Part shown: positions 1-64,000 of the stretch, piece by piece
How positions within the stretch are numbered: the stretch's first letter is position 1
Layout of the letters: each line of letters begins with the position of its first letter
Assembly (NCBI GenBank): GCA_902611415.1
Contig: CACLZM010000002.1
Location: 1-64,000 of the forward strand
DNA length: 64,000 nt
Direction: 5' to 3'
Origin: an uncultured Alphaproteobacteria bacterium
GTDB taxonomy: Bacteria; Pseudomonadota; Alphaproteobacteria; HIMB59
The notes under the pieces: model-generated
What the model was told of the DNA's origin: nothing
Seen by the model: only the letters and a program-made list of their open reading frames with translations
Databases searched by the model: none
Position numbers and translations under genes: made by a program

Positions 1-347
1 AACAAGCTTTACTTGATCAAAGTTTAATTGTGGGTATGGGAAACATATACGCTAATGAAGCTCTTTTTCATTCAAAGTTAAATCCTCAAAGGCTAACTTA
101 CACTCTTAAAAAAGCAGAAATATCTCAATTATTAAGCTCTTGTAAATTTGTATTGAAGCTATCTTTAAAAAATGGTGGCTCTTCAATAAATGATTATAAA
201 TCCCCAGATGGAACCCTCGGAAGTTTTCAGAGTTTGTTTAAGGTCTATCAAAAGAAACATGTTATATACAAAAAAAAGACTTATAAAATAAAAAAAATCA
301 TCCAAAATGGGCGTTCGACTTTTTTTTCGCCTGCTTTACAAAAATAA
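1..347 (+). CDS. mutM: Formamidopyrimidine-DNA glycosylase (C-terminal part), zincless-finger form
   Basis: Only the C-terminal part lies in the window; the frame is already open at base 3. Fpg/MutM removes 8-oxoguanine and related oxidised purines in base-excision repair. GMGNIYANEALF in the helix-two-turn-helix region and the late GRSTFF, which carries the DNA-binding arginine, identify the family. Odd: the four zinc-finger cysteines are all gone. Where the family has C-x2-C this protein reads IYKKK, and where it has a second C-x2-C it reads FSPALQ. Loss of zinc with a kept fold is known from NEIL1 and plant FPG. The N-terminal catalytic proline is outside the window. rpsT starts 59 bases downstream. 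The family call is firm; activity without zinc is inference. Confidence 0.9.
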   Translation, partial: QALLDQSLIVGMGNIYANEALFHSKLNPQRLTYTLKKAEISQLLSSCKFVLKLSLKNGGSSINDYKSPDGTLGSFQSLFKVYQKKHVIYKKKTYKIKKIIQNGRSTFFSPALQK

Positions 348-352
348 AAAAA

Positions 353-361
353 TGTGTATAA
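353..361 (-). promoter_or_regulatory. DnaA-box match upstream of rpsT
   Basis: The minus strand reads TTATACACA, a full match to the DnaA-box consensus TTATNCACA. It sits in the 59-base gap between mutM and rpsT, about 420 bases before dnaA. The following 40 bases are rich in TTAAT/TAATAA. It could be part of an origin or a dnaA-autoregulatory site. A single nine-base match in AT-rich DNA can also arise by chance. Confidence 0.35.
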
Positions 362-406
362 GTTATTAACGCTTTTAGACGAATAACCTGTTAATAATAA
401 TTTTAT

Positions 407-673
407 ATGCCACAACATAAATCAGCAAAAAAAAGACTTCGACAGTCCGATAGAAAAAAAACAATTAACAAAGCTGTAAAATCAAATGTTTCAACTCAGC
501 TAAAGGCAATTGATAAACTCATTAAAGATAAAAAGGTAGAGGAATCAATGGCGAAACTAAAAGTAGTCATGTCTGTATTGCATAAATCTACTAAAAAGAA
601 AATCATGCACCTCAATAAGGCATCTAGAACCATCTCAAAACTACAAAAAGACATAACCGCAATTTCAAAATAA
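407..673 (+). CDS. rpsT: 30S ribosomal protein S20
   Basis: Small basic protein of 88 residues that binds 16S rRNA early in 30S assembly. The start MPQHKSAKKRLRQSDRKK and the later MHLNKASRTISKL match S20; the usual N-terminus is M-A-N-x-x-S-A-x-K-R. The length is normal. It is transcribed alone between mutM and dnaA, an arrangement common in alphaproteobacteria. Behind it lies an almost pure A/T stretch with runs of T at about 672-735. This may end transcription or serve as easily melted DNA before dnaA. Confidence 0.95.
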   Translation: MPQHKSAKKRLRQSDRKKTINKAVKSNVSTQLKAIDKLIKDKKVEESMAKLKVVMSVLHKSTKKKIMHLNKASRTISKLQKDITAISK

Positions 674-780
674 TTTTTTTTTTCAAGCAATTTTTTTTAA
701 AAAAAACATTTTTTTTTATTCTTCTTTTTTAACTTTTCATGCTTAAATAGCACATCTTTTTAGAGGAAGGAATTAAGTTA

Positions 781-2148
781 GTGGAAGACGAAAAGCATCA
801 AGGTGGCATAGATGTATCTTGGTCTAAGATCACATCTGAATTAAAAAAATCACTTGATAAAGATAGCTTCCAAAACTGGATTAAACCAATATATTTCGAG
901 TCACATATTGATACTTCTCTTACACTTTCAGTCCCAACAAGATTTCTTCGTGATTGGATAATTAAAAATTATGCTTCTGTTATTAAAAAAGCATATATGG
1001 ATCAAGGCCACAGTATCGATAAATTAGCTATACTCGTCAAAGAGAATAATGATCGTATTATTCCTGGCACTGAAGTCATTTATGAAGACAAAGATGATGA
1101 TGAAGACACATATTATGATGATATTTCTGCACCATTAGACCCAAAATTTACATTTGATAATTTTATTGTAGGTAAACCCAACGAGTTAGCATACGCCGCA
1201 GCACAACGTGTGGCACAATCAGAAGTTGTAAGCTTTAATCCATTATTTTTGTATGGAGGTGTTGGATTAGGAAAAACACATTTAATGCATGCAGTTGCCT
1301 GGAATATAAAAAAAAGAAATCCAAAAAAAAATGTTGTCTATTTAACAGCTGAAAAATTTATGTATCAGTTTATTAAAGCCTTAAGATTTAAAAATATCAT
1401 GAGTTTTAAAGAGCAATTTAGATCAGTAGATGTTCTAATGATTGATGATGTGCAATTTATTATTGGTAAAGATAACACACAGGAAGAATTTTTTCATACG
1501 TTTAATACTTTAATTGACAAAAAAAGACAAATAATTATTTCAGCTGATAAATCCCCCGCTGATCTTGATGGATTAGAGGACAGATTAAAGTCAAGATTAG
1601 GCTGGGGTTTAGTAGCGGATATACATCCCTTAACTTATGAATTGCGATTAGGTATCCTACAGGCTAAAGCTGAACAAAAATCTCTAAATCTAAAACAAGA
1701 AGTAATGGAATTTTTAGCAAATAAAATTACTAATAATGTAAGAGAAATGGAAGGCGCCTTGAATAGATTAGCAGTTCATACTTCAATTCAGGACTCAGAA
1801 ATATCTGTTGACCTCGTAAAAGATGTTTTAAAAGATTTACTGAGGACAAATTCAAGAAAAATTACAATTGATGAAATACAAAAGAAAGTTGTTGAGCATT
1901 ACAATATAAAACTTTCAGATATGCATTCACCGAGAAGATCAAGGTCTGTGGCGCGTCCAAGACAAGTTGCAATGTATTTAGCAAAGTCAATCACAACAAG
2001 ATCTTTACCTGAAATTGGTAGAAAATTTGGTGGAAGAGATCATACCACTGTTATTCACGCTATTAAAACAATCGAAGAAATCATGGTAAATGATCCTAAT
2101 TTAGCAGAAGATATTGAACTCTTGACTAGAATATTGCAAACTTCTTAA
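781..2148 (+). CDS. dnaA: Chromosomal replication initiator protein DnaA
   Basis: AAA+ ATPase of 455 residues that binds DnaA boxes and opens the origin. Domain I starts with WSKITSELKKSL. Walker A GGVGLGKTHL is near residue 159, Walker B VLMIDDVQF near 218, and the domain IV DNA-binding signature GGRDHTTVIHA near 417. The acidic linker (DKDDDEDTYYDD) corresponds to domain II. The start is GTG at 781, supported by the strong GAGGAAGGA ribosome-binding site about ten bases upstream. It is followed with no gap by dnaN, forming a dnaA-dnaN-recF-gyrB run. Confidence 0.98.
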   Translation: MEDEKHQGGIDVSWSKITSELKKSLDKDSFQNWIKPIYFESHIDTSLTLSVPTRFLRDWIIKNYASVIKKAYMDQGHSIDKLAILVKENNDRIIPGTEVIYEDKDDDEDTYYDDISAPLDPKFTFDNFIVGKPNELAYAAAQRVAQSEVVSFNPLFLYGGVGLGKTHLMHAVAWNIKKRNPKKNVVYLTAEKFMYQFIKALRFKNIMSFKEQFRSVDVLMIDDVQFIIGKDNTQEEFFHTFNTLIDKKRQIIISADKSPADLDGLEDRLKSRLGWGLVADIHPLTYELRLGILQAKAEQKSLNLKQEVMEFLANKITNNVREMEGALNRLAVHTSIQDSEISVDLVKDVLKDLLRTNSRKITIDEIQKKVVEHYNIKLSDMHSPRRSRSVARPRQVAMYLAKSITTRSLPEIGRKFGGRDHTTVIHAIKTIEEIMVNDPNLAEDIELLTRILQTS

Positions 2149-3258
2149 ATGGATTTCAGAGTAAGTCGAGAGGCTTTTTTAAGAGTCTTAACTCACGTTA
2201 GCTCAATTGTTGATAGTAGATCTACAATTCCAATTCTGTCTAATATTTATATAAAATGTGATAATAATCAAATAGAAATTAGATCAACAGATATGGATAT
2301 TTCTATCAGAGAATTTGTATCAACCGACTCTTCAAAAAGTGGAGAAGCAACAGTAAATTCAAGAATTTTAACTGATATAATTCGTAAGACAAAAAAAAAC
2401 TCTATTGTAAAATGTAAATTAGAGGGAAATAGATTGATCATAAATTCTGATAACTCAGTATTTGAGTTAAATGCATTAACCGCAGATGAATTCCCAAAAT
2501 TTGTTCCTTTAGAACAAACAAACTCATTCGAACTAACAATCTCTCAGATTAAAAGGCTTTTTCATAAAACTAAATTTGCTATCTCTGCTGAAGAGACTAG
2601 ATACTACCTAAATGGTATTTACTTCCATACTGTTTCTAACGGACCAAAGTCAACTTTAAGGTGCGTCGCTACCGACGGCCACAGACTTGCAAAAACAGAG
2701 CTAGATTTAACAAATAGCATAAATATACCGGGAATTATACTCCCAAGAAAACTTATTCTTCAATTAGACCGCATTTTAGGTGATTTTGAGGGTAAGGTTA
2801 GAATTACATGTTCTGATACTCAAGTGAGTCTAGAAGCAGATAATTTTATTATAATAAGCAAACTAATAGATGGAACATTTCCAGATTATGAAAAAGTTAT
2901 ACCTGTATCCAATGACAAATTATTACAAGTTGAGGCGGAGCCTTTTTTTAATGCAATTGATAGGGTCTCAACTGTTAATCAAGATAAAACACCAACAGTT
3001 AAGTTACAATTTGAAAATAATAGTATTAAGATAATGGCCACGAGCACTGACAGTAATAAAGGCGATGAAGAGGTCGCAGCAAATTACGCTGCCGATGGTC
3101 TTGAAATACTTTTTAATTCAAAATATGTATTGGATTTACAAGATGTTGTCGAAGGAGATACTTTGATTTTAGAGTTACTAAATCAATCATCACCAGTAAT
3201 AGTAAAGGACCCTAAAGATACAACAAGTTTATTTATTTTAATGCCTATGAGAGTTTAA
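2149..3258 (+). CDS. dnaN: DNA polymerase III beta subunit (sliding clamp)
   Basis: 369-residue ring-forming clamp that tethers DNA polymerase III to DNA. The start MDFRVSREAFLRVLTHV, the motif RCVATDGHRLAKTE and the end FILMPMRV are typical of bacterial beta clamps, and the length is the usual one. Its ATG follows the dnaA stop codon directly, so translation is probably coupled. recF follows, again with no gap. Confidence 0.98.
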   Translation: MDFRVSREAFLRVLTHVSSIVDSRSTIPILSNIYIKCDNNQIEIRSTDMDISIREFVSTDSSKSGEATVNSRILTDIIRKTKKNSIVKCKLEGNRLIINSDNSVFELNALTADEFPKFVPLEQTNSFELTISQIKRLFHKTKFAISAEETRYYLNGIYFHTVSNGPKSTLRCVATDGHRLAKTELDLTNSINIPGIILPRKLILQLDRILGDFEGKVRITCSDTQVSLEADNFIIISKLIDGTFPDYEKVIPVSNDKLLQVEAEPFFNAIDRVSTVNQDKTPTVKLQFENNSIKIMATSTDSNKGDEEVAANYAADGLEILFNSKYVLDLQDVVEGDTLILELLNQSSPVIVKDPKDTTSLFILMPMRV

Positions 3259-6794
<3,536 letters not shown>

Positions 6795-8039
6795 TTGAAT
6801 AATCAAAAAAACTTTCTTTTTGTTAATTCTTCAGATTTTTTAATTATACGTGCAATTGCTTTTGGAGGTCAGGCCGCCACTTTATTTATAACACAGTATT
6901 TTTTCGAAATTTCTAAGACAGTAGCAATGAGCTCTTGGATAATAGCTTTTATCTTAATGGCTAGTATTCTCTTAGGATTTTATTTAAATAAAGGAGATAA
7001 AATTATTTCTGAAAAACAAGTCTTCTTATTTTTATGTTTTGATATTGTTCAAATTTCAAGTTTGATTGCTTTAAATGGTGGACACACTAATCCTTTTATA
7101 TTTATTATATTAGCTCCTATTGCTATTGCAGCATCATATCTCACGATAGAAAGAATAATAATTATCTTAAGTTTAGCATTAGTTTGTTTTGCTTTGATAT
7201 TTAACTTTTATATTAATCTTCCTTTGTCTGTGCATCCTAATATTAATTTTACATACAGCCTGGCTATTATGATTTCTTTATTCATAAGTAGTATTTTTTT
7301 AGTCTTTTATCTTTACTACTTTTCATTAAATTACAAAAGTACCCAAAAAGCATATGAGTTAGCTAGTAAACAACTTCAAAATGAAAAAGAGCTTTTAAAA
7401 GTTGGAGGTTTAGCAGCTGCAGCTGTTCATGAATTAGGCACACCACTTAATACCATAAATTTAATTGTTGATGATTTAAAAAAAGATCAAAAATTAAAAG
7501 ATGATTATGGGAAAGATATTAAAACTCTATTATTAGAGTTAGACAGATGTAAGGAAATACTAAAAGAGCTCTCAACAAACCCAGAGTCAAAAGAACTCTC
7601 TTCTGAAATTACAAATATGTCATTAGATGCTTATGTGCAATCTTTATGTGATCAATTTTCAAATAACTATCGAGCTGTGAAATTAGATTATAGATCTGAT
7701 GAAAATTCTAAAAATATCAACATTAAAATCACACCCGAACTGAACATAGCGATGAATAATATTATAAAAAATGCCATAAGCTTCGCTTATAGACAAATAT
7801 TAGTAATCACAGAGACATCGAAAAATTCTTATTCAATTAAAATCAGAGATGATGGTCCCGGTTTTGATAAGAAGTTTATAGCTAATTTTGGAAAACCATT
7901 CTATTCTAGCAGACCTGAAAAAGGGGTAAATATGGGCCTTGGCCTATTCATAACAAAACAAATGATTGAAAATCTAAATGGTGAAATATTAGTACAAAGT
8001 AATGATGGAGCAGAAGTAACTTTAACATGGCGGATTTAG
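6795..8039 (+). CDS. regB: RegB/PrrB-type redox sensor histidine kinase
   Basis: Membrane histidine kinase of 414 residues, partner of RegA, in the global redox regulatory system of alphaproteobacteria. The N-terminal 180 residues hold about six hydrophobic segments with the RegB ubiquinone-binding heptapeptide GGHTNPF at 95-101. The H-box AVHELGTPLNTI puts the phospho-accepting histidine at 212. A cysteine at 252, in LDRCKEILKEL, matches the redox-active cysteine of RegB. The ATPase region has RDDGPGFD and GLGLFITK. The TTG start follows the gyrB stop with no gap. The last 13 bases overlap regA. Confidence 0.92.
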   Translation: MNNQKNFLFVNSSDFLIIRAIAFGGQAATLFITQYFFEISKTVAMSSWIIAFILMASILLGFYLNKGDKIISEKQVFLFLCFDIVQISSLIALNGGHTNPFIFIILAPIAIAASYLTIERIIIILSLALVCFALIFNFYINLPLSVHPNINFTYSLAIMISLFISSIFLVFYLYYFSLNYKSTQKAYELASKQLQNEKELLKVGGLAAAAVHELGTPLNTINLIVDDLKKDQKLKDDYGKDIKTLLLELDRCKEILKELSTNPESKELSSEITNMSLDAYVQSLCDQFSNNYRAVKLDYRSDENSKNINIKITPELNIAMNNIIKNAISFAYRQILVITETSKNSYSIKIRDDGPGFDKKFIANFGKPFYSSRPEKGVNMGLGLFITKQMIENLNGEILVQSNDGAEVTLTWRI

Positions 8040-8587
8040 AGCAAAATACATTAGTCAAAGACAAAACACTTTTCATTATCGAGGATGATAAACCCTTTCG
8101 TGAGCGTTTGACCACCTCATTTCAACGTAAAGATTTCACAGTAACAGCAGCAGCTTCAAAAAAAGAGGCTTTAGATGTTTTAGCAGGAAATAATTTCAAT
8201 TATGCCATAGTTGATCTTCGTTTAGGAGATGGTTCAGGACTCGATGTTATTAAGGTGATCAAGGAGCAAAATCCAGAATGTAGAACAGTAATGTTGACAA
8301 GTTATGGCAATATAGCTACAGCTGTATCCTCCGTCAAATTAGGCGCTGATGATTACTTAACCAAACCTGCAAACATAGATGATATTGAAAAATCGTTAAT
8401 GTCTGCTACAGCTACATCCTTGCCCCCACCACCTGAGAACCCAATGTCTGCTGATAGAATAAGATGGGAACACATTCAAAGAGTTTTTACACAGTGTAAT
8501 CGTAACGTTTCTGAAACTGCTAGAAGATTAAAAATGCACAGAAGAACTCTTCAAAGAATTTTAAATAAGCACGCTCCTAAAGAATAG
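8027..8587 (+). CDS. regA: RegA/PrrA-type response regulator
   Basis: DNA-binding response regulator of 186 residues. The receiver domain has the acidic pair IIEDD near the start, phospho-acceptor Asp63 in AIVDLRLGDGSG, and the lysine in YLTKPA. A short proline-rich linker (LPPPPENP) leads to a Fis-like helix-turn-helix, NVSETARRLKMHRRTLQRIL, nearly the canonical RegA helix. It overlaps regB by 13 bases, so the pair is translationally coupled. In known bacteria RegA controls respiration, carbon and redox genes; the targets here are not visible. Confidence 0.94.
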   Translation: MADLEQNTLVKDKTLFIIEDDKPFRERLTTSFQRKDFTVTAAASKKEALDVLAGNNFNYAIVDLRLGDGSGLDVIKVIKEQNPECRTVMLTSYGNIATAVSSVKLGADDYLTKPANIDDIEKSLMSATATSLPPPPENPMSADRIRWEHIQRVFTQCNRNVSETARRLKMHRRTLQRILNKHAPKE

Positions 8588-8619
8588 AAACTCACTACTT
8601 TCTTTGTTATTCTGCTTAA

Positions 8620-11298
8620 ATGTCTAAGCCAAGACTAATACTTGTTGATGGTTCCGGATATATTTTCCGAGCTTATTACGCCTTACCCCCAATGAATAAT
8701 TCTAAGGGCATCCCCACAAATGCAGTTTATGGGTTTTGCAATATGATGCTTAGACTTATTGAAGAGCATCCAAATGACAAAATACTAATCATTCTTGATG
8801 CAGGAAGAAATACTTTTCGAAACACTTTATTTCCTGAATACAAAGCAAATCGTGGCGAGGCACCAGAAGATTTGATTCCTCAATTTAGTATTATTCGTGA
8901 AGCTATTGATGCGTTTGGTTTAGATGTTATTGAAAAAAAAGACTTTGAGGCCGATGATGTTATAGCAAGTTACGTTAAATATGGTGAAGACAATAAGATA
9001 CCCACCACAGTATTTAGTTCAGACAAAGACCTTTTTCAACTGTTATCAGCTAATAATCGCATCATGGATCCAATGAAAAATATTGAAATTGATGAAGTAA
9101 AGGTAATGGAAAAATTTGGTGTTGGCCCTGACAAGATTACAGATGTACAAGCTTTAATTGGCGATAGTGTTGATAATATTCCTGGCGTCCCTGGCATCGG
9201 ACCAAAAACAGCCTCTAAATTAATTAATGAATTTGGTTCTTTTGAGGGCCTTCTGGCAAATAAAGAGAAAATATCAAATGAAAGAATTAAAAATCTGATA
9301 CATGATCATGAGGAAAAAGCAAAAATAAGCCACCAACTAGTAATTTTAAAAAATGATCTTGAACTACCTATAACAATCGAAAAGTTAAAAGATTTTGAAG
9401 ACTCACCTAAACTTAATGACTTTTTCAAAAAATATGAATTTAAATCATTAATTAGAAATAGCGCTCATGAAACAAAACCGCATGCGGCCAAAAAAAACTT
9501 AGAATTTAAATCACTTATTAAGACAAAAGATATAATCGAATATCTAAAGTCTCTTCAATCTGAAAAAACTTTAGCGATAGATTTAGAGACAGATAGTTTA
9601 GACGTCAATGAAGCGAATATCATTGGCATTTCATTATCTAATGCACAGCAAGCTTATTACCTACCTTTTAAATCACCTGAAAATGAAATATCTGAGACAG
9701 ATCAAAAAAAAATATTAAAAGAGCTGAATTTATTATGTGAAGATCCTTCAATTTTAAAGATTTTTCATAATGCTAAATACGATAGTGTTATTTTAAAACG
9801 CTTTAATGTAAATACTATTTCTTTTCAAGATACCTTATTAATGTCTTTTTTTGTCAATAACGGTTTAACAAAACATAATCTTGAGGATTTGTATTATTAT
9901 TATTTTGGAGAAGAAAAAGAAAAATTTAAAGATGTCATCAAAAATGAGTCTAAAAGAAATTATAAAGATTTTTCTGAAGTGCCTTTACAGTCTGCAACAA
10001 ATTACGCTGCTCATGATGCTTATGCCACTTATAAATTATATGAGACATTACACGATCAAATATTAGATGCCCCAGATAGTTATATATATTTTGATATCGA
10101 TAAAAAATTAAGCTTAGTCCTTCAACAAGTTGAAAACAATGGTTGTAAGATTGATCTTAAATTTTTAACAAAACTGGAAAAAGATCTAAATAAAGAAATT
10201 GAAAAAATTGAACAGAAAATTTTCAAAATCGCAGGTGAGGAGTTCAATATTGGTTCGCCAAAGCAACTTACCGAAATCTTCAAGAAACTTGATGTGAAGG
10301 TAACAAAAAAAACAAAAGCAGGAGATTTTCAAACTAATGTAAAAGTCTTAGAACAATTAGAAACTGAGGGAGTAGAGATTGCCTCACATATTCTACAATG
10401 GCGTCAATACTCCAAGCTCGTGTCGACCTATACATCTTCTTTAGCTGAACATGCTGATAATAACGATCGAGTTCATAGCACATTTAATATTGCAGCTACT
10501 ATTACGGGCAGATTAAGTTCATCTGAACCTAATTTACAAAATATCCCTATTAGAACTGAGATCGGAAAGAAAATTAGAACAGCATTTATTGCAGAAAAAG
10601 ATCATGAGTTATATAGCTTCGATTACTCCCAAATCGAGCTTCGTGTGCTTTGTGAAGCGTGTGAAGACCCTAATTTATTAAAAGCTTTCCAAGAGGATCA
10701 AGATATTCATCAAAGTACAGGCCAATTAGTTTTTAACAAAAAAACAATTAATGCTAATGATCGAAGAATGGCCAAGATTATTAATTTTGGAATAATCTAT
10801 GGAATTAGCCAATATGGTTTAGCTAAACAGTTAGGTGTTAGCAATGCTGAAGCAAAGCTTTTTATAGATAACTATTTTAAAAAATTTCCAAACATTAGTG
10901 ACTTTATGAAATCAACTACCGATAAAGCAAAAAAACTAGGCTACGTTGAAAACCTTTTTGGAAGAAAATCTCACATTAAAGACATCAATGCTAAAAATTT
11001 TATGCTCCGATCTTTTGCAGAAAGACAAGCTATCAATGCGCCTATTCAAGGCACAGCATCTGAGTTAATTAAAATTGCAATGTTGGATATTCATAGCTAT
11101 TTAGAGAAAAATAAATGTAAATCTAAAATGACATCACAAGTCCATGATGAGCTTTTATTTGAAATTCATAAAAAAGAAAAAGATATTATTCCACAAATAA
11201 CTAAGTTGATGGAAACATCACATCAAAAATACAAATCTTTTAAAACTCCTATAAAAGTCGACTTCGGTGGTGGCTTGAACTGGGGATTAGCTCACTAG
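8620..11298 (+). CDS. polA: DNA polymerase I
   Basis: 892-residue repair and Okazaki-fragment polymerase with all three domains. The 5' nuclease opens with LILVDGSGYIFRAYYALPP and has IGDSVDNIPGVPGIGPKTA. The 3'-5' exonuclease keeps its metal ligands: DLETDSLD, NAKYDS and YAAHDAYATYKL. The polymerase shows DYSQIELRVL (motif A), RRMAKIINFGIIYG (finger helix) and QVHDELLFE (motif C). The ATG is 32 bases after regA. It converges on the glutaredoxin gene with only six bases between the two stop codons. Confidence 0.97.
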   Translation: MSKPRLILVDGSGYIFRAYYALPPMNNSKGIPTNAVYGFCNMMLRLIEEHPNDKILIILDAGRNTFRNTLFPEYKANRGEAPEDLIPQFSIIREAIDAFGLDVIEKKDFEADDVIASYVKYGEDNKIPTTVFSSDKDLFQLLSANNRIMDPMKNIEIDEVKVMEKFGVGPDKITDVQALIGDSVDNIPGVPGIGPKTASKLINEFGSFEGLLANKEKISNERIKNLIHDHEEKAKISHQLVILKNDLELPITIEKLKDFEDSPKLNDFFKKYEFKSLIRNSAHETKPHAAKKNLEFKSLIKTKDIIEYLKSLQSEKTLAIDLETDSLDVNEANIIGISLSNAQQAYYLPFKSPENEISETDQKKILKELNLLCEDPSILKIFHNAKYDSVILKRFNVNTISFQDTLLMSFFVNNGLTKHNLEDLYYYYFGEEKEKFKDVIKNESKRNYKDFSEVPLQSATNYAAHDAYATYKLYETLHDQILDAPDSYIYFDIDKKLSLVLQQVENNGCKIDLKFLTKLEKDLNKEIEKIEQKIFKIAGEEFNIGSPKQLTEIFKKLDVKVTKKTKAGDFQTNVKVLEQLETEGVEIASHILQWRQYSKLVSTYTSSLAEHADNNDRVHSTFNIAATITGRLSSSEPNLQNIPIRTEIGKKIRTAFIAEKDHELYSFDYSQIELRVLCEACEDPNLLKAFQEDQDIHQSTGQLVFNKKTINANDRRMAKIINFGIIYGISQYGLAKQLGVSNAEAKLFIDNYFKKFPNISDFMKSTTDKAKKLGYVENLFGRKSHIKDINAKNFMLRSFAERQAINAPIQGTASELIKIAMLDIHSYLEKNKCKSKMTSQVHDELLFEIHKKEKDIIPQITKLMETSHQKYKSFKTPIKVDFGGGLNWGLAH

Positions 11299-11304
11299 TT
11301 AAAA

Positions 11305-11544
11305 CTAAAAATCATCATCAGGTTTATTAAATGCCATCCAACGTTCTAGCTCATGGTAGCCACCAATTTTTTCACCATTAATTATTATTTGGGGAAATGT
11401 TTTGGCAGTTGGAAATATTTCAAAAAACTGATCACGGCTGTAATCCTCATCAAGCATTAATACTTGGGGGTTATGAGAGGATAAAACTGCCTTGGCTTTA
11501 GTGCAAAAAATACAGTTGTCTTTACTATAAATTTTGACTTCCAC
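11305..11544 (-). CDS. Glutaredoxin of the nrd operon
   Basis: 79-residue glutaredoxin. The redox motif CIFC is at residues 11-14, TFPQIIINGEKIGGYHEL carries the cis-proline and glutathione-binding glycines, and the length is minimal. It begins immediately after the nrdB stop with no gap, so it is the third gene of a nrdA-nrdB-grx operon. It most likely supplies electrons to the ribonucleotide reductase, the job done by NrdH or Grx1 elsewhere. The end PDDDF is acidic. It could also serve as a general glutaredoxin. Confidence 0.88.
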   Translation of the reverse strand: MEVKIYSKDNCIFCTKAKAVLSSHNPQVLMLDEDYSRDQFFEIFPTAKTFPQIIINGEKIGGYHELERWMAFNKPDDDF

Positions 11545-12534
11545 TTAAAAAGACTCGTCAAAAGACAAAGAACGATCTGTTGGACGTTGGTACTCAGATA
11601 CCCTTTTTTCAAAGAAATTAGTCACATTTTGAACATCAAGAGCTCTCATGAAATCAAATGGGTTTTCAGTATTAAATACCCTTTCAAATCCAAAAAGATC
11701 AGCAATTCGATCTGAAACAGCTTCAATATACATACACATCATTTCCTTGTTCATACCAATGAGATCAACAGGAAGTGCGTCAGTAACAAATTCTTTTTCA
11801 AACTCCACTGCTTCTCTGACTATTTCTTCGAACTCAGACTGTGCAACAGGACCAGGGATTAAATCCATCGATTTAATATCTTCATCTGACAAGGTTCCTT
11901 TATTAAACTTTTCACTTAATGTTTTAAACATCAAAGCTGAGAAACTGAAGTGCATTCCTTCATCTCTGGCTATCCAGTCATTTGATAATGCTAAGCCTGG
12001 AAGCAAACCTCTTTTTCTAAAGTAATAGATGGCACAAAAAGATCCGGCAAAAAATAATCCTTCAACTAAACCAAAGGCAATTAAGCGTGTTAATAAATTT
12101 TGATTTCCATTCAGCCATTTTGAAACCCACTGTGCTTTTTTATTAATACAAGGAACGTTTTGAATAGCAGAAAACAGCTTATCTTTTTCTGATGGGTCCT
12201 CTACATAAGCTTCAATTTGTAAACCATACATTTCTGCGTGAATAGACTCGTTCAGCATTTGCATGGTTATAAACAATCGAGACTCAGGAATTAAAATTTC
12301 ATTATAAAATCTGGATGCTAGATTTTCATTTATCATTGCCTCTGAATTTGCAAAAAATGCAAGTACATGTTTAATAAAATGTATCTCTCCTTCTCCTAGT
12401 GTTTTTAAATCTCTTAAATCATCTTGAAGAGATACCTCCTCTGGTGTCCAAAATGCTTGAACGTGTTGCTTGTAACGATCGAAAATTTCTTGGTGTTGAA
12501 TAGGGAAAATTGATTTGCATCCTTTAGATATCAT
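11545..12534 (-). CDS. nrdB: Ribonucleotide reductase small subunit (class I)
   Basis: 329-residue metal/radical subunit of the class I enzyme that makes deoxynucleotides. Metal ligands by alignment with mammalian R2 are Glu96 and His99 (ESIHAEMY), Glu158 (VEGLFFAG), and Glu192 and His195 (RDEGMH). The radical tyrosine is Tyr103. Odd: the first metal ligand, normally Asp in FFAASDG, is Glu65 in FFANSEAM. A glutamate there is otherwise known from the chlamydial Mn/Fe class Ic, which lacks the tyrosine kept here. The tail SLSFDESF would bind NrdA. It lies 33 bases after nrdA. Confidence 0.95.
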   Translation of the reverse strand: MISKGCKSIFPIQHQEIFDRYKQHVQAFWTPEEVSLQDDLRDLKTLGEGEIHFIKHVLAFFANSEAMINENLASRFYNEILIPESRLFITMQMLNESIHAEMYGLQIEAYVEDPSEKDKLFSAIQNVPCINKKAQWVSKWLNGNQNLLTRLIAFGLVEGLFFAGSFCAIYYFRKRGLLPGLALSNDWIARDEGMHFSFSALMFKTLSEKFNKGTLSDEDIKSMDLIPGPVAQSEFEEIVREAVEFEKEFVTDALPVDLIGMNKEMMCMYIEAVSDRIADLFGFERVFNTENPFDFMRALDVQNVTNFFEKRVSEYQRPTDRSLSFDESF

Positions 12535-12567
12535 GACTTGCTCCTTAAATTAAATTGATTGAGAATC

Positions 12568-15306
12568 TTAAGCACTACATGTTACACAATCTTCTGGTTC
12601 ATTAGATTGCGCCTCTTTGACATAAGACTCTTTTGCTTTTTTTTCAGAAGACACTGTTACTTTAACTGCGTCTACGGCTGATCGGCTTCGCAGGTAATAC
12701 ATGCCTGTTTTTAAGCCTTTTTTCCATGCATACATGTGCATGGAGTTTACTTTTCCAAAAGTAGGTGTTGCCAACCATAAGTTCATAGATTGGGTTTGGT
12801 CGATAAATGGCGCTCTATCAGCTGCCATATCAATAACTGTTTTTTGAGATGTTTCCCAAACAGTTTTATAAACATCTTTTAGGTCTTCAGGAAATCCTTC
12901 AATATTTTGTACAGAACCATTTTCCAAAATAATTTGATCACGTAATTCTTTGCTCCATAAGTTTCTCTTCATAAGTTCTTTAACAAGGTGACGATTTACT
13001 AATAAAAATTCACCTGAGAGAGTTTGTCTTTTATAAATATTTGATGTTTGTACTTGGAACGTTTCAGTATTTCCAAGGATAATACCAGTGGAGGCTGTCG
13101 GCATACATGCAGTGGTCAAAGAGTTTCGAACACCATGCTTTTGGATCTTCTCCATTAATCCCTTCCAGTCCCACATACTTGATGGTTTCACACCCCAAAG
13201 ATCAAATTGAAATTTACCTTCAGATAGAGGGGAACCTTTAAAAGTAGAGTAAGGCCCCTTATCGGTAGCAAGTTCCATTGATGCTTCTAAAGCTCCAAAA
13301 TAAATTGTCTCAAAAATTTGTTTATTAATTATTTGCGCTTGAACGGAGTCATAAGGAATATTCATTTTAAAATAAACATCTGCTAAACCCTGTATACCGA
13401 GACCGATAGGACGGTGACGACTATTTGAGTTTTCAGTTTTATTAGTAGGATAAAAATTTATATCAATAACTTGGTCTAAATTCTTAGTAGCCAGTTTTGC
13501 AACTTGATATAAGTTTTGATAATCAAATTTACTTTCATCAGTTACAAATTTTGGTAATGCTATTGATGCAAGGTTACAAACAGCAGTTTCATCTTTTTCA
13601 GAATACTCCACTATCTCCGCACAGAGATTAGAAGATTTAATGACACCAATATTTTTTTGGTTAGACTTATTATTAACAGCATCTTTGTAAAGCATGTATG
13701 GCTGACCAGTTTCAATTTGGGCTTCGATGATTTTAGACATTAAAGCTCTTGCCTTTATTCTTTTTAAGTCAGGCATTTCATTTTCATATTTTGTGTAAAG
13801 ATCAACAAACTCCTTGCCATATGTATCTGATAAACCAGGGCACTCGTGTTCACTCATCAGAGTCCAATCAGCGTCTTCTTCTACTCTTTCCATAAATAAA
13901 TCAGGAATCCATAAGGCATAGAATAAGTCTCTGGCTCTAAATTCTTCAGCTCCGGTATTTTTTCTAAGCTCTAAAAAAGCTTCAATATCCGCATGCCATG
14001 GCTCTAAATAGACAGCAAAAGAGCCCTTTCTCTTACCTCCACCCTGATCAACAGACCTTGCTGTTTCATTAAAAATTTTAAGAAAAGGTATCAATCCATT
14101 GGACTTGCCATTGGTTGACTTAATACGGCTACCGCCACCTCTAATGTTATGAGCATGAAGTCCAATGCCACCAGCGGTTTTTGAAATTAAAGCACAGTCT
14201 TTTACAGTATTAAAAATTCCTTCGATAGAGTCATCTTCCATTCCAATAAGAAAACAGGACGACAATTGTTGCATCTTTAAACCACTATTAAATAGAGTGG
14301 GAGTTGCGTGTGTGTAGAAACCCTGAGATAGGCTGTCATAGGTTTTCTTGACCTGATAAAAATCAAACTTATCTCCGGACACACATAAAGCGACTCTCAT
14401 CCATAAATCCTGAGGTCTTTCTGCTGTTTTATTGTTTGATTGTAAAAGATAAGCTCTGAACAAAGTAGTCAATGCAAAATAATCAAAGTAATAATCACGA
14501 TCATAGTCAATAATTTTTTCAATCTCTTCAGCGTTAGCTTTTACTTTTTCATAGTATTCATCGCGCAATAAACCATCCTCATAAAGATTTTTTGTTGCAA
14601 TTATAAAACCTGGTGTTTCTTTATGCAGAGCATTAGCTTTAATCCTCCCAGCTAGATATGAGTAATCAGGATGTTCTACTGTCAGAGCAGCAGCTGTTTC
14701 TGCTAAGTAAGTGTCAATTTCATTTGTTGTGATACCATCGTAAAGACCTTGAATTGCCTTTTGAGCTATTGTAATGGGATCTATCTCTAAACCGTTTGAC
14801 AAAATAGAGATACGATTTGTAATTTTTTCTAAAGAGATATCCTCTTTGTTACCATCTCTTTTGGTAACAGCCATTGTGGATACTTTGGCACCAATTTGTT
14901 CATTCAGTTGAGCAGTCTTATAACGTTGGTTAGCTCTTTGTTCTCTGTAGAGTACATAGGCGCGAGCTACTTTATGATGTTCACCCCTCATGAGGGCTAA
15001 TTCCACTTGGTCTTGGATATCCTCGATATGAATCATATCACCGTTTGCAATACGTCTAGTTAAAGCCGCTGTGACTGTTTCAGTTAACACTGAAACATTT
15101 TTGTCAATTTGTTTGCTATCACGAAGATCAGTTTGTGCCAAAAATGCTTTTCTTATAGCATTTGCAATTTTGTCAGATTTAAAAGGTGTTATCGATCCAT
15201 CACGCCTTACAACACTGAGACTTAGCAGGTTTATTTCTTCGTTTTGCTTATTTATAACTGTGTTTTTTGTTGAATTTTCAAGTGATTCTGCGTTATTTGT
15301 TTCCAT
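12568..15306 (-). CDS. nrdA: Ribonucleotide reductase large subunit (class I)
   Basis: Catalytic subunit that reduces ribonucleotides. Two ATP-cone regions are visible, starting at VVRRDGSITPFKSDKI (about 30) and VTKRDGNKEDISLEKI (about 150), so allosteric activity control is likely. Active-site marks are SSCFLIGMED, the catalytic NLCAEI cysteine, AVCNLASIAL, and the radical-transfer tyrosines in TGMYYLRSR. The tail CVTCSA holds the redox CxxC. I chose ATG at 15306, preceded by TAGGAAGA; a TTG four codons earlier (15318) is possible. NrdR-like boxes lie just upstream. Confidence 0.96.
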   Translation of the reverse strand: METNNAESLENSTKNTVINKQNEEINLLSLSVVRRDGSITPFKSDKIANAIRKAFLAQTDLRDSKQIDKNVSVLTETVTAALTRRIANGDMIHIEDIQDQVELALMRGEHHKVARAYVLYREQRANQRYKTAQLNEQIGAKVSTMAVTKRDGNKEDISLEKITNRISILSNGLEIDPITIAQKAIQGLYDGITTNEIDTYLAETAAALTVEHPDYSYLAGRIKANALHKETPGFIIATKNLYEDGLLRDEYYEKVKANAEEIEKIIDYDRDYYFDYFALTTLFRAYLLQSNNKTAERPQDLWMRVALCVSGDKFDFYQVKKTYDSLSQGFYTHATPTLFNSGLKMQQLSSCFLIGMEDDSIEGIFNTVKDCALISKTAGGIGLHAHNIRGGGSRIKSTNGKSNGLIPFLKIFNETARSVDQGGGKRKGSFAVYLEPWHADIEAFLELRKNTGAEEFRARDLFYALWIPDLFMERVEEDADWTLMSEHECPGLSDTYGKEFVDLYTKYENEMPDLKRIKARALMSKIIEAQIETGQPYMLYKDAVNNKSNQKNIGVIKSSNLCAEIVEYSEKDETAVCNLASIALPKFVTDESKFDYQNLYQVAKLATKNLDQVIDINFYPTNKTENSNSRHRPIGLGIQGLADVYFKMNIPYDSVQAQIINKQIFETIYFGALEASMELATDKGPYSTFKGSPLSEGKFQFDLWGVKPSSMWDWKGLMEKIQKHGVRNSLTTACMPTASTGIILGNTETFQVQTSNIYKRQTLSGEFLLVNRHLVKELMKRNLWSKELRDQIILENGSVQNIEGFPEDLKDVYKTVWETSQKTVIDMAADRAPFIDQTQSMNLWLATPTFGKVNSMHMYAWKKGLKTGMYYLRSRSAVDAVKVTVSSEKKAKESYVKEAQSNEPEDCVTCSA

Positions 15307-15676
15307 TCTTCCTACCAAGTTAAAGTGTACTTTTTTGAATAATCACTAGATGTAGTGTTTATTGCCTAGTGACTATACAATCTATAGACAATCTTAGTCA
15401 ATTTATTTTGTATTAAATTCTGAAAAGCCAATAAATTCAATTGGAAATTAAAGATTCAATTAACAAGTAATTTGAAAATATTCACAGGTTTTTATCAAAT
15501 TTTCCAAAACTCCGAATATCTCTTAAAAAATACTATTTAGGTCCATTTTTAATAGCCCTAATTCTGAACTGATTCGCATTATGAAAATCAAAAACAATTC
15601 ACATTTATGTTTAACTTTCATAAAAAATTCAGGATTTTTTAATAGATCTCTGTTTAAAATCCCTTACTTTCATTTG
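15307..15676. other. Intergenic region between nrdA and the pfkB-type gene
   Basis: About 370 bases without a convincing gene, separating two divergent transcription units. The nrdA-proximal part holds the two NrdR-box-like sites (annotated separately). The rest is AT-rich. Bases 15581-15676 stay open in frame with the kinase gene, but the peptide does not resemble the family, so I treat it as leader. I see no tRNA, terminator hairpin or riboswitch. Confidence 0.6.
15343..15390 (-). promoter_or_regulatory. Tandem NrdR-box-like operator before nrdA
   Basis: The first site, 15343-15358, has perfect arms CACTA and TAGTG. It agrees closely with the known NrdR consensus (ACACWATATMTWGTGT type). 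A weaker second site at 15375-15390 lies 32 bases centre to centre from the first, about three helical turns, which is the usual NrdR spacing. NrdR is the ATP-cone repressor of ribonucleotide reductase operons. The position 40-85 bases before the nrdA start fits an operator overlapping the promoter. Confidence 0.7.
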
Positions 15677-16627
15677 GTGAAAAAAATTCTAGGGGTAGGA
15701 ACTGCTTTGGTTGATGTCATATGCCAGGTAGAGGACAGTGTTATCAATAATTTAAAATTAATTAAAGGCTCTATGACATTGATTGAGGAGTCTCAAATTG
15801 AGGAAATTAGGTCAAATTTCGATAATCCATTAATCACCTCGGGTGGATCAGTTTGTAATACTATCCATGAATTAAATTTTGGCTCTCATGAGGCAAGTTT
15901 TTACGGCAAGGTCAATGATGATGAGTATGGAAATGCTTTTGTTCAAGATTTACAAAAAGAAAATATCACTTTTAAAGGTGTTTCCAATAAAACAGATCTT
16001 CCAACTGGCTGCTGTAATATACTAGTTTCACCTGATGGTGAAAGAACCATGGCTACACACATAGGAATAGGTTCACAATTAAATCCAGACGAAGTTAATG
16101 AAGATATACTCAATTCAATTGATCATGTGTACATGGAGTCATATCTTTGGGATCATGAACTAACAAAAAAAACACTCAAAAAATTTTCAGATATTGCAAA
16201 ATCAAAAAACATAGAAATATCTCTCTCATTATCAGACCCCTTTTGTGTTGATCGACACAGAGATGAATTAAAAAATTTTATAACTGATAATGTAGATTTA
16301 GTTTTTTGTAATTATGATGAGGCAAAGATGTTTTCACAATCTGAGTCAATGGCAGATGTGAGTTCTTTTTTTAAAAATTTTGGAAAAAAAATTGTAATGA
16401 CCTCTGGTGCCGAGGGCGCATACTATTTTTTTGGGGAAGATGTAAAACATCAATCTGCTCACAAAATAGAAAATGTCTTGGACACAACAGGTGCAGGAGA
16501 TAATTTTGCTGCAGGATTTTTAGATTTTTATTTATCTGGAAAACCTGTCGATGAAGCACTTAAGAATGGTAATAGAAAGGCTGAAGAAGTTATTCAGCAG
16601 CTGGGACCAAGGATAAAAAGAGCTTGA
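15677..16627 (+). CDS. PfkB-family kinase, probable adenosine kinase
   Basis: Ribokinase-fold sugar/nucleoside kinase. The N-terminus ILGVGTALVDVICQVED, the segment LIKGSMTLIEES and the GG-type SGGSVCNTIHEL match alphaproteobacterial adenosine-kinase-like PfkB proteins. The C-terminal signature DTTGAGDNFAAGFL holds the catalytic aspartate and anion hole. I start at GTG 15677 because homologues begin there. An ATG at 15581 would add 32 atypical residues, and neither has a clear ribosome-binding site. Its place before ahcY and metK supports clearing the adenosine released by AHCY. A different nucleoside or sugar substrate is possible. Confidence 0.8.
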   Translation: MKKILGVGTALVDVICQVEDSVINNLKLIKGSMTLIEESQIEEIRSNFDNPLITSGGSVCNTIHELNFGSHEASFYGKVNDDEYGNAFVQDLQKENITFKGVSNKTDLPTGCCNILVSPDGERTMATHIGIGSQLNPDEVNEDILNSIDHVYMESYLWDHELTKKTLKKFSDIAKSKNIEISLSLSDPFCVDRHRDELKNFITDNVDLVFCNYDEAKMFSQSESMADVSSFFKNFGKKIVMTSGAEGAYYFFGEDVKHQSAHKIENVLDTTGAGDNFAAGFLDFYLSGKPVDEALKNGNRKAEEVIQQLGPRIKRA

Positions 16628-16682
16628 TAATGAAGATTAAATCATATTTTATTTTAAACAGTCTATCTAAAAGGAGGGTTAA

Positions 16683-17963
16683 GTGGATTACAAAGTAAAA
16701 GATATTTCCCAGCATGTATTCGGGAGACAAGAAATTGAAATAGCAGAAACTGAAATGCCAGGTTTAATGGCTATTCGTGAACAATATGGAGAGTCAAAAC
16801 CGTTGGCCGGGGCCAATATTATGGGCTGTCTTCACATGACCATCCAAACTGCTGTCTTAATTGAAACACTTGTAGCACTTGGCGCCAAATGTCGATGGAG
16901 CTCTTGTAATATTTACTCTACTCAAGATCATGCAGCTGCTGCTATTGCCCAAAGCGGCACACCTGTTTTTGCCTGGAAGGGTATGAATGAAGATGAATTT
17001 TGGTGGTGTATTGATCAAACAATTGAGGCAGATGGGTGGGAGCCTAATATGATACTAGATGATGGTGGAGACTTAACACTTCGAATGCATGAGAAGTACC
17101 CTGAGCTTTTGAAAAATGTCAGAGGATTATCTGAAGAAACTACCACAGGTGTCCTTCGTTTAGAGCAAATGGCATCTAAAGGAACTCTTCAAGTTCCTGC
17201 TATAAATGTAAATGACTCTGTAACAAAAAGTAAATTTGATAATTTATATGGTTGTAAGGAAAGTTTAGTAGACGGAATTCGAAGAGGAACTGACGTAATG
17301 ATGGCGGGTAAAGTTGCTGTTGTAGCTGGGTTTGGAGATGTTGGAAAAGGTAGCGCAGCTTCATTAAGAGGAGCTGGAGCTAGAGTTCAAGTAACAGAAG
17401 TTGATCCTATTTGCGCACTACAAGCAGCAATGGAAGGCTATGAGGTTGTTACTATGGATGATGCATGTAAGTATGCTGATATCTTTGTAACTGCAACAGG
17501 TAATAAAGATATCATTACCCAAGACCATATGAGAGAAATGAAAGATCGTGCAATTGTCTGTAATATTGGACACTTTGATAATGAAATTCAAATAGATGAT
17601 TTGCAAAACTATAAATGGGAAGAGATAAAACCTCAAGTTGACCAAGTAACATTTCCAGATGGTAAGAAGCTAATAATACTTTCAAAGGGAAGGTTGGTTA
17701 ACTTAGGTAATGCCACTGGCCATCCTAGTTTTGTGATGAGTGCATCATTCTCAAATCAGGTTTTAGCTCAAATTGAAATTTGGGAGAATTACAAAAACTA
17801 TGAAAATAAAGTCTATGTCCTTCCTAAAAAACTAGATGAAATGGTTGCGATGTTTCACCTGCAAAAAGTTGGTGCTAAACTTACTGAAATGTCCAAGGAA
17901 CAAAGCGATTATTTAGGTGTCGAACAGCAGGGCCCATTTAAGAAAGATACCTATAGGTACTAA
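16683..17963 (+). CDS. ahcY: S-adenosylhomocysteine hydrolase
   Basis: Cytosolic NAD-dependent enzyme splitting S-adenosylhomocysteine to adenosine and homocysteine. 426 residues. Marks: [34 protein letters not shown], the NAD-binding loop [18 protein letters not shown], and the end YRY with the conserved C-terminal lysine-tyrosine region (FKKDTYRY). The start is GTG at 16683, supported by the strong AAAGGAGGG just upstream. It is followed by metK with one base between stop and start, giving a methyl-cycle operon with the kinase before it. Confidence 0.97.
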
Positions 17964-17964
17964 A

Positions 17965-19137
17965 ATGAGAAAAAATTACATTTTTACATCTGAGTCAGTG
18001 TCTGAGGGGCACCCAGATAAAGTTTCTGATCGAATTTCTGATGCAGTTGTCGATCACTTTATCTCCAAAGACCCATTTGCTAGAGTCGCTTGTGAAACAC
18101 TAACAACAACCAACAAAGTTGTTTTATCCGGTGAAGTAAGAGGGCCAGTCCAAGAAGACAAAGATGAAATTATTTCAAAAGTAAGGGAGTGCATAAAGGA
18201 TATCGGCTATGAGCAAGATGGTTTTCATTGGCAAACCGCAGATATTCAATATTTACTTCACGGACAATCTGCAGATATAGCAATGGGTGTAGACTCATCA
18301 TCTGACAAAGATGAGGGGGCGGGTGACCAAGGAATTATGTTTGGATACGCTTGTACGGAAACACCTGAGCTGATGCCGGCACCAATTTTTTATTCTCATA
18401 AAATCTTAGAGATAATGGCAAAGGGAAGAAAAGACGGTAGCTTAAAAGGATTAGAGCCTGACTCAAAAAGCCAAGTAACTCTTAAATACGTTGATGGTAA
18501 ACCAAGTGCAGTTACATCTGTCGTGATATCAACACAACATGCTGATGGGTTGTCTCCTGCTGATGTTAAAGAAATAGTAAACCCAGCATTAAAAGAGTCT
18601 ATCCCTGAAGAGTTATTAAAAAATTTAGACGATAAGGAATACTACGTAAATCCAACAGGTAATTTTGTTATTGGAGGGCCAGATGGTGATACGGGATTAA
18701 CAGGAAGAAAAATTATTGTCGACACCTATGGTGGTGCAGCACCTCACGGTGGAGGTGCTTTTTCCGGAAAAGATCCCACAAAAGTCGATCGCTCTGCAGC
18801 TTATGCTTCACGATACTTAGCAAAAAATATTGTTGCTGCTGGTTTATGTGATCAGTGTACTATCCAGTTGTCTTATGCAATCGGTGTAGCCAAACCATTG
18901 TCAATTTATGTGAACACTCAAGGCACTAATAAAATAGATGAAGCAAAAATTGAGTCTGCGATACCTGACATTATGAATCTCTCTCCAAGAGGAATCAGAG
19001 AGAAATTACAGTTAAATAAGCCAATTTACGAACAAACAGCAGCTTACGGTCATTTTGGTAGAACACATGACAGCTCTTCAGGAGCTTTTTCATGGGAAGC
19101 TCTAGATTTAGTGTCCGATTTCAAATCGCTAGCTTAA
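17965..19137 (+). CDS. metK: S-adenosylmethionine synthetase
   Basis: 390-residue enzyme that makes S-adenosylmethionine from methionine and ATP. Marks are [20 protein letters not shown] at the start, [12 protein letters not shown] in the middle and [19 protein letters not shown] towards the end. I chose ATG 17965, one base after the ahcY stop. An upstream GTG in the same frame at 17917 lies inside ahcY and would add residues unlike the family. Pairing with ahcY closes the S-adenosylmethionine cycle. No SAM riboswitch is visible in front of it. Confidence 0.97.
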
Positions 19138-19587
19138 TTGAGTTTGAGATTTGCAGTCTCTAATGAAATTGAGTTAAAAACTCTGGCTAGAAATATATCT
19201 AGGTCTATTTCTAAAAACCAGATTATTTTTTTTGAGGGAGAGGCTGGCTCTGGTAAGACAACTTTAATTAGATATATCTTAAGTGAAATTAGCAAGTCAG
19301 AAAAAAAAACTTTTTACTTCCAAGGGAGCCCCACGTATCAAAGAGAACATATTTACAATTTTAACAAGTTTAATATTATTCACTTTGATTTTTATCAAGT
19401 TCAAAATAACAAACTAGATTTGGATGAGTATTTTAATGATAATTGTATTCTCATTGAGTGGCCATTAGAAAATCTTATGAAAAAATATAACCATATGGCC
19501 TTATCTGTTAATATTTCGGTTACTCAAGAAAAAAGAAATATAGAGATAAAATCAAGTAATAAAAAATGGCTTCACAAAATAAAATAA
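19138..19587 (+). CDS. tsaE: tRNA threonylcarbamoyladenosine biosynthesis ATPase TsaE
   Basis: 149-residue ATPase that helps TsaB/TsaD make the t6A tRNA modification. Walker A is GEAGSGKTTLIRYIL, then SPTYQREHIYNF, the HFDFYQV aspartate-tyrosine motif, and LIEWPLE, all in the TsaE order. The TTG start abuts the metK stop (TAA TTG). Its last 22 bases overlap the AmgK-like gene. In alphaproteobacteria tsaE is often beside amgK and murU, as here. Confidence 0.9.
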   Translation: MSLRFAVSNEIELKTLARNISRSISKNQIIFFEGEAGSGKTTLIRYILSEISKSEKKTFYFQGSPTYQREHIYNFNKFNIIHFDFYQVQNNKLDLDEYFNDNCILIEWPLENLMKKYNHMALSVNISVTQEKRNIEIKSSNKKWLHKIK

Positions 19588-20534
19588 ATCTAATCAAAAT
19601 AAAAAACCACCTTCAAAATAAAAATTTTAAAATAGGGGGCTTTTTAAATTTCAAGTCTGATGCATCAGAAAAAATTTTCAAATTATGTAAAACAGCAAAT
19701 CAATCATTACTTGTACTCTCTTTTTTAAATAAACCTAGCGAATATAAAAAATATATTAAAGCAACTGATGTTTTAATTTCCCAAAATGTCAATACGCCAA
19801 AAATAATTGATCAAAGTAATTTACATAAGTTTGTAATCATGGATTATTTCCCTATTGCAAATGCATCAAAATATTTCCAAAAACCACAAATTAAAAAAAT
19901 ACTTCCATTGGCTGTGAGAGCTCTTACAAATCTTCAAAGACCTAGGAAAAAGTTTTCAGGCGTTCCGGTAAAATCACAAAATAATTTACTTAATGATGCT
20001 TTGAACGGCATTGAGACTTTTATTGATCACTATGATCACAAAATCCAAATTGGTTTTTATCTCAATAAACTTGTGAAAGTATCTTTGAAAAAAAGTACTG
20101 AAAAATATAGAAAATTTAAGCCAACTTTAACTCACGGTGATTTTTTTTTAGATAATTTAATTTATTACAATCAAAAAGTTTATGTTATTGATCATCAAGA
20201 TACCCACTACAACCACCCATTATTAGACATTTCTTCATTGATTTTTGATGCTAGGAGATCTTACTCTACTAAAGTCGAAGATAAATTATTGAAGCTTTAT
20301 GCAAGAAGAATGAAACTTAATCTCAAGGGGCTTAGGTCAGATATTCATATGATTAGTCTTTTACGTAATCTGAGAATTCTTGGTAATTGGGTGCAATTAT
20401 ATAATGCTGGAAAACCAAAATATCTTAAAGCCTTTAGAAAAAATACATGGGCTCAAATATTTAAACATGTTGAATATTTAAGACTTTGGGATCTAAGAGA
20501 AATATTTATGGAAATATATAACAAAACAAGTTAA
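19566..20534 (+). CDS. amgK: AmgK-like N-acetylmuramate/N-acetylglucosamine kinase
   Basis: 322-residue aminoglycoside-phosphotransferase-fold kinase. The catalytic loop THGDFFLDNL and the metal-binding IDHQDTHYNHPLLDISSL are clear. AmgK phosphorylates MurNAc at the anomeric carbon so that MurU can make UDP-MurNAc, a peptidoglycan recycling route that bypasses fosfomycin-sensitive MurA. The specific name rests mostly on position: tsaE overlaps its start and a MurU-like nucleotidyltransferase follows with no gap. The sequence alone shows only an APH-type kinase. Confidence 0.75.
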   Translation: MASQNKINLIKIKNHLQNKNFKIGGFLNFKSDASEKIFKLCKTANQSLLVLSFLNKPSEYKKYIKATDVLISQNVNTPKIIDQSNLHKFVIMDYFPIANASKYFQKPQIKKILPLAVRALTNLQRPRKKFSGVPVKSQNNLLNDALNGIETFIDHYDHKIQIGFYLNKLVKVSLKKSTEKYRKFKPTLTHGDFFLDNLIYYNQKVYVIDHQDTHYNHPLLDISSLIFDARRSYSTKVEDKLLKLYARRMKLNLKGLRSDIHMISLLRNLRILGNWVQLYNAGKPKYLKAFRKNTWAQIFKHVEYLRLWDLREIFMEIYNKTS

Positions 20535-21176
20535 ATGGACGCTCTAATATTAGCTGCAGGTTATGGAATGCGAATGGATAACTTAACCAAAGATATCCCT
20601 AAACCCTTATTAAAAATAAAAAATAAAACACTTATTAGCTATGCAGTTGATCTAATTAAAAACATGTCGTTTAATAAAATTTATATCAATACTCATTACA
20701 AACATAATATGTTGGAGAAATTTGTCTCTGAAAATTACCCTGATATTTCAATTTCTTATGAGGAAACTATCTTAGGAACAGGAGGTGGTATCAAAAAAAT
20801 TCAAAAAAATGATATAGTAATTCTAAATACAGATAATTTATGGGACCAGTCATTTGAAAATGAATTAGAGGGATCAATTAAATTTTTTGAAGAAAATAAA
20901 AATTTTGATAATGTCCTCCTTATAAATTCTAAAAATTATAATTTTGATCTTGAAGTAAATAATGATGGACTTATTAACTTTCCATCAAAAATCTACAATA
21001 CTTCATTTCAAGGTTGCCATATTATAAGAAAAAACTCTTTGCATCCTTATCCTGAAATTTTTAACATTCAAGATTTTTGGAAAGATTGTTCTTTAAATGA
21101 AAAAATCTATGGATATGAGACCACTGTAACCAATGTTCATGTTGGAACTAAAGATGAGTATTTGAAATACAAATAA
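20535..21176 (+). CDS. murU: MurU-like sugar-1-phosphate nucleotidyltransferase
   Basis: 213-residue nucleotidyltransferase. The N-terminus LILAAGYGMRMDNLTKDIPK is the nucleotide-binding signature (GxGxRM...KP), and ILNTDNLW is the metal-binding aspartate region. MurU converts MurNAc-1-phosphate to UDP-MurNAc. Directly after the AmgK-like gene this is the most likely role. GlmU- or RfbA-like activity on another sugar phosphate cannot be excluded. The protein is slightly shorter than typical MurU. Confidence 0.75.
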   Translation: MDALILAAGYGMRMDNLTKDIPKPLLKIKNKTLISYAVDLIKNMSFNKIYINTHYKHNMLEKFVSENYPDISISYEETILGTGGGIKKIQKNDIVILNTDNLWDQSFENELEGSIKFFEENKNFDNVLLINSKNYNFDLEVNNDGLINFPSKIYNTSFQGCHIIRKNSLHPYPEIFNIQDFWKDCSLNEKIYGYETTVTNVHVGTKDEYLKYK

Positions 21177-21195
21177 TCATTACCATATTAAGTAT

Positions 21196-21522
21196 ATGAT
21201 AGTTGAACAAATAAATGACGATGAATTTAATCAAAAAGTTCTTGAAGGATCAAAAGATAAGCCCGTTTTAGTAGATTTTTGGGCTGAGTGGTGTGGTCCA
21301 TGTAAGGCTATAGCCCCCATCTTAGATAATTTAGCCTCTGAAATGAGCGACAAGATATCTATAAAAAAAATTAATATAGATGAAAACCCTCAAGCACCAG
21401 CAAACTTCAGTATTAGAAGCATACCCACAATGATACTCTTTAAAGATGGATCATTGGCTGACACAAAGATCGGATTAGGCTCCGAAACAGACTTAAGAGA
21501 CTGGATTAATAGTAAACTTTAG
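21196..21522 (+). CDS. trxA: Thioredoxin
   Basis: 108-residue cytosolic thioredoxin, a general disulfide reductant. WAEWCGPCKAIAPIL holds the active cysteines at 33 and 36, and RSIPTMILFKDG holds the cis-proline. The length is standard. It follows murU after 19 bases on the same strand and faces the DddP-like gene across a 51-base gap with no obvious hairpin. Confidence 0.96.
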   Translation: MIVEQINDDEFNQKVLEGSKDKPVLVDFWAEWCGPCKAIAPILDNLASEMSDKISIKKINIDENPQAPANFSIRSIPTMILFKDGSLADTKIGLGSETDLRDWINSKL

Positions 21523-21573
21523 AAAATATACATATCAAAATATACTTAATTAAATGAGATTATATTTCGAATG

Positions 21574-22860
21574 TTATATATCTATTTCATATGGGAATGA
21601 GCTTAGTTGTTCCAAGCCATCTTTGGTTACAACGAACTGATCCTCAAGTTTAATTCCCTCTTTGCCGCCAACTTCACCAATATAACTCTCTACACAGATA
21701 GTCATATTTTCCTCAAAATTGGCTGAGTAATCCGCATTGCTAAAATCTCTATTTGGGTAAGCAACAAGTGGCCATTCATCACAAAGACCGACACCATGAA
21801 TAATGCATGGATAATGATTATCGTAGCAATTATCTGGCAATTTCCAGGATTTTTCTGCGAATTCTCTAAAATTTAAACCAGCTTTAATCAGTGATTTGTT
21901 ATGATTAATATGTTCTAAAGACATTGAATAAAGCCTTTTTTGTTCATCATTTAGACGATTGCCCTCAACAAAGGTTCGAGAGATATCAGCACAGTAACCG
22001 TACGGTCCAACCATATCTGTGTCAAAAGCAACTAAATCTCCAGACTCAATGACTCTGTTACTGCATTCTTGAAGCCAAGGATTTGTTCGTGGCCCAGAAA
22101 CTAAAAGACGAGTCTCAAACCACTCCCCACCATTTTCAATATTGACTTTATGCATGTATGACCAAAGTTCTTCTTCTGTCATACCTGCCTGAAGTTTATC
22201 TCTCATTAGCCACATTCCTTTTTCAGCAGTCTCAATAGAAGCTCTCATACAAATTAGCTCATCATCAGATTTAATTGATCTTGCAAGCTCAATGTACTTT
22301 TGGGCGTTCACTAGTTTAACATTAAACTGTTTAAGTAACATTTGTATTCCAACTGGATCGGAAACATCTATTGCAAGGCAATTATTATTAGGTGAATGCT
22401 CTCTCATTAAATCTTGAACAGTGCCAGCCCATTTTTTTGCATTTTTATCAACAAAATTATTTGCCGAAAAAAAATCCCAACTATCAACTGCTCGAATATC
22501 ATCAATCGTGCATAAATGTTCTGAGAGATGTTCGCTCTTTGGATAATCAAAAAGTATTACTTTTCCCTCTGCAGAAATAAATACAAATCGCACAAGTTCA
22601 TGCATTGTAAATAAACTCATATTTCTACTGTCGGTTGCATACCTTATATTGATCGGATCAAATAATATGCAAGCACCAACATTATTTAACCGTAGTTGCT
22701 CTAAAACTCTATTGAGTCGGTACATACGTAAACGGTCGAAGTCTATTTTTTCTTCGTACAGTCTAGGTTTGTAAACTTGATTTTCAAAATTTTGGTTAAT
22801 TGTTTCGAAAAACTTTGGTCCGATTTTACGGTCAGCAAATTTACTTGTAAAATTACTCAT
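21574..22860 (-). CDS. dddP: DddP-like M24-family enzyme (candidate DMSP lyase)
   Basis: 428-residue pita-bread (M24) protein. It follows marine DddP, which cleaves dimethylsulfoniopropionate to DMS and acrylate, closely: FDPINIRYATDSRNMSLF, GGEWFETRLLVSGPRTNPW, HGVGLCDEWPLVAYPN and KLEDQFVVTKDG. All metal-ligand positions are kept: the two Asp in FDTD, Asp in CADISRTF, His in IIHGVG, Glu in CVES and Glu in KLEDQ. Its ATG overlaps the stop of the upstream methyltransferase-like gene by eight bases. An Xaa-Pro-type peptidase or a lyase with another substrate is the alternative. Confidence 0.75.
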   Translation of the reverse strand: MSNFTSKFADRKIGPKFFETINQNFENQVYKPRLYEEKIDFDRLRMYRLNRVLEQLRLNNVGACILFDPINIRYATDSRNMSLFTMHELVRFVFISAEGKVILFDYPKSEHLSEHLCTIDDIRAVDSWDFFSANNFVDKNAKKWAGTVQDLMREHSPNNNCLAIDVSDPVGIQMLLKQFNVKLVNAQKYIELARSIKSDDELICMRASIETAEKGMWLMRDKLQAGMTEEELWSYMHKVNIENGGEWFETRLLVSGPRTNPWLQECSNRVIESGDLVAFDTDMVGPYGYCADISRTFVEGNRLNDEQKRLYSMSLEHINHNKSLIKAGLNFREFAEKSWKLPDNCYDNHYPCIIHGVGLCDEWPLVAYPNRDFSNADYSANFEENMTICVESYIGEVGGKEGIKLEDQFVVTKDGLEQLSSFPYEIDI

Positions 22861-23965
22861 CTAAATGACTCTTAATATTATTCTTTTCAAATCTTAAAAG
22901 ATGATCACTAAATTGCAATTTAAGTTTTTTTGCACTATTACTAATTTTATCAAGGAAACTAATACTTATTTTAATACTTTTTTGTTCATTTTCGGATATT
23001 TGACCAACATAGGTGATAGCATTCCATAATCCAAGTGAGTTCATCGGTGAAAATTTTTTCTTAGAGGATAATGATAGGTTTATAAATGAAAATAAAAATG
23101 AAGATGCAGACACTTTAAATTTTTTTCTAAAATGAGGTATATTTTTATTCAGGCTTTCTACAAATTTTTTGGGATCACTAAATTGATAGGGATTAATTTT
23201 TGGAAAGAATAATTTGAGAAGTTTCTTTGAAAAATCGTTTCCAGATGAATAAATAAAAAATAGCTGACCTTTTACATCTAACATTTTTAATAGTGGAATA
23301 AGTACTAGTTTAAGTGTTCTTTCGTAAGGAGATCTTAGCCTGAAAGCTTGAGATGCAATAATATAGTCATAAAACTTTGGGATACTCTCTAACTTACTTG
23401 GTATCAAATGCTTTAATGCAATTTTTTGATCCTTTCTATAAATAACCATCAGTGTCTTTTGCTTCGGTCTCAATATAGTTGAAGATGTATCCTCTTTTAT
23501 GTCCCAATTTTTTCTTATAACCTCACCCATATTCATGAGTTGTTGATTGAAACTAAAACTTGTATTTCCAACTAATTCTTTTTTTATTAATTTACAATCT
23601 GTGAATCGATTATCATTAATCTCTCTGTAGGATGCATTTGTTATACAGAAAACTAAATTCTTATGTTCAAAAAATCTATAACCAAGATAATTAAGAAGAC
23701 TGTTAATATCATCAATACTAATTTCTTTTCCAACAACTATAATTGGATCTTCAGGAAATTTGTCATGAACAGCCGATAACAATGTGCAGATAACTGAGCC
23801 ATCTCCTGTCCCAGCATCAAAAATTCTAAATGAATCTTTAGTAATTTTAGAATTTTTTAAATACTTCGCTAATTGAAAAGCTATTCGACTTTTTTCGTTG
23901 GTAGAATTTACAAATGATAAATATTTATCTCTTGAATCAAAAAAATCTGACTTTTTTGCCCCCAC
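22853..23965 (-). CDS. Unknown protein with class I methyltransferase-like N-terminus
   Basis: 370 residues, not assigned to a named family. FRIFDAGTGDGSVICTLL near residue 43 looks like motif I (GxGxG type) of S-adenosylmethionine-dependent methyltransferases. FYDYIIASQAFRL followed by LLKMLDVKGQLFFIYS fits later Rossmann strands. The rest is lysine- and phenylalanine-rich and without visible membrane segments. The start is GTG with AGGAGA seven bases upstream. It overlaps the DddP-like gene by eight bases, so the two are coupled. A role in sulfonium or methylated-solute metabolism is only a guess from that neighbour. Confidence 0.7.
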   Translation of the reverse strand: MGAKKSDFFDSRDKYLSFVNSTNEKSRIAFQLAKYLKNSKITKDSFRIFDAGTGDGSVICTLLSAVHDKFPEDPIIVVGKEISIDDINSLLNYLGYRFFEHKNLVFCITNASYREINDNRFTDCKLIKKELVGNTSFSFNQQLMNMGEVIRKNWDIKEDTSSTILRPKQKTLMVIYRKDQKIALKHLIPSKLESIPKFYDYIIASQAFRLRSPYERTLKLVLIPLLKMLDVKGQLFFIYSSGNDFSKKLLKLFFPKINPYQFSDPKKFVESLNKNIPHFRKKFKVSASSFLFSFINLSLSSKKKFSPMNSLGLWNAITYVGQISENEQKSIKISISFLDKISNSAKKLKLQFSDHLLRFEKNNIKSHLDE

Positions 23966-24040
23966 TTTATTTCTCCTAGTTTTTTTTAAACTAGAAATGC
24001 ATTGATTACCATAATAGAGTTAACTGGTTAGTTTATAAAT

Positions 24041-24133
24041 ATGACTTTAGAAACCTCGCTTTTATTGGGTATATTTGGCGCAGTTTTAGCAATAGCAATA
24101 ATGGTTTTTGATATTTACAAAAGAAACAAATAA
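24041..24133 (+). CDS. Possible 30-residue single-span membrane protein
   Basis: A short frame, MTLETSLLLGIFGAVLAIAI then MVFDIYKRNK, gives one hydrophobic helix with a positive C-terminal tail (KRNK), so it would sit N-out/C-in. No ribosome-binding site is visible. It occupies the otherwise empty gap between two divergent transcription units and ends 32 bases before the ferredoxin reductase. Composition and topology are protein-like, but a frame this short can be chance. Confidence 0.4.
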   Translation: MTLETSLLLGIFGAVLAIAIMVFDIYKRNK

Positions 24134-24154
24134 TCTAACTCAAGTAACATTTAT

Positions 24155-24160
24155 TATAAT
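24155..24160 (+). promoter_or_regulatory. -10 element of a possibly leaderless promoter
   Basis: A perfect TATAAT ends five bases before the ATG of the ferredoxin-NADP reductase. Transcription starting about seven bases after it would begin at or next to the ATG. No Shine-Dalgarno sequence is present, which fits leaderless translation. The -35 region is poor. Confidence 0.45.
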
Positions 24161-24165
24161 AAGAC

Positions 24166-25200
24166 ATGACCAATATTATAAAAACAGGTGGAAGCCACGA
24201 AACAGACGTTGTTATTATTGGTGCTGGCCCATGTGGTCTGTTTCAAGTCTTTGAATTGGGTCTTTTAGATATGAAGGCTCATTTAATCGACAACCTTGAT
24301 AAAATAGGAGGGCAGTGCGCAGAATTATATCCTGATAAAAATTTATATGATATTCCAAGTAGGCCAGCTATTACCGGCCAAGAACTAACCTATGATTTAA
24401 TAAAACAAGCTGAGCCTTTCAATCCCTCTTATCATCTCAATCAATTAACTTCTAAAATTTCTTTAAATGATAATGATATTTTAGTTGAAACCGATAAGGG
24501 CACATCCATTAAATGTAAGTCTTTAGTGATTGCAGCAGGTGCTGGTAGTTTTGTTCCAAGAAAGCTTCCTGCAGAGGGCTCACAGGAGCTAGAAAATAAA
24601 AATATTTTTTACTCTGTTAAAAAAAGATCTGATTTCCAAGATAAGAATATTTTAATAATTGGTGGTGGTGACTCTGCTCTTGATTATGTTATGGGATTTC
24701 AAGGAATAGCCAAAAAAGTTTCTTTGGTCCACAGAAGAAAAGAATTTAAAGGAGTTCAAGACTCTGTAAATAAAGTTATGTCTTTAGTTGATAAAGGCGA
24801 TGTAAACTTCAATATGGGAAGTTTAAAAAAGGTTGAAAAAAATGATAACGGTAAAGTCACAGTGACACTTGATGATGAGACAACATTAAGTGATATTGAC
24901 GCTATTTTTCCGTTTTTTGGATTAAAAATAGAGTTGGGCCCAATAGCAGATTGGGGCTTAAATTTAGAAAAAAATTTAATATCAGTGAATACTGAGAATT
25001 TTGAAACTTCTGTTCCAAGAGTTTTTGCTGTTGGAGATATTTGTATTTATCCTGGTAAATTAAAGTTAATTTTAAGTGGCTTTCATGAAGCAGCTCTTGC
25101 AGCAAAAAAAATGTTTGAATATTGCCATAGTGATAAAAAATATGTGTTTAGATACACTACCTCTTCTAGTGACTTACAAAAAAAACTTGGCGTAAAATAA
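24166..25200 (+). CDS. Ferredoxin-NADP+ reductase (thioredoxin-reductase-like type)
   Basis: 344-residue FAD/NAD(P)-binding flavoenzyme of the FNR2 (YumC-like) class, moving electrons between NADPH and ferredoxin. FAD site VVIIGAGPCGLFQVFELG; GGQCAELYPDKNLYDIPSRP is characteristic of this class. NADPH site ILIIGGGDSALDYVMG; second FAD motif VFAVGDICIYPGK. There is no CxxC redox pair, which separates it from thioredoxin reductase. It converges on the AcoR-like regulator with zero bases between the two stop codons. Confidence 0.93.
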   Translation: MTNIIKTGGSHETDVVIIGAGPCGLFQVFELGLLDMKAHLIDNLDKIGGQCAELYPDKNLYDIPSRPAITGQELTYDLIKQAEPFNPSYHLNQLTSKISLNDNDILVETDKGTSIKCKSLVIAAGAGSFVPRKLPAEGSQELENKNIFYSVKKRSDFQDKNILIIGGGDSALDYVMGFQGIAKKVSLVHRRKEFKGVQDSVNKVMSLVDKGDVNFNMGSLKKVEKNDNGKVTVTLDDETTLSDIDAIFPFFGLKIELGPIADWGLNLEKNLISVNTENFETSVPRVFAVGDICIYPGKLKLILSGFHEAALAAKKMFEYCHSDKKYVFRYTTSSSDLQKKLGVK

Positions 25201-26295
25201 CTAAGATAAATGCTTATAAACAGTCGTTCTCGAGATATTTAAAGTTCTTGAAACACTGCTAACTTTTTCGCCAGTTTGCTTATATGTTTTTTGAATAAGG
25301 ATACACTGCTTTTCTTTAATTGCAGATCCTTCGCAATTAACACAAGGCTTATATGGCTGTTTTAAATTATTATTTACCCTATTATAATTTGATACTTGTC
25401 TTTGAAATAGCTTGATAAAAAGACTTGACCCCAACCAATCTTTTACTTTTAAAACTTTATCTAAATTTAAATCATAAGCAATTTTATGATATGGAGTAGT
25501 AAAGATATTAAAAAAATCATTAGTTGTATCTTTAAAAATACCACTTAGCATAACTCTTGCGTTAGAATTTACTCCTTCTATTTCTCCATCATCATTAACA
25601 GCAATCAAACCTATACTATTTGTATTCAGGTATTCGCTTCTTGGGTGAAAAGAGTAAATGTTAGTGTGCTGAAATGAATTTAAAAATAATTTCTGTTCTA
25701 CAGATTTTGCAGATAGTTTAACAAGAGCCAAAGTATGATCTTGTCTAGATGATGTGTCAGTTGAAGCGTCTATAATACCAACAATATTTTGGTTATGGTC
25801 AAAAATTGGACTTGCAAAACAGGAAAGGTGACAATGTTCATTAAAAAAATGTTCACCTCCAGCAACTATTGATGCAGACTTTGTTTTAAGTGTTAATCCT
25901 AATCCATTCGTTCCTCTATACTCTTCTTTCCAAACTGAGCCAGGTATCACAACCTTTCTTGCTTTACTATTATAAAATTCATTATCATAGAGTGTGTCGA
26001 GAACAACTCCCTCGTTGTTCGCAAAAGCAACCATAAAGTTTGTTCCAGCAATTTGAGAATGAAGAAGTTCTAATTCTGGTAAAATAAAACCTCTGATATC
26101 ATTATACTCATCTTGGAGTTCATTTAATTTTGATGAACTTATTACACTTTCAATAGAGTTTCTCTCAGGACTTAAACCATTTTCAAAACATCTTATCCAA
26201 CTATCAACAATTTTTTTATCTGTAAAATTTAAGGATATGTTTCTATCCTTTTCCAAAAGACGAGTCCTTTCAATTAACTGTCTGTAAGATTGCAT
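25201..26295 (-). CDS. AcoR-like GAF-PAS-HTH regulator lacking the AAA+ domain
   Basis: 364-residue transcription regulator. The N-terminal half resembles AcoR-type activators with a GAF sensor domain (VIPGSVWKEEYRGTNGLGLT, then HLSCFASPIFDHNQNIVGII). A PAS-like part follows (NSIGLIAVNDDGEIEGVNSN), and the end is a Fis-type helix-turn-helix (VSSVSRTLNISRTTVYKHL). The sigma-54-contacting AAA+ domain, with GAFTGA and Walker motifs, that normally lies between them is missing. So it is unlikely to activate sigma-54 promoters. It is divergent from adh and the first importer, with a palindrome in between. AcoR relatives sense acetoin, alcohols or glycerol. Confidence 0.85.
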   Translation of the reverse strand: MQSYRQLIERTRLLEKDRNISLNFTDKKIVDSWIRCFENGLSPERNSIESVISSSKLNELQDEYNDIRGFILPELELLHSQIAGTNFMVAFANNEGVVLDTLYDNEFYNSKARKVVIPGSVWKEEYRGTNGLGLTLKTKSASIVAGGEHFFNEHCHLSCFASPIFDHNQNIVGIIDASTDTSSRQDHTLALVKLSAKSVEQKLFLNSFQHTNIYSFHPRSEYLNTNSIGLIAVNDDGEIEGVNSNARVMLSGIFKDTTNDFFNIFTTPYHKIAYDLNLDKVLKVKDWLGSSLFIKLFQRQVSNYNRVNNNLKQPYKPCVNCEGSAIKEKQCILIQKTYKQTGEKVSSVSRTLNISRTTVYKHLS

Positions 26296-26338
26296 TTTTG
26301 AAAATTAGCAATTTCATAAAATTATTACAACTTCTAAG

Positions 26339-26359
26339 ATTGTTCAAAAAATGAACAAT
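26339..26359. promoter_or_regulatory. Palindrome in the regulator/adh divergent region
   Basis: Perfect inverted repeat with arms ATTGTTCA and TGAACAAT separated by five A. It lies 44 bases before the regulator start and about 100 bases before adh. The TGTTC/GAACA half-sites resemble sites bound by Fis-type activators. It is the natural candidate operator of the AcoR-like protein. The link is by position only. Confidence 0.55.
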
Positions 26360-26458
26360 TTTTTGATTTTTTTCTGTTAAACAAGAGTATGCATCAATTT
26401 TGAACATTGGATCTGTGGACTTTTTATAGTTAAATAAATGTAATTTTGGGAGGAATTG

Positions 26459-27520
26459 ATGAAAGCACAAGTATTACATAGCTATGACCCTGAGATGAAA
26501 CAGGACGTTTGGGTAAAGGAAGAGGAAGTTCCAAACCCAAAACTTGAAAAGGCATCTGACGTCATTGTTAAAATTGGAGCAGCAGGCGTCTGCAGAACAG
26601 ATTTACATGTCATCGAAGGTGAGTGGAGACATATCCAGGACCCTGATGATAAACTTTTACCATGTGTAATGGGTCACGAAAATGCTGGATGGATTGAGGA
26701 AGTTGGAAGTGATGTAGAGGGATTTAAAAAAGGTGACTCAGTTATTCTCCATCCAATTATCTCTGGAACCAATGGCACTTGTTTAAGTTGTAGAAAAGGT
26801 TTAGACACTCACGCTGAGAACGGAATTTTTCCAGGATTAAATGTTAAAGAAGGTGGATACTCTGAATTATTAAAAACAAGTGTAAGAAATCTTATCAAGA
26901 TTCCGAACACATTAACCCCTAAAGATGTTGCACCATTTTCTGATGCGGGTTTAACCGCATATCGTGTTGCAAAAAAAGCAACAAGACATCTTTTACCAGG
27001 TGAGAACTGTGTTGTAATAGGTGCAGGTGGTTTGGGTCACATAGCTATCCAATGTTTAAAAGCAATGTGTGCTGCAAATATAATTATTGTAGAAAAATCT
27101 GAAACTGCACTTAAGCATGCTATGCCTCTTGGTGGAGATCATGGTGTTTTAATTGATGGTAATGAAGTAGATAGAGTTATGGAATTAACCAAAGGTCTTG
27201 GTGCAGAGGCAGTCATCGATATGGTGGGAGAAAAAGGTTCAACTTCAATGGGTCTTAGTATGACTAAAAATACAGGGTCTTATTATATAGTTGGTTACGG
27301 AGAAGATATTAAAATCAAATCCGTTGATATGATTATTTCTGAGAGAAATATCATAGGAAATTTAATTGGTACATGGTCCGAACTTTATGAGCTAATGGAA
27401 TTGGCAAATAAAGACCTAGTAAGGTTATCCATGCAGGAGTACAAGCTTAGTGAAGCCAATAAAGCTCTGCATGATCTTAATAACGGTCTTGTAAAAGGAA
27501 GAGCAGTTTTAGTACCATAA
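26459..27520 (+). CDS. Zinc-type alcohol dehydrogenase (MDR family)
   Basis: 353-residue medium-chain dehydrogenase oxidising an alcohol or polyol with NAD(P). Catalytic-zinc cysteine in GVCRTDLHVIEGEW, GHENAGWIEEVGSDVEGF, and the nucleotide site VIGAGGLGHIAIQCLKA. The structural-zinc lobe keeps only two of the four cysteines (GTCLSCRKG, then DTHAEN where homologues have HC), so that site is probably absent. ATG at 26459 is chosen because GGGAGGA sits four bases upstream. An overlapping TTG at 26456 is too close. It is first in the run that continues into the importer 59 bases later. Confidence 0.9.
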   Translation: MKAQVLHSYDPEMKQDVWVKEEEVPNPKLEKASDVIVKIGAAGVCRTDLHVIEGEWRHIQDPDDKLLPCVMGHENAGWIEEVGSDVEGFKKGDSVILHPIISGTNGTCLSCRKGLDTHAENGIFPGLNVKEGGYSELLKTSVRNLIKIPNTLTPKDVAPFSDAGLTAYRVAKKATRHLLPGENCVVIGAGGLGHIAIQCLKAMCAANIIIVEKSETALKHAMPLGGDHGVLIDGNEVDRVMELTKGLGAEAVIDMVGEKGSTSMGLSMTKNTGSYYIVGYGEDIKIKSVDMIISERNIIGNLIGTWSELYELMELANKDLVRLSMQEYKLSEANKALHDLNNGLVKGRAVLVP

Positions 27521-27579
27521 AAAGTTTGTTATCAGATTAAGTTCTGAGCAAAAAACGAAGTATTAAGGGAGGGAAATAT

Positions 27580-29106
27580 ATGAAACTTAAAACTTTGATA
27601 AGCGCCTTGGCGTCTGTCCTCTTGATAGGCAGCCAAGTTGCACATGCAGACAAGTGGGGAGATCAATTTCCACACATCGCTGCTACAGGAGACATTCCTG
27701 GAATGTGTTCTTATGAGTCTATGTCTCAAAAAGACTATAGCGGAAGAACACTTACTATAAATACACACGCTATCCCTGTTATGGGAGAGCCAACCGCTCT
27801 TCACGCTGAGCAGTTTGAAAAATTAACAGGTGCTAAAGTAGAAGTAACACATACTCCTGCTGGTGACCTATATTCAAAGGCAATGGTTCCTTTCCAAGCT
27901 GGTCAGGCTCCATATGATATCGTCTTTGGTTTTTCAAACTTTATCAATGACTGGAAAAGATATTTAGCGCCCGTGCCACAAGAGTATGTGGACCAAATGG
28001 ATGGCGTATCAGCCTCACACAAGGCTATCGCTTCATGGGACGGTGTTATGTATCAGTATCCTGTTGATGGTGACAGACACTATTTAAAATATAGAAAAGA
28101 CGTCATCGATAATCCTGAGATGCAAGCTAAGTATAAAGCGGATACAGGTAAGGAATTAAAAGTTCCAACAACTTGGAAAGAGTACGGTGAAATGGCTTCT
28201 TATTTTAATGGTTGGGACTGGGATGGTGACGGAGAACTAGAATACGGTTCTGCTGAGGTTATGAAAAAAGATGACCTTATGTATGCTGCTTTCTATTCGC
28301 GTTCAGTTGCTTACGCCAAAAATGAGAGAACCCCAGGAGGTTTCTTCTTTGATTTAGAAACTATGGAACCATTAATTAATAACCCTGGATTTGTTGAAGC
28401 CCTTACAGATTGGGTTGATGCAGTTAACTATGTACCACCTGGTGGAATTAACTTTGGTCTTGGAGACGAAATTAATTCTTTTGGTGGTGGCCAGACCTTA
28501 TTTAGTTTCTCTTGGGATGATGCTTTTGTTGCTGCAATGCAACCAGATAGTCCAATTGCAAACCAAGTTGGTGCCGCACAACTTCCTGGTGCTGATAAAG
28601 TATGGAACAGAGATAATGGAATGTGGGATGCTAAATATAACCAAGCCCCTTTCTTCGTTTGGGGATGGGCAGTTGGTGTTGCAGGCAAGTCAGAAAATAA
28701 AGACGTCGCCTTTGATTATCTTTGCTTTTTTGCAAATGGTGCCAATCACCAAGCAGATATCGGAATTGGTCGATTTGGTGTGAATCCATTTATGGAAGAG
28801 GACTTCAAGGCTGATGTTTGGACACAAATTGGTTGGGACAAAGATATTGCTCAATCATATGTCGACACACTTGCTGATATGGAAAAAAGCACTAACAGAG
28901 TATTTCCATTAAGAGTTCCTGGTACTTTTGAGTTCAACAGTGCACTAGCGACTGGAACTGCAAAAGCTCTAGCAGGACAACTATCTCCTCAAGAAGCACT
29001 TGACGAAGTTTATGCTGAGTGGGTGTCAATTCTCGATAGAGTTGGTGCTGATAACGTAAGAGATGCATATGCTGTCGGTGTTAAAATGGAAGATAACGAA
29101 TTATAA
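27580..29106 (+). CDS. ABC importer 1: periplasmic sugar/polyol-binding protein
   Basis: 508-residue family 1 extracellular solute-binding protein. The signal peptide is MKLKTLISALASVLLIGSQVAHA. Aromatic-rich stretches such as WDAKYNQAPFFVWGWAVGV fit a carbohydrate pocket. Residues 213-221 read DWDGDGELE, a calcium-binding loop of EF-hand type. The strong GGGAGGG ribosome-binding site and the stem-loop after the stop suggest much higher expression than the permeases. The substrate is not shown. The paired GlpS/GlpT-type ATPases downstream favour glycerol, another polyol or a glycoside of these. Confidence 0.9.
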   Translation: MKLKTLISALASVLLIGSQVAHADKWGDQFPHIAATGDIPGMCSYESMSQKDYSGRTLTINTHAIPVMGEPTALHAEQFEKLTGAKVEVTHTPAGDLYSKAMVPFQAGQAPYDIVFGFSNFINDWKRYLAPVPQEYVDQMDGVSASHKAIASWDGVMYQYPVDGDRHYLKYRKDVIDNPEMQAKYKADTGKELKVPTTWKEYGEMASYFNGWDWDGDGELEYGSAEVMKKDDLMYAAFYSRSVAYAKNERTPGGFFFDLETMEPLINNPGFVEALTDWVDAVNYVPPGGINFGLGDEINSFGGGQTLFSFSWDDAFVAAMQPDSPIANQVGAAQLPGADKVWNRDNGMWDAKYNQAPFFVWGWAVGVAGKSENKDVAFDYLCFFANGANHQADIGIGRFGVNPFMEEDFKADVWTQIGWDKDIAQSYVDTLADMEKSTNRVFPLRVPGTFEFNSALATGTAKALAGQLSPQEALDEVYAEWVSILDRVGADNVRDAYAVGVKMEDNEL

Positions 29107-29126
29107 ACTATAATTTCGTTTTAATT

Positions 29127-29156
29127 AGTGATCGCTCATAGTATTGAGCGATCACT
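29127..29156 (+). terminator. Stem-loop after the importer 1 binding-protein gene
   Basis: Perfect 12-base-pair stem AGTGATCGCTCA / TGAGCGATCACT with a six-base loop, 20 bases after the stop codon and about 33 bases before the permease start. No T-run follows, so it is a poor intrinsic terminator. It could block 3' exonucleases and raise binding-protein mRNA over permease mRNA, as in malE-malF. Confidence 0.75.
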
Positions 29157-29189
29157 CCAAAGATTAATTTTAGAAATATTTAATACTGA

Positions 29190-30053
29190 ATGAACTTTAA
29201 ACATAAATATGTATTTTTGCTTCCAGGTTTAATAGTTTTAATTGGTATATTAATTTTTCCTATAATTTTTACGGTAAGATTAAGTTTATCAGGATGGAAT
29301 AGTTTTAATCCTGGATTAGATTTCATAGGTCTAAAAAATTATATTCGATTATTCACTGATGATCCTCGTTTTTGGCAATCATTTTTTAGATTAAGTTTTT
29401 TAGCAATTACTACTGTTTTTCTTCAATATATTATTGGGTTTGCTTTGGCTCATATGGTCTGGAAAGACATTAAGTTTAAAAGATTTTTTAGAGTTTTATT
29501 TCTCATTCCAATGATGACCACTCCAGTGATCATGACTGTTATTTGGAGAACTTTTTTTCATGAGTCTTTGGGGCCTTTGAATGATTTTCTGAGTATCTTC
29601 GGTCTACAGCCACCATGGTTATCTAGTCCTGGTTTAGCAAAAGTCTCTATTATTGTAGTAGAAGTTTGGCAGTGGACATCGTTTATGTTCTTATTAATGT
29701 TGGCTGGACTTTTAAGTTTGCCTAAAGAGCCTTTTTTAGCAGCAGCTGTTGATGGCGCTTCCCCATTTAAAAAATTTATCTACGTCACCTTTCCACTGAT
29801 GGCACCCATATCTATTGGTGCAATCATAATAAGACTTATTGAAGCTTCTAAAATTATGGATACAGTTTTTGTTTTGACAAGTGGAGGCCCAGGTACATCG
29901 ACTGAGACATCTAGCTTTTTCATTTTCATAAAAGGGCTTCGAGAATTCCAAATGGGATATGCTGCAACAGCCTCTTTCACGTATCTTATTATTATGATCA
30001 TAAGTTTGACTGTTATTGTTAAAGTTTTAACGAAAGTTTTGATGAGAGAGTAA
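29190..30053 (+). CDS. ABC importer 1: permease (MalF type)
   Basis: 287-residue inner-membrane permease with six hydrophobic segments, starting with YVFLLPGLIVLIGILIFPII. The ATPase-contacting EAA loop is LPKEPFLAAAVDGASPFKKF, near the canonical EAAxxDGA...F form. It pairs with the next gene to form the channel. The start ATG follows TTTAATACTGA without a clear ribosome-binding site. Its end is one base from the next start. Confidence 0.9.
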   Translation: MNFKHKYVFLLPGLIVLIGILIFPIIFTVRLSLSGWNSFNPGLDFIGLKNYIRLFTDDPRFWQSFFRLSFLAITTVFLQYIIGFALAHMVWKDIKFKRFFRVLFLIPMMTTPVIMTVIWRTFFHESLGPLNDFLSIFGLQPPWLSSPGLAKVSIIVVEVWQWTSFMFLLMLAGLLSLPKEPFLAAAVDGASPFKKFIYVTFPLMAPISIGAIIIRLIEASKIMDTVFVLTSGGPGTSTETSSFFIFIKGLREFQMGYAATASFTYLIIMIISLTVIVKVLTKVLMRE

Positions 30054-30054
30054 A

Positions 30055-30903
30055 ATGCCTAGATTATATACATTTTTGAAATATTTCTTTGTTGTACTTT
30101 GGGCTTGCTTTGTTATAGCACCGTTTCTTTGGGCTATATCAACCTCTTTTAAAGATTTTAATTCAGTTACAGGTGGAGCGACATATATCCCTTGGTTACA
30201 GTTTGAGCCAACATTAGACGGATGGAGTGTTTTATTTAAGCCTGGTTCTCAAGGCGGCATAAATATTATTGGACCATATTTCAATAGTATTTTTGTTACA
30301 TTAACAGCAAGTTTGATCAGTATTGTGTTAGGCACATTAGCTGCTTACGCTTTATCTCGATATACATTCAAAGCTGGTATTGTTAAAAATAATGATATTA
30401 CGTTTTTTTTTATATCCCAAAGAATTATGCCACCTGTTGTATTGTCAATTCCTTTTTTTATTTTTTTAAGTTCGCTAGGGCTGCTAGATAGTCTCGCTGG
30501 TTTAATCCTTGTTTATATCGTTTTACTAATGCCAATTGCTGTTTGGATTATGGTTGATTTTTTTAATCGTGTTCCTAGAGAAATTGATGAAACAGCTTTA
30601 ATTGATGGATGTAACCCATTTCAAGCTTTTTTTAAAGTAGTTCTTCCAAATTCAGTTCCAGGCATGTTAGTAGCAGGTTTGTTTTGTATTATCTTTGGTT
30701 GGATTGATTTTTTCTTTGCCTTTATTTTAACTTTTACAAAAGTACAGTTACTACCAGTTAAAATTGTAGCATTAAACTCTTCAATTACACCATGGTGGAG
30801 TTTATCTGCAGCAGCACTCGTATCAGTCGCTCCGTTAATAATCGTAGCATTTATTGTAGAACGCTATTTATCAAAGGGTAATTTATCTGGAGCATTAAAA
30901 TAA
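30055..30903 (+). CDS. ABC importer 1: permease (MalG type)
   Basis: 282-residue second permease. The N-terminal segment FFVVLWACFVIAPFLWAIST begins the usual MalG form. The EAA loop is VPREIDETALIDGCNPFQAF. A phenylalanine-rich segment, FGWIDFFFAFILTF, lies near the end. One-base separation from the preceding permease and one-base overlap with the first ATPase (TAATG) show tight coupling. It acts in the inner membrane with the MalF-type partner. Confidence 0.9.
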   Translation: MPRLYTFLKYFFVVLWACFVIAPFLWAISTSFKDFNSVTGGATYIPWLQFEPTLDGWSVLFKPGSQGGINIIGPYFNSIFVTLTASLISIVLGTLAAYALSRYTFKAGIVKNNDITFFFISQRIMPPVVLSIPFFIFLSSLGLLDSLAGLILVYIVLLMPIAVWIMVDFFNRVPREIDETALIDGCNPFQAFFKVVLPNSVPGMLVAGLFCIIFGWIDFFFAFILTFTKVQLLPVKIVALNSSITPWWSLSAAALVSVAPLIIVAFIVERYLSKGNLSGALK

Positions 30904-31973
30904 TGTCTTTATTGCTGAATAAAATATCCTTTAAACCAACAGAGGAATATCACCTAAATGATATTAGTCTGAAATTCGACTCAGGCAAAATGTATACAAT
31001 ATTGGGTAGAACCTTATCAGGAAAAACTACACTTTTAAAAACTATTGCTGGCCTTCAAACACCTGACTCGGGATCTATAAATTTTGATGATACAGATTTT
31101 TTGTCAATTCCTGTTTGGAAAAGAAACGTAGCCATGGTTTACCAGCAATTTATAAATTACCCACATTTAAATGTCAGAGATAATATCGCTTTCCCTTTAA
31201 AACAAAGGAAAATGGATGAAAATTTGATTGAAAGTGAAGTCAAAGAAGCAATGGAGAAAGTTGGTTTGATTGGTTTTGAGTCAAGAAAAATTCAAGAACT
31301 ATCCGGAGGACAGCAACAAAGAGTAGCTCTTGCAAGATCTTTGGCAAAAAAAGCAAAAATACTTTTATTAGATGAACCTCTCGTTAACCTTGATTACAAA
31401 TTAAGAGAAGGTCTTCGAGAGGAGTTTAAAAAACTTTTTAATGTTTCTGATGAGTCAAACTCAATTTTAATTTATGCTAGCACAGATCCTTTGGAGGCGA
31501 TGCAACTCAACGGTAATATTATTGTAATTGATGAAGGTAAAATACTCCAATCAGGTACAGCTAAAGATGTATTTGAAAATCCTGCAACTGCTAAAGTTGC
31601 TGAAATAACCAATGACCCAGCAATGAATATTAATAAATGTCTTATACAAGATAATTCTTTGATTATGAATGATAGTGTTCAAATCCAAATCCCTGATCAA
31701 CTTAAATCAATACCTAATGGAAAGTATCTTGTAGGCATTAGAGCCACAGATATATACCTTGATGATCAAGGTTTTGCTTTTGATGTAGAAATTTCAGAAA
31801 TATCAGGCTCAGAGACCTTTCTCCACTTGCGTAATAATAACTTAAAATGTGTAGCTACAATTGAAGAGGTAAAAACTTATAATACAAATGAGGTTGTAAA
31901 AATTAATTTTGATAAATCAAAAATTTATTTGTTTGAGGAGTCAGGGGAACTGCAGCATTCTCCTTATCAATAA
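30903..31973 (+). CDS. ABC importer 1: ATPase A (GlpS-like)
   Basis: 356-residue ATPase. Walker A reads GRTLSGKTTLLKTIAGL, the GRTLAGKT variant typical of GlpS of the rhizobial glycerol importer. YQQFINYPHLNVRDNIAFPL is also GlpS-like. The signature LSGGQQQRVALARSL and Walker B ILLLDEPLVNLD are intact. The C-terminal 110 residues form a regulatory (TOBE/MalK-like) domain. It pairs with a different ATPase in the next gene, two bases further on, so the importer probably carries an ATPase heterodimer. Confidence 0.88.
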   Translation: MSLLLNKISFKPTEEYHLNDISLKFDSGKMYTILGRTLSGKTTLLKTIAGLQTPDSGSINFDDTDFLSIPVWKRNVAMVYQQFINYPHLNVRDNIAFPLKQRKMDENLIESEVKEAMEKVGLIGFESRKIQELSGGQQQRVALARSLAKKAKILLLDEPLVNLDYKLREGLREEFKKLFNVSDESNSILIYASTDPLEAMQLNGNIIVIDEGKILQSGTAKDVFENPATAKVAEITNDPAMNINKCLIQDNSLIMNDSVQIQIPDQLKSIPNGKYLVGIRATDIYLDDQGFAFDVEISEISGSETFLHLRNNNLKCVATIEEVKTYNTNEVVKINFDKSKIYLFEESGELQHSPYQ

Positions 31974-31975
31974 TA

Positions 31976-33046
31976 ATGGCTAAAATAATTTTAGACAACA
32001 TTGCACACACTTATGAACCCAATGCAAATAATCCAATATTTGCTCTGAAAGAAATGTCTCTTTCTTGGGCAGATGGTGGACGTTATGCGTTGCTTGGTCC
32101 CTCTGGTTGTGGAAAGACTACAATGTTAAATATTATGAGTGGATTGGTTAGGCCCTCTCACGGAAAAGTATTTTTTGAAGAAAGAGAAGTAACCTCTATG
32201 ATTACCGAAGATAGAAACATTGCTCAAGTGTTTCAATTCCCAGTAATTTATGGAACAATGACTGTATATGAAAATCTTGCCTTTCCTCTAAAATGTCGAC
32301 AATTTCCAGAGGATCAAATAGAAAGAAAAGTTAGAGAAGTTGCAGAAATTTTGAATTTACAGGATTATTTGAGTAATCGAGCAAAAGGATTAACAGCAGA
32401 TCAAAAGCAATTAATCTCTCTTGGAAGAGGTTTAGTACGAGAGGATGTAGCTGCTATATTAATGGATGAGCCACTGACTGTAATTGACCCTGATTTAAAA
32501 TTTCGACTTAGAAGAAAACTAAAAGAAATTAATGATAAATACAAGACAACATTGATATATGTAACCCATGATCAAAATGAGGCAATGACATTTGCAGATA
32601 ATATTATAGTCATGGATCAAGGTGAAGTTGTACAGGCAGGATCACCAAAGGATCTTTTTGAGAGGCCTCAAACAACATTTGTCGGTTATTTTATTGGTTC
32701 ACCTGCAATGAATTTATATAAATGCTCCGCAAGCTCTCAAAACGAAATTAGTATTGGTGCAAAAGCATTCAAAGTTAAAACAAATATTAATTCTAATTCA
32801 GATAATCTAAAACTAGGAATTCGCTCTGAATATATTACAGTTGAGAGTGAACATAGTGATAACTCATTAGAAGCTGATGTAATTGAAGTTGAAGATTTTG
32901 GAAATTATAAACTTATCACAGCATCTTTTGACTCATTAAAAATTAAAGCTAAAGTTAAAAGAGAATTAGATATACCTTCAGAAAAAGTTATTTTAAAATT
33001 GCCAGCAGAACATTGCTGTATATATGAAAACAATAAGCTTATCTAA
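31976..33046 (+). CDS. ABC importer 1: ATPase B (GlpT-like)
   Basis: 356-residue ATPase. Walker A GPSGCGKTTMLNIMSGL is standard. QVFQFPVIYGTMTVYENLAF and the unusual signature LTADQKQLISLGRGLVRE, in place of LSGGQ, match GlpT of the rhizobial glycerol importer. Walker B is AILMDEPLTVID. With a degenerate signature here and a normal one in ATPase A, one of the two nucleotide sites may be inactive or regulatory. The last 23 bases overlap the sugar-dehydrogenase gene. Confidence 0.88.
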   Translation: MAKIILDNIAHTYEPNANNPIFALKEMSLSWADGGRYALLGPSGCGKTTMLNIMSGLVRPSHGKVFFEEREVTSMITEDRNIAQVFQFPVIYGTMTVYENLAFPLKCRQFPEDQIERKVREVAEILNLQDYLSNRAKGLTADQKQLISLGRGLVREDVAAILMDEPLTVIDPDLKFRLRRKLKEINDKYKTTLIYVTHDQNEAMTFADNIIVMDQGEVVQAGSPKDLFERPQTTFVGYFIGSPAMNLYKCSASSQNEISIGAKAFKVKTNINSNSDNLKLGIRSEYITVESEHSDNSLEADVIEVEDFGNYKLITASFDSLKIKAKVKRELDIPSEKVILKLPAEHCCIYENNKLI

Positions 33047-34106
33047 TAAATTTTTTTTATATACTATTTTTTTATTATTTCTTAGTACTCATACTTACCC
33101 CATAACTTTAGAAAAGACACCAGTATTATTAAAAAATCCTTGGGGAATGAGTTGGATAGATGATCAATTATTGATCACTCAAAAATCAGGTGAAATTTTC
33201 CTTGTAAATACAAACGATTATTCACAAACTAAAATTGATCACAACATTCCTTTTGTTCAACACGGCCAAGGAGGTCTTTTAGATATTGTAAGTGAAAAGA
33301 ATTTTATATGGGTTACTGGCTCAATTAAGAAAAATGGCAAATACACAACTGCTGTGTATTCTGCTGAGCTTAAAGAAAACAAGCTCATTAATGAAAATCT
33401 TATATATGAGGCTTTACCATATTTTGGTAATGGTAAGCACTTTGGTTCTCGAATAGAAATTCTTGATGATTACCTTTATGTAAGCATTGGTGAAAGAGGA
33501 AAAGGCATGATTGCTCAGGACTCCTCAAATTCAATTGGCTCAATAATCAGAATACATAAAAATGGTGAGTATCCTAAAGACAATCCTTTCATATCGGGTA
33601 ATGATTGGCTTCCTGAGTTATTTCAAATTGGTGTTAGGAACCCTCAAGGGATGACTTTGGATCCTCATTCTAAATCTATTTATATATCTAATCATGGACC
33701 TAAAGGAGGAGACTTTATAGGTAAAGTTGTCGGAGGGACTAATTATGGTTGGAAGAAAATAGGATGGGGAGGAACAAATTACTCTGGAACTAAAATTGGA
33801 GATGGCAATGCTTGGGAACCTGGTTTTTTAAAACCAGAATTTATTTGGGTGCCTTCAATTGCAATTAGTGGTATCAAATTCTATCAAGGAGAGGCTTTTC
33901 CAGAATGGCAAAATTCACTTTTGGTGTCCTCATTAAAATTCAGATACTTATCTGTATTGCATAGAGAAAATAATAAATTTGTTAAAGAGGAAATAGTATT
34001 TCAAGATAAAATTGGGAGAGTCAGAGATATGGAAATAGATAGATTGGGAAATATATATATTATTGCTGATGAGACTAACTCAAATTTATTTGTTTTAAAA
34101 CCATAG
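33024..34106 (+). CDS. PQQ-dependent aldose sugar dehydrogenase-like protein
   Basis: 360-residue six-bladed beta-propeller of the soluble glucose/sorbosone dehydrogenase (YliI/Asd) family. These oxidise aldoses to lactones in the periplasm with PQQ. The N-terminus is a signal peptide (FFLYTIFLLFLSTHTYP). Family marks: NPWGMSWIDDQLLITQKSGE, FVQHGQGGLLDI with the catalytic-region histidine, HFGSRIE, GVRNPQGMTLDP, and GGTNYGWKKIG. It overlaps ATPase B by 23 bases, so it belongs to the importer operon. No PQQ-synthesis genes are in the window, so cofactor supply is unknown. Confidence 0.85.
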   Translation: MKTISLSNKFFLYTIFLLFLSTHTYPITLEKTPVLLKNPWGMSWIDDQLLITQKSGEIFLVNTNDYSQTKIDHNIPFVQHGQGGLLDIVSEKNFIWVTGSIKKNGKYTTAVYSAELKENKLINENLIYEALPYFGNGKHFGSRIEILDDYLYVSIGERGKGMIAQDSSNSIGSIIRIHKNGEYPKDNPFISGNDWLPELFQIGVRNPQGMTLDPHSKSIYISNHGPKGGDFIGKVVGGTNYGWKKIGWGGTNYSGTKIGDGNAWEPGFLKPEFIWVPSIAISGIKFYQGEAFPEWQNSLLVSSLKFRYLSVLHRENNKFVKEEIVFQDKIGRVRDMEIDRLGNIYIIADETNSNLFVLKP

Positions 34107-34126
34107 CTTTAATCTATCCTAATCAA

Positions 34127-34429
34127 ATGCGAAACATTTTACTTTTTATTTTCATATTTTTTAACTTTAGTTTATATGCGTATAATGAAGATGAAATTAT
34201 TTGTATTGCAACTTATGAATTAGCTACAGATTTTTTTGCATCAATGAAAGATGAAAAAACTTCAAAGGAGATGTTTTTAAAAAAACAAGAATTACTGGAT
34301 AAATACGAGGATGGTCATTTTCCATTAGAAGATATAGAATTTATGAAAACAGAAATACACTATGCTTGGTCGAATAATTTTGATTTCCTTCCTCCTATTT
34401 TAGAAAATTGTGTCCAAAATATTAAGTAA
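34127..34429 (+). CDS. Small exported protein of unknown function
   Basis: 100 residues, not recognised. The signal peptide is NILLFIFIFFNFSLYAYN. The mature part is acidic and helical-looking, with two cysteines (IICIATYE and ILENCVQN) that could form a disulfide. It follows the sugar dehydrogenase after 20 bases on the same strand and may be the last gene of that operon. A helper of the dehydrogenase or importer is possible but unsupported by sequence. Confidence 0.65.
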   Translation: MRNILLFIFIFFNFSLYAYNEDEIICIATYELATDFFASMKDEKTSKEMFLKKQELLDKYEDGHFPLEDIEFMKTEIHYAWSNNFDFLPPILENCVQNIK

Positions 34430-34491
34430 AATAAGTCTATAAATAGGATAATTACTATCAATTTTTTTTGCTATCTGTATAAAATTAAAAC

Positions 34492-35469
34492 ATGAAAATT
34501 TTAGTTGTGGGTGGCATCGGATACATAGGCTCACATATGTTAAAGCGTTTCAAAGAAACAAATTATGACATTGAAATTCTTGATAATTTATCAAGTGGAC
34601 AAAAAGAGAACACTCTAAATTATAAACTTCACGTTTGTGACTTATCAGATAAGGAAACAGTTTATAAAATATTGTCAGAGCAAAACTATGACCTTGTAAT
34701 GCATTTTGCAGCATCAATTAATGTTGAGGAGTCGTATAATAATCCAAAAAAATATCAACAAAATAATGTAATCAATACAATCAACCTTCTAGATTGTATG
34801 AAAGATTTAAAAATCAATAAATTTATATTTTCTTCATCTGCTGCTGTTTATGGTGAACCTGAGCACCTTCCAGTTACTGAACTACATCCTTTTAATCCAG
34901 TAAATCCATATGGTGATACAAAAGCAGAAGTTGAAAAAATTTTAAAAAGTTACGAGGAGTCTTGTGGTTTAAAATATGTATCACTGAGATACTTTAATGC
35001 TTGTGGCGCTCATCTCGATGGCACAATAGGTGAAATGCACGATCCAGAAACACACTTAATACCCCTTGTGCTTCAAGTTGCTTCCGGAAGAAAAAAACAT
35101 ATTAGTGTTTTTGGTGATGATTATCCTACCCCTGATGGTACTTGTGTGAGAGATTATGTTCATGTAATGGACATAGTAGAGGCTCATATATTAGCTATGG
35201 AAAATTTAACGAATACACACAAATCTCAAGTTTTTAATATTGGCAATAAAAAAGGTTTTAGTGTTAATCAAATAATCCAGATGGCCAAAGAAATTACTAA
35301 AGTCGATATTCCCATCAAGATTCAAGGAAGGCGAAAAGGAGACCCAGCAGAGTTAATTGCTGATAATAAAAAAATAATGAATTTATTAAACTGGAATCCA
35401 AAATACTCTGACTTACAGACTATCGTCAAATCAGCATGGAATTGGGAAAAAACGTTAAAAATAAAGTAA
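34492..35469 (+). CDS. galE: UDP-glucose 4-epimerase
   Basis: 325-residue NAD-containing epimerase of the Leloir pathway, interconverting UDP-galactose and UDP-glucose. NAD site VVGGIGYIGSHMLKRF; the catalytic serine region is FIFSSSAAVYGEP and the Tyr/Lys pair is in NPYGDTKAE (YxxxK). SLRYFNACGAH and GTCVRDYVHVMDIVEAH are classic GalE. It lies 5' of the galactoside importer, alpha-galactosidase, galT and galK, completing the Leloir set within 8 kb. TATAAA 11 bases before the ATG suggests its own promoter. Confidence 0.95.
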   Translation: MKILVVGGIGYIGSHMLKRFKETNYDIEILDNLSSGQKENTLNYKLHVCDLSDKETVYKILSEQNYDLVMHFAASINVEESYNNPKKYQQNNVINTINLLDCMKDLKINKFIFSSSAAVYGEPEHLPVTELHPFNPVNPYGDTKAEVEKILKSYEESCGLKYVSLRYFNACGAHLDGTIGEMHDPETHLIPLVLQVASGRKKHISVFGDDYPTPDGTCVRDYVHVMDIVEAHILAMENLTNTHKSQVFNIGNKKGFSVNQIIQMAKEITKVDIPIKIQGRRKGDPAELIADNKKIMNLLNWNPKYSDLQTIVKSAWNWEKTLKIK

Positions 35470-35560
35470 ATTAGCTATTTTACTGTATCAATATAATTAT
35501 TTTAATATAATAAGGCTGCTTAATTAAATACAATCTAATATAGATTTGTAGGAGGATAAA

Positions 35561-36802
35561 ATGAAAAAAATCATAGCTACTTTAACAGCTATTCTAGCTA
35601 TGGGATTTTCTTCTTCATTCGCAGGGACATTAGTCATTAATACTGATTTAACTGATCCAGCTCCAAAAGCAGCGTTTGAATGGGCTTTTAATAAATTCCA
35701 AGAAGAAAACCCTGACGTCACAATTGAAGTTAATAACTTCGATCATGAAGGATATAAACAAGCAATCAGAAATTTTTTAACCACAAGTCCCCCTGATGTT
35801 TTCAATTGGTATGCAGGAAACAGAATGCTTCCATTTGTAAGAGCAGGGCTTGTAGAGGATGTATCAGATATCTGGTCAGATACCGGATGGGTTGATGGAA
35901 ACTTAACTGAGGGTATGTCTCACGCTAAGAAACCAATGACTATTGGCGGCAAACAGTGGGGTATTCCATACACTTATTACCAGTGGGGTGTTTATTATAG
36001 AAAAGATATTTTTGAGGCCAACGGAATTTCAGTACCAACAACTTGGGATGAATTTGTTGCTGCCTGCGCAACATTGAAAGCCGCAGGTGTTACACCAATT
36101 ACGATTGGATCAAAGTATCTTTGGACAACAGCAGGTGTCTTTGACTATTTAAATTTAAGAACAAATGGTTATGAGTTCCACATGGCTTTGACAAAAGGTG
36201 AAATACCTTACACTGACCCTAGAGTGCATGCTGTATTTGACAAGTGGGATGAGTTAGTTAAACCAGGATATTTTCTCGAAAATCATGCCTCACTTGCTTG
36301 GCAAGAAGCAATTCCTCCAATGATTAATGGAGAGGCGGCGATGTATGTTATGGGTAACTTCTCAGTTGCATTATTTAAAGAGGGTGGATTAACAAATGAC
36401 AACCTTGGCTTTTTCCAATTCCCAGAAATAACTCCTGGTATTCCTATGGCTGAAGAGGCACCAACGGATACGATGCACATTGCATCTGGAGCCAAAAATA
36501 AGACAGATGCTAAAAGATTCTTGATCTTTTTAAGCAGAGCTGATGTTCAAGAGGAGATGAATAAGACTCTAGGACAACTGCCAGTTAATAGCGGCTCTAA
36601 AGTTGATCCAGATCCATTTTTAGAAGCAGGTTTGAATATGTTAAATAACGCATATGCAATGGCGCAATTCTACGACAGGGATGCCCCAGCTGAAATGGCC
36701 TCTGAAGGAATGAAGGGTTTTCAAGAATATATGGTTAATCCTGATAGAAGAGATAAAATTCTTGAGCGTTTAGAAAAAGTACGCCAAAGAGTTTATAAAT
36801 AA
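35561..36802 (+). CDS. ABC importer 2: periplasmic sugar-binding protein
   Basis: 413-residue family 1 solute-binding protein. The signal peptide is MKKIIATLTAILAMGFSSSFAG. FNWYAGNRMLPFVRAGLVED and QWGIPYTYYQWGVYYRKDIF are typical of oligosaccharide-binding proteins. The strong TAGGAGGA ribosome-binding site points to high expression. Its operon continues with two permeases, an alpha-galactosidase, galT and galK, so an alpha-galactoside (raffinose/melibiose type, or galactosylglycerol) is the likely ligand. A stem-loop follows the stop codon. Confidence 0.9.
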   Translation: MKKIIATLTAILAMGFSSSFAGTLVINTDLTDPAPKAAFEWAFNKFQEENPDVTIEVNNFDHEGYKQAIRNFLTTSPPDVFNWYAGNRMLPFVRAGLVEDVSDIWSDTGWVDGNLTEGMSHAKKPMTIGGKQWGIPYTYYQWGVYYRKDIFEANGISVPTTWDEFVAACATLKAAGVTPITIGSKYLWTTAGVFDYLNLRTNGYEFHMALTKGEIPYTDPRVHAVFDKWDELVKPGYFLENHASLAWQEAIPPMINGEAAMYVMGNFSVALFKEGGLTNDNLGFFQFPEITPGIPMAEEAPTDTMHIASGAKNKTDAKRFLIFLSRADVQEEMNKTLGQLPVNSGSKVDPDPFLEAGLNMLNNAYAMAQFYDRDAPAEMASEGMKGFQEYMVNPDRRDKILERLEKVRQRVYK

Positions 36803-36813
36803 TCAATTTCAAT

Positions 36814-36836
36814 TGGGGTGGTTTTCAACCACCCCA
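36814..36836 (+). terminator. Stem-loop after the importer 2 binding-protein gene
   Basis: Ten-base-pair GC-rich stem TGGGGTGGTT / AACCACCCCA with a three-base loop, 11 bases after the stop. Only ATTTCTT follows, a weak T-tract, so read-through into the permease is expected. It probably stabilises or partly terminates binding-protein mRNA. It also argues against a permease start at 36813, which would place the hairpin inside the coding sequence. Confidence 0.75.
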
Positions 36837-36845
36837 TTTCTTAAC

Positions 36846-37763
36846 GTGCCTGATTCAACACAAATTACATATAGAAAGTCATCATGGTGGAAACTTAATC
36901 AACAAAGGTTAACACCATGGATTTTTTTGTTTCCAGGTTTATTACTATTTTTAGTCTATGTGATATGGCCAATTTTTAATTCTTTATATATTTCTTTATT
37001 ACAATGGGACGGGTTATCTCCAGCAATTTACGTTGGATTATCAAATTATATAGAATTATTGGACGACGAGTATTTTTATATTTCGTTAATGAATAATCTT
37101 AAGTGGTTAATCTTATTTATGTTAGCTGTTCCAATAGGATTAGGCTTAGCAATATTTTTAAATCAAACTATTTTTGGTATAAGACTAATCAAATCTCTTT
37201 TCTTTTTCCCTTTTGTAATTTCCCAAGTTGTTATCGGAATTATATTTTCATGGTTTTACAATCCAAGAGGTGTCATTGGGCCTTTTTTAGATAAATTAGG
37301 TCTTAGTAATTATGCCATATTAGCAGATGAGAATTTTGCTACCTATGGAATTATCTTCGCAGGAATTTACCCACAAATTGCATACTGTATGATCTTGTAT
37401 TTAACGGGCTTAAACAATCTTAATATAGATCAAATTGAGGCAGGTAGAATGGATGGTGCAAAAGGTCTCTCTTTATTTAAAAATATTATCTTACCTCAAT
37501 TGAAGCCAGCCACTTTTCTAGCAATTGTTGTAACTGTGATCGGATCCCTAAGAAGTTTTGACATGGTTGCTATCATGACACAAGGTGGCCCATATGGTTC
37601 AACTAATGTTTTAGCCTATTATATGTTTGAGACCGCTTTAAGCGAATATGGATATAGAATGGGTTATGGTTCAGCTATTGCAGCAGTTTTATTCACAATA
37701 ATGATGTTCTATATATTATTTTTTATTTATCGGATGTATCAAAGTGAGAAAAAAGGACTTTAA
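36846..37763 (+). CDS. ABC importer 2: permease (MalF/MsmF type)
   Basis: Inner-membrane permease of about 305 residues. LTPWIFLFPGLLLFLVYVIW is the first span. The EAA loop is DQIEAGRMDGAKGLSLFKNI. I place the start at GTG 36846, just after the hairpin that follows the binding-protein gene. An in-frame TTG at 36813 would translate the stem as a tryptophan/proline-containing peptide. No clear ribosome-binding site. The next permease starts directly at its stop. Confidence 0.88.
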   Translation: MPDSTQITYRKSSWWKLNQQRLTPWIFLFPGLLLFLVYVIWPIFNSLYISLLQWDGLSPAIYVGLSNYIELLDDEYFYISLMNNLKWLILFMLAVPIGLGLAIFLNQTIFGIRLIKSLFFFPFVISQVVIGIIFSWFYNPRGVIGPFLDKLGLSNYAILADENFATYGIIFAGIYPQIAYCMILYLTGLNNLNIDQIEAGRMDGAKGLSLFKNIILPQLKPATFLAIVVTVIGSLRSFDMVAIMTQGGPYGSTNVLAYYMFETALSEYGYRMGYGSAIAAVLFTIMMFYILFFIYRMYQSEKKGL

Positions 37764-38615
37764 ATGTTTCCCATACCAATTCAAAAAAGACCTTTAATTA
37801 ACAGGATTTCATACAAAATACTTGTACCTGTATCTTTGTTCGTTTGGTTGATCCCTCTTATAGGGATTATGCTTACATCAATTAGAGGTCTAGGAGATAT
37901 CACCGCAGGAAATTATTGGGGCATACCTAGTGAATTTTTATTATTTAGTAACATTAAAGATGTATTTCAAAATACCCCAATGTTGTCTTACATAATTAAT
38001 AGTTTTAAAATAACCATCCCTACTGTAATAGGTGCTGTCGCTATAAGCTGTATGACAGGTTTTGCTTTAGCATCATATAAGTTTAAAGCAAATCTTTTTA
38101 TCTTTTTCACATTTATTGCTGGAAATTTTGTTCCCTTTCAAATTTTAATGATACCAGTTCGAGACCTGACTTTCCAAATGGGTTTGTATGATACAGTTAC
38201 AGGATTAGTTTTATTTCATGTTGCCTTTCAAACAGGCTTTTGTACTTTATTTATGAGAAATTTTATCAAAGCTTTACCAAATGAGTTATTTGAGGCCGCA
38301 AGGATTGATGGTACTTCGGAGTTTAATATATTCTTGAAGATAGTAGTTCCCCTTACAAGACCGGCTATCGCTGCTTTGTCTGTGCTAATATTTACATTTA
38401 TATGGAATGACTTTTTTTGGGCAACTGTTTTAATTCAAGGACAACACGCAATGCCAATTACTGCAGGTTTGAAATCTTTAAATGGTCAATGGGTTACTGT
38501 CTATCATCTTCTATCTGCTGGATCAATAATCGCAGCAGTTCCTCCTGTGATAATGTTTTTTCTAATGCAAAAACATTTTATTGCTGGTCTTACACTAGGC
38601 GCTAGTAAGGGATAG
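37764..38615 (+). CDS. ABC importer 2: permease (MalG/MsmG type)
   Basis: 283-residue partner permease. The EAA loop is LPNELFEAARIDGTSEFNIF, and the ending HFIAGLTLGASKG is the conserved MalG C-terminus that contacts the ATPase. It abuts the preceding permease without a gap. No ATPase follows in this operon. The two MsmK/UgpC-type ATPases encoded on the opposite strand at 48.6-52.0 kb are the likely energisers. The alpha-galactosidase begins two bases downstream. Confidence 0.9.
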   Translation: MFPIPIQKRPLINRISYKILVPVSLFVWLIPLIGIMLTSIRGLGDITAGNYWGIPSEFLLFSNIKDVFQNTPMLSYIINSFKITIPTVIGAVAISCMTGFALASYKFKANLFIFFTFIAGNFVPFQILMIPVRDLTFQMGLYDTVTGLVLFHVAFQTGFCTLFMRNFIKALPNELFEAARIDGTSEFNIFLKIVVPLTRPAIAALSVLIFTFIWNDFFWATVLIQGQHAMPITAGLKSLNGQWVTVYHLLSAGSIIAAVPPVIMFFLMQKHFIAGLTLGASKG

Positions 38616-38617
38616 AA

Positions 38618-39946
38618 TTGGCTAAAATTACTTTTATAGGTGCGGGCAGTACTGTCTTCATGAAAAGTATTTTGGCAGATATTTTACTTGAGCCGGAACT
38701 AAATTCGTTTGATATTGCCTTACATGATATAGACCCAAAAAGATTAAAAACATCACAAATAGTAGCTGATAATATATGTGAGTCGCTAAAAGCTTCGGCA
38801 TCTATAAAAACTACGTTAGATAGAAAAGAGGCTCTTAAAGGCGCTGATTTTGTTATAGTTATGATACAGGTAGGAGGTTATGAACCCTCAACTGTTATTG
38901 ATTTTGAAATACCAGCAAAGTATGGACTTCAACAAACAATTGCAGACACGCTAGGTATTGGAGGCATTATGCGCGGGTTAAGAACAGCTCCTGTTTTAGT
39001 TGAAATTGCCAAAGATATAATAGAACAATGCCCTAAAGCATGGATGCTTCAATATGTAAATCCTATGGCAATCAATTGTCTAGCTCTCTCAGACTTTGTT
39101 CCTGATCTTCAATATGTAGGACTTTGTCATTCTGTGCAAGGTACAGCTGCTGATTTAGCGAGAGACATAAATGAAGATTTAAGCAAAATCCAATATGAGT
39201 GCTCCGGAATAAATCATATGTCATTTTTTACAAAATTTGAAAAAAAATTAGATAATGGTTTAACAGAAGATCTTTACCCTAAAATTTTTAAGGCAGGAGA
39301 GGAAGGTAAATTTGGCACCAATTGGGATGGTTGTTCAAATCACGTAAGATATGAAGTATTGAAAAGACTCGGTTATTTTGTTACAGAGTCGTCAGAACAT
39401 TTCGCAGAGTATACACCTTGGTTTATTAAAAATCACCAAAAAGAATTAATTGCAAAATTTGATATTCCAGTTAATGAATACATTCGTCGCTGTAAAAAAC
39501 AAATTCAAGAATGGGAAATCCAAGAAAAAGAGTTAATCAGCAAACCTCAAAAAGAATATAATAAATCAGTCGAGTATGCTTCGAGAATAATTTTATCAAT
39601 GGTAACTGGAAATCAAGACACTGTTTATGGTAATGTTCTTAATAAAAATTTCATACCCAATTTACCTAACAATTGCTGTGTGGAAGTTCCTTGTACTGTT
39701 CAAAAAAATGACCTCACTCCACAATCAGTACCACCATTACCTATGCATTTAGCAAATCTAATTCAAACCAATATTAATGTTCAACAATTAACAGTTGAGG
39801 CTCTTAAAACTCTTAAGAAAGAGAGTATTTATCATGCTGCCATGCTAGACCCACACACTGCTGGTGAACTTAATTTAGATCAAATTTGGAAAATGGTTGA
39901 TGAGCTACTTGACGCTCATGGTTCAATGTTACCTGTTTTTAAATGA
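38618..39946 (+). CDS. melA: GH4 alpha-galactosidase
   Basis: 442-residue glycosidase family 4 enzyme. It uses NAD+ and Mn2+ in an oxidation-elimination mechanism and acts in the cytoplasm. The N-terminal NAD site is ITFIGAGSTVFMKSIL. The family's subgroup motif reads CHSV (GLCHSVQG), which marks alpha-galactosidases. NPMAINCLAL and GINHMSFF fit the metal and substrate region. TTG start two bases after the permease stop. Its stop overlaps galT (ATGA). Released galactose would enter GalK/GalT/GalE encoded around it. Confidence 0.9.
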   Translation: MAKITFIGAGSTVFMKSILADILLEPELNSFDIALHDIDPKRLKTSQIVADNICESLKASASIKTTLDRKEALKGADFVIVMIQVGGYEPSTVIDFEIPAKYGLQQTIADTLGIGGIMRGLRTAPVLVEIAKDIIEQCPKAWMLQYVNPMAINCLALSDFVPDLQYVGLCHSVQGTAADLARDINEDLSKIQYECSGINHMSFFTKFEKKLDNGLTEDLYPKIFKAGEEGKFGTNWDGCSNHVRYEVLKRLGYFVTESSEHFAEYTPWFIKNHQKELIAKFDIPVNEYIRRCKKQIQEWEIQEKELISKPQKEYNKSVEYASRIILSMVTGNQDTVYGNVLNKNFIPNLPNNCCVEVPCTVQKNDLTPQSVPPLPMHLANLIQTNINVQQLTVEALKTLKKESIYHAAMLDPHTAGELNLDQIWKMVDELLDAHGSMLPVFK

Positions 39947-41001
39947 TGGCTAATCTATCGATAAAAAGAATTGACAGGGGTGATGGAAAAGAACTTATTT
40001 TATTTAGTCAAAACCCCATAAACTACAAAGTTTTTGAAGGCTTGCCGCCAATCTCTGATAATAAAACTCATCTTAGGTACCACCCAACTCGCTCTGAATG
40101 GGTAGGATACTCAACATCAAGACAAAACAGAACTTTTTTACCTAAGGCCCTTGAATGTCCGTTATGTCCAATGGAAAATGATGAAGCACCGAGTGACATT
40201 CCTGTTGACCAATATGAAGTTGCAATCTTTACAAATCGTTTTAGCTCATTCAAATTAGTCGAGTCTGATATACCTCATTTAGAAGTAGAAACTAATCAGG
40301 CAGAAGGAACTTGCGATGTAATCTCTTATAGTCCAAAACATAACGATGAGTTCTCTAAGTTACCTATCGAGAGAATTGAGCTAATTATTCAAGCACTATC
40401 TAACCGCACTGAAGAATTATATAATAATTCAAAAATTGAATTTATTTTACCATTTGAAAATAAAGGAAAAGAAATCGGGGTAACTTTAGATCATCCTCAT
40501 GGACAAATATATAGTTTTGGACATATTCCAGAATTGATTAAAAGGCAAGCTATAGTACAAAAATCAAATCCACTCGAAAAATATTTATCGAATATTCCTA
40601 AAGAATTAATTTTAAAAAAAAATTCTTCTGCTATATCCTTTGTGCCTCGTTGGGCTAGATACCCCTTTGAAATTTGGATAGCACCTAACCGAAGGACATC
40701 AAATATTTTTGAACTTTCACAAAATGAGCAAAAAGATCTTGCTGAACTTATGCTTGATGCCTCTAAAAGTTTAGACAAAGTATTTGATGATCCTATGCCG
40801 TATACTCTTGCATGGCAGCTATCTCCTAAGGGTTATGAAAATTCTTACCATTTTCATGTCTGCTTTCAACCTATACGCAGATCAAAAACAAAATTAAAAT
40901 ATTTAGCAGGTGTTGAGCAAATCTCAGGTTTTTTTTTAGTAGATCTTCCTCCAGAACGCTCAGCTCGTATACTTAGAGGCGAAGAGCTACCTGATGAATA
41001 G
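39943..41001 (+). CDS. galT: Galactose-1-phosphate uridylyltransferase
   Basis: 352-residue HIT-superfamily enzyme transferring UMP from UDP-glucose to galactose-1-phosphate. The catalytic motif HPHGQIYSFGHIP holds the nucleophile histidine. A zinc-binding CPLCP and the downstream ENSYHFHVCFQP are visible. The start at 39943 gives an ATGA overlap with the alpha-galactosidase stop; the next codon but one is also ATG (39946). It overlaps galK by eight bases, so melA-galT-galK is one coupled unit. Confidence 0.95.
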   Translation: MMANLSIKRIDRGDGKELILFSQNPINYKVFEGLPPISDNKTHLRYHPTRSEWVGYSTSRQNRTFLPKALECPLCPMENDEAPSDIPVDQYEVAIFTNRFSSFKLVESDIPHLEVETNQAEGTCDVISYSPKHNDEFSKLPIERIELIIQALSNRTEELYNNSKIEFILPFENKGKEIGVTLDHPHGQIYSFGHIPELIKRQAIVQKSNPLEKYLSNIPKELILKKNSSAISFVPRWARYPFEIWIAPNRRTSNIFELSQNEQKDLAELMLDASKSLDKVFDDPMPYTLAWQLSPKGYENSYHFHVCFQPIRRSKTKLKYLAGVEQISGFFLVDLPPERSARILRGEELPDE

Positions 41002-42079
41002 TCAATCTTTATTTAAGCAGCACTTTCACTATTCTGCTGAATCATCATCAGAGGCACATGGAAGAGTGAACTTAATAGGTGAGCACACCGATTATAATAA
41101 AGGTTTCGTACTTCCAACATTAATCGAACAGAAAATTGAAGTAAGTCTGAGTCCTCGATTAGATAGTAAAATTGTTGGTATATCTGAAGAATTTGGTGAA
41201 AAAACTGTATTATCTGACTCAAATGTTGATGGAACCTGGATAGATTTTGTCAGAGGAGCTTTATATTATATGGCAAAGGAAGGGCAACTAATTAGGGGTT
41301 TAGATATCGCAGTGACCTCTAGTATCCCAACAGGGTCTGGATTATCTTCGTCAGCCGCATTTGAAATAGCATTGTTAAGGGCCTTGTGTCAAATGGTAGG
41401 ACTTGAACTCTCAGAAACTAGAATAGCAAAAATAGGGCAACTGATAGAACATCATTTTATAGGAACTTTTTGTGGAATAATGGATCAAATGTCGTCATCA
41501 AAATCTAAATTTGGTCAAGCACTATACTTGGATTGTGAAAATTTGAATACAGAATTAGTGCCTGTGTTTAGAGATTATACTTTCATAATTATTCATTCTG
41601 GAAGTACGCGGAAACTTTCAGAGGGGTTGTATAATGAAAGAAAAAGAGAGACAGAAATAGCCACTAAATGTCTTAATGTCTCGTCATTACGTCATGCAAA
41701 AATTTCTGATTTAAACGTTATTAATGATCCTAAAATTTATAGAAGAGCTAGACATGTTATTACTGAAAATGCTCGAGTACAAAAGGCTGTACAATTTTTA
41801 AAAAATAATAATGCCCAGGCATTTGGAAATTTAATGAACGAAAGTCATATTTCTATGGACGAAGATTATGAAATTTCTAGTCCTGAATTAAACCAAATTG
41901 TTAAAACAGCTCAGTCACACGGTGCTTTAGGTGCAAGACTTACAGGTGCAGGATTTGGTGGTTGTACTGTAGTATTGTCGTCAAATACTCGAAGAAATGA
42001 AATTATCAACGAAATATTAGAACATTGTCCTAAATCCTATTTAGTCACTAATATAGGAAAGAATATTACACCTAGTTAA
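40994..42079 (+). CDS. galK: Galactokinase
   Basis: 361-residue GHMP kinase making galactose-1-phosphate. The galactokinase signature GRVNLIGEHTDYNKGFVLP, the ATP-binding PTGSGLSSSAAFEIALL and the C-terminal GARLTGAGFGGCTVVL are all clear. It starts inside galT (eight-base overlap) and is followed after one base by the lactonase-like gene. It acts in the cytoplasm on galactose freed by the GH4 and GH42 enzymes of this locus. Confidence 0.96.
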   Translation: MNSQSLFKQHFHYSAESSSEAHGRVNLIGEHTDYNKGFVLPTLIEQKIEVSLSPRLDSKIVGISEEFGEKTVLSDSNVDGTWIDFVRGALYYMAKEGQLIRGLDIAVTSSIPTGSGLSSSAAFEIALLRALCQMVGLELSETRIAKIGQLIEHHFIGTFCGIMDQMSSSKSKFGQALYLDCENLNTELVPVFRDYTFIIIHSGSTRKLSEGLYNERKRETEIATKCLNVSSLRHAKISDLNVINDPKIYRRARHVITENARVQKAVQFLKNNNAQAFGNLMNESHISMDEDYEISSPELNQIVKTAQSHGALGARLTGAGFGGCTVVLSSNTRRNEIINEILEHCPKSYLVTNIGKNITPS

Positions 42080-42080
42080 A

Positions 42081-42953
42081 ATGAATAAAGCAAAAGTTTC
42101 AACAATTCTTAAATGCGAAAATTTACTTGGTGAAAGCTGTTTTTGGGACCCTAGATATAACTGCTTAGTCTGGACAGACATAGAAGCAAAAAAGGCATGG
42201 ATGCTTGATGATAATAATCAAAGCTTTACATTTAATTTACCAGACAGGGCGGGGTTTATTCTTCCAAGGAAAAGAGAAGGCTTTATTATTGGATTTCCTA
42301 ATTTTATTGCTATTTCTGATAAAAATTTTTCTTCATTTGAAAAAATATGCGAAGTTGAAATAACAAATAATCAAACTCGAATTAATGATGCAAAAGTGGA
42401 TCCTTATGGAGGCATAGTATTTGGTACTTATAATGAAGATCCGGATAAAGCAAAAAGAAAGCCAATTGCAAATCTCTATAGACTCGCACCAAATTTATCT
42501 TTAACACACCTTTTGTCGAACATCACAGTTTCTAATGGAATAGCCTTTTCAGAAAACGAAAATATCATGTATTTTGCTGACACCCCAACCTGTCGAATAC
42601 AAAAATTTGAGTACACTAAAAATTTCAATAAGTTTTATGAATTAGAAGCAAATATGATCTTTAAAAATGTCGGCGAACCCGATGGAGCCACTGTAGACAA
42701 AGATAATAATTATTGGTCAGCAAGAGTCAGAGGGAAATGTATTATTTGTGTTGATACAAAAGATGAGACAATTATAGAAAAAATTAGTCTTCCAACCAAT
42801 ACGCCCACATGTGTAACATTTGGTGGTGCTAATTTAAACAGTCTTTATATTACATCTTTAAGAGCAGATCCGACTAGTGATAATGAAGGTGGAAATCTTC
42901 ATAAAATTGAAACTAGCACTCAAGGCCGTGCTCAACTTTTAGCTGATATTTGA
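42081..42953 (+). CDS. SMP-30/gluconolactonase-family sugar lactonase
   Basis: 290-residue six-bladed propeller. LLGESCFWDPRYNCLVWTDI holds the first metal-binding glutamate; VSNGIAFSENENIMYFADT holds the metal-binding asparagine and aspartate. FKNVGEPDGATVDKDNNYWS is typical of the family, which hydrolyses sugar lactones. There is no signal peptide, so it is cytosolic. Right after galK it could serve an oxidative galactose branch (galactonolactone) beside the Leloir route. The substrate is inferred. It converges on the next gene with two bases between stops. Confidence 0.82.
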   Translation: MNKAKVSTILKCENLLGESCFWDPRYNCLVWTDIEAKKAWMLDDNNQSFTFNLPDRAGFILPRKREGFIIGFPNFIAISDKNFSSFEKICEVEITNNQTRINDAKVDPYGGIVFGTYNEDPDKAKRKPIANLYRLAPNLSLTHLLSNITVSNGIAFSENENIMYFADTPTCRIQKFEYTKNFNKFYELEANMIFKNVGEPDGATVDKDNNYWSARVRGKCIICVDTKDETIIEKISLPTNTPTCVTFGGANLNSLYITSLRADPTSDNEGGNLHKIETSTQGRAQLLADI

Positions 42954-42955
42954 TT

Positions 42956-43918
42956 TTAAAGAAATTTCTTATTAACTAAATTTTCCATGTTTAATTTCGT
43001 CATATTTTTTAAATAGTAGAATATATTTTGTGAGGCCTCTAGAGACATTCTCTCTCTGCATTCCAAAGTTAATGCAGCATTATGAGGCGTTAATAAAATA
43101 TTATCTAACTTAAAAAAAGGATGATTAGACTCTGGAGGTTCAGTGACAAATACATCCATTCCTGCACCTAAGATTTTTTTTGAGCTAAGGGCTTGATATA
43201 AATCATTTTCATTTACTATCCCACCCCTAGATGTATTTACTAAAATTGTTTTTTTTTTCATAAGATCTAATTCTGTTTGCGATATAAAATTTTTTGTATC
43301 TTCATTTAACGGTAAATGTATGCTAACAAAATCTGCTAGTGCTAAACCATTATTTTTTTCTATGGGTATACAGCCACTTTTTTTTATTAAATCATTATTT
43401 AAAAATGGATCATAAACATATACTTCCATATCAAAACCGAGACATCTCTTTGCAACTTCTTTTCCTATTCTGCCAAAACCAGCTATAAGTAATTTTTTTT
43501 TATATAATTCAAAAAAGTTTGGCAGTTCAGACCTTTGGGTAAAATTCCCCTCTTTCACTAATTTATCAGATAGAGATAAATTTTTCGTTAAATACAAAAA
43601 GAATGACATTACATGCTCAGCAACACTTACGGCATTAGATGTTGATGTAATACAAAGAGCAATTTTTTTCTTATTTAAATAATCTAAATCAACATTGTCA
43701 TAACCAACACCATGTCTTGAAATAATTTTTAATTTTTTACAATGTTCTAAAATATCTTTATCCAGCCTTGATGTTCTTAGTAGAATTGCATCAATAAACT
43801 TTAATTCCTCTTGTAGGTTTTGTTTGTTAAAATTTGTTACCTCAACTATTTCTAGCTCATTTTCTTTTAAAAACTCTAACCCTTTTGGATGAACTGTACC
43901 TAATATTGCAATTTTCAT
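42956..43918 (-). CDS. D-isomer-specific 2-hydroxyacid dehydrogenase
   Basis: 320-residue NAD(P)-dependent dehydrogenase of the SerA/D-lactate/glyoxylate-reductase family. NAD site IAGFGRIGKEVAKRCLG. The catalytic triad is arginine in VNTSRGGIVNENDL, glutamate in FVTEPPESNHPF and histidine in LTPHNAAL. It lacks the ACT regulatory domain of long phosphoglycerate dehydrogenases. It runs opposite to the galactose genes and diverges from the IolD-like gene. Hydroxypyruvate, glyoxylate or a sugar-acid derivative may be the substrate. Confidence 0.85.
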   Translation of the reverse strand: MKIAILGTVHPKGLEFLKENELEIVEVTNFNKQNLQEELKFIDAILLRTSRLDKDILEHCKKLKIISRHGVGYDNVDLDYLNKKKIALCITSTSNAVSVAEHVMSFFLYLTKNLSLSDKLVKEGNFTQRSELPNFFELYKKKLLIAGFGRIGKEVAKRCLGFDMEVYVYDPFLNNDLIKKSGCIPIEKNNGLALADFVSIHLPLNEDTKNFISQTELDLMKKKTILVNTSRGGIVNENDLYQALSSKKILGAGMDVFVTEPPESNHPFFKLDNILLTPHNAALTLECRERMSLEASQNIFYYLKNMTKLNMENLVNKKFL

Positions 43919-44031
43919 TTTACTCTCTGATTAAAAGTTATGTCAAAAAAGTGTCAATTTTAAAAGGTTTTTCATTCAAATTATTTTTCTATCATGTAAG
44001 ATCTATTATAGGTTTAGTTTTTGGAGGAATA

Positions 44032-45876
44032 ATGAAAACCATCAAATTATCTTGTGCACATGCACTCTTTAAATATTTAATTGCACAAAAAACTATTATT
44101 GATGGTCAAAAAGCACCATTATTTCCTGGAGCATTTGCAATTTATGGCCATGGTAATGTTGCTTGTCTAGGCCAAGCAATGGAAGAATTTCAGTCTGACC
44201 TCCCAGGTTATAGAGGGCATCATGAACAAAGCATGGCATTGACTGGTATTGGCTATGCACGAGCTATGAGAAGAAAGCAAATTTTTATTGCTACCTCATC
44301 TGTTGGTCCTGGAGCTACAAACATGGTAACAGCGGCAGCAGTAGCTATGAGTAATCGTCTTCCAATACTACTTCTTCCAGGAGATACATTTGCAAGCCGA
44401 TTTCCTGACCCTGTATTACAACAAGTTGAAAATTTTAACTCTCCAATAGAAACTGCAAATGATACCTTTAAGTCTGTGTCCAAATATTTTGATAGGATTA
44501 CTAGACCAGAGCAAATTCTTGCTTCTCTTCCTCAAGCAATTCAAGTAATGCTTGACCCATCAGACTGTGGTCCTGCTACGATTGCTATGTCTCAAGATGT
44601 TCAAGGGGAGTCTTTTGATTATCCTGAGGTGTTTTTTGAAGAAAAAATCCATCAGATAAGAAGAATTTACCCTGATCCAAATCAAATTAAAGAAGCAGCT
44701 GATAAATTAAAAAATTCAAAACAACCTATAATAATTTCAGGGGGAGGTGTTCTATATTCTGAGGCAGAACAAACACTCTCTAATTTTTCAAAAAAACACA
44801 ACATCCCCGTAACTTCAACTGTGATGGGAATTGGTTGTATGACCAAAGATGACCCTTATTACATTAGTGCTATTGGGGCTCTAGGAGAGGGTTCGTCCAA
44901 CAACTTATCTAAAGACACTGATTTAGCTCTAGCTGTGGGTACAAAACTTGCAGATTTTACGACAGGTTCATGGGCAAATTTCGAAAATCCTAATTTTAAA
45001 CTAATCTCAGTTAATACAGCCCGTTATGATACTACTAAGCATTTAGCCACTCCTGTTATTAGTGATGCAAAAGTGGGATTGCTACAACTATCGGAGGCCC
45101 TTGGTGATTGGAGAGCTCCTGATACTTGGTATCTAAGAGCAATTAAAGAGAGAGATGAATGGGAAGCATATGTTGCAAAACAAAGTGGCCCTACAAATCA
45201 AGAAGAGCCATCTTACGCTCATGCAGTTGGGGCAATTTATAGAAATTCAGATCCAAGTGATATCGTGGTAACAGCAGCCGGAGGCCTTGTTGGAGAGGTC
45301 GTTCAAGTTTGGAAGCCAAAGGAACTTAACACCTTTGAGACTGAATGGGGTTTTAGCTGTATGGGATATGAAATATCAGGAGCGCTAGGAATTAAAATGG
45401 CTAAACCCGATCAAGATGTCGTTGTATTTGTTGGAGATGGTTCATATCTACTTAATAATAGCGATATATATAGTTCGGTTCTCTATGATCAAAAACTAAT
45501 TATTATTATTTGTGATAATGGCGGACATATGGTTATCAATCGTCTTCAATTAGCTAAAGGAGGTAAGGAATACATTTGTAATCTTCGTGCTGCAAGAGCT
45601 ACCAATCTAAAATTCGTAGATTTTGAAAACCATGCTAAAAGCATGGGAGCGAATGCTGAGACAGTAACTTCGACCTCAGAGTTAGAGGCTGCTTTCAAAA
45701 GAGCGAAAGAGTCTGATAAAACATATGTCATAGCTATAAAAACTCATGGCTATGAATGGTTAGATGGGACAGCTTTTTGGGAAAGCCCAACACTTCAAGA
45801 TCCAATAAATGAAGAAAACAAAAAAGCATTAGATGACTTTGAAACGGGAAAGAGTAAACAACGTAAAGGCGTTTAA
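44032..45876 (+). CDS. iolD: IolD-like ThDP-dependent hydrolase
   Basis: 614-residue thiamine-diphosphate enzyme closely following IolD, 3D-(3,5/4)-trihydroxycyclohexane-1,2-dione hydrolase of myo-inositol breakdown. Marks: FAIYGHGNVACLGQAMEEF, the catalytic-type glutamate in YRGHHEQSMALTGIGYA, and the ThDP/Mg site GDGSYLLNNSDIYSS. ATG 44032 is chosen because GGAGGA is five bases upstream. The frame is open further back to 43834 but overlaps the divergent gene. No other inositol gene (iolB, C, E, G) is in the window, so the physiological role is uncertain. Confidence 0.85.
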   Translation: MKTIKLSCAHALFKYLIAQKTIIDGQKAPLFPGAFAIYGHGNVACLGQAMEEFQSDLPGYRGHHEQSMALTGIGYARAMRRKQIFIATSSVGPGATNMVTAAAVAMSNRLPILLLPGDTFASRFPDPVLQQVENFNSPIETANDTFKSVSKYFDRITRPEQILASLPQAIQVMLDPSDCGPATIAMSQDVQGESFDYPEVFFEEKIHQIRRIYPDPNQIKEAADKLKNSKQPIIISGGGVLYSEAEQTLSNFSKKHNIPVTSTVMGIGCMTKDDPYYISAIGALGEGSSNNLSKDTDLALAVGTKLADFTTGSWANFENPNFKLISVNTARYDTTKHLATPVISDAKVGLLQLSEALGDWRAPDTWYLRAIKERDEWEAYVAKQSGPTNQEEPSYAHAVGAIYRNSDPSDIVVTAAGGLVGEVVQVWKPKELNTFETEWGFSCMGYEISGALGIKMAKPDQDVVVFVGDGSYLLNNSDIYSSVLYDQKLIIIICDNGGHMVINRLQLAKGGKEYICNLRAARATNLKFVDFENHAKSMGANAETVTSTSELEAAFKRAKESDKTYVIAIKTHGYEWLDGTAFWESPTLQDPINEENKKALDDFETGKSKQRKGV

Positions 45877-45878
45877 TC

Positions 45879-46610
45879 TTGATTTCTAAAAAAAAAATTG
45901 TCCTGATAACCGGGGCTGAATCTGGTATTGGCAAAAGTACATCTAAAATATTTGCCAATAATGGTTACATAGTAATAGGAACTTCACTCAAAAAAATTAA
46001 CAACAAAATTAAAGACATTGAATACTATCAAATAGATATAACCAATAATTCTAATTGGAAAAGTTTATCCAACACTATCAAAAAAAAGTACGGAAAAATT
46101 GACGTTTTAGTTAATAGTGCCGGTGTGAGATTAAGCGGAAATTTAGAGTCAACCTCGATGAGTGAATGGACTTATCACTTTGATAACAATGTGACTGGAA
46201 CCTTTTTGGCTTGCAAATATGCATTGCCATTGCTTAAAAAAAGTAAGAAATCTTCCATAGTGAATATAGCTTCAATAAACAGTATTAGAGGAGCAAAAAA
46301 TATGTTGGCTTATGCAACATCAAAAAGTGCGATAGTATCTTTTACGGCATCCTTGGCTTTGGACTTGTCCAATTTCAATATTAGAGTTAACGCTGTTGCT
46401 CCTGGTGCAATTGATACTCCAATGCTAGCCTCTTTTAAAAAGGATTTAACAAAGAAGGAATTTGAAAAAAGGATGCGAGATAACCATCCTATTGGAAGGA
46501 TCGGGAAACCAGTAGAAGTCGCAAGTGTAATTTATTTTCTTGCAAGTGAAGCTTCAACTTTTATGACAGGATTGACAATTCCTGTAGATGGTGGAAGAAG
46601 CATAAGATAA
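45879..46610 (+). CDS. Short-chain dehydrogenase/reductase
   Basis: 243-residue classical SDR. Cofactor site LITGAESGIGKSTSKIF; NNVTGTFLACKYALPLL; the catalytic serine is in NIASINSIRGAK and the Tyr/Lys pair is in YATSKSAI. The end FMTGLTIPVDGGRSIR is typical. TTG start two bases after the IolD-like stop, so probably coupled to it. The substrate may be a sugar, polyol or inositol-derived ketone. It converges on the GH42 gene with three bases between stops. Confidence 0.87.
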   Translation: MISKKKIVLITGAESGIGKSTSKIFANNGYIVIGTSLKKINNKIKDIEYYQIDITNNSNWKSLSNTIKKKYGKIDVLVNSAGVRLSGNLESTSMSEWTYHFDNNVTGTFLACKYALPLLKKSKKSSIVNIASINSIRGAKNMLAYATSKSAIVSFTASLALDLSNFNIRVNAVAPGAIDTPMLASFKKDLTKKEFEKRMRDNHPIGRIGKPVEVASVIYFLASEASTFMTGLTIPVDGGRSIR

Positions 46611-46613
46611 TTT

Positions 46614-48563
46614 TTATTTATTAATTTTTAAAATAGTTACATCTGTTTGTTTCATGTTTTTTGATCCTAAGAGAATTTCTCCTTGAAAAGCGTCAGGTAT
46701 ATCAACATTTTTTTTACCATAATTAGTAAAAAATAATAGATCACCTCTTTGCCTTACTCTTAAATATTCCGGAAGTGTAATCGGTTTTAAACCTGCCATA
46801 GTCATTTGTTCTTTCATTATTGAACTTAACAAGGCCTCATCTGGCCATCCACACAAATAACTTCCTTGGTTCCCGCTAGTGATAACAGGAAAGCCGTCTC
46901 TTGATTTACCTTCAGATATGCCTGAGCTGTCTCCTTGTTCTCTCCAGACGTGTAACTTTCCCTTCTGTCCTTTCCATTCTACTTCTACAGGAAGTTCATA
47001 GGGCAGTGCATCTACTCTTTTAACTTTATAACCAAGTCCCTCTAGGCTTAAGTTTTCAGGAATTTGAAAATTTCTATTTTTTATTCCTGTTCTAGGACCA
47101 GCTAAAATTTTTGCTCCAGAAGAAACCATTTTTTTAAAAGTGTCAGTTTCAAGATGCACAAAAGAGGGAACAATAATTAGTTTATAACCAGTAAAATCAG
47201 CTTTTTTTCCAACAATGTCCAAAGAGCCACCATTAACTCTGACTGATTTATAAAAATCGATCATCAGGCGCGTGTAGTGGAAATCTTCTGTTTGTCCATC
47301 TAGCTCAGTTATCCAACAAGCCTCATAATCATGCAATAACGCAATTTCGGATTTTTGTGTTTTTGGTAAATTGAGCATTTGTATCTCATTACTTACTTGC
47401 ATGGCCTCGTGACTACCGATTGCAGGTGTATTATTACGGTACATTAGTCCCGCATGCATTTGTTCTTGTGCAAAGGGTGCTTGTCTCCAACGAAAATAAC
47501 TTACAACCTCAGCATCGTGAGCAAATGCCTCCCATGTCCACATCCTTACAGCACCAGCTACTGGAATAGGATTATATCTACCCCAATTAACTGGACCAGG
47601 TTGTTGTTCCATTATCCAGAGACGACCCATCCCTCTATAAAGGTCATGATGGTAAGATTGAAAATCAGGATCGCCAATATTATAACAGTCCTCAAGAAGT
47701 TTTTTATCTTCTCTGGCAATAGTTTGCATATTTTGAAGAAAGCCTAAAGGATAACTGTCCCAAGCAGCAATATTTAAATCTTTACATATTTCACGATGAT
47801 CAAATTCTGTAAAGTGACCCATAAAGTTATGACTAATGGGCCTTCCAGGAGAGTAATCATTTAATATCTTCACTTGTTGAAGATTAAAATTTTTTACCTG
47901 ATCAGAGCTAAACTTTCGAAAATCAAAATTATGAGATGGATTTGCCTCAGTAACTGTTAAGTTAGGAAGTTCGATCTCCTCAAAAGAGCGATACTCCATA
48001 GACCAGAAAACATTTCCCCAAGATTTATTTAAATCATCTATGTTTTGATATTTTTTTTCCAGCCAAATTCTAAACTCTCGCAAGGCAGACAAGCACCAAG
48101 AGTATGTAGTTTCATGGCAACCAAACTCATTATCCGTTTGCCATGCTTTTACAAAATTATTTTGTCCGTATCTCTCTGCTATAGCTTTAGTTATGCGCTG
48201 ACTTTCTTGTTGATAACCATTATGAGAAAAGGAATAGTGTCTTCGAGATCCAAATTTTCTAGCCTGACCATTTTCATCTATAGCAACCATGTCCGGCATC
48301 TGGTCAACCAACCATTTAGGAGGAGTGGCTGTTGGAGTGCACATTACAATCTTCAAATCATGTTTTCCCAATATATCCACAATCTTATCCAGCCAATTCC
48401 AGTCAAAAACACCAGAACTTGGCTCGATACGAGACCAAGCAAATTCAGCAATTCTTACCCAAGTGATACCATTTTTGTGCATATTCTCAGCATCAGTTAT
48501 CCACATTTTTTCAGGCCAATGCTCTGGGTAATAACATACCCCCAATTCGGGACTCTTAGACAT
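46614..48563 (-). CDS. GH42 beta-galactosidase
   Basis: 649-residue glycoside hydrolase family 42 enzyme. The start LGVCYYPEHWPEKMW is the family hallmark. The acid/base glutamate is in AWQTDNEFGCHETTYSW and the nucleophile is the glutamate in LWIMEQQPGPVNWGRYNP. FAHDAEVVSYFRWRQAPF follows. The trimerisation domain and small C-terminal beta domain appear present. No signal peptide, so it is cytosolic and acts on imported beta-galactosides. It is the last gene of the - strand operon, two bases after the ATPase gene. Confidence 0.92.
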   Translation of the reverse strand: MSKSPELGVCYYPEHWPEKMWITDAENMHKNGITWVRIAEFAWSRIEPSSGVFDWNWLDKIVDILGKHDLKIVMCTPTATPPKWLVDQMPDMVAIDENGQARKFGSRRHYSFSHNGYQQESQRITKAIAERYGQNNFVKAWQTDNEFGCHETTYSWCLSALREFRIWLEKKYQNIDDLNKSWGNVFWSMEYRSFEEIELPNLTVTEANPSHNFDFRKFSSDQVKNFNLQQVKILNDYSPGRPISHNFMGHFTEFDHREICKDLNIAAWDSYPLGFLQNMQTIAREDKKLLEDCYNIGDPDFQSYHHDLYRGMGRLWIMEQQPGPVNWGRYNPIPVAGAVRMWTWEAFAHDAEVVSYFRWRQAPFAQEQMHAGLMYRNNTPAIGSHEAMQVSNEIQMLNLPKTQKSEIALLHDYEACWITELDGQTEDFHYTRLMIDFYKSVRVNGGSLDIVGKKADFTGYKLIIVPSFVHLETDTFKKMVSSGAKILAGPRTGIKNRNFQIPENLSLEGLGYKVKRVDALPYELPVEVEWKGQKGKLHVWREQGDSSGISEGKSRDGFPVITSGNQGSYLCGWPDEALLSSIMKEQMTMAGLKPITLPEYLRVRQRGDLLFFTNYGKKNVDIPDAFQGEILLGSKNMKQTDVTILKINK

Positions 48564-48565
48564 CT

Positions 48566-49597
48566 TTAGTCGATTGAAACACCAGAGGAGTTAAAAAAAT
48601 GCTGGTGATTTTGATGCCATTCTAGACGAATATTTTCATTAATTTTAATTTTACTATTTACATCAAGTTTAGCTACGATCTCATCATTCTTATCTAAGTT
48701 CATATAACATAATAAGTGCTCGCCTAAATTTTCTATATGTCTAACGGTTCCTTTGAGCTTACAAGAGTCATCATTAGACAAACTAAGATGCTCAGGTCTA
48801 ATTCCTAATTTGGTAGCCTCACTTGGAGCTTTTAAATTAATCAAATTTAATTTATGTCCATCTTTTAAATCAATCATATTCATTTTTGGAGAGCCAATAA
48901 ACTCAGCAACAAATTGATTTCTTGGAGAATTGTAAAGTTCAATCGGAGTGCCAACTTGTTCAATAATACCCTGATTGATAACAACAATTCTATCTGCTAG
49001 GGTCATCGCTTCAACTTGGTCATGTGTTACATAAACCATAGTTGCAGTTAATTGATTATGAAGTTTAGCTATTTCTATTCTCGTTTGAACGCGAAGTGCT
49101 GCATCTAAATTAGATAAGGGCTCATCAAATAAAAATACTTTTGGATTTCTAACTATAGCTCTTCCAATAGCAACACGTTGTCGTTGACCACCTGATAATT
49201 GTTTAGGTAGTCTTTCAAATAAACTTTCAATTTGCAAAATTTTTGCTGCCTCTAAAACTCTACTTTTGATTTCATCAATAGGAGTTTTAGCTTGTTTTAA
49301 TGCAAATGACATATTATCAAAAACTGTCATGTGGGGGTACAATGCATATGATTGAAAAACCATCGCAACACCCCTCTCTGCTGCAATAATTTTATTTACC
49401 ACCTCTCCGCCTATAGATATTTCTCCTTCTGTTATATCTTCTAGTCCAGCAATCATTCTAAGGAGTGTAGACTTACCACAACCAGATGGTCCAACAAAAA
49501 CAATGAACTCACCAGAGCTGATATCAAGGTCTACACCATGGATCACTTCAGTTTTATCATAAGTTTTTTTTACATTTTTAAGGTTTAAATTAGCCAT
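48566..49597 (-). CDS. ABC sugar importer ATPase (UgpC/MsmK type) 1
   Basis: 343-residue ATPase. Walker A GPSGCGKSTLLRMIAGLE, signature LSGGQRQRVAIGRAIVR, Walker B VFLFDEPLSNLD, and a C-terminal TOBE domain (KLGIRPEHLSLS). It lies after GH1 with a 60-base gap and two bases before GH42, far from any permease gene. The operon already has another such ATPase, so this one may serve importer 2 on the other strand, which has none. Sharing of MsmK among importers is established in other bacteria. Confidence 0.9.
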   Translation of the reverse strand: MANLNLKNVKKTYDKTEVIHGVDLDISSGEFIVFVGPSGCGKSTLLRMIAGLEDITEGEISIGGEVVNKIIAAERGVAMVFQSYALYPHMTVFDNMSFALKQAKTPIDEIKSRVLEAAKILQIESLFERLPKQLSGGQRQRVAIGRAIVRNPKVFLFDEPLSNLDAALRVQTRIEIAKLHNQLTATMVYVTHDQVEAMTLADRIVVINQGIIEQVGTPIELYNSPRNQFVAEFIGSPKMNMIDLKDGHKLNLINLKAPSEATKLGIRPEHLSLSNDDSCKLKGTVRHIENLGEHLLCYMNLDKNDEIVAKLDVNSKIKINENIRLEWHQNHQHFFNSSGVSID

Positions 49598-49657
49598 AAT
49601 ACCCTGAAAACTTTAGCATTTTTTGTATAAATATACATCAGTGACTATAGTTTTAAT

Positions 49658-50980
49658 TTAGGCTAAATACTTTGAGAATTCATAATAAGATTTTTTTGGA
49701 ATTCGTTTAAAGTTATCGAAATCAACATAGACCAACCCAAATCTCTTAGTGTAGCCAAATGCCCATTCATAATTATCAAGCAATGACCAAGCAAAATATC
49801 CCTTAACAGAATAACCTTCATTCAAACAGCTTAATATTTGTTTTAAATGTAAATTAAAAAATTCTATTCGATCTTCGTCACAAACCTCTCCATTTGAAGT
49901 TGGTTTATCGTTATTTGCCATCCCATTTTCAGTAATATATATTGGAATTTTATTATCATATTCTTTATGAATTCTTTTAATAAAGTAGTTTAATCCCTCA
50001 GGATAAAATTCCCATCCCATATCTGTTTTTTTTAGCGTTCCACTACTACACTCATAATTAATACCATCTTCTGATTTTTTATATTTGATTAATGAGCGGG
50101 TATAATAATTCAATCCTATCCAATCAATTGGTGAAGATATTAATTCTAATTGTGTTTTATAATTTTCTGGTAAGTATTTTTCTAGAATAGATAAAGCTAA
50201 TTCTGGATATTTACCTTTAAAGATGGCATCAGAAAACCATCTATTATGAATTTCATCAAAGAGTTTTGTTGCTTGAATATTTTCTTCATTATTATCTATG
50301 GATTGACCGAACTGATTATTTAAAACTATACCTATCTGATGAGTACTACAGGACCTTATTGCTTCAACAGATTGCGAGTGTGCAAATAAAATATTATGCA
50401 TAGTTTTAGCAGCTATTTGGATATTTTTAATTCCTGGCGCATGCTCTCCAAGATAATGACTTAACCAAGAAACACACCAAGGTTCATTAATGGTTGAAAT
50501 TTTTTCGAATTGATCTCCAAATGTTTTTGATATGAAAAAAGATAAATCTCCAAAATGCTTACAGGTTTCTTGATTCTCCCAACCTTTAATTTTTTGAAAT
50601 CTTATGGGAAGATCCCAATGATAGATTGTTGGGAAAGCCTCCAAATCGCAATTATTTATCTCTTCTAATAATCGCTTGTAAAAATCTACACCCTTTAAAT
50701 TCACATCTTTGTTGTTGTCTGGAAACAATCTAGGCCAAGCAAATGAGAAACGATAGGTCTTAAAACCCGCATCCTTTATAAGTTTAATATCCTCTTTGAA
50801 ATATTCAATATGATTACAAGCAAGCCTACCATCAATGCCATTCAATTTTTTCTCAGCAAAATCGTCCCAAATTGATTTACCACAATTACCATACATAGTT
50901 CCCTCAATCTGATAAGAGGAAGTAGCCACTCCTAATTTAAAATCCTTAGGAAACTCTTGTAAAAGAGATAAGTTAATCAA
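49658..50980 (-). CDS. GH1 beta-glucosidase
   Basis: 440-residue glycoside hydrolase family 1 enzyme. FKLGVATSSYQIEGTMYGNC at the start; the acid/base glutamate is in STINEPWCVSWLSHYLGEHA and the nucleophile is in IPIYITENGMANND. The end YFAWSLLDNYEWAFGYTKRF is conserved. It has no signal peptide. The eight-base overlap with the ATPase gene before it means coupled expression. Family members cleave beta-glucosides or beta-galactosides; phospho-specific residues were not assessed. Confidence 0.92.
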   Translation of the reverse strand: MINLSLLQEFPKDFKLGVATSSYQIEGTMYGNCGKSIWDDFAEKKLNGIDGRLACNHIEYFKEDIKLIKDAGFKTYRFSFAWPRLFPDNNKDVNLKGVDFYKRLLEEINNCDLEAFPTIYHWDLPIRFQKIKGWENQETCKHFGDLSFFISKTFGDQFEKISTINEPWCVSWLSHYLGEHAPGIKNIQIAAKTMHNILFAHSQSVEAIRSCSTHQIGIVLNNQFGQSIDNNEENIQATKLFDEIHNRWFSDAIFKGKYPELALSILEKYLPENYKTQLELISSPIDWIGLNYYTRSLIKYKKSEDGINYECSSGTLKKTDMGWEFYPEGLNYFIKRIHKEYDNKIPIYITENGMANNDKPTSNGEVCDEDRIEFFNLHLKQILSCLNEGYSVKGYFAWSLLDNYEWAFGYTKRFGLVYVDFDNFKRIPKKSYYEFSKYLA

Positions 50981-52049
50981 TTCTAATTTTGTTATTAGAA
51001 TGAAATAAATTAGTTTTGTTTAAATCAAATTTAATTTTAACATCATCACCAACCTTAATTAAGCTATTTCCTGATGTCTCAACTACTATTGGGTCACCCT
51101 CGTTATCTAAATAAATAAAAGTGTTTGAGCCTAATTTCTCCACAACGAAAGCTTTACCTCGGAAATCATATTCTGAGTCACCAGTAATAATTATATCCTC
51201 GGGTCTAATACCAAAAATTATATCAGTATTTTCATTTGATTTAATTGTTTTTGAAATTGTAATCTTTGAACCTAAAACATTTATTTCAACTTTATCTTTA
51301 TCTACTGATAAAATTTTAGCATTGACAAAATTCATCTTTGGAGAGCCAATGAAACCTGCAACAAATAAGTTTTTAGGATTATTATATAATTCTATAGGCT
51401 TACCTTGTTGAGAAATCTCACCTTGATCTAAGACAACAATCTCATCAGATAAGGTCATTGCCTCAGTTTGGTCATGAGTTACATAAACCATTGTTGCATC
51501 CAAGTGATCGTGCAATTTTGCTAATTCAATTCTCATTTGAACTCTCAAAGCGGCATCTAAATTAGATAAAGGTTCATCAAATAAAAAGACTTTAGGTTTT
51601 CTAGTTATTGCTCTACCGATAGCAACTCTTTGTCTTTGACCTCCTGATAACTGTTTAGGCTTTCTCAGAAGATAATCTTCAATTTGTAAAATTTTTGCAG
51701 CCTCATGCACTCTATTTATAACTTCATCTTTAGGTCTTTTTTCTAATTTCAGCCCAAATGCCATATTATCAAATACAGTCATATGGGGATAAAGAGCATA
51801 TGATTGAAAAACCATAGCGATATTTCTTTCTTTGGGAGGGAGGTTATTTACTTCTTCTCCACCAATCGATATTTTACCCGAATTAGTTTCTTCTAACCCA
51901 GCTATCATTCTTAATAATGTAGACTTTCCACATCCAGATGGCCCAACTAGTGTTGTGAATGACTGACTTTTAATGTTGAGCGAAAAATCCTTTATAACAT
52001 GGGTTTTTCCAAAAAATTTATTAATTGAGTTTAGTTCTATATCTGCCAT
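50973..52049 (-). CDS. ABC alpha-glucoside importer ATPase (AglK/UgpC type)
   Basis: 358-residue ATPase with Walker A GPSGCGKSTLLRMIAGLE, LSGGQRQRVAIGRAITR, VFLFDEPLSNLD and a TOBE domain (IIFGIRPEDIIIT). It is a close paralogue of the ATPase at 48.6 kb; the N-terminal domains share long identical stretches. It starts one base inside the end of the GH4 gene and follows the AglF/AglG-like permeases, so it is the natural AglK of this operon. Confidence 0.9.
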   Translation of the reverse strand: MADIELNSINKFFGKTHVIKDFSLNIKSQSFTTLVGPSGCGKSTLLRMIAGLEETNSGKISIGGEEVNNLPPKERNIAMVFQSYALYPHMTVFDNMAFGLKLEKRPKDEVINRVHEAAKILQIEDYLLRKPKQLSGGQRQRVAIGRAITRKPKVFLFDEPLSNLDAALRVQMRIELAKLHDHLDATMVYVTHDQTEAMTLSDEIVVLDQGEISQQGKPIELYNNPKNLFVAGFIGSPKMNFVNAKILSVDKDKVEINVLGSKITISKTIKSNENTDIIFGIRPEDIIITGDSEYDFRGKAFVVEKLGSNTFIYLDNEGDPIVVETSGNSLIKVGDDVKIKFDLNKTNLFHSNNKIRID

Positions 52050-53368
52050 TAGTTTAAGTATCCTAAAAATTTTGATTGTTTATATATCATAGTATTTAAA
52101 AGTTCCTCAGCTTTAATTGCATCATCAACAATAGGATCTGATAAAAGAGCTAAATACGCACCATGTTTTGACTTATTTAAAATCGCTTCTGTTGTTAATT
52201 GTATGACTCCTGTTTGCGAGTTTAAAAGCGCCCCAAATGTTTTAGGATAATTTTCTAATTTCTTACCATTTGCACCTTTCTTGTTAATAACAGCTGGTAC
52301 TTCTACTACAATATCATTTGGTAAATACTCAATTAAATTATTATTTGGGATATTTACTGCATGTTCAAGTCTATTATCATCTTTTATAATACTCTCAATA
52401 ATTGGCACAACTCTCTCATCAAGTTTTGGTTTGCTATTATCAAAAAACCTCCCATACAAAAAGTCATCTTCATAAAAATTTAAACATCTATTTTTATATT
52501 TTTTATAAAAATCTGAAATGCCATCGTGATCAGCCACGCTAAAAGCCCATTGCATGTATTCTCCTACATGACTGTCTGTAGTGATGGGAAGATAAGAATA
52601 TTTTTTAAATAACTCAAAGAAGACTCCTCTTTCAGCTCCAGGGTCTGACTCAAAACCTTCGTGATCATTAATTAAGTTAGAGTAGTAGCTATTAAATTTA
52701 TCTCGAATAATTGGATATCCATCTTTTTTGGTATCTTTATACTTGACATCTAATAGGATACTAAAATGATTTAGTCCACCTGCTTCAAATTCTATATTGT
52801 CGAGGTCTGTATTGAGCAACATTGGTAATTGTCTTTCCATAGAATGAATTTCGTGGCACAAGCCAATTATATTTAGATTTGGAAATTTTGTTGTAAGAGC
52901 ATGACATATTCTTTGCATCGGGTTCGAATAATTAAATACAAAAGCGTCGGGGCAAATCTTTTCTATATCCTCACAAATTTCAATTATCACAGGTATAATT
53001 CTTAAAGCATGAAACAGGCCTCCAGGACCTCCGTTCTCTCCATAAATTTGTTTAAAACCATATTCAACTGGTATCCCCCAATCTTGTTCCCAGAGTTCAA
53101 ATCTATTTCCAACTTCAATTGAGATTAAACAAAAATTAGCACCTTTGAGAGCTTCTTCTCTAGAAGTAGTAGCTTCAATTTGAAAATCTACCTGAAGTTT
53201 TTCTTTATAATTTTCAGCAATTTTTCTTGTTTTTTCAACTGCCTCGGGTCTTATGTCATGGAGGACGATAGTGGATCCTTTAAGGATTTGAGATTTATAA
53301 AAGTCTCCAATTATCTTCAAACCAAAGTTAGTGCTTCCCGCACCTATTATTACAATTCTCTTTCCCAT
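52049..53368 (-). CDS. GH4 alpha-glucosidase
   Basis: 439-residue family 4 glycosidase using NAD+ and Mn2+. NAD site IVIIGAGSTNFGLKIIGDFY; the subgroup motif reads CHEI (GLCHEIHS), the form reported for alpha-glucosidases. NPMQRICHALT and GGLNHFSILLDV complete the metal region. It stands where S. meliloti has the GH13 enzyme AglA in aglEFGAK, so the operon appears to use a GH4 enzyme for the same job. It shares one base with the ATPase gene and lies 20 bases after AglG. Confidence 0.87.
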   Translation of the reverse strand: MGKRIVIIGAGSTNFGLKIIGDFYKSQILKGSTIVLHDIRPEAVEKTRKIAENYKEKLQVDFQIEATTSREEALKGANFCLISIEVGNRFELWEQDWGIPVEYGFKQIYGENGGPGGLFHALRIIPVIIEICEDIEKICPDAFVFNYSNPMQRICHALTTKFPNLNIIGLCHEIHSMERQLPMLLNTDLDNIEFEAGGLNHFSILLDVKYKDTKKDGYPIIRDKFNSYYSNLINDHEGFESDPGAERGVFFELFKKYSYLPITTDSHVGEYMQWAFSVADHDGISDFYKKYKNRCLNFYEDDFLYGRFFDNSKPKLDERVVPIIESIIKDDNRLEHAVNIPNNNLIEYLPNDIVVEVPAVINKKGANGKKLENYPKTFGALLNSQTGVIQLTTEAILNKSKHGAYLALLSDPIVDDAIKAEELLNTMIYKQSKFLGYLN

Positions 53369-53388
53369 AATTTATTTACCTACTATAA

Positions 53389-54528
53389 CTAGCCTTTTAC
53401 TGACCCAGCTACAAGCCCTCTTATAAAATATCTTTGAAGGGAAAAGAAAATAAATAAAGGGACCGTCATAGATACAAAGGCACCTGTTGTTAAAATTTCC
53501 CAATTTTCTCCTCTTGATCCAAGAAGCTCTTTTAACTTTGCTGTTAAAATAATTTCACTTGGGTGCTTGTCTAAAAAAACTAAACCAACAAGCAAATCAT
53601 TCCACACCCACAAAAATTGTAATATAAAAATCGATGCAAAAGACGGTATTGATAATGGCACTACTATTTTTTTAAAAGTATCATAATGTGTCGCTCCATC
53701 AACTCTAGCTGCCTCGATCATTTCGCTAGGTAGTGTTTTTAGAAAATTCCATAATAAAAAAGTAGTTGATGCAAGACCAAATCCAGTATGTGCCATCCAG
53801 ATACCAGGATAAGATTTAGCAGAGACACCGAATAATGCCCCAAAGTCATTGTATATTGTTAGTACAGGTATTAAGCACATCTGCAACGGAACAACAAGAG
53901 ATGCTATTATAGTAGCTAGTAAAAGATCTCTACCGTAAAATTTCATCCAAGTAAGCGCATACGCAAAATAAGAACAGATTATTAAAGGTATTAAAGTTGC
54001 AGGAAGTGCTACTGCAAAAGTATTTAAAAATGCCTGTCCTAATCCCTCTTTAAGAAGCACCTCTTTGTAATTATCAAGCGTAAAGCTCGGAGGGCTCTTG
54101 GCTGATACAAAAATTCTTTTGCCTTTTTTCTTTTTAAATTCTTCTTTTGACTTCCAAATATAATCACCATTTTCAAAAACTGTTATTTCTGTTTTATCTT
54201 TAAATAATGCGGTCTCACCGACCTCATATTCGTCAATGTTTTTAGAGGTAACCCCAAACCGATAAATCTCTTTACCCTGTTTTTCATCAAATAAATTACT
54301 TTTTATAAAATAGTAATCTCCTTCTTTGATTTGGTCTTCTTTACCTTTTGTACGGTATATTTCATTGACCTCAGTAGTGGTAAAGGAGGTCCACCACCCA
54401 CTTATAGCTAAAACATCTTTATCTCTTAGAGAGCTGATAAATAGCCCAAATGTTGGAACAATCCATGCTATTACAAATAATAATAATAAAAGTTGGGAGA
54501 ATACTTTAGTAAATGTAAGTTTTTTCAT
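53389..54528 (-). CDS. ABC alpha-glucoside importer permease, AglG-like
   Basis: 379-residue permease, about 100 longer than usual MalG proteins. The extra part is a charged, strand-rich loop from roughly residue 35 to 125 after the first membrane span (KEDQIKEGDYYFIKSNLFDE begins it). It would lie in the periplasm. AglG of rhizobia also has such an insert. The EAA loop LPSEMIEAARVDGATHYDTF and the C-terminus YFIRGLVAGSVKG are conserved. Its start overlaps the AglF-like stop by four bases (ATGA). Confidence 0.88.
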   Translation of the reverse strand: MKKLTFTKVFSQLLLLLFVIAWIVPTFGLFISSLRDKDVLAISGWWTSFTTTEVNEIYRTKGKEDQIKEGDYYFIKSNLFDEKQGKEIYRFGVTSKNIDEYEVGETALFKDKTEITVFENGDYIWKSKEEFKKKKGKRIFVSAKSPPSFTLDNYKEVLLKEGLGQAFLNTFAVALPATLIPLIICSYFAYALTWMKFYGRDLLLATIIASLVVPLQMCLIPVLTIYNDFGALFGVSAKSYPGIWMAHTGFGLASTTFLLWNFLKTLPSEMIEAARVDGATHYDTFKKIVVPLSIPSFASIFILQFLWVWNDLLVGLVFLDKHPSEIILTAKLKELLGSRGENWEILTTGAFVSMTVPLFIFFSLQRYFIRGLVAGSVKG

Positions 54529-55508
54529 ACTTTTTGCTCTTGTTTATGTCTGTACAGGTTCCAAGCTAATATTGGGATAACTCCAATCAAGATACAAAAA
54601 GCAAGTACACTTCCCCTACCTGAGTCACCGCCACCTCTGAACATCCAATCATACATCAAATTTGCTAGAACTTCTGTTTGCCACTGACCATTGGTCATTG
54701 CATATATAATGTCGAAAACTTTTAAAACTAGAATTGTAATTATTGTCCAAATCACCAAGATAGTTTGCTCTAGATATGGAATGATAATTGACCAGAAAAT
54801 TTTCAACTCACTGGCACCATCTATCCTAGCGGCATCTAGTGTTTCATTAGGAATACTCCTAAGTGCTGCACTAAAAATAACTAGGGCAAGACCAGTTTGT
54901 ATCCATATCATAATTGCCATTAAAAAAAGATTATTCCATATAGGAATTGTTAACCATGCTTGCGGTTCAAAACCCAAAGCAACTGCTATTGCATTTAATA
55001 GTCCAATTTGTTGATCACCAGGCCCTCTGTAGTCATACATAAATTTCCATATCACACCTGCTCCAACAAATGAAATTGCCATAGGCATAAAAATTATTGA
55101 CTTTGCAATTGACCCCCACCAAATTCTATCTGCTAGATTTGCTATAACTAAACCAAAAAAAGTACTTAACGTTGGAACAACAATTAACCAGCCCAAATTA
55201 TTTATAATACTTCTTTTAAAATCAGGATCATTAATAGCCCAATTATAATTGAAAAGTCCCACAAAGTTTTCACCAACTTTATCGTAAAAACTTAACCTTA
55301 TAGTTTCAAATACAGGATAAATTATAAAAACAAATAACACTATAAAAGCAGGTGCTATAAAAATAATAACCCTTATAGAATTTTCAAACGCAAAATTTTT
55401 AGATGCTTTTACTCTAATATAATCTAATAAAAAATTTGATAAATGAAAAAATAATACAAAAAAGAGAACTCCAATAAGAACGGTAATTGCAAGGGAGAAA
55501 ATACTCAT
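54525..55508 (-). CDS. ABC alpha-glucoside importer permease, AglF-like
   Basis: 327-residue permease. The N-terminal span FSLAITVLIGVLFFVLFFHL is followed by a second start-type span at about residue 45 (VIIFIAPAFIVLFVFIIYPV). The EAA loop is IPNETLDAARIDGASELKIF. MFRGGGDSGRGSVLAFCIL near the end is typical of AglF. It follows the binding-protein gene across the hairpin-containing 66-base gap and overlaps the next permease. Confidence 0.88.
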   Translation of the reverse strand: MSIFSLAITVLIGVLFFVLFFHLSNFLLDYIRVKASKNFAFENSIRVIIFIAPAFIVLFVFIIYPVFETIRLSFYDKVGENFVGLFNYNWAINDPDFKRSIINNLGWLIVVPTLSTFFGLVIANLADRIWWGSIAKSIIFMPMAISFVGAGVIWKFMYDYRGPGDQQIGLLNAIAVALGFEPQAWLTIPIWNNLFLMAIMIWIQTGLALVIFSAALRSIPNETLDAARIDGASELKIFWSIIIPYLEQTILVIWTIITILVLKVFDIIYAMTNGQWQTEVLANLMYDWMFRGGGDSGRGSVLAFCILIGVIPILAWNLYRHKQEQKV

Positions 55509-55523
55509 TGTATTAGAAAGAAG

Positions 55524-55555
55524 CTAAGGGCAAATAATACACTATTCGCCCTTAG
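55524..55555 (-). terminator. Stem-loop after the AglE-like binding-protein gene
   Basis: Arms CTAAGGGC and GCCCTTAG pair perfectly over eight bases. Inside them AATA and TATT can extend the stem past one A-C mismatch, leaving a six-base loop. It lies about 20 bases after the binding-protein stop on the - strand and 16 bases before the AglF-like start. There is no T-run after it. Position and type repeat those at the other two importers. Confidence 0.72.
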
Positions 55556-55574
55556 TTTAGAAATTAACTATTTT

Positions 55575-56885
55575 TTATTGACCAGCTTCCCAGCTAGCTT
55601 GTATTTCGTCAGCAACGTCCTTGGCTGATTTACCATTAGTATAATCAACCATACCGGTCCAGAAAGATCCTGCTCCAACCCAACCAGGCATCAAGTCTGA
55701 TCCATCAAACCTGAAAGTTGTTGCATTCATTAAGATTTCATGAAGACCTCTGAATGTATCACTAGAGTATTTACTGGTATCCACATATTTATGAGGTGTT
55801 AAAAAGCCACCTTTTTCCATAAATCTCTCGTTAGCTTCAGGGTGAAGTAAAAACTTCATGAACTCAGTTGTAATTGGTCTGTCATTAGTAGGAGCCATCA
55901 AAGTACCTGCTCCAAGCACAGGTTTACCTAAGTCCTGTGAAGCGAATGGTGGGAAGTAGAAGAAATCATAGTCCACACCTGCTTCTGCACCTTCAGGAAA
56001 GAAAGCCGGAATAAAGCTAGCTTGTCTATGCATCATGCACTCCGCAGGAGAGGTAAACAATCCATTAGGAGAGTCTCTAAAGTCAGTTGTTGCAACAGCT
56101 TTAGTACCACCATTAACGTAAGAGTCATTTAATGCTATTGAACCAAAGAAGTCCATTGCATCAATAACTCTTTGATCATTAAATTTCATTTCATTTGAAA
56201 CCCATTGATCGTATGTGTTTGGTGAATGAGTTCTTAGCATTATATCTTCCATCCAGTCTGTTGCTGGCCATCCTGTAGCTCCACCTGAGCCTAAACCGAT
56301 ACAAAATGGAGTATTTCCATCACTGACCATTTGATCTGCCAATGCTAATAAGTCTTCCATTGTTGTCGGTATTTCGTACCCATTATCTTCAAAGTTGTCT
56401 GGTGAATACCACACTAGACTTTTTACGTTCACTCTGTAAAAGACGCCATAGAACTTTTCAAAACCAACTGGATCTTTATATGTTGTGAGATCAACCCATG
56501 ATTGACCTGCAGCATAGTTGTCAAGAACCATTTGTTTAACATCATTACCTAATGGAGATAAACAACCAGTAGCTGCAATGTTTGCTGCTAATCCTGGTTG
56601 AGGGAATACAGCTATGTCAGCTGGACTACCTGCTTGACAGTCAATATTAATAATTGATTCAAATTCATCAGAACCACCATACTCGACAGATGCTCCTGTT
56701 GCTGCTTCAAAAATTGATATGACATCCCTAAAATCATCATCTTGTGGTGCCAACCAAGGACCAAAGATTGTTAATTTTTCTCCCGACAGGTCAGGGCCTG
56801 TATATGCGTGAGAACCAGCATTTGCATAGCTTGCTCCAAATAGAGAAATAGCTATCAAAGCTGTAAGTGTTTTAATTAATTTCAT
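55575..56885 (-). CDS. ABC alpha-glucoside importer binding protein, AglE-like
   Basis: 436-residue periplasmic binding protein. The signal peptide is MKLIKTLTALIAISLFGASYANA. LTIFGPWLAPQDDDFRDVIS, FEAATGASVEYGGSDEFESI and the AVFPQPGLAANIA stretch match AglE of rhizobial alpha-glucoside importers. The ribosome-binding site is very strong (GGAGGAGGA before the ATG). First gene of the - strand operon running to 46.6 kb. Likely ligands are sucrose, trehalose, maltose or similar alpha-glucosides. Confidence 0.9.
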   Translation of the reverse strand: MKLIKTLTALIAISLFGASYANAGSHAYTGPDLSGEKLTIFGPWLAPQDDDFRDVISIFEAATGASVEYGGSDEFESIINIDCQAGSPADIAVFPQPGLAANIAATGCLSPLGNDVKQMVLDNYAAGQSWVDLTTYKDPVGFEKFYGVFYRVNVKSLVWYSPDNFEDNGYEIPTTMEDLLALADQMVSDGNTPFCIGLGSGGATGWPATDWMEDIMLRTHSPNTYDQWVSNEMKFNDQRVIDAMDFFGSIALNDSYVNGGTKAVATTDFRDSPNGLFTSPAECMMHRQASFIPAFFPEGAEAGVDYDFFYFPPFASQDLGKPVLGAGTLMAPTNDRPITTEFMKFLLHPEANERFMEKGGFLTPHKYVDTSKYSSDTFRGLHEILMNATTFRFDGSDLMPGWVGAGSFWTGMVDYTNGKSAKDVADEIQASWEAGQ

Positions 56886-57064
56886 AGAAATCCTCCTCCT
56901 ATAAAAATATGTGAGAATGAATTTAACAAAATGAATATGATTTCATACACATTAAAAGCCTAAATAATATGCAATTAGCTGATATCAAAAGATCAATATT
57001 ATCAGCCTATATTAGTATTCAACCCACTTTTTTAGGGATTTTTATTGATTAGCTATGTTTAAAA

Positions 57065-57547
57065 TTAATGTTTACTTATAGTATCGTATTTTCTTTGTAT
57101 CGACTCAGGCCAAACAGACTTCATGAAAGCTAAAATTGACCATATGTCATCGTCATTTAATTTGTCATTACCTTGCATTTTGCCATCGTAGTTTTCATTA
57201 TAAATTTTAAACCCATACTTAATTATGTTAAAGAGCTGTTCTTGACTGTGATGCCATGTATGACCAGTACCATTTAAGGGTGGGGAAAGATTATGACCAT
57301 CTTTATCTTTTTTAGTGCTCCAGTTGGATTGGCCTTGTAAGTTGTCCCCATGACATGACGCACAATGAGTTACATAAAGAGATTTACCTAAGTTAATTTG
57401 ACTAATTAATTTTTCATCAATTTCGATATTATTTATTTCAATATTGTCATTTTCTTTTTTATTAGGGTTTAAAAAATACAGAAGAGAAATTATTATCGCT
57501 GCGAAACCAATAACAAATATTAAAATTCTTTTTAAAAGAAACGACAA
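57065..57547 (-). CDS. Membrane-anchored cytochrome c
   Basis: 160-residue single-haem cytochrome. The N-terminal span RILIFVIGFAAIIISLLYFL is likely an uncleaved anchor. The haem site is CASCHGDNLQG near residue 62. The downstream GKMQGNDKLNDDDIWSILAF supplies the axial methionine. It lies five bases after the CsoR gene on the same strand, so the metal sensor and cytochrome probably form one copper-responsive unit. Electron donor and acceptor are unknown. Confidence 0.87.
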   Translation of the reverse strand: MSFLLKRILIFVIGFAAIIISLLYFLNPNKKENDNIEINNIEIDEKLISQINLGKSLYVTHCASCHGDNLQGQSNWSTKKDKDGHNLSPPLNGTGHTWHHSQEQLFNIIKYGFKIYNENYDGKMQGNDKLNDDDIWSILAFMKSVWPESIQRKYDTISKH

Positions 57548-57552
57548 TGTTT

Positions 57553-57846
57553 TTAGTTATTAAATTTTCTAAGTAAATCTTGTAATTCTTCTATTTTCTG
57601 TTTTTTTTGTTTGTCGTTTTTTTTCATAGCATCAACAATACAGTGGTCAATGTGCTTATTGAGTATGTTATTTTCAAGAGATTTTATTGCCGAAGTTATA
57701 GCTCTTGTTTGTTGTAAAATTTCAAGACAATATCGTTTTTCAACAATCATTTTTTCAACGCCCTTAAGCTGACCATGAATTCGATTAATACGATGAATAT
57801 TTTTAATATGATCTGGATTTTTATTTATTTTAATAATATTTGACAT
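57553..57846 (-). CDS. csoR: CsoR-type copper-sensing repressor
   Basis: 97-residue all-helical repressor of the CsoR/RcnR/FrmR family. HRINRIHGQLKGVEKMIVEK is the conserved helix 1. Cys40, His65 and Cys69 (RYCLEIL and KHIDHCIVDAM) have the same spacing as the Cu(I) ligands Cys36-His61-Cys65 of the M. tuberculosis founder, so copper(I) is the expected signal. It lies divergent from the DUF4396 gene, with a palindrome between the two that would be its operator. Confidence 0.88.
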   Translation of the reverse strand: MSNIIKINKNPDHIKNIHRINRIHGQLKGVEKMIVEKRYCLEILQQTRAITSAIKSLENNILNKHIDHCIVDAMKKNDKQKKQKIEELQDLLRKFNN

Positions 57847-57856
57847 ATAAACAATA

Positions 57857-57878
57857 TACTATATACCAGTATATAGTA
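57857..57878. promoter_or_regulatory. Probable CsoR operator
   Basis: Perfect inverted repeat, arms TACTATATA and TATATAGTA around CCAG, lying in the 44 bases between the divergent csoR and DUF4396 starts. Family operators often combine TAC/ATA arms with a central C/G tract. The tract here is short. The position would let the repressor shut both genes. Confidence 0.68.
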
Positions 57879-57890
57879 AATAAAAAAATA

Positions 57891-58337
57891 ATGTTTGTAT
57901 CGACTCTCACCGATTTTAATTGGAAATGTAAACACACTTGGAAAAAAAGTGCTCATAATACTAAGTGGTGTTTAATTGGATGTGCCATAGGAGATCTTGG
58001 TACAATATTCTACTTTCAAGTTAATGAAATTGCTTGGCCTACCTTAAATATAATGATTTTAGCAATTATCAATGGATTGATTACAAGCATTATTCTTGAA
58101 ACAATAATTCTTTTAAGACAAAATCTTTCTCTAAGACAGGCAATTAGCACTGCTCTTGGAATGAGTTTTATATCTATGATATCAATGGAAATAGCTATGA
58201 ATGTTACAGATGTAATTTTAACAGGAGGGGCAATGCTTACTTGGTGGGTCGTTCCTATAATGCTTTTTGTTGGTTTTATTACTCCTTGGCCCTATAATTA
58301 TTGGCGTTTAAAAAAGTACAATATTGCGTGCCACTAA
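57891..58337 (+). CDS. DUF4396 integral membrane protein
   Basis: 148-residue membrane protein with four hydrophobic segments. It recalls the DUF4396 family: HNTKWCLIGCAIGDLGTIFY at the start, MSFISMISMEIAMNVTDVIL, and the end PWPYNYWRLKKYNIACH. The family is of unknown function. Conserved cysteines and histidines at both ends (KCKHTW, WCLIGC, ACH) could bind metal. ATG at 57891 is chosen because it lies beyond the operator; an earlier in-frame start at 57840 would run through it. Divergence from csoR suggests copper control. Confidence 0.8.
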   Translation: MFVSTLTDFNWKCKHTWKKSAHNTKWCLIGCAIGDLGTIFYFQVNEIAWPTLNIMILAIINGLITSIILETIILLRQNLSLRQAISTALGMSFISMISMEIAMNVTDVILTGGAMLTWWVVPIMLFVGFITPWPYNYWRLKKYNIACH

Positions 58338-58795
58338 AATTTTCTATTATTTACCTAGTTTCCTCACTGTTTTTACTCGTAAATAACCTATTTGCTTCTC
58401 ATGTCACCGTAGTTGATGGAGACACAATTAAATTAGGTAATGTTAAAATACGTTTTAATGGAATAGATGCTCCTGAAATTAATCAGACGTGTGTTGCAAG
58501 TGAAGGGAAGGTTGCTTGTGGAAAAATATCAAAAGATATTTTACTTACAAAAGTTACAAATAATAAAATTAGTTGTACAGATGAGGGAAAAGACTTTTAT
58601 GGAAGAGTTTTAGGTGAGTGCTTTGTCAATGGAGAGTCATTAAGTAGTTATTTAGTTAGAGAGGGCTTTGCGTTTGCTTATAGAAAATATTCAGATAAAT
58701 ATATTTTAGATGAGGAGTATGCTAAATCAAATAGGCTTGGAATGTGGTCTATGAAATTTCAATTTCCATGGGATTACCGAAAAAGTAATAATTGA
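58328..58795 (+). CDS. Exported thermonuclease-like (SNase) protein
   Basis: 155-residue OB-fold nuclease of the staphylococcal nuclease family. VTVVDGDTIKLG holds the metal aspartate, IRFNGIDAPEINQTC the conserved arginine region, and DFYGRVLGECFVNGESLSSY the second arginine. GTG at 58328 gives a good signal peptide (FSIIYLVSSLFLLVNNLFAS) and a ten-base overlap with the preceding gene. An earlier TTG (58301) would spoil the signal. It probably degrades nucleic acid in the periplasm or outside the cell. Confidence 0.85.
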   Translation: MPLKFSIIYLVSSLFLLVNNLFASHVTVVDGDTIKLGNVKIRFNGIDAPEINQTCVASEGKVACGKISKDILLTKVTNNKISCTDEGKDFYGRVLGECFVNGESLSSYLVREGFAFAYRKYSDKYILDEEYAKSNRLGMWSMKFQFPWDYRKSNN

Positions 58796-60015
58796 GAGAT
58801 AAAAAACAAATTGCAGTAATTGGCGCTGGAATTGTTGGTCTAAGCACTTCTTATTATTTACAGTCATCAGGCCATCAGGTTACAATATTTGATCAGAATG
58901 ATCCTGGCTCAGGAACTTCGAGAGGGCATGCAAGTGTGATTGCAGATTACGGTGTTCCTGCACTAAATCAGCCTGATATTTGGAAAAATTTATTTCGATA
59001 TACTTTTTCTAACAACTCTCCCCTATCTATAAAATGGTCTTATTTACCTAAAATGCTTCCTTGGATCTTTAAATTTCTTCAAAATTGTAATTCAAAATCA
59101 ATGAACTATACAGCAGAGCATATGACAAGCCTTTTAAAGAATGCTTTGCAGTCTTATGAGAGATTGCTTCGTGAAATTGGGGCTACGGATCTAGTGACAC
59201 ATAAAGGAGTTTTATATGTTTGGATTAATGAAAAAGAAAAACCAACTTATGACCAAATAGAAATAAGAAAAAAAAATAATGTTGAGCAAGTTAGTCTTTC
59301 CAAAGATGAGATCTTAGATCTCGAGCCAAATTTAAGTAGCAACATTAAAGGAGGTTGGTATTTTCCTCGCGCACATCATACTTTAAACCCAGATAAGATT
59401 TTAAATAAGTTATTTTTAAAGTTTACTGAAAAAACGGGAAAATTTTTAAAGGAAAAGGTAGTATCAGTAAATCATAGTTTTGGAAAATTCAGTATCAATA
59501 ATAAAAATTATGACTGTTTGATTGTTTGTGGAGGAGCTTTTTCAAAAGATTTAGTTAATCAACTAGAAAATAAAAGTATACCTCTTGAAACAGAAAGAGG
59601 TTACCATTTAGAGTTTCTTGGAACTCAAGAATATTTAACTCGTCCAATCTGTCTGGTCGACTCAGGTATGTACTTAACTCCTCTTGAATATGGAATTAGA
59701 GGTGCAGGAACAGTGGAACTAGCTGGTACAACAAAAAAGGTAAATAAATCAAGGCTTAATTATATTCATCATTATGCCAAACAATTAATTCCAAAACTTC
59801 AAGAATATCAAAATTCATGGTTAGGCTATAGACCAACTCTTCCAGACTGTTTGCCAATAATTAGTAAGTCCCCAAGTCTTGAAAATCTTTATTACGGTTT
59901 TGGACATAATCACTTAGGTTGGACTTTAGGTCCAATAACTGGAAAAGTAATTACTGGGCTAGTGAACGGTGAGACACCGCATAATCCAGCTTTTTTGATT
60001 GATAGGTATTTATAG
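58792..60015 (+). CDS. FAD-dependent amino-acid oxidoreductase (DadA-like)
   Basis: 407-residue flavoprotein of the D-amino-acid dehydrogenase/oxidase (DAO) family. FAD site IAVIGAGIVGLSTSYYLQSS then VTIFDQNDPGSGTSRGHA. YFPRAHHTLNPDKI and the C-terminal WLGYRPTLPDCLPIISKSPS and GFGHNHLGWTLGPITG match DadA. It would feed electrons from D-amino acids or related imino acids to the respiratory chain. TTG start overlapping the nuclease stop by four bases. Sarcosine- or hydroxyproline-type substrates are alternatives. Confidence 0.87.
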   Translation: MRDKKQIAVIGAGIVGLSTSYYLQSSGHQVTIFDQNDPGSGTSRGHASVIADYGVPALNQPDIWKNLFRYTFSNNSPLSIKWSYLPKMLPWIFKFLQNCNSKSMNYTAEHMTSLLKNALQSYERLLREIGATDLVTHKGVLYVWINEKEKPTYDQIEIRKKNNVEQVSLSKDEILDLEPNLSSNIKGGWYFPRAHHTLNPDKILNKLFLKFTEKTGKFLKEKVVSVNHSFGKFSINNKNYDCLIVCGGAFSKDLVNQLENKSIPLETERGYHLEFLGTQEYLTRPICLVDSGMYLTPLEYGIRGAGTVELAGTTKKVNKSRLNYIHHYAKQLIPKLQEYQNSWLGYRPTLPDCLPIISKSPSLENLYYGFGHNHLGWTLGPITGKVITGLVNGETPHNPAFLIDRYL

Positions 60016-60584
60016 TGAATTTAAAACCTTTAATTCTCATAGTTGCTTTTTTAATTCCATCAAAGTTACTGTCTAATTCACTTGATCAAGATTACTGTGT
60101 TGGCTACTTAGAGGAAGTCTACTGGTCCTTGGATTCTATCGAAGAGATTGAAGTTCGAGAAAGAATAATTAAATTTTTTGATGATAATTTTGAAGGTGCA
60201 GAAAACTTAAACTATGACTTGTATTATGACTCCAAATCAAAGCAGTTTTTAATAGATTTGGACGGTGTAGATATTAGTAAATATAAAAAAGTCAATTATC
60301 CTAATTTTGAAATCTTGGTATTAGATGCATACATCAATCTCTTTAAGGGAGATGGAATAAATTATTGTCCTGCATTTTGGAATAATTGTAGTGAGGAGTC
60401 ATTGAAGTCTTTTTTTCAAGCCTCAGAGGACTTTAGTCGATCTTGGAGTGGCGAGGAAAATGTAATGAAATTTCTCACAGATCACTTCGTCAATCATCAT
60501 TGCACCATGTATCTTGATACCTCTATTGATAAAAAGACTTTCATAAGCGATCTCAATATTTTAATTAATGAATTAACCAAATAA
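60015..60584 (+). CDS. Exported protein of unknown function with four cysteines
   Basis: 189 residues, not recognised. The signal peptide is PLILIVAFLIPSKLLSNS. The mature protein is acidic, rich in Asp, Glu, Phe and Tyr, with four cysteines (DQDYCVGY, INYCPAFW, NNCSEESL, HHCTMYLD), enough for two disulfides. GTG start shares one base with the DadA-like stop. It may be the last gene of the operon beginning at the copper operator. Confidence 0.65.
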   Translation: MNLKPLILIVAFLIPSKLLSNSLDQDYCVGYLEEVYWSLDSIEEIEVRERIIKFFDDNFEGAENLNYDLYYDSKSKQFLIDLDGVDISKYKKVNYPNFEILVLDAYINLFKGDGINYCPAFWNNCSEESLKSFFQASEDFSRSWSGEENVMKFLTDHFVNHHCTMYLDTSIDKKTFISDLNILINELTK

Positions 60585-60657
60585 TTTATTAACAACTTTT
60601 TTAATTTATGCGTAACTTCTATCAAAGACTGATCCATATTTATGATATTTATCGTTA

Positions 60658-60870
60658 ATGGGCTGGTGGAATGGTAAAGAGGAGTTATTTGAAAATAATG
60701 AAATTCCTTATAATAAGTGTTCTGAATGTGGTGACTACAAGGAAGTCTCAAAGAAATATATCAATAAAATCAACGATGAAATGATTACGATTTGCTACGA
60801 TTGTAGCAAAAAGCGTTATATTGAGTCGTTAATGGTGGTTTCTGCTATTGATGGAGTTGAGGACCTTTGA
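60658..60870 (+). CDS. Small zinc-ribbon-like protein
   Basis: 70 residues with two CxxC pairs, YNKCSECGDYKE and ITICYDCSKKRY, 24 residues apart, as in a zinc ribbon. The tail MVVSAIDGVEDL is short and acidic. No signal peptide. TATGAT ends 11 bases before the ATG and may be its -10 element. Function unknown; nucleic-acid or protein contact through the ribbon is possible. Its end overlaps a possible small gene on the other strand. Confidence 0.6.
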   Translation: MGWWNGKEELFENNEIPYNKCSECGDYKEVSKKYINKINDEMITICYDCSKKRYIESLMVVSAIDGVEDL

Positions 60871-60992
60871 TGGTTGTAGGTTAAGAAAAAAAATAAGACT
60901 ATAAACGCATATAATAAGACACCTACTATTACCACTAGAGGGATGAAACCGCTTTGATAAGACATCAAAGAAACAAAGACTAGAACACTCAT
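60816..60992 (-). CDS. Possible 58-residue membrane protein
   Basis: Open frame starting MSVLVFVSLMSYQSGF with a long hydrophobic helix (FIPLVVIVGVLLYAFIVLFF) and a polar tail (NHQRSSTPSIAETTINDSI). It lies just after the exported-protein operon on the - strand, ten bases beyond the last stop. It overlaps the end of the zinc-ribbon gene on the other strand. No ribosome-binding site is visible. The hydrophobic content and position are suggestive only. Confidence 0.35.
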   Translation of the reverse strand: MSVLVFVSLMSYQSGFIPLVVIVGVLLYAFIVLFFFLTYNHQRSSTPSIAETTINDSI

Positions 60993-61002
60993 AGAACTTT
61001 TT

Positions 61003-61452
61003 TTAAAAATACAAATACAGATAATCTTGAGCGATAATTTTTGAAGCAATAAAAACCTTTTCTGGTGGGAGCTCATCATAGCTGCTCCAACCGATGTATT
61101 TCAGAGAACCATCTAGACCAACGAGTTGGCGGATTTCATCTAAGGACCGAAGAGGGTGACCCTCTAAAGAGAGATCGAGAAGATATGAATGGTTCTCATT
61201 TCCTTGGACATGCAAACTCACAACCTGCCATTGATTTTGATTTTGATAGGGAAACACATATATGTTCGACTGTGTTTCTATACTAATTGTTTGAGCGTAA
61301 TTGTGTATTTGGTAATAAATTGTCTCTTTAAATAATTGCTTTGTTTTTTTATCTAAACTACCCAGCACAAAAATCGTTGACTGATTAATTTCTGCTTTAA
61401 TTTGTAAAGAGGAGGTTAGAAACATGACCACAAATAATAATTTTTTAATCAT
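61003..61452 (-). CDS. Exported protein of unknown function
   Basis: 149 residues, not recognised. Signal peptide IKKLLFVVMFLTSSLQIKAE. The mature part alternates polar and hydrophobic residues in a beta-rich pattern (NIYVFPYQNQNQWQVVSLHV, then HSYLLDLSLEGHPLRS) and ends in aromatics (QDYLYLYF). No cysteine in the mature part. ATG 61452 is chosen because it makes an ATGA overlap with the gene before it. Alternatives at 61458 and 61467 add three or five residues. Third gene of a coupled operon with an HTH protein, opposite a ligand-gated channel gene. Confidence 0.65.
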   Translation of the reverse strand: MIKKLLFVVMFLTSSLQIKAEINQSTIFVLGSLDKKTKQLFKETIYYQIHNYAQTISIETQSNIYVFPYQNQNQWQVVSLHVQGNENHSYLLDLSLEGHPLRSLDEIRQLVGLDGSLKYIGWSSYDELPPEKVFIASKIIAQDYLYLYF

Positions 61453-61976
61453 GTCCATCCCTGGCACGTATCCAAAGCACTGTTAAGAGCAGAACTGAGT
61501 CCGTTAGCTTTCATTTCTATCTCTTGTTTTTCAAACCTATTGAGAGGATCATTAATAGAAAATGAAATTTGTCCTCTTTTGGATAATAGCTCTTCCAGCT
61601 TGGAGAAGTGATGTTTATAAAAACTCATTAACTCCCAACGTACGTATCCATCAGCATTCAATCGGCTTGCATTTTCGCCTTCATAAGATTGACCTGAAAG
61701 CTTCCAATCAAAAGTTTCACCACTCATGATGTCAAAATCTTTGGGCTCAAATCCTCGATTGGTGTAAACTAAACGGGCATCACAACTTAAATTTGGATCC
61801 ACAATAAAAATAATCATTTGATCTTGGTTTTCCAAGCTAAAGACTAAGTCTAAGTTTTCTTCTTTAGCCTCCATATGTATCCAATTATCAAATTCATGAT
61901 GCATAGGACTACCTTCTGCTTTTAGAGAACAATTAGTTAAAAAAACACTGATAAATAACAATAATAATGCTCTCAT
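61449..61976 (-). CDS. Exported protein (possible lipoprotein) of unknown function
   Basis: 175 residues, not recognised. The N-terminus ALLLLFISVFLTNCSLKAEG is a signal sequence. LTNC could be a poor lipobox, with Asn at -1 where Gly or Ala is usual. The mature part has two more cysteines (NLSCDARL and LDTCQGW) likely to form a disulfide. FEPKDFDIMSGETFDWKLSG suggests a beta-rich periplasmic domain. It is coupled to both neighbours: one-base overlap upstream (TAATG) and four-base overlap downstream. Confidence 0.65.
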   Translation of the reverse strand: MRALLLLFISVFLTNCSLKAEGSPMHHEFDNWIHMEAKEENLDLVFSLENQDQMIIFIVDPNLSCDARLVYTNRGFEPKDFDIMSGETFDWKLSGQSYEGENASRLNADGYVRWELMSFYKHHFSKLEELLSKRGQISFSINDPLNRFEKQEIEMKANGLSSALNSALDTCQGWT

Positions 61977-62296
61977 TACTTCTTTTCTCCTGGTTTGAAA
62001 TGGCTCATTAAAAATTGCTGAGGAAAGGGCACTTTAAGATAAGAGGCATATTGCCTAGTAAAAAAGTAATTTAAGGGATACTGGATAAATTCTAGATTAC
62101 CATTCTCAAGAGCATCAAGAGTGCTACGAGAATAATTCAAATGCTGCATTACATCCTCAACAGAAATATTATTTTCTTGCCTGATTTGTGCTAAACAACG
62201 CAAATACTCTTCAATATCTCTTAGGGATTGGGGTTCATTTTTTTTATTAGAGGACAACCTCCTACCTAAAGTAGGAGTAATATAATTAGACTTCAT
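61976..62296 (-). CDS. RodZ-like helix-turn-helix protein
   Basis: 106-residue cytosolic protein. Residues 27-90 match the N-terminal HTH of RodZ-type proteins (HTH_25): LRCLAQIRQENNISVEDVMQ, then SRSTLDALENGNLEFI and a YASYLKVP ending. Unlike RodZ there is no membrane span or periplasmic domain. Such short forms may bind DNA or a membrane partner. It heads a three-gene operon with two exported unknown proteins, divergent from the HTH/ion-channel operon. Confidence 0.7.
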   Translation of the reverse strand: MKSNYITPTLGRRLSSNKKNEPQSLRDIEEYLRCLAQIRQENNISVEDVMQHLNYSRSTLDALENGNLEFIQYPLNYFFTRQYASYLKVPFPQQFLMSHFKPGEKK

Positions 62297-62331
62297 GAAA
62301 ATAATAATGAGGAATATTATTTCTACAAATA

Positions 62332-62356
62332 GTCCAAAGCTTTTTTACTTTTGGAC
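62332..62356. promoter_or_regulatory. Inverted repeat between two divergent HTH genes
   Basis: Arms GTCCAAA and TTTGGAC, separated by 11 bases (half-site centres 18 apart), inside the 105-base region between the RodZ-like and phage-type HTH genes. It is a natural operator candidate for either protein. TTGGAC could also act as a -35 element. No experimental link is known to me. Confidence 0.45.
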
Positions 62357-62390
62357 ATAGATTATTGATTACCCGCTTAACATAAATTGC

Positions 62391-62396
62391 TATAGT
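62391..62396 (+). promoter_or_regulatory. -10-like element close to the HTH/ion-channel operon start
   Basis: TATAGT ends five bases before the ATG at 62402, the same distance as the TATAAT before the ferredoxin reductase gene. There is no ribosome-binding site (only GGGG). A leaderless transcript would result. The -35 match (TTGATT, 20 bases upstream) has a long spacer, so this is tentative. Confidence 0.35.
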
Positions 62397-62401
62397 GGGG
62401 T

Positions 62402-62866
62402 ATGTCTAAAACAAAAGAAATTATCACCATTGAACATACCCTAAAAGAGGTTCTTAAAAATTTAAGTGATCAAGACATTCAAGATATCACTGGGAAGTCT
62501 AAGTCTTATATATACAAATGTGCTGATCCTGACGACAGTGATAGGAATATACAATTTAGAACTGTCATTCGGTTAGAGCATGCTATGCATAAAATTTACC
62601 AAAAAACTCCTTTTAGCAATTTTTTGAAAGATTATCTAGCAACCACCCAACCTGAAAAACCTGCTAGTGAGAGTGAAGTACAATCAGAGATATTAGCAAT
62701 AGGCGGAAGATTGGGAGATTTAATGGATGCTGTGCGTGAGTCAATGGATGAGAAAAGTTCAGGGGGGTCAAAAATAGTCCCTCATGAAAAAGAGAAAATT
62801 TACCAAGACATCCAAAAATTAGATGATCAGTTGAGTAAAATTAAGAGTGTGTTAAAGTCACTCTAA
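62402..62866 (+). CDS. Phage-regulator-like HTH protein
   Basis: 154 residues. The N-terminal part, DQDIQDITGKSKSYIYKCAD then NIQFRTVIRLEHAMHKI, looks like the helix-turn-helix of small phage-type regulators (CII-like) found in many alphaproteobacteria. The C-terminal half has a predicted coiled-coil-like, heptad-rich end (EKIYQDIQKLDDQLSKIKSV). No signal or membrane span. One base separates its stop from the start of the channel gene, so the two are co-translated. A DNA-binding role is inferred from the HTH only. Confidence 0.62.
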   Translation: MSKTKEIITIEHTLKEVLKNLSDQDIQDITGKSKSYIYKCADPDDSDRNIQFRTVIRLEHAMHKIYQKTPFSNFLKDYLATTQPEKPASESEVQSEILAIGGRLGDLMDAVRESMDEKSSGGSKIVPHEKEKIYQDIQKLDDQLSKIKSVLKSL

Positions 62867-62867
62867 T

Positions 62868-64000
62868 TTGTTTTTAAGGGGGATTATTTTAGGATTTTGG
62901 GTTTTTTTTTCCAGTGTTAGCTGGGGAGCAGAAATTTGTGAACGACTTTTAAAAAAAGACTTCAGAGAAACTTCTAACATAAGGCTTGCTTATAACGACA
63001 GCGGTGTAGTTCTTGAGCAAAATCAACCTATTATCAACAAAAAACGCTTTGGTTCCTTCGCTTTTAATACCCCACTTAAGGTGGGAGACCGTATCTTAGC
63101 TGTTGATCAAAAACTGGTTGCCTCCAATGATACCGATGCTTACTTGTATTTATCCAACTTACTAGAAACCTCAGCAATGAGAGATCTCTCATTAACTGTT
63201 CAACATTTAGATGGGGAAGAGGAGATAGTTGATCTAAAAAGAATTCCTTATCTAGGTCACCCTATAGTCGAGGCAGATATAATATTAAATGATTTTGAGG
63301 TAACTCAGCAAAGTAGTAAATCAAATCTAAATTTAGAGGTGAATTTGCAGTGGCAAAATGAAGATTTAATACATAATTTTTTCAATTTAACAGATCTTGA
63401 TAAATCACCTATCAAATGTATTTTCAGAAAATCAGCTGAACTTGAAAATATCTTACAAAAAATTTGGTATCCTACATTTGAAACTACGCAAACAGGATCT
63501 TTTATAAATGATATTACTTTTAAAAGTTTACTTATTACAAATGATAAATCTGATCCTTTTAATTTTGTTCTCAAACAACAAATTAATTATCAGGTAACTA
63601 ACTCCTCCGATTTTAGAAAATTCCCTTTTGATAATATCTCAACATCTGCCGATTTTATATTTCAAGATGTTGATTTAAGCACCTCTCCTCGATACAACCC
63701 AGAGTTTAGTATGATGGAGGGCAATGAAATTTTGTATGAATGGGAAATTAATGACCACCGTTTAAACTGTTGTGATACTCAACTTTATGGGCAAGGAGTG
63801 CTTCAAACACTCGAATACAGTTTTGATCTCAATCGCAAATCTTTCTACTATATTTTAAAGATCATTCTTCCAGTGATCTTCCTAGTCTACCTATCCTTTA
63901 GTGTTTTTTACATCAGGGCAAGAGAGTTAGAGTCGAAACTGGCAGTTTCAATGGGTAGTTTGTTAACTTTGGTTGCCTACAACTTTGTATTTGGAGACGA
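62868..64000 (+). CDS. Exported PDZ domain fused to a pentameric ligand-gated ion channel (partial)
   Basis: 377 residues are visible; the gene continues past the window. Signal peptide FLRGIILGFWVFFSSVSWGA after a TTG start one base behind the HTH gene. Residues 34-126 form a PDZ-like domain (LKVGDRILAVDQKLVASNDT). A Cys-loop-superfamily receptor domain follows: IWYPTFETTQTG (loop A region, Trp200), DFRKFPFDN (FPFD 252-255), and a Cys301-Cys302 pair in LNCCDTQLYG where loop C lies. TM1 (326-349, YYILKIILPVIFLVYLSFS) and TM2 (about 355-376, SKLAVSMGSLLTLVAYNFVF) match the channel family, with Leu at 9' by alignment. Ligand and ion unknown. Confidence 0.85.
   Translation, partial: MFLRGIILGFWVFFSSVSWGAEICERLLKKDFRETSNIRLAYNDSGVVLEQNQPIINKKRFGSFAFNTPLKVGDRILAVDQKLVASNDTDAYLYLSNLLETSAMRDLSLTVQHLDGEEEIVDLKRIPYLGHPIVEADIILNDFEVTQQSSKSNLNLEVNLQWQNEDLIHNFFNLTDLDKSPIKCIFRKSAELENILQKIWYPTFETTQTGSFINDITFKSLLITNDKSDPFNFVLKQQINYQVTNSSDFRKFPFDNISTSADFIFQDVDLSTSPRYNPEFSMMEGNEILYEWEINDHRLNCCDTQLYGQGVLQTLEYSFDLNRKSFYYILKIILPVIFLVYLSFSVFYIRARELESKLAVSMGSLLTLVAYNFVFGD

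Follow-up and report, generated by a model that had tools for sequence, protein, structure and literature searches.

The mutM fragment at the start of the window

The window, a stretch of 64,000 nucleotides from the beginning of a contig of an uncultured HIMB59-type alphaproteobacterium, opens with the 3′ part of a mutM (fpg) gene, followed by rpsT and dnaA (named by reading the translations). The 5′ part of mutM is lost at the contig start: the frame encodes the last 114 residues and the stop codon, corresponding to residues 159–272 of a 272-aa protein, and residues 1–158 lie outside the window. Residues are numbered here as in the 272-aa relatives, and the zinc-cysteine positions were placed by gapless alignment to the E. 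coli and other Fpg proteins and to cysteine-bearing relatives. For P2, E3, K58, M76, R111 and F113 the evidence comes from relatives; the closest one is 99% identical over the shared part. The fragment comprises the following features.

3..347, + strand: 3′ part of mutM/fpg (open frame, Pfam/NCBIfam matches, full-length relatives)
6..194, + strand: H2TH domain (profile positions 29–91 of 93)
42–44, + strand: Asn172, catalytic/DNA-binding (invariant in both alignments)
174..221, + strand: 8-oxoguanine capping loop (G216–G231) with the glycine at each end retained (alignments)
243..344, + strand: zincless finger, V239 to K272 (sequence and model strands of the relative L083)
267..269, + strand: zinc cysteine 1 (C1) position, Tyr247 (alignment)
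276..278, + strand: zinc cysteine 2 (C2) position, Lys250 (alignment)
312..314, + strand: beta-hairpin Arg262, which acts as the phosphate clamp in this family (invariant in both alignments)
327..329, + strand: zinc cysteine 3 (C3) position, Ser267 (alignment)
336..338, + strand: zinc cysteine 4 (C4) position, Leu270 (alignment)

The preliminary description of this DNA had claimed that all four zinc-cysteine positions are replaced while the VYQKK and GRSTFF motifs and the H2TH region persist. Alignment confirms this reading: the positions are occupied by Y247, K250, S267 and L270, the motifs VYQKK, IYKKK, GRSTFF and FSPALQ are all present, and the H2TH domain of the window protein scores above the Pfam cut-off (E 1.4e-18 and 9.5e-19). 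The Pfam model of the Fpg C-terminal region reaches 15 bits, short of its cut-off of 27. The NCBIfam Fpg models match with E-values of 9.9e-33 and 9.6e-31, both below their cut-offs owing to the truncation of the protein.

The finger within and outside the HIMB59 order

PMC10734472 describes the HIMB59 order as a pair of families, of which one contains a single genus, with genomes of 1.2–1.7 Mb; the relatives sampled here, one single-genus family and one family of several genera, fit the layout given in that source. The sample amounts to 60 genomes including the window's own, 37 from the same genus and 23 from the sister family. A MutM match was present in 53 of the 60 and in all 17 genomes that are at least 90% complete; the genomes without a match, four of the 37 in the genus and three of the 23 in the sister family, are incomplete. 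Full-length MutM proteins of the order measure 271–272 aa. The genus yielded 33 matches, 31 of which include the finger and two of which, in G007 and G024, stop short of it, the copy in G024 at a contig end. In G007 (L034, approximately 2135–3368) the mutM frame runs into an apparent ilvB end, followed by ilvH- and ilvC-like frames (names by reading); this mutM–ilv junction is probably an assembly join. L034, L035 and L127 contain no finger and were left out of the finger counts.

None of the 31 fingers read in the genus holds the cysteine set, and 29 are devoid of cysteine altogether; one (L031) carries a lone stray cysteine in the loop and one (L033, from G015) keeps C3 only. In the sister family, all 17 fingers read, from 20 matches, lack C1, C2 and C4 and keep C3, and their loop is two residues shorter than that of the genus. 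At position 267 (C3) the sister family and G015 have Cys, and G013 has Ala. The former C1 position (247) is filled by Y, L, F or W across 29 genus rows; the former C4 position (270) is L in 31/31 genus rows and L or I in the 17 sister-family rows. As neither the genus nor the sister family has the cysteine set, the loss is order-wide among these HIMB59-type Alphaproteobacteria, and the consistent absence that the preliminary description looked for in the lineage is borne out. The contrary signs it named, close relatives bearing the cysteines, a frameshift or lost catalytic residues, were not encountered: the relatives have full-length frames and intact catalytic residues, with P2, E3, K58, M76, R111, F113, N172 and R262 invariant in the order sample and in alignment A2. 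Sequencing or assembly error as the source of the altered finger is ruled out, as 30 further same-genus loci agree.

Outside the order, 141 fingers were read from 65 class loci and 76 named loci, a few of them from other classes or with odd labels. At least four finger cysteines are found in 134 and three in six (L060, L101, L105, L106, L137 and L146), L137 and L146 having His at C4; a single finger (L063), with one cysteine left, is zincless. A further 50 fingers, 30 from the same class and 20 from other classes of the phylum, include no zincless case, 48 of them bearing four cysteines or more and two bearing three. The 65 class loci were drawn from 317 genomes with a match and the further 50 from 238, and unread matches could hide more zincless cases. 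L063 (255–1076) represents a separate zincless MutM in G088, a lone 1.3-Mb member of the class. Among 13 relatives read around G088, 12 have four finger cysteines and one has three; since no near relative of L063 was found, a second zinc loss rests on one incomplete genome.

Fingers with three cysteines that have lost the second one were observed at L101, L105, L106, L250 and L303, in sphingomonad-like and other Alphaproteobacteria. C4 is replaced in 33 of the 141 fingers, mostly with an extra upstream cysteine; the 33 rows break down into 24, three, three and two of other forms, plus L063, and a parallel listing with three added genus rows gives 34 non-Cys residues at C4 over 144 rows. A C-x2-C-x-C arrangement upstream, together with C3 and without C4, occurs in 24 of the 141 (L061, L064, L066, L072, L077 and others) and is possibly a rearranged zinc site of many alphaproteobacterial MutM proteins.

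A 91-row tree, built by a quick method without the finger, places the order in one clade (SH-aLRT 91), within which the genus and the sister family are supported at 100 and 92, respectively. The zincless state requires two changes over these 91 rows, the second being L063. The SAR11 rows fall near the HIMB59 order, a grouping that shared composition may cause. Upstream, mutM adjoins ubiE in all four full-length loci that were checked, as it does in the sister-family locus L036; with this constant neighbour, and with rpsT and dnaA in the window, the gene looks like the lineage's own, vertically inherited copy and not an import.

Fold and nearest known enzymes

An AlphaFold2 model was obtained for the relative L083 (AG-895-J15) from 39 aligned homologues. 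It has a mean pLDDT of 90.8, with blocks of residues 241–270 at 95–96, and contains four short finger strands at residues 244–247, 250–253, 255–259 and 262–266. As the underlying alignment is dominated by cysteine-bearing rows (36 of 39), it may impose the family fold, and the model alone is no proof of a stable metal-free finger. The best solved matches are zinc-bearing Fpg/MutM structures (Z approximately 31, rmsd 1.9 over 258 residues); the zincless MvNei1 and Arabidopsis FPG give Z approximately 25–26.

The protein combines the traits of two groups. The catalytic P2, E3 and K58 of MutM/Fpg are found in the relatives and the H2TH domain in the window, and the intercalation residues M76, R111 and F113 accompany the capping-loop glycines. 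The Cys4 zinc finger of Fpg is lacking in every finger read in the order; in its place, sequence and model strands reveal the hairpin typical of zincless-finger Fpg/Nei proteins, which carries the Arg without metal ligands. The window MutM thus belongs to MutM/Fpg by descent and fold, and is not a zinc-finger Fpg.

With bacterial Fpg/MutM (BaFpg1, such as the enzymes of Lactococcus lactis and E. coli) the protein has in common its sequence family and length, the catalytic residues, the glycines of the capping loop, the Arg loop and the gene neighbourhood. The difference lies in the finger: BaFpg1 has a Cys4 zinc finger, with four cysteines reported as perfectly conserved in 62 BaFpg1 sequences (PMC3188539), whereas the genus MutM is without the zinc cysteines. 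The preliminary description had cited zinc loss with retention of the hairpin from NEIL1 and plant FPG, and the literature agrees, as zincless fingers are described for plant and fungal FPG, NEIL1 and Mimivirus enzymes (PMC3188539, PMC9266487). Human NEIL1 likewise presents its Arg on a hairpin devoid of metal ligands (PMC9266487), but belongs to another subfamily with a different sequence, and no NEIL1 chain appeared among the solved-structure sequence matches listed by phmmer. The plant and fungal FPG (PFNei; Arabidopsis 3twk, 3twl and 3twm) share the zincless finger and match the order MutM at E 3.7e-17 over residues 1–217; however, the alignment does not extend into the capping loop or the finger, and the specificity loop is given as 12 residues in plant and fungal FPG versus 23 in bacterial Fpg (PMC3188539). 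Mimivirus Nei1 (3a42, 3a45) is similar in its zincless finger (Z approximately 26), but is a viral NEIL1-like protein with a sequence match of only E approximately 6e-7 over residues 1–215. Bacterial Fpg is placed above plant FPG by phmmer; the 91-row tree contains neither plant nor NEIL1 rows. Published cases of a finger retained without its zinc cysteines come chiefly from plant, fungal, animal and giant-virus relatives. A zincless bacterial MutM was not found in the titles and abstract openings of a literature collection with few subscription journals, which is weak evidence of novelty.

Possible reasons for the loss of the zinc cysteines and its probable compensation

Could the finger simply be decaying in a MutM on its way to becoming a pseudogene? 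Seven of the 60 genomes are without a match and one copy, in G007, is cut short. The relaxed constraint suggested in the preliminary description is nevertheless contradicted by the finger itself, for which pN/pS is 0.13 (residues 239–272) against 0.21 for the rest of the protein, over non-independent pairs of 26 genus coding sequences. The median dN/dS in the genus is 0.11 (range 0.07–0.21; 151 pairs with dS between 0.1 and 1), 29 genus rows agree at 19 of the 34 positions of the finger, all catalytic residues are kept and no genome at 90% completeness or above lacks a match. The lower pN/pS of the finger indicates replacement rather than decay: a drift towards a pseudogene is highly improbable, and a pseudogene or frameshift proper is ruled out by the full-length relatives and the constraint. 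A change into a NEIL1- or plant-FPG-like glycosylase that no longer excises 8-oxoguanine is also quite unlikely. The zincless Fpg/Nei members known are of the NEIL1 and plant-FPG kind (PMC3188539, PMC9266487). These are not known to excise 8-oxoguanine; against such a change stand the retained capping-loop glycines and gapless bacterial loop length, the retention of M76, R111 and F113, and a Z score of 31 to Fpg/MutM versus 25–26 to AtFPG and MvNei1.

Two further explanations appeal to the environment. One ascribes the loss of the finger to the scarcity of zinc in surface seawater, and the order is indeed a streamlined marine one (PMC10734472). Some hints lean towards zinc sparing. Nine order rows of L36 are without the zinc ligand set and ten of L31 without cysteine; these counts concern order rows, with the SAR11 rows and the L36 of G015 outside them, and so provide no contrast with SAR11. 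In Alphaproteobacteria, L31 and L36 usually lack cysteine. The first DnaJ zinc motif is also remodelled in the genus: in four of four rows (L330–L333, from G017, G030, G004 and G015) the first CxxCxGxG has become C-x3-H and about eight residues are deleted, and the motifs are canonical in the sister-family and SAR11 rows. MutM, however, is a low-copy protein, so that the zinc saved would be tiny. Furthermore, at least four finger cysteines are kept in 13 of 13 SAR11-type rows from a similar habitat, and other zinc sites persist in the order: the IleRS C4 site in 10/10 genomes, the ClpX zinc domain in 9/10 (G038 being the exception) and three or four of the zinc motifs of DnaJ in 9/10 (the window's incomplete genome has no match). 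As SAR11 keeps its cysteines and the order its IleRS and ClpX zinc sites, zinc thrift appears neither needed nor sufficient on present evidence; it is ruled out as sole cause, the saving proposed in the preliminary description falls short as a sufficient one, and zinc scarcity is an unlikely reason for the loss. The gene znuA is reported in half of the SAR11 genomes studied in PMC4771312. AT pressure as sole cause is excluded too: the GC content of the window is 0.33, compared with 0.228–0.264 in nine cysteine-keeping SAR11 loci. The other environmental explanation, that an enzyme repairing oxidative damage benefited from the loss of thiolates prone to oxidation and zinc release, is doubtful. 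In its favour, 2-thioxanthine attacks the finger thiolates of Fpg, expels zinc and inhibits the enzyme, and zincless NEIL1 is resistant (PMC4176347); sunlit surface water would, moreover, be oxidising. Yet SAR11 keeps the cysteines in the same setting, and one reactive cysteine is kept in the sister family.

The protein is very probably a working bifunctional glycosylase/AP lyase whose Cys4 finger was replaced by a metal-free hairpin that still presents Arg262, a reading that draws on sequence comparison. The replacement of the zinc finger by a beta-hairpin would have occurred once, in the ancestor of the order, and the new hairpin would still offer Arg262 to the phosphates beside the flipped-out base. 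The order MutM would bind no zinc, and hydrophobic packing at the former C1 and C4 positions (Y/L/F/W247 and L270) may take over the role of the metal in holding the hairpin. The simplest account of the replacement would be that the finger drifted into an intermediate state that was tolerated and was later compensated, because C4 has already been replaced in 33 of the 141 fingers outside the order; these suggest a route for the finger through a tolerant stage.

With regard to substrate, 8-oxoguanine would remain the main one. The capping loop aligns without a gap to that of E. coli Fpg and both end glycines are kept; glycines of the G216/G231 type are described as the ends of the 8-oxoG recognition loop (PMC3188539). 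The conserved glycines and gapless loop lead to the prediction that the order MutM is metal-free and retains 8-oxoG excision, unlike the eukaryotic zincless enzymes. MutY, the GO partner, is likely to be present in the order: it is matched in nine of ten order genomes at E 1e-52 or better, none above the curated cut-off, and more weakly, at 4.4e-16, in G038.

What would be new here is a zincless finger in a bacterial MutM, a family in which, in the sequences covered by PMC3188539, the four cysteines had been called perfectly conserved. Searches with Fpg zinc-domain models will overlook this finger, as the 15 bits against a 27-bit cut-off illustrate. It is probable that the whole order repairs 8-oxoG with a metal-free, thiol-free MutM, that zinc loss is separable from loss of 8-oxoG specificity, and that the sister family, with its relic cysteine and shorter loop, is an intermediate. 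If so, the lineage would offer a staged series, from Cys4 (SAR11 and other Alphaproteobacteria) through the C3 relic of the sister family to none in the genus, in which to follow the replacement of a structural zinc in an enzyme that survives it. It would also supply a naturally occurring MutM that is redox-inert and retains an active site of the bacterial type, and a clean test of the zinc finger's role in lesion specificity.
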